From Bacillus sp. AFS059628 (GTDB lineage: Bacteria > Bacillota > Bacilli > Bacillales > Bacillaceae_G), in the NCBI RefSeq assembly GCF_002571225.1, contig NZ_NVEC01000019.1:1-34994 (forward strand): 34,994 nucleotides of DNA, given 5' to 3'. Positions 1-34,994 of the stretch are shown here, one piece after another; position 1 is the first letter of the stretch; each line of letters opens with the position of its first letter. The translations under genes were made by a program, and so were the position numbers. Under the pieces are notes generated by a model. It saw only the letters and a list, made by a program, of their open reading frames with translations, searched no databases and was not told the DNA's origin.

Positions 1-71
1 ATGGTTGCCTTTTCTCTTCCCTATTTCTTCTTTACTTGCATTTCTTTTGCGCTTTGCTTTCCTTAACTCAT

Positions 72-607
72 CAACTTGCAACACGTTTGCAGTATCCTTT
101 CCCTATTTCTTTCAACTTGCAACAGTATAATTTATTTTTCAACCTAGTAATTTTAAAATTTTCAAGCTATTTTTCTTATATTTTGAGTAAGTTACATACA
201 TAAAATGCAACATGTTTGCGGTATCCTTTCCCTAACTTTCCTACCACTTTTTATCTAATCCTTTATATACCAAGGGTTTAAAGGTTTTTTACTTAATCCT
301 TTATGTATCCTTCAACTTGCAACACGTTTGCGGTATTCATACCCTTATTTTTCACCCAAGATGCAACACTGTTTGCGGTATCCTTTCCCTACTTTCAATC
401 TATAAGTGCCAAAAAACCTTTTATATCAAGGGTAATCATTGCAATTCATTATTAATGATCCTGCTAACCAACTTGCAACACGTTTGCGGTATCCTTTCCC
501 TAACTCCCCTACCATTTTCACTCTAATCCCTTATATATCAAGGGTTTAGATGCTTTTTCTGCTTATTCATATACATATAACCAACTTGCAACACGTTTGC
601 GGTATCC
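72..607 (+). repeat. Iteron array, probable plasmid replication origin
   Basis: A 26-bp unit, CAACTTGCAACACG followed by TTTGCGGTATCC, occurs at 72-97 (one change), 313-338 (one change), 469-494 and 582-607. Shortened copies lie at 206-226 and 361-383, and a fragment at 113-124. Most copies are followed by TTTCCCTA. Equivalent copies are about 112 bp apart (201/313, 357/469, 469/582) because a second conserved block, TTATATATCAAGGGTTTA or similar, lies between them, so the array is a composite tandem repeat. Direct repeats just upstream of a long replication-type gene are the usual layout of an iteron-controlled theta origin. The initiator binding is inferred. Confidence 0.8.
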
Positions 608-667
608 TTAACACAAAAAAAAATTAAGAAATTCTCTTAACCCTTGATACGACTAGCTTTATAAGCT

Positions 668-678
668 GTTGCAAGTTG
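668..678 (-). promoter_or_regulatory. Inverted half-iteron in the rep promoter region
   Basis: GTTGCAAGTTG is the reverse complement of the first 11 bases of the iteron. A short inverted iteron near the promoter of a rep gene is the classical arrangement for autoregulation by the initiator. The block ACCCTTGATA just before it (about 640-650) is likewise an inverted copy of the TATCAAGGGT spacer motif. Confidence 0.5.
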
Positions 679-721
679 CTATTTTTCTTCTTAAAGGAGC
701 ACATTTCAGCAATTTTCATTT

Positions 722-730
722 TGCTATAAT
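722..730 (+). promoter_or_regulatory. Candidate rep promoter (extended -10)
   Basis: TGCTATAAT is a perfect extended -10 element. No good -35 hexamer is seen 16-18 bp upstream, which fits an extended -10 promoter. It lies 67 bp before the rep start codon and downstream of the iterons. Confidence 0.5.
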
Positions 731-796
731 CAAAATTGGAATATTTTATAGTCTTTTGGCATATATTTCTGAATTTGTAGAACGGAGGTGAAAAAG

Positions 797-2506
797 ATGG
801 GGAAATCATTTGTAATACGAAATCAACGTAGTTTAAATGGAGAAACAACCAATGCTGTGCTAGTAACCATAAAATCTTGGCAAAAATTTGTGGAAACATT
901 TGAGGAGAAATACTACAGCTATAAAGATACATATTTAGAAGATATTCTGCAGCACATGACATACGAAGAACGTATTGCTGACGTAGAAGGCTTTGTCGAA
1001 AAAGCCAAGCCATCTTTTTCACGTCGCGCAATGTCTGCAATTGCAGAAAAAACCGGAAGAAAACATAAATTATACGGTATTACGAATGCAGATCTTGAAG
1101 TGTTCTTATACCTACATAAAAAATGCTTTACTAATGGTGTCATTCCTAATGTAACAATACATATGATGTGGGAAGATTACAAGCAATACAAAGAAGAATT
1201 TGCTTATATCCAACACTCTCAATTCTATATTGCATTAAAGAAATTAAGCATACATAACATAATCTCTATCGAAAATGGCATAGATGGCCGATATACAATC
1301 AAACTTCCTCATTTTATGAATGAGGAAACAGAAAAAGCAAATCCATACGTATATATTAGTCCCGTTGTATTTACAAAGGCTTTCTTTAAGCTATCTGTAG
1401 CGGCTAAGAAACTATTCTTAGACATCGCCATGCAACAACATACAGAAACAACATTAAAGCGTTCATTGGACAAGCAGGACGAAAGAGGCAACAAAACTCA
1501 CTTCGGTGGGATGTATCGTTTCTTACATAAAAAATATCCGCATCAAATCCGTGCCGTTATCGACGAATTAACAACGGCATTACCATGTACGGGGAATCCC
1601 CTATTCAAAATTTGCAAAATGCAAAAAGGGGTAAAACATACAAAACGATATACAACTTTATATCTATCTATCCATTCGGACTTCTTATGCTCGAAAGAAG
1701 CTGGAGAAGAACAACACAGGGATCCATTTACACCAAAAGCTACCTATGCTCGTAAGGCGAAATTTATCGAAGCAGTTCTACAAGAGATGAATATCGGTGA
1801 ACTGTCTGCAGACATGAATAAATTCATTCATGTATTAAAGCATACGTGTCATCGTCAAATCCGTAGTGTAATTCGCGGACTTCGTGACATGATTGATAGA
1901 AAAGAAGGATATCCAACAAAAATTGTATATACATTGAAAAAACTATTACATCAAACATCTCAATATCAAATCCTTGATGCAGCTGCGAAAGAAGGTATCT
2001 ACCCTCTTATTGCGCAACATATACCAAAAGAGAGAAATAGTGACCGTGAGCAAGCTGTCTTTAATTTTGGTCTACATTACTCTATGTACTCTCTTCATAA
2101 CATTAAGAAGATGTTTAAAAATGTGCATGCACTACTGAAGCAGAAGTTTGCTGTACCAGTGACGGAAGAGTCTTATCACCGTAATTATCTAAAATACCAG
2201 GAAGAAACGTTATTTAGAAAATATGCATACGATCAAGGTGTGAATCTCCATGCATATATCGCTTTAGAAATTGAAATGCGTGAAAAGCTAAAAGTTCGTG
2301 GTCATAAAGAACGCACGATTCCAAGTGATGTGCGCGAATGGTTTATCGAGGCTATTGATAAGCTGCCACAAGAAAAACTTCGTGTGATTGAGCTACCAAA
2401 GCAGTTTAATTTACTAGAGTTTATGCGTACCTTCGAACATTTAGTACGTGCTGGTATAACAATAACAACTCCAGGTCAGGTGCTAACCGCAATGGAAATA
2501 AAATAA
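797..2506 (+). CDS. Putative plasmid replication initiator, 569 aa
   Basis: Long single gene next to the iteron array. The ATG at 797 is preferred because CGGAGGTG at 783-790 sits 6 bases upstream; a GTG at 788 lies inside that ribosome binding site. The protein is basic and mostly helical, with no signal peptide or membrane segment. I do not recognise a named Rep family (no RepA_N or TubZ-type motif is visible). The region around residues 75-165 has a helix-rich, winged-helix-like pattern ending in a short beta stretch (DGRYTIKLPHF). The replication role is inferred from iterons upstream, gene size and position. Two terminators follow. Alternatives: a large DNA-binding protein of unknown role. 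No partition gene is visible in the window. Confidence 0.6.
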   Translation: MGKSFVIRNQRSLNGETTNAVLVTIKSWQKFVETFEEKYYSYKDTYLEDILQHMTYEERIADVEGFVEKAKPSFSRRAMSAIAEKTGRKHKLYGITNADLEVFLYLHKKCFTNGVIPNVTIHMMWEDYKQYKEEFAYIQHSQFYIALKKLSIHNIISIENGIDGRYTIKLPHFMNEETEKANPYVYISPVVFTKAFFKLSVAAKKLFLDIAMQQHTETTLKRSLDKQDERGNKTHFGGMYRFLHKKYPHQIRAVIDELTTALPCTGNPLFKICKMQKGVKHTKRYTTLYLSIHSDFLCSKEAGEEQHRDPFTPKATYARKAKFIEAVLQEMNIGELSADMNKFIHVLKHTCHRQIRSVIRGLRDMIDRKEGYPTKIVYTLKKLLHQTSQYQILDAAAKEGIYPLIAQHIPKERNSDREQAVFNFGLHYSMYSLHNIKKMFKNVHALLKQKFAVPVTEESYHRNYLKYQEETLFRKYAYDQGVNLHAYIALEIEMREKLKVRGHKERTIPSDVREWFIEAIDKLPQEKLRVIELPKQFNLLEFMRTFEHLVRAGITITTPGQVLTAMEIK

Positions 2507-2514
2507 TAGCAACG

Positions 2515-2561
2515 AGCTCTCTATTTTTGAAAAAATCGAAAATAGAGGGCTATTCGTTTTT
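2515..2561 (+). terminator. Intrinsic terminator after rep
   Basis: AGCTCTCTATTTT (2515-2527) pairs with AAAATAGAGGGCT (2539-2551) over 13 bp with one wobble, and TTTTT follows at 2557. Confidence 0.85.
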
Positions 2562-2614
2562 GTTTCATTAACAATCCTTTTCTACTACTTTATTCATAAA
2601 TACCAAATCAGAAG

Positions 2615-2642
2615 GACTTCATGTAAAATGAAGTCTTTTTTT
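2615..2642 (+). terminator. Second intrinsic terminator after rep
   Basis: GACTTCAT and ATGAAGTC form a perfect 8-bp stem with a 5-base loop, followed directly by seven T residues. It backs up the first terminator about 60 bp upstream. Confidence 0.85.
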
Positions 2643-3302
2643 ATGCACTTCTATACAAATTCTCTTCTACCTATACATAATTCTCCACACAACGCTAGGG
2701 AGTATTCTTCTTATGTAGTAAAACCTATCCCATAATACCTACAAAAAATCAGAAAGAAAATTATAAAAACAGTGGATATGAGGACAAATATAATCAAATG
2801 TGAATAATATTTTCCCAATAGCCTTGAGAATACTAGTGTCGTTGAATATATCTAATAAAAATCATCAATAATAATGTGAGTTATGTGGAAATACTGAGTA
2901 ATGTTAAAAAATAGCAGCCTAATCTGGATAAAATGTGGGTAATTGAACGCTAGATACTGCTATATTTAACAAAATAAAGAAATTAAAGTCTATTTCCATA
3001 GTTGGATAAATATAAAGTAATTTGTATCAATTTCTTTCTGATTTCATGTAGAAACATGTGATTCCCTTTATGCTTTTTTGTAGAATTGATAGTCTAATAA
3101 TCATTGAATTTCTGGATACATTTTCTACTATTTATGATTTTTTACGTTCTAACATCAAATTTTCCCTTGTGGGAGTAGATCTTTCCCCTATTTTTGATAA
3201 CCTATAATAGTTTTATCTTTATTTCTTTTTAATATATAAGATATATATTTATAATAGATTTTATTATTAATAGTATGATTGTTAATAAGATGTCTGACCT
3301 AA
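2643..3302. other. AT-rich spacer, nothing recognised
   Basis: About 660 bases with no open frame behind a ribosome binding site, no clear tandem repeat and no hairpin with a T-run. It could hold a centromere-like or replication-related site, but I see no repeat pattern that supports this. Confidence 0.4.
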
Positions 3303-3331
3303 TTGGAAATATTTATAAATGCCGTTATAAT
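3303..3331 (+). promoter_or_regulatory. Sigma-A type promoter of the 55-aa peptide gene
   Basis: TTGGAA at 3303-3308, a 17-bp spacer, and a perfect TATAAT at 3326-3331. The predicted start near 3338 gives a leader of about 110 nt that contains the hairpin at 3364-3410. Confidence 0.6.
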
Positions 3332-3363
3332 AATGTTAATTAAACATATCATTACCCACATAC

Positions 3364-3412
3364 AAAAGGACAAACCTACGTATCCCTACCAAGGCGAGGT
3401 TTGTCCTTTTTT
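3364..3412 (+). terminator. Leader terminator / attenuator upstream of 55-aa peptide
   Basis: AAAAGGACAAACCT (3364-3377) pairs perfectly with AGGTTTGTCCTTTT (3397-3410), followed by more T residues. It lies between a promoter (3303-3331) and the ribosome binding site of the 3450 gene, so it would end transcription before the gene unless overridden. The loop begins ACGTA. A close relative with a compensatory stem change is found at 26896-26944. Confidence 0.7.
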
Positions 3413-3449
3413 CATTTTAATAAACAATTTTACATTAGGAGGATCAAAC

Positions 3450-3617
3450 ATGACTGTACTAAAAGATACGACTTACATAGAGATGAATAACTATAACGAG
3501 ATTGGATTTTTCAAAGGAGTTTTTTGGGGATTAGTTTTTGTAGTGCCTTTTTGGAGATGCCAGCAACCGTGCGTAGCAAAGGGCGGTAGCAGGTATTTCC
3601 CTTATTTTCTGTTATAA
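3450..3617 (+). CDS. Small hydrophobic protein, 55 aa, unknown function
   Basis: ATG at 3450 follows TTAGGAGG with good spacing. The product starts MTVLKDTTYIEMNNYNEIG and has one hydrophobic segment (FFKGVFWGLVFVVPFW), then a short tail with CQQPC and KGGSRY. One membrane span or a membrane-active peptide is plausible. No family is recognised. It sits behind a promoter and a leader terminator and 27 bp before the recombinase-like gene, so the two could be co-transcribed. A longer frame running from 3303 through the terminator is not the real gene. Function cannot be assigned. Confidence 0.55.
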   Translation: MTVLKDTTYIEMNNYNEIGFFKGVFWGLVFVVPFWRCQQPCVAKGGSRYFPYFLL

Positions 3618-3644
3618 TAATTCCTAAGAAATTAGGTGATTATA

Positions 3645-4592
3645 ATGAACAAAAACATTAATTTAGAAGAAACATTAGCAGCCTTTTCTGCTTATTTAAC
3701 AGAAAAAGGACGGAAACAATCCACGATTGAACGTTATACTTACGATATTAAAGATTTTTATAAGTGGCTAAGAACAAATGAGAAACTTCTACATATCAAA
3801 TCATGGAGTCAACTTTCTGAAGCGGACTATCAGAAGTATTTCTCTGAGTTAGAAAACAAGCGTAAATATTCTCAGAAAACAAGACACAGAATATGGGTGG
3901 TTTTAAAGAAGTTACACATGTTTTTAGGTATAGTTAGTCCATTGGATGGTATTCCTCTCTCTTTAATTCCGGATCAATCACTAGATGAAAATGATTTTAT
4001 TACCGAATTAGAAGAAATGCTTTTAAAACAAACTGTTCTATCCACAAAGGGGTTAACAGAAAGACAAGCTAAATATCGGCCTCTAATCATGGATAGAAAC
4101 GCTTGTATAATTAATTTAATAGTAAACTACGGTTTGTCTTTACAAGAGCTTGTATCGCTTAATATGAGCCATATACAGTTTGCTACAAATACCTTAATTG
4201 TACCTGAAGAAAATGGAGCAACGAGGTCTGTCTCTTTAACTATGGAAGATAAGCAGCAGCTTTACAAGTATTATACGACTATTCCGGACCCCGTAAGGCC
4301 TCGACAACACACAGATAATCCCCTATTTGTGGCATTTGATTTTAATCGAGGTACGTATCGATGGGTGTACGAAAATGATGCACCAAAGGCTTTGTCTGAA
4401 GTTGCTATACAAAAGATGATACGACTTGAAGTGAAACGTGCGGAGTTAAATAGGCGTATCTCTGCACAGCAGATGAGAAACACTTTTATTCTCCGTCTAA
4501 TTAAGCAAGGATTAACTGAAGATGAGTTGGTAAGTAGGATGGGGTTCAAAACTAAAATATCTTTAAAAAGATATTATCAATATTTACAGTGA
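3645..4592 (+). CDS. Tyrosine recombinase-like protein, catalytically degenerate, 315 aa
   Basis: ATG at 3645 is placed after TTAGGTGA; a GTG at 3636 overlaps that site. The N-terminal ~100 residues match a SAM-like core-binding domain (EKGRKQSTIERYTYDIKDF), and the rest follows the XerC/D integrase fold. Key catalytic positions are altered: the usual GLRxxEL motif reads GLSLQEL, so the first arginine is serine (residue 165). The HxLRHTF box reads QQMRNTF, so the histidine is glutamine while the arginine stays. The LGH motif reads MGF. The C-terminal tyrosine (KRYYQYL) is kept. Either it is an atypical recombinase or it binds and bends DNA without cutting. A 20-bp terminator stem follows. Confidence 0.8.
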   Translation: MNKNINLEETLAAFSAYLTEKGRKQSTIERYTYDIKDFYKWLRTNEKLLHIKSWSQLSEADYQKYFSELENKRKYSQKTRHRIWVVLKKLHMFLGIVSPLDGIPLSLIPDQSLDENDFITELEEMLLKQTVLSTKGLTERQAKYRPLIMDRNACIINLIVNYGLSLQELVSLNMSHIQFATNTLIVPEENGATRSVSLTMEDKQQLYKYYTTIPDPVRPRQHTDNPLFVAFDFNRGTYRWVYENDAPKALSEVAIQKMIRLEVKRAELNRRISAQQMRNTFILRLIKQGLTEDELVSRMGFKTKISLKRYYQYLQ

Positions 4593-4611
4593 CCTATATT
4601 AACCATACTAA

Positions 4612-4653
4612 AATAAGAAGACGTGTTCTATAAATAGAATACGTCTTCTTATT
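4612..4653. terminator. Strong bidirectional terminator hairpin
   Basis: AATAAGAAGACGTGTTCTAT (4612-4631) and ATAGAATACGTCTTCTTATT (4634-4653) pair at 19 of 20 positions. It lies between the recombinase gene (+) and the 36-aa gene (-) and can serve both. Confidence 0.75.
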
Positions 4654-4677
4654 AATGTACTTTTCTTTGATTACTTC

Positions 4678-4788
4678 TTACTTTTCCTCATCTATCTTTT
4701 TAATTGCAGCTTCGTTCTGACTGATTATATCTTGAAAATGCTCTTGCTTATTTTCTTCTACAAACTGTATAAGTTCTTCGAATTCCAT
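4678..4788 (-). CDS. Very small acidic helical protein, 36 aa
   Basis: Reading the minus strand, ATG at 4788 follows AAGGTGATAATA. The product starts MEFEELIQFVEENKQ and ends KKIDEEK. It is charged and predicted to be one helix. It is placed back to back with the shared terminator at 4612-4653. Good ribosome binding site, full-length helix and correct terminator support a real gene. Function unknown. Translation on the opposite strand of this stretch is a shadow. Confidence 0.5.
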   Translation of the reverse strand: MEFEELIQFVEENKQEHFQDIISQNEAAIKKIDEEK

Positions 4789-5126
4789 TATTATCACCTT
4801 ATTTCATTAACTTTGATTACTTGTTCTAATTCGAATACAGAAAGTACCTGGATGTGTAAAAATGTCTTTAGGGCATTCCAAACCTCTCAGTGGTCATCTA
4901 ACTGTAAAGCGATAATAAAGTTATTGAATTTTGTTATGAAATACATAAGAGCCTTGCACATTTTATTGTAGCAAGGCTCTTTAAAGTTGTTTAATTTCTT
5001 GTACAATCACTGATTAGGAACTAATGGGTGTAATAATAAAATTGTTTAAAAATTCATTCTTTATACCGCGATCTCGTCTTTTTATGGAAGAAGGAAATAT
5101 TCTAATTTATTTACTCGTTATCACCA
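4789..5126. other. Intergenic region with hairpin and motif copies
   Basis: Holds a stem AAGAGCCTTGC (4947-4957) / GCAAGGCTCTT (4971-4981) with a weak T-run, and copies of an AATAAAGTTGTTTAATTT-like motif at 4914-4933 (divergent), 4982-5001 and 5035-5053. No gene is seen. Confidence 0.5.
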
Positions 5127-5873
5127 TTATTGTTGACTTGACAAATAGTTAGATGCCACTTTGTTTAGAAAATAAGTGTAACCTACTTGCCATTGTTCAA
5201 ACATGTTTCTGTGAAAATCGTCTACAATAAATAGCTCAGTTTGATTTAAGAAATCGTATGGTGTAGATGGATGACCATCTTTTTCTAAAAAGGATAGATG
5301 TTTTTTCACCCGTTCGAAAACCTTTGGGTCGTTTGCGGAGACACCTTCTTGTAAGAATTTAATCATATCTTCATTAAATGATTTTGCTTCAATGGCAGAA
5401 TCATTCATTGATTCTACATCAATAGTTTGATTCGTCAAATCAAAATCATATTCTTTTTTCAAATGTTCGTTTTGACCCTTTAATGCTTCTTGCCATTCTC
5501 CTTCAGTTTTAAAACCCCTAAACATTGATGCCATATCTAAATCGACTCCTTCTTTAGTATTTTTGATGGAGAAATTGATCGTATCAATTAGTTCTTTAAA
5601 TTGATTGATCTTTTGCTCTAGTAAATCCCTTTGCTTAATCAACGTATTCTCTCTGTCGATATTACCATCTAATAATTGTTTAATTTCCTTAAGAGGAAAA
5701 TCCAGCGCTTTGTAAAAAAGAATATGCTGTAGTCGTTCTAAATCCTTTTTTCCGTATAAACGATATCCAGCTTCTGTCGTTTGCTCTGGAATCAAAAGAC
5801 CTATCTTGTGATAATGGTGTAACGTCTTTACTGTTGTATGGGATAGTTTTGCAACTTCATTAACGGTATACAG
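5127..5873 (-). CDS. MerR-family regulator with TipAS-like ligand domain, 248 aa
   Basis: The reading frame from 5795 downward is open to a MerR helix-turn-helix that continues upstream without an ATG: YTVNEVAKLSHTTVKTLHHY then HKIGLLIPEQTTEAGYRLYG. The best start is CTG at 5873, 8 bases after AAAGGAGG; an ATA codon two triplets earlier is too close to the ribosome binding site. Domains: winged helix-turn-helix 1-70, coiled-coil dimer helix about 75-115, then a TipAS-like helical antibiotic-recognition domain to the C terminus. Proteins of this type bind thiopeptide-like or other amphipathic drugs and activate their own or efflux promoters. No target pump lies next to it, so autoregulation through the promoter at 5901-5931 is the visible output. 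A degenerate start codon or a decaying gene is possible. Confidence 0.8.
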   Translation of the reverse strand: MYTVNEVAKLSHTTVKTLHHYHKIGLLIPEQTTEAGYRLYGKKDLERLQHILFYKALDFPLKEIKQLLDGNIDRENTLIKQRDLLEQKINQFKELIDTINFSIKNTKEGVDLDMASMFRGFKTEGEWQEALKGQNEHLKKEYDFDLTNQTIDVESMNDSAIEAKSFNEDMIKFLQEGVSANDPKVFERVKKHLSFLEKDGHPSTPYDFLNQTELFIVDDFHRNMFEQWQVGYTYFLNKVASNYLSSQQ

Positions 5874-5900
5874 CTCTATTTCCTCCTTTCCATGCTCTTT

Positions 5901-5931
5901 ATACTAAAGTATCCTCTAAGGTAAGAGTCAA
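5901..5931 (-). promoter_or_regulatory. MerR-type promoter and operator
   Basis: On the minus strand TTGACT (-35, 5926-5931) and TAGTAT (-10, 5901-5906) are 19 bp apart, the stretched spacing typical of MerR-activated promoters. The spacer and -35 contain the dyad CTCTAAGGTAAGAG (5914-5927). This fits autoregulation of the downstream MerR gene. Confidence 0.65.
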
Positions 5932-5935
5932 CACT

Positions 5936-5977
5936 AAAAAAGGCTATATGTTTTTGTAGATCATATAGCCTTTTTAA
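5936..5977. terminator. Bidirectional terminator hairpin
   Basis: AAAAAAGGCTATATG pairs with CATATAGCCTTTTTAA around an 11-base loop. It separates the MerR promoter from the sparse region to its right and would end minus-strand transcription arriving from the 59-aa zinc-ribbon gene. Confidence 0.7.
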
Positions 5978-6253
5978 TTAAGTTTTCTTGCCTTGATTCT
6001 TAAAAAATATGGTCGTTTAATGGAATAAGATAATTTGCGTTTTTAACCATCTTTATTGTTATTTAACAGCTTTTGTGTGAAAATAATAAAGTTGTTTAAT
6101 TTTGTATCTAGAAATACAGTAACCATCTATCAAAAATGACTGATAGATGGTTACTAAAGACATTTAAAAACCCTAGTATTTCTTCCATTCTATGATTTTT
6201 TAGAGATAATACAGTGGTTTAATTACGGAAGGCGAATCGTTAAGAATAGCCTC
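5978..6253. other. Intergenic region with a perfect 15-bp hairpin
   Basis: The stem runs 6118-6132 and 6141-6155 (AGTAACCATCTATCA and its exact complement) around AAAATGAC, with no T-run on either side. An AATAAAGTTGTTTAATTTTG motif copy is at 6085-6104. No gene is seen. Confidence 0.5.
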
Positions 6254-6433
6254 TTACTTTTTGAAAATCGTTGTATTTTCTATACGAATTGAATCCACTT
6301 CCCCACAATTCAAACAAAATGTGTAAATCTTATTAGAACTTTTAAATGAGCTTTTACTTGGCTTGACAGGTATATAATCTGTAGCTTCTGTAAATTCATT
6401 GTTTCCACATTTCTCACATTTTTTATTTTCCAA
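6254..6433 (-). CDS. Small zinc-ribbon protein, 59 aa
   Basis: The start is TTG at 6433, 8 bases after AGGAGGGATTTTA on the minus strand. The product carries CEKC near residue 6 and CLNC near residue 40, separated by about 30 residues, the layout of a zinc ribbon. The stretch between (DYIPVKPSKSSFKSSNK) is basic. Such small ribbons bind nucleic acid or serve as protein adaptors. It ends KKCEK-type N terminus to TTIFKK C terminus with no membrane segment. A solo gene downstream of the 142-aa gene. Function beyond metal binding is not assignable. Confidence 0.6.
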   Translation of the reverse strand: MENKKCEKCGNNEFTEATDYIPVKPSKSSFKSSNKIYTFCLNCGEVDSIRIENTTIFKK

Positions 6434-6540
6434 TAAAATCCCTCCTAATTACACTTAATGAATATCGAAATATTGATACTTTTATTATACAAAAACATAA
6501 TAAGAGGTGGAATAAAAAACCAATTTCACTCTAGCTTTTC

Positions 6541-6593
6541 AAACAACTTTATTTGTTTTTAAACGACTTTATTGTAAATTAAACAACTTTATT
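6541..6593 (-). repeat. Three direct repeats with exact 20-bp period
   Basis: AAACAACTTTATT (6541-6553), AAACGACTTTATT (6561-6573) and AAACAACTTTATT (6581-6593) are separated by 7-base spacers. The last copy overlaps the end of the 142-aa gene. Single copies in the opposite orientation occur at 4914, 4982, 5035 and 6085. A 20-bp period means about two helix turns, so one protein could contact the same face in each repeat. Confidence 0.7.
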
Positions 6594-7007
6594 ATCTCCG
6601 TACACTAACGATACCTGGAGAGCGCTTTTCCAAACATCCATCCCAACCTCGTTATATTCAGGATTTCCTTTTATAAGGCATGCCTTATGTATAGTAAACG
6701 AAACCGGATCAGCTTTTACATCTTGATATAGTAAAAGTGTAGGAACCCAATCAATTGGAGTATATAGGTGCATAAGATTCTCCAAACATTTCTTTAGAAC
6801 GCTATTGTCTCCTATGCAATGTATTTCACCGCTTATTGTATCCATTATGATTTTTTCACTCGGATGTATCTCTCTAACGTAAAATGGTACTTGTTCTTCA
6901 TAATGTTTATATATCCTTTTAAATGCTTCTATGGCCTTTTCTATTGATGTCGCATTAATAAAACTAATTTTATGTTCCGTAGTAATTTCTAATATGTATA
7001 GGCGCAT
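6579..7007 (-). CDS. Hypothetical protein, 142 aa
   Basis: ATG at 7007 follows AGGGGATGAATAATT. The N terminus (MRLYILEITTEHKISFINAT, then SIEKAIEAFKRIYKHY) has a beta strand, then a helix after a T-S-x-E-x-A pattern; this resembles the 90-aa protein at 19519-19791 (MKFYEVSYGERLAIKIIAAN, SPYEAVGFYL). The two may share a small alpha-beta domain. No catalytic motif is seen. It is the last gene of the minus-strand cluster and is separated from the DndC-like gene by a terminator-like hairpin at 7072-7104. Confidence 0.65.
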   Translation of the reverse strand: MRLYILEITTEHKISFINATSIEKAIEAFKRIYKHYEEQVPFYVREIHPSEKIIMDTISGEIHCIGDNSVLKKCLENLMHLYTPIDWVPTLLLYQDVKADPVSFTIHKACLIKGNPEYNEVGMDVWKSALQVSLVYGDNKVV

Positions 7008-7071
7008 AATTATTCATCCCCTATATTTTCTATATATTAATTGATACATTGTATCTTCTTACTTTTAATTT

Positions 7072-7104
7072 AAAGAAAGTACCTATTTTAATGGTACTCT
7101 CTTT
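7072..7104 (-). terminator. Terminator after DndC-like gene
   Basis: On the minus strand AAAGAGAGTACC pairs with GGTACTTTCTTT (one G-T wobble). The wobble is a mismatch on the plus strand, so the minus-strand RNA is the likely functional one. The T-run is weak. Confidence 0.5.
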
Positions 7105-7126
7105 AAATATATCTCCCATTTATATA

Positions 7127-8929
7127 TTAATCTATTGGAAATGACTCGTTTCCTAATTTCTTAAGTACTTTTGCAAAGAGATGGTTTGTCTCTTCGGATA
7201 GCATTTCATCTGTTTCTATTAATCTAGAAAGTCTATTTGTAAACTCTGCAGCATACAAAAGCTTCGTACTAGCTTTTTCATCTTCTTTAAACAATTGTTC
7301 ATTCTTCATGGATTGAATTAAGATCTGAATAAGCATTTGTTTATGTTGTTCGTTTTTCTTTCCATGGTACATATCCATCCCTAACCAATGACGGACAATT
7401 CGTTCAGCGTCTCTTGCTTCTGTTACATCAACTCTAGATACAACAAAGGTTAGCTTGTTCCAAGTTAATTTTGCTACTTCATTTGAATAATTGGAAGGAA
7501 AGAAGAAAAAGCTTCGGTGTGTAATTCTTTGCCGTTCTTTAATCCAACGAAATAGTTCCTGCTTTCCTAGATGAATATCTATTTCTACAAAAAATACGGG
7601 AAACGGTGACGTTGTTTTTTCCTCATTTATTGTACAATCGGGCTTGAAAACCAATTCACCTAGATATGCGTGGTATACAGGTTCCAATTCATCTCGATAT
7701 ACTCTAATTTCATCTGTTTCATACCAAGCTTGAAGAATAGCTTCGATCTCTTCTTCAGATATAAGAATCGTATTCATCTCTTGCTGCGTAAAAAGTAAAT
7801 ACTCTAAAAGCATTCTTCGACCTTCTACTGTAAGTCCTCCTGGTGCATAATCTCCTTTTTCTGTGCGATCAAACATAATATAGTCGTATTCAGCATGATA
7901 ATGAATTGAAAATAAGTCTGAATCCCTTTTATTTTCGTTTCTAAGGAGTGTTTGTAGACTGCGCCTATTCATTACATTCCGATAACGAATATCGTTTCTA
8001 ATGGAACGTAAGAAGCTTTTCCAGGATTGTAGATAAGCATAGTCCGTATACCCCTCACTTATTAGCTGGGTTAGCATTTTATCCTCACCATTCATCATTA
8101 AGCAAGTCCAACATCCACTACGTGAGTTTGCAGCTCCACAAGCATTTCCCTGCTGTTTCCCACCTGTTTTTATGCCACATTCAAACATAGCTTGTCCATA
8201 CTGTATGCTCATTTCTTCCACGTCCACACCAAAAGGCAGTATTTCTCTATCTAAAAGTAACATCCATACTTCATCACCGGTTAAAAATTTAACTGGATTA
8301 AAGCAGAGGATATTCTTCATGTCATTATGACGTGAAAATAAGGAATCATTACTTATCTCATGCTTTTGAATACTATGTCTTCTTCGCGCGCTCTCTTCAT
8401 TACGAACGGCCAGCATAAGCACACCATCATATTCATCAAAGCATTCTACTGCAGTAGTAGTTTGAGATGCTAATAAGATTTCTTTCATCTTTCGCTGCAT
8501 CGGTTTGACCTTGAGAGAGTCGGTACACCATCTTAATCTACTGTTTCCGCTCGGAGGTAAAACGCCTCTGCCTATTACCTTATACCAATATGATTCTTTC
8601 ATAAGTGGTTGCACACCATGGACGACAAATGGTAGGTTTTGCTCATTTGCACTTTCCTGGATCTTTTGTAATGTCCGTGAGATATAAGCCGTCATAGCAG
8701 GTGTTTCTACTCCAACTTCGGAAGTTAAGATATGAATTGGATTTGTACGTTCCTCTATTGGTAGCTCGGCAATTGCATCCCATAGTAACGTCAACATGGC
8801 AGAACTATCTTTTCCCCCACTGTAACCTACAAAACAACAATCTCGAGATAAATAGACTTTTTTCATTTCCTCTTTAATTTCTTTATATATATCCATCATT
8901 ATATTGTTATCCCCATAGCAAAGTATCAT
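7127..8929 (-). CDS. DndC-like PAPS reductase-family ATP pyrophosphatase, 600 aa
   Basis: N-terminal PP-loop SGGKDS at residues 37-42 (VGYSGGKDSSAML), then RWCTDSLKVKP at 134-143 and LAVRNEES at 173-180, all hallmarks of the DndC/PAPS-reductase family. A cysteine set C264, C273, C276 (CGAANSRSGCWTC) plus C251 or C135 matches the Fe-S ligands of DndC. DndC activates and transfers sulfur in DNA phosphorothioation. No DndA, B, D or E is in the window, so the partner enzymes are missing or different. The C-terminal 300 residues are an extra domain I do not recognise. The ATG at 8929 has no close ribosome binding site; AGGAGG at about 8950 lies before a 7-codon frame whose stop overlaps this start, so translational coupling is possible. 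A terminator lies upstream. Confidence 0.85.
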   Translation of the reverse strand: MILCYGDNNIMMDIYKEIKEEMKKVYLSRDCCFVGYSGGKDSSAMLTLLWDAIAELPIEERTNPIHILTSEVGVETPAMTAYISRTLQKIQESANEQNLPFVVHGVQPLMKESYWYKVIGRGVLPPSGNSRLRWCTDSLKVKPMQRKMKEILLASQTTTAVECFDEYDGVLMLAVRNEESARRRHSIQKHEISNDSLFSRHNDMKNILCFNPVKFLTGDEVWMLLLDREILPFGVDVEEMSIQYGQAMFECGIKTGGKQQGNACGAANSRSGCWTCLMMNGEDKMLTQLISEGYTDYAYLQSWKSFLRSIRNDIRYRNVMNRRSLQTLLRNENKRDSDLFSIHYHAEYDYIMFDRTEKGDYAPGGLTVEGRRMLLEYLLFTQQEMNTILISEEEIEAILQAWYETDEIRVYRDELEPVYHAYLGELVFKPDCTINEEKTTSPFPVFFVEIDIHLGKQELFRWIKERQRITHRSFFFFPSNYSNEVAKLTWNKLTFVVSRVDVTEARDAERIVRHWLGMDMYHGKKNEQHKQMLIQILIQSMKNEQLFKEDEKASTKLLYAAEFTNRLSRLIETDEMLSEETNHLFAKVLKKLGNESFPID

Positions 8930-8970
8930 TTCATACTGCCGTGGAGCATTCCTCCTCTTTTTTTAGATAG

Positions 8971-9002
8971 AAAAAGAGAGTCCCTTTAATAGGCACTCTC
9001 TT
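8971..9002 (-). terminator. Terminator between HEPN gene and DndC-like gene
   Basis: On the minus strand AAGAGAGT (9002-8995) pairs with ACTCTCTT (8981-8974) and CCT/AGG inside, followed by TTTTT. It ends the toxin-antitoxin transcript shortly before the next gene. Confidence 0.65.
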
Positions 9003-9021
9003 TTATGTATATCCTCTATTT

Positions 9022-9435
9022 TTAATCAACCGTGATTTCATGTATATTCAACTTGTTTAACTTTTCCATAAAAAAACTCATTACTTTTTGAGCATGTTGT
9101 ATAGCGATTAATCCATCTTGAACAGTAAGTGCTTCAAAATACGGATAACGAATGTCTGTAGCATAACCATTCAGCTGCACGCACTGTTCTAAAATCAATG
9201 AGAATTCCTCATCTAATTTCCGACAAGATTTGTGCAGCATTAAAAGGTTATGAGTTTTTGGGACTGTTCTACCGTTTAGTGCAAGAAACCCTTTTAGAAG
9301 TTTTTCCACACATTGTTGACTATGATAACAAATAATTGCAGTAGGGAAAGGTTTCATGTGAGTTAAGTAACTAGCAGAATCTAAATCAGATTTTGCAATG
9401 AATACCCACTCTTTTAGATCCTCAATATTTTTCAT
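9022..9435 (-). CDS. hepT: HEPN-domain toxin (HepT-like), 137 aa
   Basis: A small all-helical protein with the HEPN pattern: CYHSQQCVEKLLKGFLALNG then RTVPKTH at residues 56-62, which is the R-x5-H ribonuclease motif of HEPN toxins. The gene overlaps the end of the MNT gene by 14 bases, the usual tight coupling of this pair. Known HepT proteins cut RNA (often tRNA) and are silenced when the MNT partner adds AMP groups near the active site. Here the order is MNT first, HEPN second. Likely role: plasmid maintenance or phage defence. The toxin activity is inferred from the motif. Confidence 0.85.
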   Translation of the reverse strand: MKNIEDLKEWVFIAKSDLDSASYLTHMKPFPTAIICYHSQQCVEKLLKGFLALNGRTVPKTHNLLMLHKSCRKLDEEFSLILEQCVQLNGYATDIRYPYFEALTVQDGLIAIQHAQKVMSFFMEKLNKLNIHEITVD

Positions 9436-9808
9436 ATAGGACCGTCCCTTCTAGTGCAATCTTATGTTCCATAGTTACATTACGGCTAGCACGTTCTTGA
9501 AACTCTTCTGGACCATACACTAAAATATCAACTGGCGTTTCCATTACATCGTAAATCCCCCAATTGATACGATTAATGACTTCCCTTTTTCTTTCTCCTA
9601 CACCTTCCACAACAATACAGAGATCAAAATCACTGTCTTCATTTGGTGTACCATATGCATGAGAACCAAAAAGGATGATTTTTTGGACAGAAGACACAGT
9701 TTCACAAATCTTTTGCACCAATAGGTCCAATTCCCTTTGTACCTCTTCGTTAATCCGAATCACCCCTCGGATAATGTAATTAAATTGACGCTTAAGTATA
9801 TTATACAT
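9422..9808 (-). CDS. mntA: MNT-type nucleotidyltransferase antitoxin (MntA-like), 128 aa
   Basis: Contains the minimal nucleotidyltransferase signature: LFGSHAYG around residues 47-53, then DSDFDLCIVVEG with the two metal-binding aspartates D60 and D62. ATG at 9808 follows AAGGGGAAGGGAAACGT. MntA-type proteins use ATP to modify a tyrosine of the HEPN partner. The HEPN gene starts before this gene ends, so both are made together. Family identity is clear; the role as antitoxin is from known relatives. Confidence 0.85.
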   Translation of the reverse strand: MYNILKRQFNYIIRGVIRINEEVQRELDLLVQKICETVSSVQKIILFGSHAYGTPNEDSDFDLCIVVEGVGERKREVINRINWGIYDVMETPVDILVYGPEEFQERASRNVTMEHKIALEGTVLYEKY

Positions 9809-9829
9809 ACGTTTCCCTTCCCCTTGCTA

Positions 9830-10201
9830 TTACATATTTATTTTTATATTTTTCTCTTGTTTCCCAACGTTCTGCAATGCTTGATAACATTCGTATATCA
9901 GCTTGAAATCTTGTAGAAATCCATCGTCAGAGATCCTATGAAATCCTTTAAAGTTCTTTCTACACCAATATAAAATGCTAGATTCATCCTTCGCTAAAAA
10001 AGAATCCGGATTGAAATGTATCAAAGCCTCTGCTAAACAAGCCAGAAGCAATGGTATCATTTCGGAATCTTGCTTTGATAAATCAAGTACAGATACAACG
10101 GTATACTGTTTATATTGGTAGTATTGTAGAACACCATTACACATGTTTGTTGGTGTTAAACTGTGTTGTAATTGAGTGGAATCTAATTGATACACTCTCA
10201 T
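9830..10201 (-). CDS. Hypothetical protein between ThiF and MNT genes, 123 aa
   Basis: ATG at 10201 is chosen because AGGAGGGGACAAC precedes it; an upstream in-frame start at 10231 would overlap that site and the ThiF gene end. The product (MRVYQLDSTQLQHSLTPTN...) is mixed alpha-beta, soluble, with cysteines in CNGVLQYYQY and YWCRKNF. I do not recognise it. Position directly after the E1-like gene with 19 bp between them suggests it belongs to the same unit. Confidence 0.65.
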   Translation of the reverse strand: MRVYQLDSTQLQHSLTPTNMCNGVLQYYQYKQYTVVSVLDLSKQDSEMIPLLLACLAEALIHFNPDSFLAKDESSILYWCRKNFKGFHRISDDGFLQDFKLIYECYQALQNVGKQEKNIKINM

Positions 10202-10220
10202 GTTGTCCCCTCCTATATCA

Positions 10221-11069
10221 TTACCCCTCAATTGGTGCAGCTTTCATAAAAGCCTTTTGAGCTTGGAAAATGATATAGTGATTCGATACGGTACCTTCAT
10301 CAAAGAATTCGTTGACGAATTGAGCAACAGTCATGGCAGCGAACTTATTAGTAATAACGCGCTGTGGTTCTGAAGCAGCTAATTCGGAACAACTTAATTG
10401 ACTCGGAGCCGTTTCCTTTTTCGTAAAAGCATCCGGAAATAAATCACCAAGCGGTGAAAGAATGACCTCGCCATTCAATTTAACTCCACATACTGCTTGT
10501 CCGTTATAACCACTGTTTTTATAATCAGCTATTTGTTGAGGTGTCCAATGTCTTTTATTTACTTCTCTCCAATTATCAGGAACGGTTACAGCTGTATTCC
10601 CTACATCAATGTAAAGAAGATTATCCGATTGATGGAAGAATTGATGAAAGACCTCACGAGAAAACATATTATCTACTGCCCCAATTACAATTGGCAGATA
10701 CAAGTAGTCGTCTTTATGTTGTTTTTTTAATAAATCATATTTATTACCAAACAACTGCTGCATTGTTTCTATGTCTTCTATGTACTGTGACGTAAAGGAA
10801 GAGATAGGAACGTTATAGCCAGCTTTATATCGACGAGCCAGTACTTCTGCTTTGTATTTACCAACATCAGGTCGAATAAAGAGTTGATTTCCAAGATTTT
10901 TGGTTTCTACGATATCCGGATCGGCAACTACTATTTCACCGTTTAATTGGAAAATACTCATCATTTGAGCAATATGTTGTAAAATTAATCCTCCGTTTCC
11001 TCCAGCACCTATTAATACAATATGTGGTACAATCTTCTTTCCTTCTGCAATATCAATAACAATACTCAT
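10221..11069 (-). CDS. E1-like adenylating enzyme, PRTRC ThiF family, 282 aa
   Basis: ThiF/E1 Rossmann fold: nucleotide loop GAGGNGG at residues 21-27, DPDIVETKNLGNQLF at 50-64 (aspartates for ATP and magnesium, N58 and Q62), RPDVGKYKAEVLARRY at 66-81 with the active-site arginine and lysine, and AVDNMFSR at 131-138. The motif SCSE at 226-229 near the C terminus matches the conserved SCSL-type box of PRTRC ThiF proteins and C227 is a candidate thioester cysteine. No CxxC zinc pair is present. E1-like enzymes adenylate the C-terminal glycine of a ubiquitin-like protein. The E2-like and JAMM genes lie upstream at 11535-13194. ATG at 11069 follows AGGGGGCTATAAAA. Confidence 0.88.
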   Translation of the reverse strand: MSIVIDIAEGKKIVPHIVLIGAGGNGGLILQHIAQMMSIFQLNGEIVVADPDIVETKNLGNQLFIRPDVGKYKAEVLARRYKAGYNVPISSFTSQYIEDIETMQQLFGNKYDLLKKQHKDDYLYLPIVIGAVDNMFSREVFHQFFHQSDNLLYIDVGNTAVTVPDNWREVNKRHWTPQQIADYKNSGYNGQAVCGVKLNGEVILSPLGDLFPDAFTKKETAPSQLSCSELAASEPQRVITNKFAAMTVAQFVNEFFDEGTVSNHYIIFQAQKAFMKAAPIEG

Positions 11070-11081
11070 TTTTATAGCCCC

Positions 11082-11483
11082 CTAGTTTTCTTTTGATAGT
11101 GTATTCTTTAAATTTCGTAGAAATGAAATCGATAAATTTGTCATCCTATGCACGGTATACAAGTCAAATGAATGCATCACTAGTATCGATGCAGCATAAA
11201 TGACTCCTTCCTCTTGCACAATGCCTACAACATATTGAAGTAAATTCAACTGCACAACAAGCGTATCTACATATTCTTGATGTGTGTTTAAATCAATATG
11301 AGTATTCTTCCTCTGTCCTTCTAATGCTTCATATATGTGATTCATCTCTAACTTGCACATAAATTGAAATAGTTTATAGTCATCATGTGATTCCTCTATT
11401 GTTTGTTTATTCTTTGTAAGAACTAACATGTAATGCTTTATCTTTGTAAACATTGAAACGTGAATTGTTTTTAATGTTGTCAT
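11082..11483 (-). CDS. Hypothetical helical protein, 133 aa
   Basis: A mainly helical soluble protein (for example SHDDYKLFQFMCKLEMNHIY and YVVGIVQEEGVIYAASILVM). No family recognised. The first ATG at 11483 has no visible ribosome binding site: the preceding bases are a stem-loop (11492-11515) plus CTTTATT. A second ATG ten codons later also lacks one. Translation may depend on coupling, or the hairpin may control it. It lies 12 bp before the E1-like gene, so it is probably in the same unit. Confidence 0.6.
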   Translation of the reverse strand: MTTLKTIHVSMFTKIKHYMLVLTKNKQTIEESHDDYKLFQFMCKLEMNHIYEALEGQRKNTHIDLNTHQEYVDTLVVQLNLLQYVVGIVQEEGVIYAASILVMHSFDLYTVHRMTNLSISFLRNLKNTLSKEN

Positions 11484-11491
11484 AATAAAGA

Positions 11492-11515
11492 AAGAGACAT
11501 AAAAATATGTCTCTT
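11492..11515 (-). terminator. Hairpin between JAMM gene and 133-aa gene
   Basis: AAGAGACATA and TATGTCTCTT pair over 10 bp around TTTT on the minus strand, followed by TCTTTATT. It ends 9 bases before the ATG at 11483, taking the place where a ribosome binding site should be. Terminator or translational control element. Confidence 0.6.
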
Positions 11516-11534
11516 CTACGCCCCCCTTGTGTAT

Positions 11535-12500
11535 TTATTTTAAAAGTGTGATCCTACTTAAATCGTAATTTTGGCTTATCCCTTCCGTTGCATATTCTCC
11601 TGCAAATATAAAGTTAGGGTTAATAGAATGAAATTCTCCATCTATACAAGTGCGTACACGTAGGTCAGGGAAAACATCCTCTATTCTGCCAACAATTGCA
11701 TAAAGAATAGGAGCTCGTTCACTCTGATCATCTAATTTACTTGGCTCAGCTGAGAAACGATGATGACTGTGTATCTCCATAACTTTCATAGCGATAGACT
11801 GCATCTCTATATTCGTTTCTGGAATTACAATTTCAGTTGATACCTGCTGGTGTGGAAAGTCCATAAAATAACCACGTTCCTTATTGAAATAGATATCAGC
11901 ATGTAATTCGCAATCACATTTACGAGAAATGGCCTGTGCAATAATAATAAAGTCCATTAATAGAGTTCTCGGAATAAAATCTCCAGGTAAAAAGTGATCC
12001 CGCCAAGAACTAAGAAAAGAAAAAGGACAATCTGAAATGGATTGTCCCTCTACAATACTTGCCCCTTTTGCGCCGACAGTTAAAATCGGAAGTAGTGCAT
12101 TTGTATCCTCATCAAATTTAATGACAGTTAAGCCTTTAACAAACGAGGGATAACGTTGCTCTAATTTTACGCGAATGTCCTCTGCTTCTATTTTTCTTAC
12201 ATCTGTGGAATCTCCATTCTGAACGGCAATTCCATGTGTAATTTCTTCTTCTGTAAACCAATCTACTAACAGTATATCTCCAAATACTACATGACGAACA
12301 ACCGTTGTTGTATTGATTTTATCTAGACAATCTGTAGCTTTTGTAGCCTTAGCTTTTTTACTACTCTTTGTCTTATCTTTTGCTTTTTCCTTTTTCTCTT
12401 CCTTCTTAGCAGTGGCTTGCTCTGAAGCAGCTTTTTTCACTGGTACTGTTGTTTCCTCTACTTGTTTTTCCATATCAAAAAAACCGAATAAGTCTGTCAT
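11535..12500 (-). CDS. Ubiquitin-like domain fused to JAMM/JAB peptidase (PRTRC C + A), 321 aa
   Basis: Residues 1-58 are a lysine/alanine-rich linker. Residues about 60-146 match the PRTRC protein C type beta-grasp domain: AEDIRVKLEQRYPSF, then TVIKFDEDTNALLPIL and VGAKG at 142-146, where the family usually has VGTKG. Residues about 165-321 are a JAB/MPN domain with a perfect JAMM metal motif: H244-S-H246, seven residues, S254, two residues, D257. JAMM enzymes cut isopeptide bonds or trim precursors of ubiquitin-like proteins. The order suggests the peptidase could release its own N-terminal modifier after the VGAKG glycine. Good ribosome binding site (AGGAGGATTTTTTATT). The JAMM call is firm; the ubiquitin-like call rests on remembered family patterns. 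Confidence 0.85.
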   Translation of the reverse strand: MTDLFGFFDMEKQVEETTVPVKKAASEQATAKKEEKKEKAKDKTKSSKKAKATKATDCLDKINTTTVVRHVVFGDILLVDWFTEEEITHGIAVQNGDSTDVRKIEAEDIRVKLEQRYPSFVKGLTVIKFDEDTNALLPILTVGAKGASIVEGQSISDCPFSFLSSWRDHFLPGDFIPRTLLMDFIIIAQAISRKCDCELHADIYFNKERGYFMDFPHQQVSTEIVIPETNIEMQSIAMKVMEIHSHHRFSAEPSKLDDQSERAPILYAIVGRIEDVFPDLRVRTCIDGEFHSINPNFIFAGEYATEGISQNYDLSRITLLK

Positions 12501-12549
12501 AATAAAAAATCCTCCTAGTATGTTTGCTTTTATATAGTCCTGCTATTTA

Positions 12550-13194
12550 TTAAAAGGTAATTTCTGATTCTATTAGAATGGAATCATCAAAACTTTGGTT
12601 TTCAAATCGTTTAAATAACTCTCCTACTGGTTCCGTGTGAGTATGTGTAAGGTCATGGTTGAATGAACTTGCAAAGAATAAAACATGAAATGTTTCTAAA
12701 TCTTTTAAAGTCCGAAATTCAGGAATCACAACTCTTCCCGTACATACAGATCCATTAGCATGAACATTAGAGTAAGGGAATTGATATAACTTCCTTCCTT
12801 CTTCTAACTCCATGTCTTCTTTTACAGCAAAGACAGAGATATTCGTAACTCGTTTTTGGTACACCGTATAACGAAATAATAGACGTGGAAAGCCTACTTG
12901 TTGAAACGGTCGTTCAAAAAAATGAATATCCCACTGAGCCTTTGGTACTTCAATCCAAACAGCTTGTTTATCTCCACTCTTAGATAACACCTCGTGTTTT
13001 ATACAACCTTTTGGGAGTACGCCACTAGAGTAATGAGTATTATCTTGTGTACCCTGCTCCATAACTTCTTTTAAAGCTAAATAAAAGTCCTTAAAAGTAA
13101 CGGCAGTTTCTCCACGTGATAATTCGTTGTTAAATTGCTGAATGGTTACAATTCCTTTTGGCTCTAAAGCATCAAATATTGCTACTGTCTTCAT
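12550..13194 (-). CDS. E2-like protein, PRTRC protein B family, 214 aa
   Basis: The central motif LYQFPYSNVHANGSVCTG has the pattern of PRTRC protein B (prokaryotic E2 family D): a proline-asparagine strand, a glycine turn and one conserved cysteine, here C151, followed by VVIPEF. The family lacks the classical E2 histidine but keeps this cysteine. The C-terminal part includes FNHDLTHTHTEPVG, which is rich in histidines. E2-like proteins would accept a ubiquitin-like protein from the E1. The start overlaps the end of the 273-aa gene by 23 bases, so translation is coupled. Assignment is by motif pattern only. Confidence 0.78.
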   Translation of the reverse strand: MKTVAIFDALEPKGIVTIQQFNNELSRGETAVTFKDFYLALKEVMEQGTQDNTHYSSGVLPKGCIKHEVLSKSGDKQAVWIEVPKAQWDIHFFERPFQQVGFPRLLFRYTVYQKRVTNISVFAVKEDMELEEGRKLYQFPYSNVHANGSVCTGRVVIPEFRTLKDLETFHVLFFASSFNHDLTHTHTEPVGELFKRFENQSFDDSILIESEITF

Positions 13195-13993
13195 TTGTTA
13201 TGTCCCCCTGCGTATAGATTGTTTCCACTAAATCTAGTAACATCTCAAATTTATATGGTCCGTATAATGGTTCTTGGCCATAATAGAGATACAGAGATTC
13301 TTCATCAATTTGATAAGAATGCTGCACTGGATAACAATCTAGTAATTTAGAAATTTTTTCTTTATGCTTCGGTGATATGCCGTCTATTGTTTCAGCTATA
13401 GCACCCCATGTGTCCTCTGCTGCTTCCTGTATTTCCTTTAATGGTATGTCGAATAGTGTAGAGAGCTTTTCATACTCTTCTTCATCAATTGGAAAAGCTT
13501 CTAAGCCCATCTCTTCGATCATGTCCGTACCCAATTCTATAAATCCTTCTTCATGGTCTAATTCATAGATATTCTCTCGTTCTAAATACGAGGGAGAATA
13601 CTGTGTTACATCAATCGAAAGCGCATGCATGCTTTTAAAGTAACGTAAGAAATGAAATTGACATGAATAAAATTTAGATAGATTTATGTTTAATAGGTTC
13701 ATGGAAAGTAAGAAGATGACAATCGTATCTGTTGATTCTATGTCCTCCCACCTTATTGTTTGGTTTTCATCTAGAAAATCCACACAAGTAAGGATTTTAC
13801 CAATTGCTCCATGAGAGATTTTGTTGAAATCTATTTCTATATCTTTAGAAAGGCTTTCTAATATATATATTTCCTCTTGATATCTTTGTTTAATTTGTTC
13901 CCAACTTACGATGCTATAAGTTTTGTTTAACTTAAGTGATAATAAGTAGTTTGACATCGCTACATTAGATGAATAGCTAAATAATTTCTTCAT
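13172..13993 (-). CDS. Hypothetical protein, paralogue of the 14010-14822 product, 273 aa
   Basis: The N terminus MKKLFSYSSNVAMSNYLLSL resembles the next two upstream gene products (MKLLFTYNHQKVRKYLLSLK and MRYLFNQGNEMKVYIRIL). Other shared blocks with the 270-aa protein: EEEIYIL-type, IDFNKIS against IDFSKIS, YSPSYLERENIYE against YYPTYLEQDNFEE, and a C-terminal LYLYYGQEP against LYLFYDDDT. Acidic, soluble, no catalytic motif found. Ribosome binding site AGAGGACC. Its end overlaps the E2-like gene, so it belongs to the same transcript. Tandem duplication is the likely origin. Confidence 0.7.
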   Translation of the reverse strand: MKKLFSYSSNVAMSNYLLSLKLNKTYSIVSWEQIKQRYQEEIYILESLSKDIEIDFNKISHGAIGKILTCVDFLDENQTIRWEDIESTDTIVIFLLSMNLLNINLSKFYSCQFHFLRYFKSMHALSIDVTQYSPSYLERENIYELDHEEGFIELGTDMIEEMGLEAFPIDEEEYEKLSTLFDIPLKEIQEAAEDTWGAIAETIDGISPKHKEKISKLLDCYPVQHSYQIDEESLYLYYGQEPLYGPYKFEMLLDLVETIYTQGDITNEDSSNI

Positions 13994-14009
13994 TTTTAGG
14001 TCCTCTGTA

Positions 14010-14822
14010 CTAACTTGCTATATTTTTTGTTAACTGTATCTCTTCAAAGATACGAAGTAACATCTCAATTCGTTTAATTGCTGGAAAATATGTATCATCA
14101 TCATAGAAAAGGTAAAGTTTTTCCTCTTCAGCTTGGTAAAGCATACGTATATCAAACTGATTCTGGATTGAATGAAAGAAACTTTGCTCCTCTATCTTGA
14201 TATTAGAGAGCATTTCACCAATTGGACTCCATGCATTCTCAACAATTCGGTTTATCTCATCCATGGATATATGAAATAGATTCGAATATTTGATTAAGGT
14301 ATCTTTATCGTCGCTATCTACCTCTTCGTGATGTAATTTCATATCTCGAAGTAAGTCATCACCCCAGCTTTTAAATGAATCCTCACAATCGTATTCTTCG
14401 AAATTATCTTGTTCTAAATAAGTTGGGTAATAATCTTTTACAGGAATACCCAATCTATACATACGCATAAATATCTCCATAAGATACAAATGCGATGTAT
14501 AGAAGCAGGAAAGATCAGTATCTAAAGATTTTTCCGCAATCATAATTATTTCAAGTAAGGTTTTCGAATCAATTAAATCAATTGGGAAATTGGAGTCTTC
14601 CTCTAAATAAGAAACAGTAGCCATTACTTGTTGAATGGATCGTTCTGAAATCTTACTAAAGTCTATTTCTCTTGAGTGCTCTAAACAATCTAATATATAG
14701 ATTTCTTCTTCATGCTTCTTATCTGCAAGTAATCCATGCAGTAAGTGAGCATTCTTTTGCATTTTTAACGAAAGTAGATACTTTCTTACTTTCTGGTGAT
14801 TGTATGTAAATAATAATTTCAT
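14010..14822 (-). CDS. Hypothetical protein, tandem paralogue, 270 aa
   Basis: Homologous along most of its length to the 273-aa product just downstream (see the shared blocks there). Acidic and soluble, with no recognised domain. Its ATG overlaps the TGA of the 185-aa gene (ATGA), a sign of coupled translation. There is a 16-bp gap to the following gene. A partner in a complex with the E2-like protein is possible from position, but nothing in the sequence proves it. Confidence 0.7.
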   Translation of the reverse strand: MKLLFTYNHQKVRKYLLSLKMQKNAHLLHGLLADKKHEEEIYILDCLEHSREIDFSKISERSIQQVMATVSYLEEDSNFPIDLIDSKTLLEIIMIAEKSLDTDLSCFYTSHLYLMEIFMRMYRLGIPVKDYYPTYLEQDNFEEYDCEDSFKSWGDDLLRDMKLHHEEVDSDDKDTLIKYSNLFHISMDEINRIVENAWSPIGEMLSNIKIEEQSFFHSIQNQFDIRMLYQAEEEKLYLFYDDDTYFPAIKRIEMLLRIFEEIQLTKNIAS

Positions 14823-15376
14823 ACCTGGTTCCCCTTCGTCTTTTCTCGAATCATTGCTGCAAGACGGATTATAATTTCATAATAAGAAAGTACCCATTCA
14901 TCAAATGAGTACTGTTCATAACCATCCTCTAGAAATTCAATCAAAATATGACTGGGATACGCTTCACTTTGATAGGTGTTAAACGAAAATTCATGTAACA
15001 CGAATTGAAAATCAGATTGTGTTATATGTTCCGAGCCTATACATAAATAGTAACCAGCTGTATCGAAGTAACATCCTTCCGCAGCCATAGAACTAATATC
15101 TGAAGCAAAATTCAAATACATGTCTTCTGAGCTAAATAACGTCCCATCTAACAGGTCTTCTTCAGTTCCAAAGGCAAAGTGACAAAATATACGTGTTTGC
15201 TCGTTAAAACGCGCAAGCGACTCGAATAATAGTTCACTTGTGATATGCAACTTGTCCCTGTGAAAATCATTGATATTGATTAAGAATGGGGTGTTATATT
15301 TACGAATTAATTTTTGTATACGTAGTATCCGAATGTATACTTTCATTTCATTTCCTTGATTAAATAAATATCTCAT
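14819..15376 (-). CDS. Hypothetical protein sharing the paralogue N terminus, 185 aa
   Basis: The start at 15376 is kept because it gives MRYLFNQGNEMKVYIRILRI, which aligns with the N termini of the two downstream paralogues (M-K/R-x-L-F ... Y-L/I-x-x-L-K/R). An internal ATG at 15346 has a slightly better ribosome binding site (AAGGAAATGAA). The rest (SSEDMYLNFASDI, CYFDTAGYYLCIGSE) does not match the paralogues clearly. It overlaps the 109-aa gene by 17 bases and the next by 4. Function unknown. Confidence 0.65.
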   Translation of the reverse strand: MRYLFNQGNEMKVYIRILRIQKLIRKYNTPFLININDFHRDKLHITSELLFESLARFNEQTRIFCHFAFGTEEDLLDGTLFSSEDMYLNFASDISSMAAEGCYFDTAGYYLCIGSEHITQSDFQFVLHEFSFNTYQSEAYPSHILIEFLEDGYEQYSFDEWVLSYYEIIIRLAAMIREKTKGNQV

Positions 15377-15689
15377 CTTCTAGCCCCTGCTTTTCTACAT
15401 CTTCTAGTTGTTCAGTGAAAAGATGTAAATGTAGCATTTCTTTTAATACACAATCTGGACCACTTATACGAAATGAATTTCCACTATAAAACGTGACATA
15501 ATGCCGTAGCTGTTCAAATTGCTTTTCAAATTCATCTATATGTTCTAATGGTATGTTTTCTAAATCAGGCATTTCGTTCGCAATAAATCCATTTATAATC
15601 GATTCAAAGGATTGACGAAGTTCTTGATTATTAGGAAGGACTTCTTTTGACTGTAAAAAGTCAAAGAAGTCACTGTGATTCATACTCAT
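15360..15689 (-). CDS. Hypothetical acidic protein, 109 aa
   Basis: ATG at 15689 follows AAGGGGGCATCCAA. Acidic, helical protein (DLENIPLEHIDEFEKQFEQL) with a C-terminal EDEIFI. No family is recognised. It lies 12 bp after the sliding clamp gene and overlaps the next gene, so it is part of the clamp-to-E1 transcript. Confidence 0.65.
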   Translation of the reverse strand: MSMNHSDFFDFLQSKEVLPNNQELRQSFESIINGFIANEMPDLENIPLEHIDEFEKQFEQLRHYVTFYSGNSFRISGPDCVLKEMLHLHLFTEQLEDVEKQGLEDEIFI

Positions 15690-15701
15690 TTGGATGCCCC
15701 C

Positions 15702-16814
15702 TTACACGCGAACCGGTAGAATTAACTGCAGATTAGAGTGAGTTGTATCCTCTGCTCCCACTACAACGATAGGTCTCTGATTACTAATCATTTTTATCGC
15801 GATTGTTTCAGAAGTTATCGTTTGTAGTGCTTGCAGCAGATATTCCACATTACAAGCCAATGTAAATGCTTCTACTTGATTACATGGAATTTCTACACTT
15901 GCAGTACCTACTTGAGAATTTTGTGGTTTAAGATGGATGCTTTCTTTTCCTTCTGACGTAAGCACGATTAAGGAAGAAAATGCTGAAAGCTGCTCCAACG
16001 TGTTTTTAAATTCTTCACGTGATAGTTGTATTTCACTTTTAAATTCGTCGGGTACCATACGTGCCGTATCAGGATATGTACCAGCTAGTAATCTAGACTG
16101 ATAGATAATACTTTCGCCACGGATTAACAGCTGTGTATCACTAATGAGCTTTAATTGTAAATTTGTTTCACGATTAAAGAGCTTAAGAGCTGTTTTAAGA
16201 GACTTAATTGGTAACACGACTTCACCATCTTTTGCGATAGTGATCTTTGTACAATCAAAATGTAAACGGGCTAAACGGTGAGCATCAGTTGCTATACTAA
16301 AGAACTTATCATCAACTGATTTTAAGTTCACACCTGTTAGGATCTTACGTGTATCCATTGCAGGAATAGCATGTAATGTTCCGTTGGCCATTGATATAAA
16401 TTGTTCTTGCGAAAGTGAAATCCAGTCTTCCCCTGCTTCAATTTTGATTTCAGGATATTCTTCATGATCCATGGTACAAAAGCTAAACTGTTTCTTCATA
16501 CTTTCTACAATTTTCAGCTCATTATTTTTATGTTCAAGACCGATGAATTCACTTTTGAATTTCTTAATCGTTTTAAGTACCGGAGCAGCTGCAAAAAGCA
16601 CCTTGCCCGGTTCAGTACAATCCCCACTGTTTACGTTAAAGCGAGTTACTAATGTTACTGTTTCTGTACCGTCTGAACCCATTAGAATCATTCCCTGTTG
16701 ATTACAATTTAATAAAACACCTTGTAATGCGGGCATTGGGTTTTTCACGTCTACATTAGCACTAGCTTTCTCTAATTTTTCGATAAATAATGTACGGTTA
16801 ATAGTAAATTTCAT
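15702..16814 (-). CDS. dnaN: Plasmid-encoded DNA polymerase III beta sliding clamp, 370 aa
   Basis: Full-length beta clamp with three repeated domains. Recognisable blocks: MKFTINRTLFIEKLEKAS, PMPALQGVLLNC, the middle-domain ATDAHRLARLHF, and EFKSEIQLSREEFKNTLEQL. The start is ATG at 16814 after GGAGGGATTTATT; an earlier in-frame start at 16829 lies upstream of this site. The length is normal for the family (about 375). It encircles DNA and tethers polymerases and repair proteins. The chromosome already has one, so a plasmid copy may recruit plasmid-specific partners, or give independence from host clamp inhibitors. The C-terminal end ILPVRV carries a usual clamp ending. Confidence 0.92.
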   Translation of the reverse strand: MKFTINRTLFIEKLEKASANVDVKNPMPALQGVLLNCNQQGMILMGSDGTETVTLVTRFNVNSGDCTEPGKVLFAAAPVLKTIKKFKSEFIGLEHKNNELKIVESMKKQFSFCTMDHEEYPEIKIEAGEDWISLSQEQFISMANGTLHAIPAMDTRKILTGVNLKSVDDKFFSIATDAHRLARLHFDCTKITIAKDGEVVLPIKSLKTALKLFNRETNLQLKLISDTQLLIRGESIIYQSRLLAGTYPDTARMVPDEFKSEIQLSREEFKNTLEQLSAFSSLIVLTSEGKESIHLKPQNSQVGTASVEIPCNQVEAFTLACNVEYLLQALQTITSETIAIKMISNQRPIVVVGAEDTTHSNLQLILPVRV

Positions 16815-16837
16815 AATAAATCCCTCCAAAAAGTAAT

Positions 16838-16866
16838 AAAAAAAGAACAGACCTCATATCCTGTTC
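16838..16866 (-). terminator. Terminator between Rad52-like gene and clamp gene
   Basis: On the minus strand GAACAG pairs with CTGTTC around a 10-base loop, followed by seven T residues. It sits about 24 bases before the clamp start codon. Confidence 0.6.
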
Positions 16867-16894
16867 ATTCGTTTTCCTGCTATAAAACAAAGCT

Positions 16895-17743
16895 TTACGC
16901 ACTTTGTTGTTTTTTTAACTGTTCTATGAGTTGATGAATGGCTTCTGTATGTTCTTGAAGTAACCATTCTCTAAAGGTCGTAATATCACCAGGTATAAGA
17001 GCAGATAACCAACGGTTAAGCTGTTTCTCATTTCCAGGACGAATATTCTTTGCTTCGTGAATCAACTGTAAACTAGTTATCATTCCTTCTAAACCACCAA
17101 TTGTTGTATCCTCAAATGTTCTCGCTTGCGCATTATAATTGTGATTATAGGCAAGTAGAATATCCCTAGAGGCGATGTTTAATGGCTTTGCAAGTTCTTG
17201 GATCTTTTGAATTAATAATCCTAGACTTGGTTGGCCATTCGATTGTTCCTTCTGTAAACTTCCTTGTTTATTTTTTTGCTGTAACATAGTAGGTGGTGTG
17301 AAATAATACCCTTTCTTCTGGTAAGAAACATAGATATCATTTTTCCCCTTACTATTTGTAGTAAGCTCTACTTTATGTGGTTTTATATTATATAAATATC
17401 TTCCCACACCCCAAAGGACTGCTGCCCTTTTTAAGCTATTGGAAAATCCACCTTTTACAGCATTGTAATCAGATTCTTCACTTCCATCCTCTTTTGATAT
17501 CCAACGTTCATTCAAAAACACTGAAATGGTACATTTTGTTGCCTTCTCACCCCATTTTTCATAAGACACTTGCCATTTATCAATACCAAAGACTTCATCA
17601 AATCGGTCCTGAATGGCACGTGCGTCAACAAATGGAGCTACATATGCAAAAAAACGACCTTGGCTTTCAAATGTATGTGTAATTTTCCACCCTAATTGTT
17701 CGAATGGAAATTCAGCTTGTAAACTTTCCATTATATTCGTCAT
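16895..17743 (-). CDS. Rad52/Rad22-family single-strand annealing protein, 282 aa
   Basis: The first ~150 residues match the Rad52/22 family: an aromatic-rich strand FFAYVAPFVDARAIQDRFDE, WQVSYEKWGEKATKCTISVF, and the conserved GGFSNSLKRAAVLWGVGRYL. These proteins form rings that anneal complementary single strands and load recombination machinery, as in phage recombination systems. After a glutamine-rich linker (about 165-180) lies a C-terminal helical domain of ~105 residues that is duplicated as a separate protein at 17787-18161. Good ribosome binding site AGGAGGATTATT. A terminator follows. Confidence 0.88.
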   Translation of the reverse strand: MTNIMESLQAEFPFEQLGWKITHTFESQGRFFAYVAPFVDARAIQDRFDEVFGIDKWQVSYEKWGEKATKCTISVFLNERWISKEDGSEESDYNAVKGGFSNSLKRAAVLWGVGRYLYNIKPHKVELTTNSKGKNDIYVSYQKKGYYFTPPTMLQQKNKQGSLQKEQSNGQPSLGLLIQKIQELAKPLNIASRDILLAYNHNYNAQARTFEDTTIGGLEGMITSLQLIHEAKNIRPGNEKQLNRWLSALIPGDITTFREWLLQEHTEAIHQLIEQLKKQQSA

Positions 17744-17786
17744 AATAATCCTCCTGTATTACTTGTTATTTCGAATCTGGGTGTTT

Positions 17787-18161
17787 TCACTCTTTCTTTC
17801 GAAATTCATCAATCATTTCACATATAATTCCTCTGTTTTCATGTAGCAGCCAATCCTCATAGGAAGTAATATCTTTTCCTGATTGAATGGATAGGCGCTT
17901 ATTCAAATCTTCTATACTTTTACAACTGATATTCCTTGCTGCATAAATGAGACTTAAGCTTACTTTCAAATCTCTTAAATCAGAAATGGTAATATCCTTA
18001 AATGTCGTAGCTTTCGTATTGAAGTTTTGATTGTGCGCTTGCAGCATTGATACAGAACTGATCCAACAAGGATTAGCTAGTTCTTTAATTTCTTCAATAA
18101 TGTCATGTAAATGAGCATCATTTTGTAATTTACCTTGTGATTTTTCAATGACTAAATTCAT
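17787..18161 (-). CDS. Stand-alone paralogue of the Rad52-like C-terminal domain, 124 aa
   Basis: Residues about 20-124 align with the last ~105 residues of the adjacent Rad52-like protein: IKELANPCWISSVSML against IQELAKPLNIASRDIL, AHNQNFNTKATTFKDITI against AYNHNYNAQARTFEDTTI, DITSYEDWLLHENRG against DITTFREWLLQEHTE. It lacks the annealing domain. It could compete with or regulate the full-length protein, or bind the same partner. ATG at 18161 follows TTAGGGGGAAACATC. The small-RNA unit at 18237-18410 ends just upstream. Confidence 0.8.
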   Translation of the reverse strand: MNLVIEKSQGKLQNDAHLHDIIEEIKELANPCWISSVSMLQAHNQNFNTKATTFKDITISDLRDLKVSLSLIYAARNISCKSIEDLNKRLSIQSGKDITSYEDWLLHENRGIICEMIDEFRKKE

Positions 18162-18236
18162 GATGTTTCCCCCTAATTAATAAAATAATTGCCTAAAGTG
18201 CTGGCTATACAATAACTCCAAACTTGAAGACAACAC

Positions 18237-18410
18237 AAAAAGGGCTTCTTCAAGTCGATTAAAAATGTGCATAGCAAAATAAGCTATATATACACTAATC
18301 GGCTCAAAGAAGCCCTTTCATAAATGAAACAAGACGCAACTTGCTTCTACAACTCAACCACAACACAAAAAAGGTGTGGGAATAAACGGAATCAATTAAA
18401 CAATAAATAT
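18237..18410 (-). ncRNA. Candidate small RNA, copy 1 (about 175 nt)
   Basis: The plus-strand interval 18221-18433 is repeated nearly unchanged at 19892-20101. On the minus strand each copy has a promoter, about 100 conserved bases, then a long terminator: GGGCTTCTTTGAGCCGATTA (18315-18296) pairs with TAATCGACTTGAAGAAGCCC (18261-18242) at 19 of 20 positions, then TTTTT. Inside the loop is a second stem, ATAGC/GCTAT, extended by GTG/CAC here and GTA/TAC in copy 2, a compensatory change. Wobble pairs favour the minus-strand RNA. No frame is conserved between copies. Role unknown: a trans-acting small RNA or a leader for the gene at 18161. Confidence 0.7.
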
Positions 18411-18416
18411 ATCCGT

Positions 18417-18445
18417 ATATTAAACTATCTTTATTTTTAATGCAA
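18417..18445 (-). promoter_or_regulatory. Promoter of small-RNA copy 1
   Basis: TTGCAT (18440-18445) and TAATAT (18417-18422) with a 17-bp spacer on the minus strand. The same arrangement occurs at copy 2, although the -35 and spacer sequence there differ, which indicates selection for promoter function. Confidence 0.65.
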
Positions 18446-18478
18446 GTAAAAAAGAGTGAAACAACCGTATCACTCTTT
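18446..18478 (-). terminator. Terminator of the 63-aa gene
   Basis: On the minus strand AAAGAGTGA (overlapping the stop codon) pairs with TCACTCTTT around an 11-base loop, then TTTTT. It isolates the 63-aa gene from small-RNA copy 1. Confidence 0.75.
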
Positions 18479-18661
18479 CATCCATCTTCGATGATTTTTA
18501 GGATGAACAGGTATACTATATATCTTCGCATCGTCTGGTTTCGTCAAATCTTCTACTTCAATTTTTACAACTTTTAGATGGTACGGCATACGACCATTGC
18601 TAAAAATATCCCCTACACAAATTGTCCAAAGACTTGTTTCTATTTCAGTTACACTATTCAT
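18470..18661 (-). CDS. Hypothetical small protein, 63 aa
   Basis: ATG at 18661 follows AGAGGAGAATATAAA; an upstream in-frame start at 18697 would put the terminator stem in the coding part. The product (MNSVTEIETSLWTICVGDIF ... HPKNHRRWMKE) is predicted to be mainly beta strand with a basic tail. No family recognised. It has its own terminators on both sides. Confidence 0.6.
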   Translation of the reverse strand: MNSVTEIETSLWTICVGDIFSNGRMPYHLKVVKIEVEDLTKPDDAKIYSIPVHPKNHRRWMKE

Positions 18662-18686
18662 TTTATATTCTCCTCTACAAACTAAT

Positions 18687-18724
18687 AAAAAAGACATTGA
18701 ACAGATACGTCCAATGTCTTTTTT
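18687..18724 (-). terminator. Terminator of the 94-aa gene
   Basis: AAAGACATTG and CAATGTCTTT form a 10-bp stem with a T-run on the minus strand (TTTTTTATT). It lies between the 94-aa and 63-aa genes. Confidence 0.75.
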
Positions 18725-18729
18725 CCCTC

Positions 18730-19014
18730 TTATATACTAGTTAACTCAAAGTATAATTTTTCTGGTTTTCCATATATGCTAATTTCATTTTGATATACGC
18801 CAGCTAATGGCTGAGGCATCTCAATGCTTTCCATATAGGATAATGAAGCAGCTGCTTCTATTTTTTCTTTAATCTCATTAGGAATGGCTGAGTAAGATAA
18901 GCTATCCATTTTACTTCCTAATTTAGTATCTGTAGCAGCTTCATAATAAATTTCGGTAATTAAGACCTCATTATCATCTGGATCATACATATATCCTCGG
19001 TTAACTGTAATCAT
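18730..19014 (-). CDS. Hypothetical protein with RGYMYDPDDNEV motif, copy 1, 94 aa
   Basis: Paralogue of the 95-aa product at 20230-20517. Shared blocks: NRGYMYDPDDNEVLITEIYY against QRGYMYDPDDNEVIVNEIFY, KLGSKM, LSYMESIEM against MSYMESMEV, and the C-terminal KPEKLYFEL. The acidic DPDDNE turn is the best conserved part. No known domain is recognised. ATG at 19014 follows GAGAGGAGCACTACAAT. Both copies lie on the minus strand upstream of a small-RNA copy, which points to a segmental duplication. Confidence 0.7.
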   Translation of the reverse strand: MITVNRGYMYDPDDNEVLITEIYYEAATDTKLGSKMDSLSYSAIPNEIKEKIEAAASLSYMESIEMPQPLAGVYQNEISIYGKPEKLYFELTSI

Positions 19015-19276
19015 ATTGTAGTGCTCCTCTCAGGTTTACATTTTCTAATTCCTTGTGCTTTTAGCATTGCAACAAGTTCCTTACCTATATATAAATCTCA
19101 TATTTTCTATAGTTGCATTCCATTCTATATCTACTGTACTATGTCTCTTTTATGAATTGTTCTTAAAAACGGAGAGTTCAGAAATTCTTAACAAAAGTAG
19201 GATATAATAAAGCCCTGGATTTGGTAGTAATTTCTTACCGCTTTTAATATTCGACATTCTCTAAATTCGTTTTTTT

Positions 19277-19501
19277 TTACAGTGTAATAGCATAGACCCA
19301 GGAGTCTTTTTCAAACCTAAATGTATCAAGATCTTTATCTATACGATAGAAAACATTCGGTTCATGCTCTGAAACTACTGCAAAATACATATAAACTGTT
19401 CCTTTACCTAAATATTCAATTCTCTCAATTGATAAAGAGAACATATCCCTCATAAGTTGTTTACAATGTAAAATCTCTTTTAGTTCTTTTTCAACATTCA
19501 T
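19277..19501 (-). CDS. Hypothetical small protein, 74 aa
   Basis: ATG at 19501 follows AGCAGGTGTATATT. The product starts MNVEKELKEILHCKQLMRDM, a helix, then strands (GKGTVYMYFAVVSEHE, VFYRIDKDLDTFRF). No family is recognised. It begins 17 bp after the 90-aa gene and is probably co-transcribed with it. An upstream in-frame start at 19552 overlaps that gene. Confidence 0.6.
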   Translation of the reverse strand: MNVEKELKEILHCKQLMRDMFSLSIERIEYLGKGTVYMYFAVVSEHEPNVFYRIDKDLDTFRFEKDSWVYAITL

Positions 19502-19518
19502 AATATACACCTGCTTTA

Positions 19519-19791
19519 TTAAATTTTTGGTAGTAAATTTGCTATAACACATGGAAAATCTACAATTTTTTGACGATGATAAATTTCTTCGACGGTATCA
19601 TAGATTGCTATATGTCCATAATCTACCTTTACCCGCTCACGCAAACCTAATTGTTTAATATTAACGTACTCCACTTCACCATAATCACTTTGCGCTTCCA
19701 TTAAATAAAATCCTACTGCTTCATATGGACTATTGGCTGCAATAATTTTTATAGCAAGTCTTTCTCCATAACTAACCTCATAAAATTTCAT
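19519..19791 (-). CDS. Hypothetical protein, 90 aa
   Basis: ATG at 19791 follows AAGGGGGAAGTAAAA. The product starts MKFYEVSYGERLAIKIIAAN and has the strand-strand-helix pattern seen in the 142-aa product at 6579-7007. A weak hairpin with a T-run (GCAC/GTGC) lies at about 19820-19840. Small-RNA copy 2 ends just upstream, at 19908. No function assigned. Confidence 0.6.
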   Translation of the reverse strand: MKFYEVSYGERLAIKIIAANSPYEAVGFYLMEAQSDYGEVEYVNIKQLGLRERVKVDYGHIAIYDTVEEIYHRQKIVDFPCVIANLLPKI

Positions 19792-19907
19792 TTTTACTTC
19801 CCCCTTAGATATAGAAAAAAGCACCTTATAATTGTGCATTAATCACTCTTATTATTCGTTTAGCCTAGATGGTCTAATACACGTAGTTCCTAACTTAAAG
19901 ACAACAC

Positions 19908-20078
19908 AAAAAGGGCTTCTTTAAGTCGATTAAATATGTACATAGCAAAATAAGCTATATACAATAATCGGCTCAAAGAAGCCCTCTCATAAATGAAACA
20001 AGACGCAACTTGCTTCTACAACTCAACCACAACACAATAAGGTGTGGGAATAAACGGAATCAATTAAACAATAAATAT
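19908..20078 (-). ncRNA. Candidate small RNA, copy 2 (about 170 nt)
   Basis: Second copy of the unit described at 18237-18410. The terminator arms are 19965-19984 and 19913-19932; the arm change C to T at position 10 turns a G-U wobble into an A-U pair, and the inner stem changes from GTG/CAC to GTA/TAC, so pairing is kept while sequence changes. A short frame readable on the plus strand of copy 1 is stopped early here, so the conserved product is not a protein. The conserved 5' half includes CCACA/TGTGG arms that could form a small hairpin. Confidence 0.7.
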
Positions 20079-20084
20079 ACGTTT

Positions 20085-20113
20085 ATATTAATCTATTTTT
20101 ATATGATATTCAA
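20085..20113 (-). promoter_or_regulatory. Promoter of small-RNA copy 2
   Basis: TTGAAT (20108-20113) and TAATAT (20085-20090) with a 17-bp spacer on the minus strand. The predicted start is near 20078. Confidence 0.65.
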
Positions 20114-20132
20114 TTGTTTTTAATAGAATGAA

Positions 20133-20217
20133 GATAAGAAGGGACCTTCTATGTAGTTATTATATGTATTGAAGAATAGTGCTCTTGTTTTCCCTACTAA
20201 AAATCCCTTCTTATTTT
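20133..20217 (-). terminator. Possible long-loop hairpin after the 95-aa gene
   Basis: ATAAGAAGGGA and TCCCTTCTTAT are exact complements about 60 bases apart, just after the 95-aa gene. The large loop and weak T-run make terminator function uncertain. Confidence 0.35.
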
Positions 20218-20229
20218 CAGTTCTTGATG

Positions 20230-20517
20230 TTACTTCATGTACTGCAGTTCAAAATATAGCTTTTCTGGCTTTTGATTTTGGGTTAAATGGCAAAGTATTT
20301 CTTGAATAGTTTCTTCTTCTACTTCCATACTTTCCATATAAGACATACTTTCGTTTTCTTGGATCTTTTCAAAAATGGAAGTAGGTAGCTTGTCTGCAGC
20401 AAACACACTCATTTTACTTCCTAGCTTTTGTTCGGATGCAGCTTTGTAGAAAATTTCGTTCACAATGACCTCATTATCATCTGGATCGTACATGTAGCCT
20501 CTTTGTATACGTAACAA
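20230..20517 (-). CDS. Hypothetical protein with RGYMYDPDDNEV motif, copy 2, 95 aa
   Basis: Paralogue of the product at 18730-19014; shared blocks are listed there. The start is TTG at 20517 behind AAAGGGGTAACATA, giving MLRIQRGYMY. The two copies differ most in the middle (residues 38-60) and are well conserved at both ends, so both are likely functional. Small-RNA copy 2 follows it downstream on the same strand. No domain recognised. Confidence 0.65.
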   Translation of the reverse strand: MLRIQRGYMYDPDDNEVIVNEIFYKAASEQKLGSKMSVFAADKLPTSIFEKIQENESMSYMESMEVEEETIQEILCHLTQNQKPEKLYFELQYMK

Positions 20518-20702
20518 TATGTTACCCCTTTCTTATATATTCCTTTACGCGAAATAAAAATATTTATATATATTGTTTTTTTCTGTATAAAGGTGTCAAA
20601 GAATATTATTTCGTAAAATCCGTACTTTGTATAGAGGTAGATACAGGATTATTAGTTTTCTTAAGTTTTTTTGGTATAGGGCGTCCTTTTTTAAACATTT
20701 CT

Positions 20703-20744
20703 AAAAAAAAGAGAAGCTCATATTCTTTTACGAATAGCTTCTCT
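20703..20744 (-). terminator. Terminator of the sugar operon
   Basis: On the minus strand AGAGAAGCT and AGCTTCTCT pair over 9 bp, with an inner ATTC/GAAT, followed by eight T residues. It closes the operon ending at 20778. Confidence 0.85.
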
Positions 20745-20777
20745 GATAAAATGTTACTCCTTTCTTTTTAAACAAAG

Positions 20778-21746
20778 TTACACCCACCACATCTGTGAAG
20801 GATTTTCCTCAATTAAAATAGATTGAAGATTCTTTGTGGCACGTTTAAATCCTTCTTGAATAGACATGAGTGGATCTTCGTGTTCAATACTTACAACATA
20901 ATCATATCCATATGTACGAAGTACACTCATTATTTGCGACCATTCATCTAAGCTATGGCCACAACCAACAGAACGGAACGTCCAAGCTCTTGTTTTCACT
21001 TTACCGTAGGGCTGCATGTCTGTTAAACCATACATATTCACATTTTCTTGATCAATGTAAGTGTCTTTTGCATGAAAGTGATAAATTGCATTTTCTTTCA
21101 TTAATAACCTAATAGCAGCGATAGGGTCAATTCCTTGCCACCATAAATGGCTAGGGTCTAAGTTAGCACCTATTGCATTGCATGTCTCTTGACGTAGTTT
21201 TAGTAATGTATATGGCGTATGTACTAAGAAACCACCGTGAAGTTCTAAACCAATTTTCACACCATGTTCTTTTGCAAATTCACCAACTTGTTTCCAATAA
21301 GGAATGAGCTTTTCTTCCCATTGCCATTTTAAAATATCGTTGTATTCATTTGGCCATGGTGCAACAGGCCAATTCGGGTATTTTGCGTTTTCATGGTCAC
21401 CTGCTACACCTGAAAAACAATTCACAACAGGTACGTCTAGTAGTGAAGCGAGTTGAATGGTTTTTAACAATGTTTCATGGGATTTTTTTGCAAAAGCAGT
21501 ATCCGGGGATAAAGGATTTCCGTGACAACTAAAAGCGCTAACGATTAAATCTCTTTTTTGTATATGTTCTATATATGTGCTTCTGACTTGTTCGCTTTCT
21601 AATAATAAATCTAAGTTACAGTGCGATCCTCCAGGATAACATCCTGTACCAATTTCTACAGCATGCAAACCAGCTGCTTGTACATAATCTAGCATTTCTT
21701 CAAACTCCATATGAGAAAAAAGTGTTGTAAATACTCCTAATTTCAT
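20778..21746 (-). CDS. Sugar phosphate isomerase/epimerase-like TIM barrel, 322 aa
   Basis: AP-endonuclease-2 / xylose-isomerase-like barrel: AVEIGTGCYPGGSHCNLD, SAFSCHGNPLSPD, then the metal-binding residues in GLELHGGFLVHTPY, GANLDPSHLWWQGIDP, YHFHAKDTYID and VSIEHEDPL. Members isomerise or epimerise keto-sugars and inositols. ATG at 21746 abuts the stop of the preceding dehydrogenase and follows AAGGATGGGAAGATAA. Together with the two oxidoreductases it suggests a small pathway that oxidises and rearranges a sugar or polyol. The substrate cannot be told from sequence. Last gene of its operon. Confidence 0.85.
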   Translation of the reverse strand: MKLGVFTTLFSHMEFEEMLDYVQAAGLHAVEIGTGCYPGGSHCNLDLLLESEQVRSTYIEHIQKRDLIVSAFSCHGNPLSPDTAFAKKSHETLLKTIQLASLLDVPVVNCFSGVAGDHENAKYPNWPVAPWPNEYNDILKWQWEEKLIPYWKQVGEFAKEHGVKIGLELHGGFLVHTPYTLLKLRQETCNAIGANLDPSHLWWQGIDPIAAIRLLMKENAIYHFHAKDTYIDQENVNMYGLTDMQPYGKVKTRAWTFRSVGCGHSLDEWSQIMSVLRTYGYDYVVSIEHEDPLMSIQEGFKRATKNLQSILIEENPSQMWWV

Positions 21747-22784
21747 TTATCTTCCCATCCTTTCTACATGTGTGTTACTACTCTCGTAAATTGCATCAAT
21801 AATTTGTGATACTTGCAGCGATTCCTCAGGTTTTACAATTAATTTTTCGTCGTATAAGCAAGCTTTTATAAAGTTTTCAGCTTGCAAAATTCCAGGATCA
21901 CTGTTAGATCCTATCCAAATAGGTTCACTATTTAATAGCATATTATGTTTTGTTGTATATAATTCAAGTGGAAAAACATTCATTCCACCGTTTACTCCGG
22001 AGATACTTACTTGTTCTTCATCATTTTTAATATTTGCTGCCCAAGAAGTTTCAAATATTAATGATGCTCCATTTTTAAATTTTATGTATGCGGTAACATG
22101 ATCATCAACTTCAAATGTTTTATAATCATATTTCCCCCACATGTTTATTTGATTTTGTAGCTTACTAACTGCATTATAGACACTACCAATGACTTCTGTT
22201 TGTTTTGGATTTCCAATTAACCATAGTGCTAAATCAAGAAGATGACAGCCGTAATCTATTAAACTTCCCCCACCTTGTAATTCTTTATTTGTGAAAACGC
22301 CCCATCCTGGCACTTTTCGGCGACGGAGTGCCTTTACACGAACAACAAGAGGCGTTCCAATCTCATCTATCATCATTTTTTTTGCAACTTGTGACTCCTT
22401 CATATAGCGATAATGATAAGCGATAGCAAGTTTTTTACCGCTGTTTTTGGCAGATTCTATCATTTGTTCACATTCTGTCGCTGTTAAAGCCATTGGTTTT
22501 TCACATAATACATGTTTCCCTGCTTGTAATGCTGCGATAGAAATCTCAGCATGAAACTTATTTGGTGTACAAATACAAACAGCATCAACTTCTTTAAAGA
22601 CTTCCTCATACGTTTCAAATACATAAGGAATGTTATATGTTTTAGCGGTTTGTTTTGCGCGTTCTATGTTTCTATCATGTATAGCCGTAATCGTACAATA
22701 TTCATGTAACTTTACAAATGCAGGGATATGGCGACCTTTTGCAATTCCTCCGGTCCCTATTATTCCAATGCGTAGTTTCTTCAT
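21747..22784 (-). CDS. Gfo/Idh/MocA-family oxidoreductase, 345 aa
   Basis: N-terminal NAD(P)-binding fold with IGIIGTGGIAKGRHIPAF, and the family motif HVLCEKPMALT about 90 residues in. The C-terminal domain carries the substrate-site GGGSLIDYGCHLLDLALWLI. ATG at 22784 is chosen because AAAAGGTGAAGAC precedes it; an in-frame start at 22802 overlaps the previous stop. Family members oxidise sugars or inositols with NAD. Partner of the paralogous dehydrogenase upstream. Confidence 0.85.
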   Translation of the reverse strand: MKKLRIGIIGTGGIAKGRHIPAFVKLHEYCTITAIHDRNIERAKQTAKTYNIPYVFETYEEVFKEVDAVCICTPNKFHAEISIAALQAGKHVLCEKPMALTATECEQMIESAKNSGKKLAIAYHYRYMKESQVAKKMMIDEIGTPLVVRVKALRRRKVPGWGVFTNKELQGGGSLIDYGCHLLDLALWLIGNPKQTEVIGSVYNAVSKLQNQINMWGKYDYKTFEVDDHVTAYIKFKNGASLIFETSWAANIKNDEEQVSISGVNGGMNVFPLELYTTKHNMLLNSEPIWIGSNSDPGILQAENFIKACLYDEKLIVKPEESLQVSQIIDAIYESSNTHVERMGR

Positions 22785-22798
22785 GTCTTCACCTTTTC

Positions 22799-23830
22799 TC
22801 ATAATGGAATTGTAACAATTTGTTTTGTTTCACTTGATTGTATGGCTGCCAAAATGACTTCTAGCGATTTCATTCCTTCTACGCCATTAATTAACGGCTC
22901 TTTATCAGAAAGAATGGACTCTACAAACCGCTCAATCACATGTGAATTACTTTGACTAACTACAGCATTCGATTGAATTTTATCAAGCTCATATTTTACA
23001 ACTTCACCATTTTTATATTGAAGAATGAGTGAGTAAGTTGGATCATCTTCTAGGCGAAGAGTGGCCTTTTCACCATAAATAATTGTTGAATTATCTTCTT
23101 TGCTAACGTAAGACCAACTTGCTGCAAGTGATCCGATAATACCACTTTCGCTTTTCAACACACATACTGCACAATCATCTACATTAGAAAATGTTTTTGC
23201 GCTCGTCTCAACAAAGGCGCCAACTTCTGTAATTTCTTCATTCAGGATATACCGAATTAAATCGGCTTTATGTACACCTAAATCACCCATTGCACCAAGA
23301 AACGCTTCATCTTTTTTAAAGAACCAGCTCTCTTTTCCGTCTACACTCCAATTTTCAGGACCACTATGACCAAATGCTGTACGGAAGCTATATATTTTTC
23401 CAATTTCTCCATTTTCAATCAACTGTTTTGCCTTTTGGTGAGAAGCGACAAAGCGCTGGTTATGACCAATCATTAACTTTTTACCGTTTTTTTCAGCAGC
23501 ATTAATCATCTTTTGCGCGTCTTTTTTTGACGTCGCCATTGGCTTTTCACATAGTACATGAATGCCTGATTGTAAAGCAGCGATAGAGATTGATGCATGT
23601 AAATCATTTGGTGTACAGACACTGACTGCATCTAACTCTTCACAATTGATAAGCTCGTTAAAGTCAGTGTACATATTTACACCATATTTATTGGCAATTT
23701 CTTTTGCGCGTTGTTTATTACTGTCACAAACAGCTACAATCTGCACATATGGGTTTTCTTGGTATTCTGGTAAATGACGATACTGCGCGATGCTTCCGCA
23801 GCCAATAACACCTACTTTTAAAATATTCAC
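22799..23830 (-). CDS. Gfo/Idh/MocA-family oxidoreductase, first gene of operon, 343 aa
   Basis: Rossmann motif VGVIGCGSIAQYRHLPEY, family motif HVLCEKPMATS, and the substrate-domain sequence FLGAMGDLGVHKADLIRYIL with the catalytic lysine and histidine pattern. The start is probably GTG at 23830, 8 bases after AGGGGG; an ATG at 23836 is too close to that site. Divergent from the AraC-type gene with 177 bp between. Two dehydrogenases of one family in a row could oxidise and then reduce the same sugar at different positions. Confidence 0.85.
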   Translation of the reverse strand: MNILKVGVIGCGSIAQYRHLPEYQENPYVQIVAVCDSNKQRAKEIANKYGVNMYTDFNELINCEELDAVSVCTPNDLHASISIAALQSGIHVLCEKPMATSKKDAQKMINAAEKNGKKLMIGHNQRFVASHQKAKQLIENGEIGKIYSFRTAFGHSGPENWSVDGKESWFFKKDEAFLGAMGDLGVHKADLIRYILNEEITEVGAFVETSAKTFSNVDDCAVCVLKSESGIIGSLAASWSYVSKEDNSTIIYGEKATLRLEDDPTYSLILQYKNGEVVKYELDKIQSNAVVSQSNSHVIERFVESILSDKEPLINGVEGMKSLEVILAAIQSSETKQIVTIPL

Positions 23831-23862
23831 TATCATATCCCCCTTTTGCTCGATTTGAAATT

Positions 23863-23952
23863 ATTATAGAAATTTTTCTACTTAAAAAATATGCCATATA
23901 TCGTTATGTTTATATCAAAAGTTGCCTTTTTCTATTAGAAATAAGACAACTT
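23863..23952. promoter_or_regulatory. Divergent control region: operon promoter and inverted repeat
   Basis: TATAAT on the minus strand (23863-23868) has no good -35 at 17 bp, as in promoters that need an activator. Upstream lies an imperfect inverted repeat, AAGTTGCCTTTTTCTA / TAGAAATAAGACAACTT (23919-23952), one base between arms. It is a candidate operator for the adjacent AraC-type regulator. Confidence 0.5.
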
Positions 23953-24007
23953 ACTTATCGTATTTTGATAAAGGTGTTATATTGCTAACAAGGAGGTGTA
24001 AACGTCT

Positions 24008-24937
24008 ATGACAGAAGGGATTTATAATAAACTTACTGAAGCAATTGAAGAAAAGGTCACTTATCAAAATCCATTACTATTTTTAAAGGTATGGGACATT
24101 GTTATGGAAACTTCTTATTATGATCAAATTGAGAGTGCCCCTTGGCATTATCATGAAGAGATTGAGTTTTTAGCAATTATAGAAGGATATTTAGGTATAC
24201 AAAATAAAGATAAATATATTGTTCTTGGCCCTGGGGATGTTTTTATTTTGGGGAAATCTGAGTTGCATCGGTCACATAAAACTTCTGCAGATTCGTTACA
24301 CTACATTGTGTTTCAAGTAAATTTAAAACAACACTTTGACCGAAGCATTATACAATATTTACATTGCTTTTCAGAACAAACAAAATCTCTAAATGAGTTA
24401 AACTATATTTTTGAACAAAATAAAGTGGTAAAACATGAGGCTTATGCTCTTATTATAGAAATCTTTACAGAATCAAAAAAGAAAATAAACGGATATGAAA
24501 TCGCAATTAGTGCTGCCATTAAGAAATTACTTTTAATACTAGTAAGAAATGATACACATAACATTTTAAATTATAGTGAACAAGACGACTTGGCTCGTTT
24601 AAAACCCGTACTTGATTATGTAGAAGATCATATAGGAGAAAAGATAACCGTAACCAAAGCATGTGCATTAATAAATTTAAGCTATCATTATTTCATAAAA
24701 TACTTTAAAAGAATTATGGGTATTTCCTTTTTGGATTATGTAAATTATAAGCGCATCAAACAAGCAGAAAGTTTATTAATAACAAGTGACCTTAGTATTT
24801 CAAATGTTGGATGTGAAGTTGGAATTGCAAACATGTCACAGTTTTATAAGTTGTTTAAAAAAGAGAATAACTGTTTACCAAAGGAGTTTAAGCAGCGAAT
24901 ACAAAGCAGTAAACAAGCCACCCTTAAAAGAAATTAA
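24008..24937 (+). CDS. AraC-family regulator with N-terminal cupin, 309 aa
   Basis: Residues about 35-110 form an AraC-type cupin (APWHYHEEIEFLAIIEGYLG, VLGPGDVFILGKSELHRSHK). The C-terminal ~100 residues hold two helix-turn-helix motifs (KITVTKACALINLSYHYFIK and SISNVGCEVGIANMSQFYKL) ending in PKEFK. ATG at 24008 follows AAGGAGGTG. Divergent from the sugar operon, so it is likely its sugar-responsive activator. The hairpin at its 3' end faces the convergent gene at 24955. Confidence 0.9.
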   Translation: MTEGIYNKLTEAIEEKVTYQNPLLFLKVWDIVMETSYYDQIESAPWHYHEEIEFLAIIEGYLGIQNKDKYIVLGPGDVFILGKSELHRSHKTSADSLHYIVFQVNLKQHFDRSIIQYLHCFSEQTKSLNELNYIFEQNKVVKHEAYALIIEIFTESKKKINGYEIAISAAIKKLLLILVRNDTHNILNYSEQDDLARLKPVLDYVEDHIGEKITVTKACALINLSYHYFIKYFKRIMGISFLDYVNYKRIKQAESLLITSDLSISNVGCEVGIANMSQFYKLFKKENNCLPKEFKQRIQSSKQATLKRN

Positions 24938-24954
24938 TAGCTTGTAAGGGTGGC
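24917..24954. terminator. Hairpin between convergent genes
   Basis: GCCACCCTTA and TAAGGGTGGC form a perfect 10-bp stem overlapping the end of the AraC-type gene, with no T-run on either strand. Terminator function is possible but unproven. Confidence 0.45.
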
Positions 24955-25887
24955 CTAGTGTGTTGCGAATAGCTTTGTATTTAATTGTTTAATCTCCCCT
25001 TCTGCAAGGGGCTGGTAAAATGCATGTTGTAATCCTTGTATATGTAAGGTTTCTCCTATACACAACAATACTTTACCAGGGAGCAGGTCGAGTAATAGTT
25101 CATTATTAATTTGCTTTGCTTGGTTTTCAGTAGAAACATATATAACTAAGACTGTAGGATTGTTTCCTAAATCTTGCATAATAACATCTTTTCCTGACTC
25201 TACGAAATCTTTCCATCGAGCAATAATTCGTTTTAAACGATCCTTTTTATCTGTTAATAGAGTGGAGTATACAACGAAATTAAATTTATGATTTACTCCG
25301 CCTTGCACTGCAAAACTTAAAGGAGGGGTAAAAATCCCTTTACTAATAGATGGATGCATGATATGCCCTAAAAACGATGGAGTATAACGTAGATGGCAGA
25401 TTAAATCTATATCGTGCCAATAACGTAGATGAACATATTTACCGTGATTATCAATACGTTCAGGAGCAAAGAAAAACATATTTCCTTGCCAGTATTTTAA
25501 AAACTTGTAACCATTGTCGGATAACGTATATGTTTCTTCAAAGATCTCCATATCAAAACTCTCCACTTGCCATTTTTCAATTAGACGGTAGTAAAGTAAT
25601 CCTTGAAGTGCATCATTTATTTTCTTACGCGAATATTTATTCTTGAATAAATATAATAAATGATTAAATCGAACAGATGTATGAACACCAACGAAAGCAA
25701 GTACGGCATACTGTTCTTCTGTCAAACGCTGCTTAAACTTAACCAATTCGTCAAAAGAATGGAATACATAGGTTTTATCCAGCTCATGTATTCGATATAT
25801 TTTAAGTCCCTGTACATCCTCACTTGATAAATGAGGTATAGAAGGGACATAAGTAGACAATTGTTTCTCTATTGTACGCATGGTCAT
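24955..25887 (-). CDS. Replication-relaxation-like winged-helix protein, 310 aa
   Basis: After about 65 residues comes a winged helix (QYAVLAFVGVHTSVRFNHLL, KYSRKKINDALQGLLYYRLI, YTLSDNGYKFLKYWQ), then a nuclease-like alpha-beta part (YWHDIDLICHLR, RIIARWKDFVESGKDVI). This is the layout of replication-relaxation proteins found on plasmids and integrative elements. They are thought to control replication or transfer. It starts 3 bases after the S1-domain gene ends, so translation is coupled; no independent ribosome binding site is visible. Family placement is by pattern, not search. Confidence 0.6.
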   Translation of the reverse strand: MTMRTIEKQLSTYVPSIPHLSSEDVQGLKIYRIHELDKTYVFHSFDELVKFKQRLTEEQYAVLAFVGVHTSVRFNHLLYLFKNKYSRKKINDALQGLLYYRLIEKWQVESFDMEIFEETYTLSDNGYKFLKYWQGNMFFFAPERIDNHGKYVHLRYWHDIDLICHLRYTPSFLGHIMHPSISKGIFTPPLSFAVQGGVNHKFNFVVYSTLLTDKKDRLKRIIARWKDFVESGKDVIMQDLGNNPTVLVIYVSTENQAKQINNELLLDLLPGKVLLCIGETLHIQGLQHAFYQPLAEGEIKQLNTKLFATH

Positions 25888-25890
25888 CCA

Positions 25891-26874
25891 TTAAAATTGG
25901 AAAATTGACGAATTAGATTTTTTACTTTGTCCTTGCGGATAATTTAGGATACGCACTGTTCCTTTTCTATTTTTGGCGTCGATATTAAGCAGCTCACATG
26001 TAACAATCGTTTGATTTTTTGCATCTTCCACCGTTGGATTAGCAAGATTTCGACTTTTAAGTCCTTTAAACTGAATTCCTGGTGCAACCTCTACAAAAAT
26101 ACCCGCAATAGCGTCTACCCCTACAATTTTACCTACAAATCGGTCACGGCGTTTCTTTAGTTCTAACAATTTTTCCATTGGATCTGTTTCTAATTTCTTT
26201 TTATTTCCTCTAAATTCATAACGGCCATTCTTTTCTCCTACTTTATCGATGATAAGTTCTATAACATCACCAATGATAATATCCTCCGGACGAACGAATG
26301 TATAGGACCAGTGTGAATACCTTACACCTACCGTTACGCCATGAACTTCAACTAGGACAGTTTGTGCAGATGGAATATGTCCTGAAACGGTTCCAGTGTA
26401 TACCTTATTCCCTTCTTGCGCTGTTACTTCTTCATATAATCTTTTTTGAAGTGCCAATTCCCCTGCTGTGATAGATACAACAGCAAAGTTACCTTCCTCA
26501 GTTTTCTGGAAGTGTTCAATGATAACAGGCTTTGTTCTACCCACTAGCCATTGAGGGTTCTTAGGAACATTTATACCTGCCTCTGTAATAGGGCAATACG
26601 CTGTTGTATGAGTACCAATTTGCATTGTAAGTACTTGTATACGCTCAGACTTTCCGTTTTTAGTCGGGAATAGCTTTTCGGATACGACTGTAATCAAACC
26701 TTTTCCTACAGTACGCTCACGTTTCATACGGGCTAATTCCTCTAGTTCATGTTCACGTACTCGCTCAAATTGATTAAAGTTTGTTTCTGAGGGTGTGTTA
26801 CCTTGTGTTGTCTCTGATTCAAAAGCCATTCCAAGTTCTTCTACAGTTTGAGTGTTTGTCTTATCTTCTGCCAT
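25891..26874 (-). CDS. S1-domain RNA-binding protein, 327 aa
   Basis: Two S1-like OB folds: about residues 150-215 (VYTGTVSGHIPSAQTVLVEV ... SHWSYTFVRPEDIIIGDVIE) and 245-320 (DRFVGKIVGVDAIAGIFVEV, GLKSRNLANPTVEDAKNQ). The N-terminal 55 residues are acidic and then charged. S1 domains bind RNA or single-stranded DNA. ATG at 26874 follows CTAGGAGGAAATTATA. It heads the two-gene unit with the replication-relaxation-like gene, and its leader carries a promoter and a terminator hairpin (26896-26944), so expression is likely set by attenuation, perhaps by its own RNA binding. Confidence 0.75.
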   Translation of the reverse strand: MAEDKTNTQTVEELGMAFESETTQGNTPSETNFNQFERVREHELEELARMKRERTVGKGLITVVSEKLFPTKNGKSERIQVLTMQIGTHTTAYCPITEAGINVPKNPQWLVGRTKPVIIEHFQKTEEGNFAVVSITAGELALQKRLYEEVTAQEGNKVYTGTVSGHIPSAQTVLVEVHGVTVGVRYSHWSYTFVRPEDIIIGDVIELIIDKVGEKNGRYEFRGNKKKLETDPMEKLLELKKRRDRFVGKIVGVDAIAGIFVEVAPGIQFKGLKSRNLANPTVEDAKNQTIVTCELLNIDAKNRKGTVRILNYPQGQSKKSNSSIFQF

Positions 26875-26895
26875 TATAATTTCCTCCTAGAACGT

Positions 26896-26944
26896 AAAAA
26901 AGGACACACCTGTACCGTTGGGATGGTACGTAAGGTGTGTCCTT
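26896..26944 (-). terminator. Leader terminator / attenuator of the S1-domain gene
   Basis: On the minus strand AAGGACACACCT (26944-26933) pairs with AGGTGTGTCCTT (26911-26900), with an inner GTACC/GGTAC, and is followed by TTTTT and, 8 bases later, the ribosome binding site. It lies between a promoter (26983-27011) and the gene. The stem matches that at 3364-3410 except for one base pair, C-G here and A-T there. Confidence 0.75.
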
Positions 26945-26982
26945 CACGTAAATTATGTTTTATTTATATAGTTATTAATACA

Positions 26983-27011
26983 AATATAATGGTATTCCGA
27001 CTCAAATGCAA
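26983..27011 (-). promoter_or_regulatory. Promoter of the S1-domain unit
   Basis: TTGCAT (27006-27011), 17-bp spacer, TATATT (26983-26988) on the minus strand. The predicted start is near 26976, about 30 bases before the leader hairpin, the same spacing as at 3338-3364. Confidence 0.65.
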
Positions 27012-27369
27012 GAATAATTTTAAAATCATAAGTTTGCTATAGATTGAATCAAAATCTAGAATACAGTCTTACTTGGGCTCTACTGCCAGCATTTCAGAAA
27101 GATAATACGCTAAGAGTATGCATAATTTTATACAATTTTTCGGGTAATCCAGTAACAAACACGAACCCTAACACCGTGCTAGGATAGGAATGTATAAAAA
27201 AATGCATAGATCCATAGAACAAAAAAAGGAGGTTCCCTTTTGAAAGTGGGGATTCGCCTTTTTCTTGCTACCGATAATGTTACGTTATGTTAACTTCACA
27301 TGTATAGAATATACATGGTGTTATACAATATCCCTTCTGATAAAATGGAATTAAAAGGAGACAAAGACT
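27012..27369. other. Intergenic region before the lipoprotein gene
   Basis: Contains a possible terminator (27223-27263, outer AAAAAGG/CCTTTTT, with internal mismatches). AAAGGAGGT at 27226 precedes a 17-codon frame starting TTG at 27239, which may be a remnant. A palindrome CATGTAT-AGAAT-ATACATG at 27299-27317 is a possible operator for the lipoprotein gene. Confidence 0.4.
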
Positions 27370-27588
27370 TTGAAAAATAATTTGATACTGATTTTTTGTC
27401 TATCTATTTTATTCATATTGTCTGCTTGTCAAAAAGAATACAATGGAAAATATGTAAAATGGGGCGACACTATAGAAACTGTTAACACAGAAAGGCTAGA
27501 AAGAAATAACATTCCATATAAAGTAGAGGGCAATAAAGTATATATTCCAGAAGATGCATTTGATGATGCTATAGTGTGTTGTTCTTAG
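27370..27588 (+). CDS. Small putative lipoprotein, 72 aa
   Basis: TTG start at 27370, 8 bases after AAAAGGAG. A lysine-containing N terminus, a hydrophobic stretch (LILIFCLSILFI) and the lipobox LSAC at 17-20 mark it for lipidation at C20. The mature part is about 50 residues (KEYNGKYVKWGDTIETVNTE...) ending CCS. It would be anchored outside the cell membrane. No function is recognised. Its stop lies 42 bp before the Tn3-type terminal repeat, so the gene is outside the transposon. Confidence 0.65.
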   Translation: MKNNLILIFCLSILFILSACQKEYNGKYVKWGDTIETVNTERLERNNIPYKVEGNKVYIPEDAFDDAIVCCS

Positions 27589-27630
27589 TAAGTGCTTTCT
27601 ATGAATAGATAACAGTAAAACTCCAACATA

Positions 27631-27642
27631 GGGGTAGCGTCA
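27631..27642 (+). repeat. Left part of Tn3-type terminal repeat, and IS231 target duplication
   Basis: GGGGTAGCGTCA is the first 12 bases of a 38-bp Tn3-family terminal repeat, cut off here by the IS231-type cassette. Bases 27632-27642 (GGGTAGCGTCA) are repeated at 34935-34945 as an 11-bp target duplication. Confidence 0.85.
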
Positions 27643-29298
27643 CATGTCCATCAAGCTAAGGCTGGGTTTCCTATGAACTTCCGTTCATGTTGCCTACATG
27701 CTTGATATTTTGTTTATTTGTTTTTAAAAATAAGCATACCAAATAAACCTTGATAAGGTGTATTTTTAAAGATTATGCAGTTTTCTGCTTTAGATTGGAT
27801 ACAGTACATCGATAAACGACACCTAAAATATCAAAAACTGTCTTTTTCTCATATCTGTGAGATTTCCGTCCATTTTTCTGTAAGAGGTCAAACAGACGAA
27901 GGAAAATTTTTGATACTTCTTGGGTGTCTTTTTGTACAGCTTCATATACTAAGTACAGATGATCTTGAATCATATAAATTGCTTTATATTCACTTAATTC
28001 TTTTTGTTTTTTCTGTAGTAACAGCTGTCGCATTTTGAACATAGTGGAAGAACAGAGAAAAATAGCGATTAACCGTCCATAAAGATGACATTCTAGACGC
28101 TCTCGCTTAATATTGTGACAATGATTGATACCAAAAAGAGATTTCCATGTTTTAAATACAATCTCTATTTGCCAACGTAGTGAGTAGATATCATGGACCT
28201 GTTCCATCGGAACAATTTCCCATGGTATGTTGGTAATATAAACGTTGATTTCTGTTAAACGTTTACTTTTTTCAGAGTATGTAACTCCTTTTTTCTTTTC
28301 AACATAAGTTTGCTTTTTCCTACGTTTATGAATTTGAGTTGATGTGAGTCTGTATATTACAACTCGCGAGGGTAATTTTTGTTGTCCAATATAGGCATTT
28401 CGAATTTCATAAGTATCTCCTGGTTTTATCTGATGCATAATATCTTCAAGGTTAAGTAAAACATATAAAGATTGCTTTTTTACTGTTCCATCCAGAAAGA
28501 ATTCTGGAGATTCATTCTTCAGATATACTCTATTATTTAACTTCAACCGTGAAACATAGAATACACCTCGTTGATCCATCTGGTCTAAATCTTTTAGAGA
28601 AAAGTATCCTAAGTCTCGAATACATAAATCTCCTGGGCGTAAGGTATCTAAACACTCTGTACCAAAGGTTTTATCATTATTTTTACCTGGTTCCATTTGA
28701 AAATTGAGGAATTTTCCACTATGTAAATCATACTCTAGCTGAATCTTAATACCAGCTGTTTGTGCACATCCTCCTGAACCAGGATAAATAGGAGCCAAAT
28801 GATTGGGGACCTGAAAAATAGTAGCATCTAAAATACGTATACGTTGAAAATAAGAAGTGTATTGATTGGAAATTTGAGAAGAATCGTTTAGTTGGCTTTT
28901 GACTAAAAGAGAAAATACACGCTGTAGAAATAAAACAGCGCATCGGTTAAAACGTTGATTAAGTCCTTCTGGACTCATGAGTGTAGCTGTATTTGCATAA
29001 AGTTGACTACATAATCGATTAAGAGAACTACTTGCTACATGTTGACTGATCCAAATACATAAAGCAGCCAAATCTTGTGCGCCATACTTACTTTTACGTT
29101 TTACAAAACCTGTCTCTTGTGCAAGTTGTTGAAGAATATGTGGGGATAGATATCGCTGTAGTTCTTCAGCAAACAAATGAAACTCATCTTGAATCGATAA
29201 ATTCATACAAAAACGTCATCCTTTCTGTATATTTCTACAAAAAGAATAACGTTTTTTTCGTTTTATGGATACAATTTCTCTTTAGCTTGATGGGCCTG
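27643..29298 (-). mobile_element. IS231-family (IS4) insertion sequence, about 1.66 kb
   Basis: Left inverted repeat CATGTCCATCAAGCTAAG (27643-27660) and right repeat TTTAGCTTGATGGGCCTG (29281-29298), 15 of 18 bases matching after inversion. The size and single transposase gene fit IS231. The right repeat lies inside the end of the sensor-kinase gene. There is no direct duplication flanking this 1.66-kb unit; the duplication instead flanks the larger cassette. Confidence 0.85.
27773..29206 (-). CDS. IS231-type IS4-family transposase, 477 aa
   Basis: DDE transposase with D127 ([10 protein letters not shown]), D198 ([11 protein letters not shown]) and E348 in the Y-x2-R-x3-E-x6-K motif ([15 protein letters not shown], residues 341-355), the IS4-family signature. 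Blocks such as [20 protein letters not shown] are characteristic of IS231. Full length (family about 478 aa), with no frameshift or stop, so it may be active. It can mobilise either the single IS or the larger cassette because both share end sequences. Confidence 0.95.
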
Positions 29299-30700
29299 CA
29301 GCAGGATCCCTTTTTTCATAATGTACAGGTAATTCTATGGCAGCTGTTAGACCTCTTTGGTCCTCACCGCTTGCAAGAATTAGACGGCCATGATGGGCCT
29401 GCACAATTCTTGCCACCATCGGAATTCCTAGACCATGACCTTCCTGGACAGTCCGCTTTCTCCTTGATGAATAAGGTAATTCGGTAATCTCCGTCAAATT
29501 CTCCTTTGGGATTCCTCGTCCATTATCCTTTACAATAAAGCGATACTGGGAGCGGTCCTTAGATAGAGAGGTTTCCAATATGATTGCACATCCCTGTGGA
29601 TTATGCAGTACACTATTTTGGACGAGATTACTGATTGCACGAAGAAGCAGTTTCTCGTCCCCAATGACCTGAGCCGCTTCAACAGTCAGTTTCAAATCAA
29701 TGTCATAATGGTCATCCAACCCATTATTCAAAAAATCCGTGGCAACCTGTCTCGCCAAAACTGATAGACGGATGTGCTTCAAATGCAAGGGTTGCATTTC
29801 ATACTCAAGCATGGAAACTAGATTCAGGTCACTTACAAGTGAGCGTAGCTTCTCGCCCTGATGCCGGATGATACCAGCCTGCTGCCTCTGCTCCTCCGGC
29901 AAGTCAAAATTATCCTCCATTTCGCTTGCATAACCGAGAATAATCGAGAGTGGAGTCCGGATATCATGAGAAATCCCGGCAATCCAGTTAGAACGAGCTT
30001 CATCTCGTGCCTTCAACGCGTCCGTTTTCTTCTGGAGCTTAGTCGACGCAGAATTAATACTTTGAGCCAAGTCACCAAATATTCCCTTGGAATCCAACTG
30101 AACCACTTCCTCCCTAGCAAGATTGTGGACTCCTGACACAAGAGGACGTATCCCTCTTATGAGACGCGTGCCAATCACAATAGAAATCAGCAGAGTTATC
30201 CCCACATTAAAGAGTAGCAGTACCCCAAGCCGCAAGGGCATCTCTCTTAACCAATCAGAAAGAAAGGCAAATTGATACTTCCAGTGGCTTTCCTTTGGAT
30301 ATCCGACCACAATTAGGCCATTTTCATGTTCCCAAGTATAAACAGGGTATTGCAAAAGATAATATCGCGAGAACTTAGCTACATCGACTAAATTATAAAA
30401 TCTCGGAACATCATTAGGTAAATGATAATCCCATTGCACATAACCATCTTCACCAATCAACATAGCCCATGCTTGATTGTGCTGCAAAATCTTGGCGGTG
30501 TTCTCGTCCAAATGATAGTTGTTATCCTGTTTGTCTAGACTTTGAGAAATCTTCTTAAGTAAACCTTCTGGAGACATTTGTTGATTAGTTTCATTGAACA
30601 CCAGAGTGCCTAGTAGTACGAAATTAAAAATAAGAACAAATATCGACACAAGGATGGTCGTCGTGACAAACCGTCGTAATATACGAGTAATCCCTTCCAC
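29282..30700 (-). CDS. Lantibiotic-type sensor histidine kinase, 472 aa
   Basis: Two membrane segments (about residues 11-34 and 157-179) flank an extracellular domain of about 120 residues. HAMP-like linker, then the phosphorylation motif SHDIRTP with H245, N box NLVQNSVLHNP, G1 DNGRGIP and G2 GHGLGIPM. This resembles NisK/SpaK/CprK kinases that sense peptide antibiotics directly. GTG start at 30700 abuts the regulator's stop, after AAGGAG. The last four residues and stop (GPSS) are encoded by the internal IS231 end, so the natural C terminus has been replaced, but all catalytic boxes are intact. Confidence 0.9.
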   Translation of the reverse strand: MEGITRILRRFVTTTILVSIFVLIFNFVLLGTLVFNETNQQMSPEGLLKKISQSLDKQDNNYHLDENTAKILQHNQAWAMLIGEDGYVQWDYHLPNDVPRFYNLVDVAKFSRYYLLQYPVYTWEHENGLIVVGYPKESHWKYQFAFLSDWLREMPLRLGVLLLFNVGITLLISIVIGTRLIRGIRPLVSGVHNLAREEVVQLDSKGIFGDLAQSINSASTKLQKKTDALKARDEARSNWIAGISHDIRTPLSIILGYASEMEDNFDLPEEQRQQAGIIRHQGEKLRSLVSDLNLVSMLEYEMQPLHLKHIRLSVLARQVATDFLNNGLDDHYDIDLKLTVEAAQVIGDEKLLLRAISNLVQNSVLHNPQGCAIILETSLSKDRSQYRFIVKDNGRGIPKENLTEITELPYSSRRKRTVQEGHGLGIPMVARIVQAHHGRLILASGEDQRGLTAAIELPVHYEKRDPAAGPSS

Positions 30701-31414
30701 TCAATATATCTCCTTCACTAGCAGTTTATATCCAAGCCCTCTGAAGGTGAGAAGATGGATTGGTTTGGAAGGATCCAGCTCAATCTTTTCACGTATCCGC
30801 CTGATATGAACCATCAATGTATTTTCGAGACCGTAGCTGTCATCTCCCCAAACAGCCTGACATAGGGCATCATTTGTAATGATTCGTCCCTGATTTTCAT
30901 ACAACTTCACAAGAATGGCATGCTCCTTTGCCGTCAATGGCATCTCTTTCTGTCCCCTGTGTACGACAGCGCTTTCAAGGTCTACGATCTGTTCTCCTAA
31001 TTTGAATATAGATAGACGCTCTGCTACTGAGGATGAGTATACACGTTTTAGAATCGCCATGAGCCGCAATACCAGCTCGCGTGGCAGAAACGGCTTCACC
31101 ATGTAATCATCCGCCCCCAAGCCCAATCCAAGTAATCGATCTTCATCCTCGCCCCGCGCGGAGAGAAAAAGGACCGGTGTGTCCGAGAACTGCCTAATGG
31201 AAGACAGTAATGAAAATCCATCACCATCAGGTAACATAACATCCAGAATTACGATATCTGGATTGTTTGCGTGGTAAATTGACAGAGCAGAAGCGCAATC
31301 AGCAGCAGTATAAATGCGAAAAAATCCATCTGTTCTTAAAAATCTTTCAATCATTATTCTGATTTCCTGTTCATCGTCCACAATTAATATTTTTTTGTCT
31401 TTTAAATTTTCCAT
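30701..31414 (-). CDS. OmpR/PhoB-family response regulator, 237 aa
   Basis: Receiver domain with D13/D14, phosphoacceptor D58 (VILDVMLPDGDGF) and K107 (YMVKPF), then a winged-helix domain (LTAKEHAILVKLYENQGRII, VWGDDSYGLENTLMVHIRRI). Partner of the kinase that follows directly. Candidate target: the direct repeats AAGGTT at 34652-34668 before the ABC operon. ATG at 31414 follows GAGGTGATGTAAA; a TATAAT is at 31433-31438 on the minus strand, with no clear -35. Confidence 0.92.
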   Translation of the reverse strand: MENLKDKKILIVDDEQEIRIMIERFLRTDGFFRIYTAADCASALSIYHANNPDIVILDVMLPDGDGFSLLSSIRQFSDTPVLFLSARGEDEDRLLGLGLGADDYMVKPFLPRELVLRLMAILKRVYSSSVAERLSIFKLGEQIVDLESAVVHRGQKEMPLTAKEHAILVKLYENQGRIITNDALCQAVWGDDSYGLENTLMVHIRRIREKIELDPSKPIHLLTFRGLGYKLLVKEIY

Positions 31415-31667
31415 TTTACATCACCTCATTTGATTATACACAAAAAAGGGAATTATTGGTGTTTCAATTCATATTCACCCCTTGATTCCTTTTTTAAAGC
31501 GAAACGAACACATAAGCTGGGAAAGCCTCCTGTTTCATTTTTTGACTTCACTATTTAGAACCGTATAGTACAGCAATTTTGTTTAGATATTTGGTAGGGA
31601 CATTGTTTAATCGTTATGGGCGAAAAGTATTTAGTTTATCTTTGGAAGAGACATTGTACGGTAACAC
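31415..31667. other. Region upstream of the regulator gene
   Basis: No gene. Holds the likely -10 at 31433-31438 and a direct repeat of TTTGG-x-AG-x-GACATTGT (31590-31606 and 31641-31657, 15 of 17 matching, 51 bp apart), meaning unknown. Confidence 0.45.
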
Positions 31668-31718
31668 AAAAAATCCCATCCTTATTCAGTGTAAAAATGA
31701 ATAAAGATGGAATTTTTT
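31668..31718. terminator. Strong bidirectional terminator after the ABC operon
   Basis: A 20-bp stem (31668-31687 with 31699-31718, 18 of 20 paired) with A-run and T-run on both sides. It ends the ABC/YxeA operon and separates it from the two-component genes. Confidence 0.8.
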
Positions 31719-31782
31719 CTTGTTACATTATTGTTCGTAACCTGATTGCTATAGGACATTCCCTTCTTCTTTCAAATCATTA

Positions 31783-32133
31783 TTATTCTCGATACTGCTG
31801 TTGCACCGCCTCAGGCAGCTCCTCGAAGCTAACCTCTTTCCAATACGTAACGCCCCGAATCATTGTATAATATAGCTGGACATAAGCTCCTTCTCTCAAT
31901 TTCTTTCCTGCTGAAAAACTTAGTTTTTCTTTCTTTTTTTTCTCATCATAAGCAATCAACTCATAGTCATAACGGCCATTCTCACCTTGAACGCCAGATC
32001 CAGTTATCTTTGTGTAATAGACAGTTTTCCCTGCAGGATTGTCAGGTGTAAGCTTCTCCGGAGTGAAGAAGAACATCCACAAACATGCTCCAAGCACTAT
32101 GATGAACCCTAGTACCAACAATATTTTTTTCAT
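31783..32133 (-). CDS. YxeA-family small exported protein, 116 aa
   Basis: N-terminal hydrophobic segment (ILLVLGFIIVLGACLWMFFF) acts as signal or anchor. Then the YxeA pattern: YYTKITGSG, DYELIAYDEKKKKEKLSFSA, LREGAYVQLYYTMIRGVTYW and EVSFEELPEAVQ. YxeA-like genes often accompany peptide-antibiotic ABC transporters in Firmicutes; their exact role is not known. ATG follows TTAGGAGGAATTTATA. Last gene of the ABC operon. Confidence 0.8.
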   Translation of the reverse strand: MKKILLVLGFIIVLGACLWMFFFTPEKLTPDNPAGKTVYYTKITGSGVQGENGRYDYELIAYDEKKKKEKLSFSAGKKLREGAYVQLYYTMIRGVTYWKEVSFEELPEAVQQQYRE

Positions 32134-32155
32134 TATAAATTCCTCCTAAGCTCAA

Positions 32156-32887
32156 TTAGGATGAAACAATGTCTTTGTTCTTTAACCTTCGGATTGACCT
32201 CGATGCAAAAATAATAACGAAAGCCATATTGATCACCCAAAACAGAAAGTTCTGCATGTCGGTCAACTTATCCTGACTCATGACACTCATACCAATGTTG
32301 AGCAATGAGAATGGGAATAATATTCCAAACTTACCAATATACATGCCTAAACCGATAAAAACCCCACACAGACTTATTCCAATCGGTGTAGCAAAGCTGC
32401 GAATCCGTAGCGACAGTCCCAATTGCAAAGCACTAATGGACAGAGAAGCATACCATCCACGTATCGCCCAATCTACAGTCTCTACAGGAAATGGGCCAGG
32501 TAAGGAGAACAAGGTGCCTATAAGCCAGTAGAGTCCCATGAACAGTCCTTGTGCGAACGAAATTAAAATACTAACGATAATCAATTTGGCAAGAAACACA
32601 TTGGCAACCGACACGGGAGAAGTCATAATCATATTCCAATTTCGGTTTAAATGCTCCAGCCTACATATGTAGGAACAACAGATGGCAATCAGAATAGGTA
32701 AGAAAAAAACACCGTAAAACAGGCTGACCTGAGTCCACAAGCTGTACCAACCATTTTGCAGGGCGCCTTGGTTCAAATAATAATTCGCACTTCCAATCAA
32801 CATACTTATGATTGGAAGTACAGCGATTACAAGACCAATCCGGGAATGGCTTAGTTTCAGCCATTCAGCAGAAATACTTCGTTTCAT
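32156..32887 (-). CDS. Lantibiotic-immunity ABC permease, LanG-like, 243 aa
   Basis: Six hydrophobic segments (for example IGLVIAVLPIISMLIG, VSLFYGVFFLPILIAICCSY, LIIVSILISFAQGLFMGLYW). Begins MKRSISAEWLKLSHSR, the pattern of LanE/LanG permeases. Together with the next permease and the ATPase it would form a LanFEG (CprABC-like) exporter that expels peptide antibiotics from the membrane. ATG follows TAAGGAGGGAAGTTA. Confidence 0.85.
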   Translation of the reverse strand: MKRSISAEWLKLSHSRIGLVIAVLPIISMLIGSANYYLNQGALQNGWYSLWTQVSLFYGVFFLPILIAICCSYICRLEHLNRNWNMIMTSPVSVANVFLAKLIIVSILISFAQGLFMGLYWLIGTLFSLPGPFPVETVDWAIRGWYASLSISALQLGLSLRIRSFATPIGISLCGVFIGLGMYIGKFGILFPFSLLNIGMSVMSQDKLTDMQNFLFWVINMAFVIIFASRSIRRLKNKDIVSS

Positions 32888-32899
32888 TAACTTCCCTCC

Positions 32900-33652
32900 T
32901 TAGATTTCCTGTCGACTTACCTGGATGCGTCCAGCGATATAAAACAGGACGGTCATAATCAACGCACCTACTACAATTTCAAAGTTCATTGGCTGTATCA
33001 TATAAGAGCCCGTAGACTCGGCGTACAGATAAGTAACCGGGCTGAGCTCCAAATAGTAAGACCAAATAAAAATATGTCTAATAGCAGCCGGAAATAGCCC
33101 AGCGGTCATTCCTATAAAGCCACCCAACATACCCAAGCAAAGCGCAAAGGACTGGTTTTTGATGGAGAAAGAAATCCATTGTTGAAGTGCTGTAACAGCG
33201 AGAGTCGTTAGTAGATTACCTCCAATGAACCAGATTAGCAATTCGATAGGAAAAGTGCCAGGAAAATCCTTTATTAGTCCGAATAATATTATGAATAAGA
33301 CTTGTGCAAAGATACCATACAGTAGCAGACTATTAATGCATATATACTTCGCTGCATAAAGTTGTCCACGTTCCACACTAGTAGCAACAAGCATTTTCCA
33401 AGTCGCTCCCTTATGCTCCATGTCACAAATACGTGAGACAACAACGGCCGAAATAATCGGCATAAAAAGGCCATTCATGGAAGATATACTAAAAAAAATA
33501 GATTCCCAAACGCGGTTATCCGGATTGCTTGCAATAGACCTACTAATGGACATAAAGGCCCACAGCATCTCCACAACAAGAAATAGTATAATCATGATCC
33601 ATATTTTTTTTCGACGGATTTTAAAATATTCCAGTTCTAATAGTTTGATCAC
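32900..33652 (-). CDS. Lantibiotic-immunity ABC permease, LanE-like, 250 aa
   Basis: Starts MIKLLELEYFKIRRKKIWIM, a classic LanE-type N terminus, with about six membrane segments. GTG start at 33652 overlaps the ATPase stop (GTGA), so the two are coupled. Homologous in layout to the LanG-like product. Complex with the ATPase and LanG-like subunit is inferred from family and order. Confidence 0.88.
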   Translation of the reverse strand: MIKLLELEYFKIRRKKIWIMIILFLVVEMLWAFMSISRSIASNPDNRVWESIFFSISSMNGLFMPIISAVVVSRICDMEHKGATWKMLVATSVERGQLYAAKYICINSLLLYGIFAQVLFIILFGLIKDFPGTFPIELLIWFIGGNLLTTLAVTALQQWISFSIKNQSFALCLGMLGGFIGMTAGLFPAAIRHIFIWSYYLELSPVTYLYAESTGSYMIQPMNFEIVVGALIMTVLFYIAGRIQVSRQEI

Positions 33653-34566
33653 AAGCTCCGCTCCTTTCCTGTAAACTCCAGGAAAATATCCTCCAAGCTT
33701 TTTTTCTGCTCCTCAATCCGAGTGACAGCAATTTCATGTTCAACAAGCAATTTGTTCATTTTCGCTACTTCTGTATCCGGAAGATTGCCCAACTCAATCC
33801 GGCCACCATTGTTGACTGGACTATATCCTTGAGTGAAAAGTATCTGCTCAGCTTTGGCATTGTTCCCAGTTTTCATAAAGATGGCGTTTCTATTTTTTTT
33901 CCGCAAGTTTGTCATACTGCCTTGAAACAACAAATTTCCTTCACTAATAATACCTACTGAGGTAGCGATTTGTTCTATCTCGGAGAGTAGGTGACTGGAA
34001 AGTAATATAGTTATTCCATAGCGTGCGGGTAATGATTTAATAAGCTCCCGAATTTCACCAATGCCAGCGGGATCAAGACCATTCGTCGGCTCATCGAGAA
34101 TCAGCAGCTTTGGGAAGGCGAGCAGAGCCATTGCAATTCCCAGCCGTTGCTTCATTCCTAGTGAATATTGTTCAGCTTTTTTGTCTTTCTGATTTTCTAG
34201 CCGTACGATACGAAGCGCCTCATGTATATTTTTATCTGGAACGTTCCGGAGGCGCTGCATGACTTTCATATTCTCAAGCCCTGTCAAATGTCCGTAGTAG
34301 GAGGGAGATTCAATCAGCGATCCGGTACGTTGCAGAATGGATGAGCGCTGTTTATCCAGGCTTTCCCCGAAAATTTTAATTTTCCCTTCAGAAGGATTGA
34401 TGAGTCCTAACAGCATTTTTAGCGTGGTTGTTTTCCCTGCTCCGTTCGGACCCAGAAACCCGTAGATTTCTCCTTCCTGAACATGAAGATTAACTTTATT
34501 TACACAGTTAATAGCCCCATACGTTTTGGACAGGTTTTGAGTTTGTACAATAGCCGAAACACTCAT
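33649..34566 (-). CDS. Lantibiotic-immunity ABC ATPase, LanF-like, 305 aa
   Basis: Walker A GPNGAGKTT, signature SLGMKQR (atypical LSGGQ, usual for this subfamily), Walker B LLILDEPTNGLDP, and H-loop SSHLLSEI. The last ~90 residues are an extra domain typical of LanF-type ATPases. ATG at 34566 (MSVSAIVQTQNLSKTYG) is preferred because GGAG lies upstream of it; an in-frame ATG at 34584 has no site. Powers export of a peptide antibiotic. First gene of the operon, behind the AAGGTT repeats. Confidence 0.92.
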   Translation of the reverse strand: MSVSAIVQTQNLSKTYGAINCVNKVNLHVQEGEIYGFLGPNGAGKTTTLKMLLGLINPSEGKIKIFGESLDKQRSSILQRTGSLIESPSYYGHLTGLENMKVMQRLRNVPDKNIHEALRIVRLENQKDKKAEQYSLGMKQRLGIAMALLAFPKLLILDEPTNGLDPAGIGEIRELIKSLPARYGITILLSSHLLSEIEQIATSVGIISEGNLLFQGSMTNLRKKNRNAIFMKTGNNAKAEQILFTQGYSPVNNGGRIELGNLPDTEVAKMNKLLVEHEIAVTRIEEQKKSLEDIFLEFTGKERSL

Positions 34567-34651
34567 ATGAAAAGTCAGCTCCATTCAAGTTTTTTAGATA
34601 TTTTTCTTCTCTTTCAACTGTAATGCGTCCACCTTTCTCCAGTCTAAAGAG

Positions 34652-34668
34652 AACCTTACATCAACCTT
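34652..34668 (-). promoter_or_regulatory. Candidate response-regulator site
   Basis: On the minus strand AAGGTT-GATGT-AAGGTT is a direct repeat with 11-bp period, the spacing typical of OmpR-family dimers. It lies about 90 bases before the ATPase start. The cassette's own regulator is the likely binder. Confidence 0.55.
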
Positions 34669-34818
34669 AAATCACTTGATTTGTATTAAAATCTTAACCA
34701 ACTGTTGAATTAAAATAAAGTTTGATGATGTACTCCGTTTACCCCATTCCATCGAGAAGGAAAAGTGTCTGGGTCGCTTATCGTAGGGAATTTAGAATCC
34801 TAAACAAGGTAAAATAAA

Positions 34819-34878
34819 CTAGCTGCTGCTTTACGTGAAATGAGAAGAATTGAAAAGAGCAATTTTATTTTTGATAAT
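34819..34878 (+). pseudogene. Possible Tn3-family transposase remnant
   Basis: The frame reads LAAALREMRRIEKSNFIFDN then stop, with a stop 6 bases before. The core LRE-M-x-RIEK-S-x-F-I-x-D resembles the conserved LRE-x-GRIERT-x-F-x-LD block of Tn3 transposases. Only 20 residues, so this is tentative. Confidence 0.35.
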
Positions 34879-34916
34879 TAGGTTCACTTTTTTCGTTTTT
34901 GGGGGTATTTGCATTT

Positions 34917-34934
34917 CTTAGCTTGATAGCCATG
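34917..34934 (-). repeat. Right inverted repeat of the IS231 cassette
   Basis: CTTAGCTTGATAGCCATG is the reverse of CATGGCTATCAAGCTAAG and differs from the left end at two positions. Confidence 0.85.
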
Positions 34935-34971
34935 GGGTAGCGTCAAGATTTTGCGAATTTACAACGTTAAG
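34934..34971 (+). mobile_element. 38-bp terminal inverted repeat of a Tn3-family transposon
   Basis: Starts GGGGTAGCGTCA and ends ACAACGTTAAG, 38 bp, as in Tn3-family ends (GGGG ... ACGTTAAG). Its outer side faces left, so the transposon body extends beyond the right edge of the window. The first 12 bases also appear at 27631-27642, before the inserted cassette. ACATA (27626-27630) would be the left 5-bp target duplication. Confidence 0.8.
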
Positions 34972-34994
34972 GTATAAAACCGTGTCTCAATAGG

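Follow-up and report, generated by a model that had tools for sequence, protein, structure and literature searches.

A plasmid of Bacillus sp. AFS059628 appears to carry a ubiquitin-like conjugation cassette that is linked with genes for the replication and recombination of the plasmid itself, and in which a self-processed modifier would act at the replication clamp; we regard this overall reading as an even call. The architecture beneath it, a modifier made as a precursor and encoded alongside its own E1-like, E2-like and JAMM enzymes, is fairly secure, judging from sequence comparison. The window (the whole stretch analysed, 34,994 nucleotides of contig NZ_NVEC01000019.1) holds the E1, E2-like and JAMM genes on the minus strand within 10221..13194, where the preliminary description had placed them. 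A 9.2-kb query matched the 162-kb plasmid CP045534.1 at 96% over the whole query, which backs the plasmid label.

Features of the cassette and its neighbours in the window, by position
Feature	Position	Strand	Basis
E1-like ThiF-family adenylyltransferase, 282 aa	10221..11069	-	PF00899 42.6 bits; TIGR03736 80.2 bits, below cut-off
Predicted catalytic Cys227 of E1	10389-10391	-	Cys invariant in 70/70 ORFs
133-aa accessory ORF between JAMM and E1, lineage-specific	11082..11483	-	no convincing family match
Ubl-JAMM precursor, 321 aa	11535..12500	-	N-terminal tail, probable ubiquitin-like domain, KG junction, JAMM protease
JAMM protease domain	11538..12062	-	Pfam 22.3 bits; TIGR03735; hhalign; motif 65/69; Glu198
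HxHx7SxxD of JAMM	11730-11771	-	exact motif match
Probable ubiquitin-like domain (residues 55-146; C-terminal VGAKG, last residue Gly146)	12063..12338	-	junction Gly; AlphaFold2
N-terminal tail start, MTDLF	12486..12500	-	at site of relatives' clamp-binding-like Q..[LIM]F; Gln absent
E2-like protein, Prok-E2 family D, 214 aa	12550..13194	-	PF14460 70.9 bits
Predicted catalytic Cys151 of E2	12742-12744	-	Cys invariant in 72/72 ORFs
273-aa paralogue, lineage-specific insertion in cassette	13172..13993	-	similarity to 270-aa protein
270-aa paralogue, lineage-specific	14010..14822	-	similarity to 273-aa protein
Y, 185-aa conserved cassette protein	14819..15376	-	position kept in relatives
X, 109-aa conserved cassette protein, acidic-hydrophobic C-terminal tip EDEIFI	15360..15689	-	position in relatives
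DnaN, plasmid-type beta sliding clamp	15702..16829	-	three Pfam beta-clamp domains; solved clamps matched
Rad52/22-family annealing protein	16895..17743	-	PF04098 47.3 bits

All three enzymes recognized in the preliminary description are real. The E1 carries the motifs GAGGNGG, RPDVGKYKA and SCSE, and its ThiF match (42.6 bits) clears the cut-off of 28.1 bits. The E2-like assignment had been made from the motif NGSVCTG, which is present, and had been left to a profile search for its check; the PF14460 score of 70.9 bits against a gathering cut-off of 25 bits, together with the conserved cysteine, places the protein in Prok-E2 family D and leaves the claim standing. The predicted catalytic cysteines are invariant in 70/70 E1 ORFs of at least 180 aa and 72/72 E2 ORFs of at least 160 aa, tallies that count near-copies and three proteobacterial PRTRC sets. 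The JAMM protein contains HSHHRFSAEPSKLD, an exact HxHx7SxxD, and the upstream Glu198 that completes the metalloprotease signature is invariant in an alignment of 14 proteins. Its Pfam Prok-JAB score falls just below the cut-off (22.3 versus 25 bits), and hhalign aligned it with PRTRC_A at a probability of 91%. Among relatives, 65 of 69 ORFs have the JAMM motif; the other four are fragments of two interrupted genes, one of which (L022) has Rfam group II intron matches, while for L053 and L058 the interruption is deduced from the spacing of two matches that share a contig.

The JAMM protein probably contains, as its N-terminal half, the modifier that the preliminary description had not placed. 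A glycine occupies the junction between the two halves in 53/53 fused ORFs (near-copies counted). Part of this agreement is by construction, since the profile marking the end derives from 31 ends chosen by eye; an untrimmed alignment of 14 likewise shows no variation at this residue. Sixteen relatives have an unfused modifier, of which we compared 13, setting aside L021, which is interrupted, L038, which runs off the end of its locus, and L059, which is a copy of L057. Four stop exactly at the junction glycine (L006, L036, L037 and L056), four stop two to three residues past KG (L057, L066, L067 and L069), and KG is missing in five (L068, L070, L071 and L074, with EKNN, and L072, with EKMGGAV). 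The proteobacterial PRTRC_C proteins have a similar KG end: one finishes in GTKG, one in KTKG, and in another five residues follow AKG.

The AlphaFold2 model of the probable ubiquitin-like domain is compact (pLDDT 87.7), and confidence is low only where the domain ends. A short helix comes first, followed by the elements E-E-H-E-E-H-E-E; this order and the loose end fit a beta-grasp modifier. A Foldseek search with the predicted domain gave 0/335 matches at E<=0.001, and a sequence search for solved relatives of the E2, the Ubl or the Ubl-JAMM protein gave no convincing match. The window's domain did not match the PRTRC_C profile, hhalign gave a weak link to PRTRC_C (probability 14%), and PF14454 and TIGR03738 each matched one of 27 modifier-family members, weakly. 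Pairwise scores against three PRTRC_C proteins exceeded z=3 in 8/69, 3/69 and 0/69 cases, with medians of 0.1-0.2; those of the window's own domain ranged from -1.5 to 1.2.

The cassette recurs beside replication and recombination genes. Of 42 sources (near-copies counted), 15 clearly show the order Rad52-DnaN-X-Y-E2-UblJAMM-E1 and others show variants of it, and the C-terminal tip of X was found in 35/42 ORFs (near-copies counted). The helical proteins that the preliminary description took to be interleaved fall into two groups: X and Y are conserved members of the cassette, while the two ~270-aa paralogues (32% identical to each other) and two 133-aa ORFs were found in no source but the window and L001, its closest relative, among 77 sources, of which 35 cover just 3-4 kb or so. 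The ~270-aa proteins resemble Y at their N-termini by eye, though comparison gave no support for their being copies of it.

A sliding clamp is encoded by 13 of 14 Bacillota plasmids tested, 10 of them scoring above the family cut-off, and by one of three proteobacterial PRTRC plasmids; with the window's clamp as query, 183 of 72,556 plasmid records contained a DnaN match. A second tally, in which at least 29 of 44 listed Bacillota E2 records came with a clamp, is biased because it was mostly read from 60 of the 183 positives, and the 14-plasmid test is the fairer one. On CP032411, which has the cassette, the clamp search gave no match. Large plasmids could also carry clamps for reasons unrelated to the cassette.

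These parts suggest a working cycle. The modifier would be made as a precursor in which a flexible N-terminal tail is followed by a ubiquitin-like domain with KG as its last residues and then by the JAMM protease, which would cut after KG, in cis or in trans, to free the C-terminal glycine. The E1 would then adenylate the modifier and load it on Cys227, and the E2 would accept it on Cys151 and transfer it to lysine residues of proteins in the vicinity of the plasmid-encoded clamp, on which the modifier's tail would dock; JAMM would later take it off again. A bolder reading, in which the cassette is a bacterial equivalent of clamp-linked ubiquitin signalling, is one we advance tentatively and with less than even confidence: the modifier would process itself and use its tail to hold on to the plasmid's clamp, and a dedicated E1-E2-JAMM set would tag and untag proteins at the plasmid's replication fork.

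Docking is suggested by the tail sequences. The motif Q..[LIM]F occurs in 26 of 46 non-redundant tails, compared with a mean of 0.68 and a maximum of 4 in 500 rounds of shuffling, and a stricter form occurs in 7/46 versus 0.21 shuffled, QLSLF, QLNLF, QLALF and QFDLF being among these tails; tails from related plasmids are not independent of one another in these counts. Many tails (QTDIF) deviate at positions 2 and 4 from the clamp-binding rule, which we took from PMC11139829. The motif is absent from the other 20 tails, and the case for docking is weakest for the window itself, whose tail, MTDLF, lacks the glutamine.

It is possible, if unlikely, that the same conjugation cassette uses its tail motif to dock to the E1, the E2 or Y, with DnaN a mere neighbour in a replication operon. 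The glutamine is missing from the tails of both the window and C02, and [DNSTHA][LIM]F, found in 42/46 tails (shuffle mean 4.06), is commoner than the clamp form. A simple search for the pocket pattern ATD.HR, moreover, found it in just 8 of 24 cassette clamps. Several lineages have no DnaN within the compared stretch, as is the case for ten Bacillota plasmids (L005, L006, L030 and L032-L038); however, for nine of them (L005, L006, L030, L032-L034 and L036-L038) a clamp match lies elsewhere on the plasmid in every case except L005, three of these matches being below the family cut-off. Also against docking within the cassette, canonical-looking clamp motifs (QLSLF, QLNLF, QLALF and QFDLF) recur among divergent relatives.

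A sulfur-carrier pathway, in which the modifier is thiocarboxylated and serves as a sulfur donor, is improbable. The E1 does belong to the ThiF family, a DndC/PAPS-reductase-like protein is encoded downstream of the window's cassette, and in Aromatoleum and Paenibacillus rhizovicinus the cassette has PAPS-reductase-family genes nearby; but the E2 cysteine never varies, and a one-sequence profile detected the DndC-like protein in no more than 2 of 41 other sources, many of whose stretches end a few kb past the E1. An anti-phage role like that of CBASS type II or Bil systems is very improbable: the E1 matches PADLOC E1-E2 models weakly (best 3e-07), but the E2, Ubl-JAMM, X and Y have no PADLOC match at E<=0.01, no cyclase appears among the cassette proteins' Pfam matches, and the neighbours are replication and recombination genes. 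Three scans of viral contigs gave no relative that would indicate a viral home; two phage records match the E2 weakly (7e-6 and 0.01).

The preliminary description had assigned the three enzymes to the PRTRC cassette. Their E1-E2-JAMM set is of the plasmid type and does show a relationship to PRTRC, but membership does not hold: the NCBIfam models for PRTRC ThiF (TIGR03736), protein B (TIGR03737) and protein A (TIGR03735) score the E1, E2 and JAMM protein at 80.2, 62 and 32.4 bits, below cut-offs of 144.75, 131.45 and 101.8, respectively. These scores and the missing parts rule out filing the set as PRTRC, and in the E1 tree a branch (100/99) separates Bacillota E1s from those of PRTRC. Shared with PRTRC (e.g. 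pMOL28 of Cupriavidus metallidurans) are an E2 of family D, a ThiF E1, JAMM, a small putative modifier ending in glycine, the order E2-JAMM-E1 and a plasmid home. Unlike PRTRC, the modifier is fused to JAMM in most sources, and Rad52 and DnaN are the partners instead. The absence of ParB, which had been noted from the window, extends to related plasmids: TIGR03734 matched 0/6, including CP045534.1, in a search that was run without a PRTRC plasmid as positive control. The PRTRC actin-like protein (protein D), likewise reported absent, had no match in the closest plasmid, CP045534.1. Three of ten Bacillota plasmids match protein D below the cut-off; it is matched in two of three PRTRC plasmids, once above the cut-off, and is therefore a weak marker even for PRTRC. 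By annotation, three PRTRC plasmids carry a ParB gene. As candidates for PRTRC_E and PRTRC_F, X and Y were rejected, with hhalign probabilities of 0.04% and 0.06%, respectively, from shallow alignments.

Phage TAPI-TAPK modules serve tail assembly, unlike the cassette, and are not known to use an E1 or E2 relay. These modules and the cassette have in common a Ubl and a JAB as a single unit. According to PMC1779556, the final glycine of the Ubl is the proposed point at which JAB sets it free in the modules and other Ubl fusions, and in one E. coli prophage TAPI is fused to JAB. The operon type itself was already predicted in 2006 in that paper, which gives type 6d of Iyer et al. as a Ub-like protein, JAB, E1-like, E2-like and helical protein and names B. 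cereus and B. thuringiensis (PMC1779556). There the Ub-like protein is small and standalone, whereas here it is probably fused to JAMM. A word search of the paper found none of "sliding clamp", "DnaN" or "replication", and PMC5512222 contains neither "sliding clamp" nor "E2-like". Within the open-licence literature we found no published functional test of the operon type and no published link between it and a sliding clamp.

The fusion, with its visible processing site, and the four unfused versions that end at the junction glycine make the mature end of the modifier testable. The clamp link, if true, would tie the pathway to a concrete setting in which it acts, namely where large Gram-positive plasmids are replicated, and would make it directly testable. 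The eukaryotic clamp PCNA undergoes modification, and the link would then provide a bacterial parallel to it.

The preliminary description had placed genes for an E1, an E2-like protein and a JAMM protease close together on one strand, and both their positions and their strand were confirmed, all three lying on the minus strand. Profile searches recognized the E1 (ThiF, 42.6 bits against a cut-off of 28.1) and the E2-like protein (Prok-E2_D, 70.9 bits; cut-off, 25). The JAMM protein scored just under the cut-off of 25 for Prok-JAB (22.3 bits), and its match to PRTRC_A was also below cut-off; the perfect JAMM motif described earlier is there, in the exact form HxHx7SxxD. The predicted catalytic Cys was retained in 70/70 E1 ORFs and 72/72 E2 ORFs, counting near-copies and three proteobacterial PRTRC sets and excluding short ORFs, and the JAMM motif in 65 of 69 ORFs. 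When PADLOC models were run on ten window proteins, the E1-E2 models matched E1 weakly (3e-07), while E2, the Ubl-JAMM protein and the conserved cassette proteins X (109 aa) and Y (185 aa) had no PADLOC match at 0.01.

No separate small modifier was recognized between E2 and E1. The N-terminal half of the JAMM protein is a domain of its own and the probable modifier, with a Gly marking its end in all 53 fused ORFs, a count that is partly by construction because the end-marking profile came from 31 sequences whose ends were picked by eye. All 14 sequences of a full-length, untrimmed alignment likewise share Gly146. The stronger evidence for the modifier end is provided by natural unfused versions. 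Sixteen ORFs encode only the modifier; three were left out, L021 because it is interrupted, L038 because the locus ends within it, and L059 because it duplicates L057. Of the remaining 13, four stop exactly at the Gly, four stop 2-3 residues past KG, and five are without KG. The PRTRC_C modifiers of three proteobacterial plasmids end in GTKG, in AKG plus five residues, and in KTKG.

An AlphaFold2 model of the modifier domain (15 sequences; pLDDT 87.7, pTM 0.75, with low confidence in the last residues) has a short helix followed by strand-strand-helix-strand-strand-helix-strand-strand, a modelled order that fits a beta-grasp core carrying an insertion. A Foldseek search of the PDB gave a best E of 0.45, with 0/335 matches at 0.001. 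Among the weak matches, protein G domains recur, which have a beta-grasp-like fold, a recurrence that proves nothing about the fold. In sequence, the domain resembles PRTRC_C and Prok_Ub weakly; mostly from its context and Gly end, it is probably ubiquitin-like.

The order Rad52-DnaN-X-Y-E2-UblJAMM-E1 was plain in 15 of 42 sources (near-copies counted), and others have orders close to it; that of the window is Rad52-DnaN-X-Y-(two 270-aa paralogues)-E2-UblJAMM-(133 aa)-E1. In an E1 tree of 53 rows, which excluded 17 near-copy loci and does not resolve the window's place inside the Bacillota set, a branch (100/99) separates that set from PRTRC plus an Anaerolineales E1. Mapped onto this tree, with L021, L038 and L053 scored as fused, the label 'unfused' needs four changes.

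A sliding clamp gene was present on 13 of 14 Bacillota cassette plasmids (10 above cut-off), compared with one of three proteobacterial PRTRC plasmids. The window's clamp matched 183 of 72,556 plasmid records, a single-query count in which divergent clamps will be overlooked. Of 46 non-redundant proteins, 26 have Q..[LIM]F in the tail that precedes the modifier domain (shuffle mean 0.68, maximum 4), and 7 have a stricter form (shuffle 0.21). In PMC11139829, the motif for clamp binding is written as Q, aliphatic, any, L or M, F or L (a six-residue form exists too), and its Gln is said to matter without being strictly needed. Many tails, such as QTDIF, deviate from the motif given there at positions 2 and 4; the window has MTDLF at this place. 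Of 24 clamps, 19 finish with LPVR and a few further residues, and four others with LPYR or LPIR; simple patterns found YPD in 20 and ATD.HR, another pocket stretch, in only eight. These residues are taken to form the clamp pocket. X and its orthologues carry an acidic-hydrophobic C-terminal tip (e.g., EDDFI) in 35 of 42 ORFs, near-copies counted, reminiscent of that of SSB.

Coordinates of features in the window and in related loci
Feature	Sequence	Position	Remark
600-aa DndC/PAPS-reductase-like protein	window	7127-8929	downstream of cassette; DndC model 252 bits (PADLOC)
HEPN + nucleotidyltransferase pair	window	9022-9808	
Protein X	window	15360-15689	
124-aa ORF	window	17787-18161	similar to adjoining Rad52 protein (1.1e-19)
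Group II introns splitting Rad52 and E1	L001 (C02 plasmid)	5804-8582 and 15355-18012	
Two 361-aa E2-like proteins	L035 (Lysinibacillus irui)	4922-6007 and 6922-8007	two genes apart

The HEPN-nucleotidyltransferase pairing resembles that of MNT-HEPN toxin-antitoxin modules, and the 124-aa ORF is perhaps a duplicated Rad52 fragment. In Aromatoleum, a distant relative of the DndC-like protein adjoins PRTRC. Neither Ubl-JAMM nor E1 was found in 11.5 kb of the L. irui locus with paired E2-like genes. Group II introns repeatedly split cassette genes of relatives: besides the C02 plasmid, Rfam matches and split ORFs revealed interruption of Rad52, Ubl-JAMM or E1 in L009, L010, L012, L021, L022 (where the break falls at the JAMM HSH motif) and L036. 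The window yielded none.

The only near match among the 72,556 plasmid records was the 162-kb plasmid CP045534.1 of Bacillaceae bacterium C02 (96% across the full query). The E2 protein matched 139 records at E up to 1; among the 60 of these listed, 44 were from Bacillota (sizes, 110-628 kb). A Ubl-JAMM profile matched 16/397 genomes in the order of G002 and 16/392 in the order of G005, samples that took in previously known carriers (G002 in the first; G003 and G005 in the second). Together, the results indicate that this ubiquitin-like cassette, whose function we infer, is real, plasmid-linked and present in many Bacillota. It is a variant of the kind to which PRTRC and the type 6d of 2006 (PMC1779556) belong, set apart by its modifier-JAMM fusion and its association with a plasmid sliding clamp.
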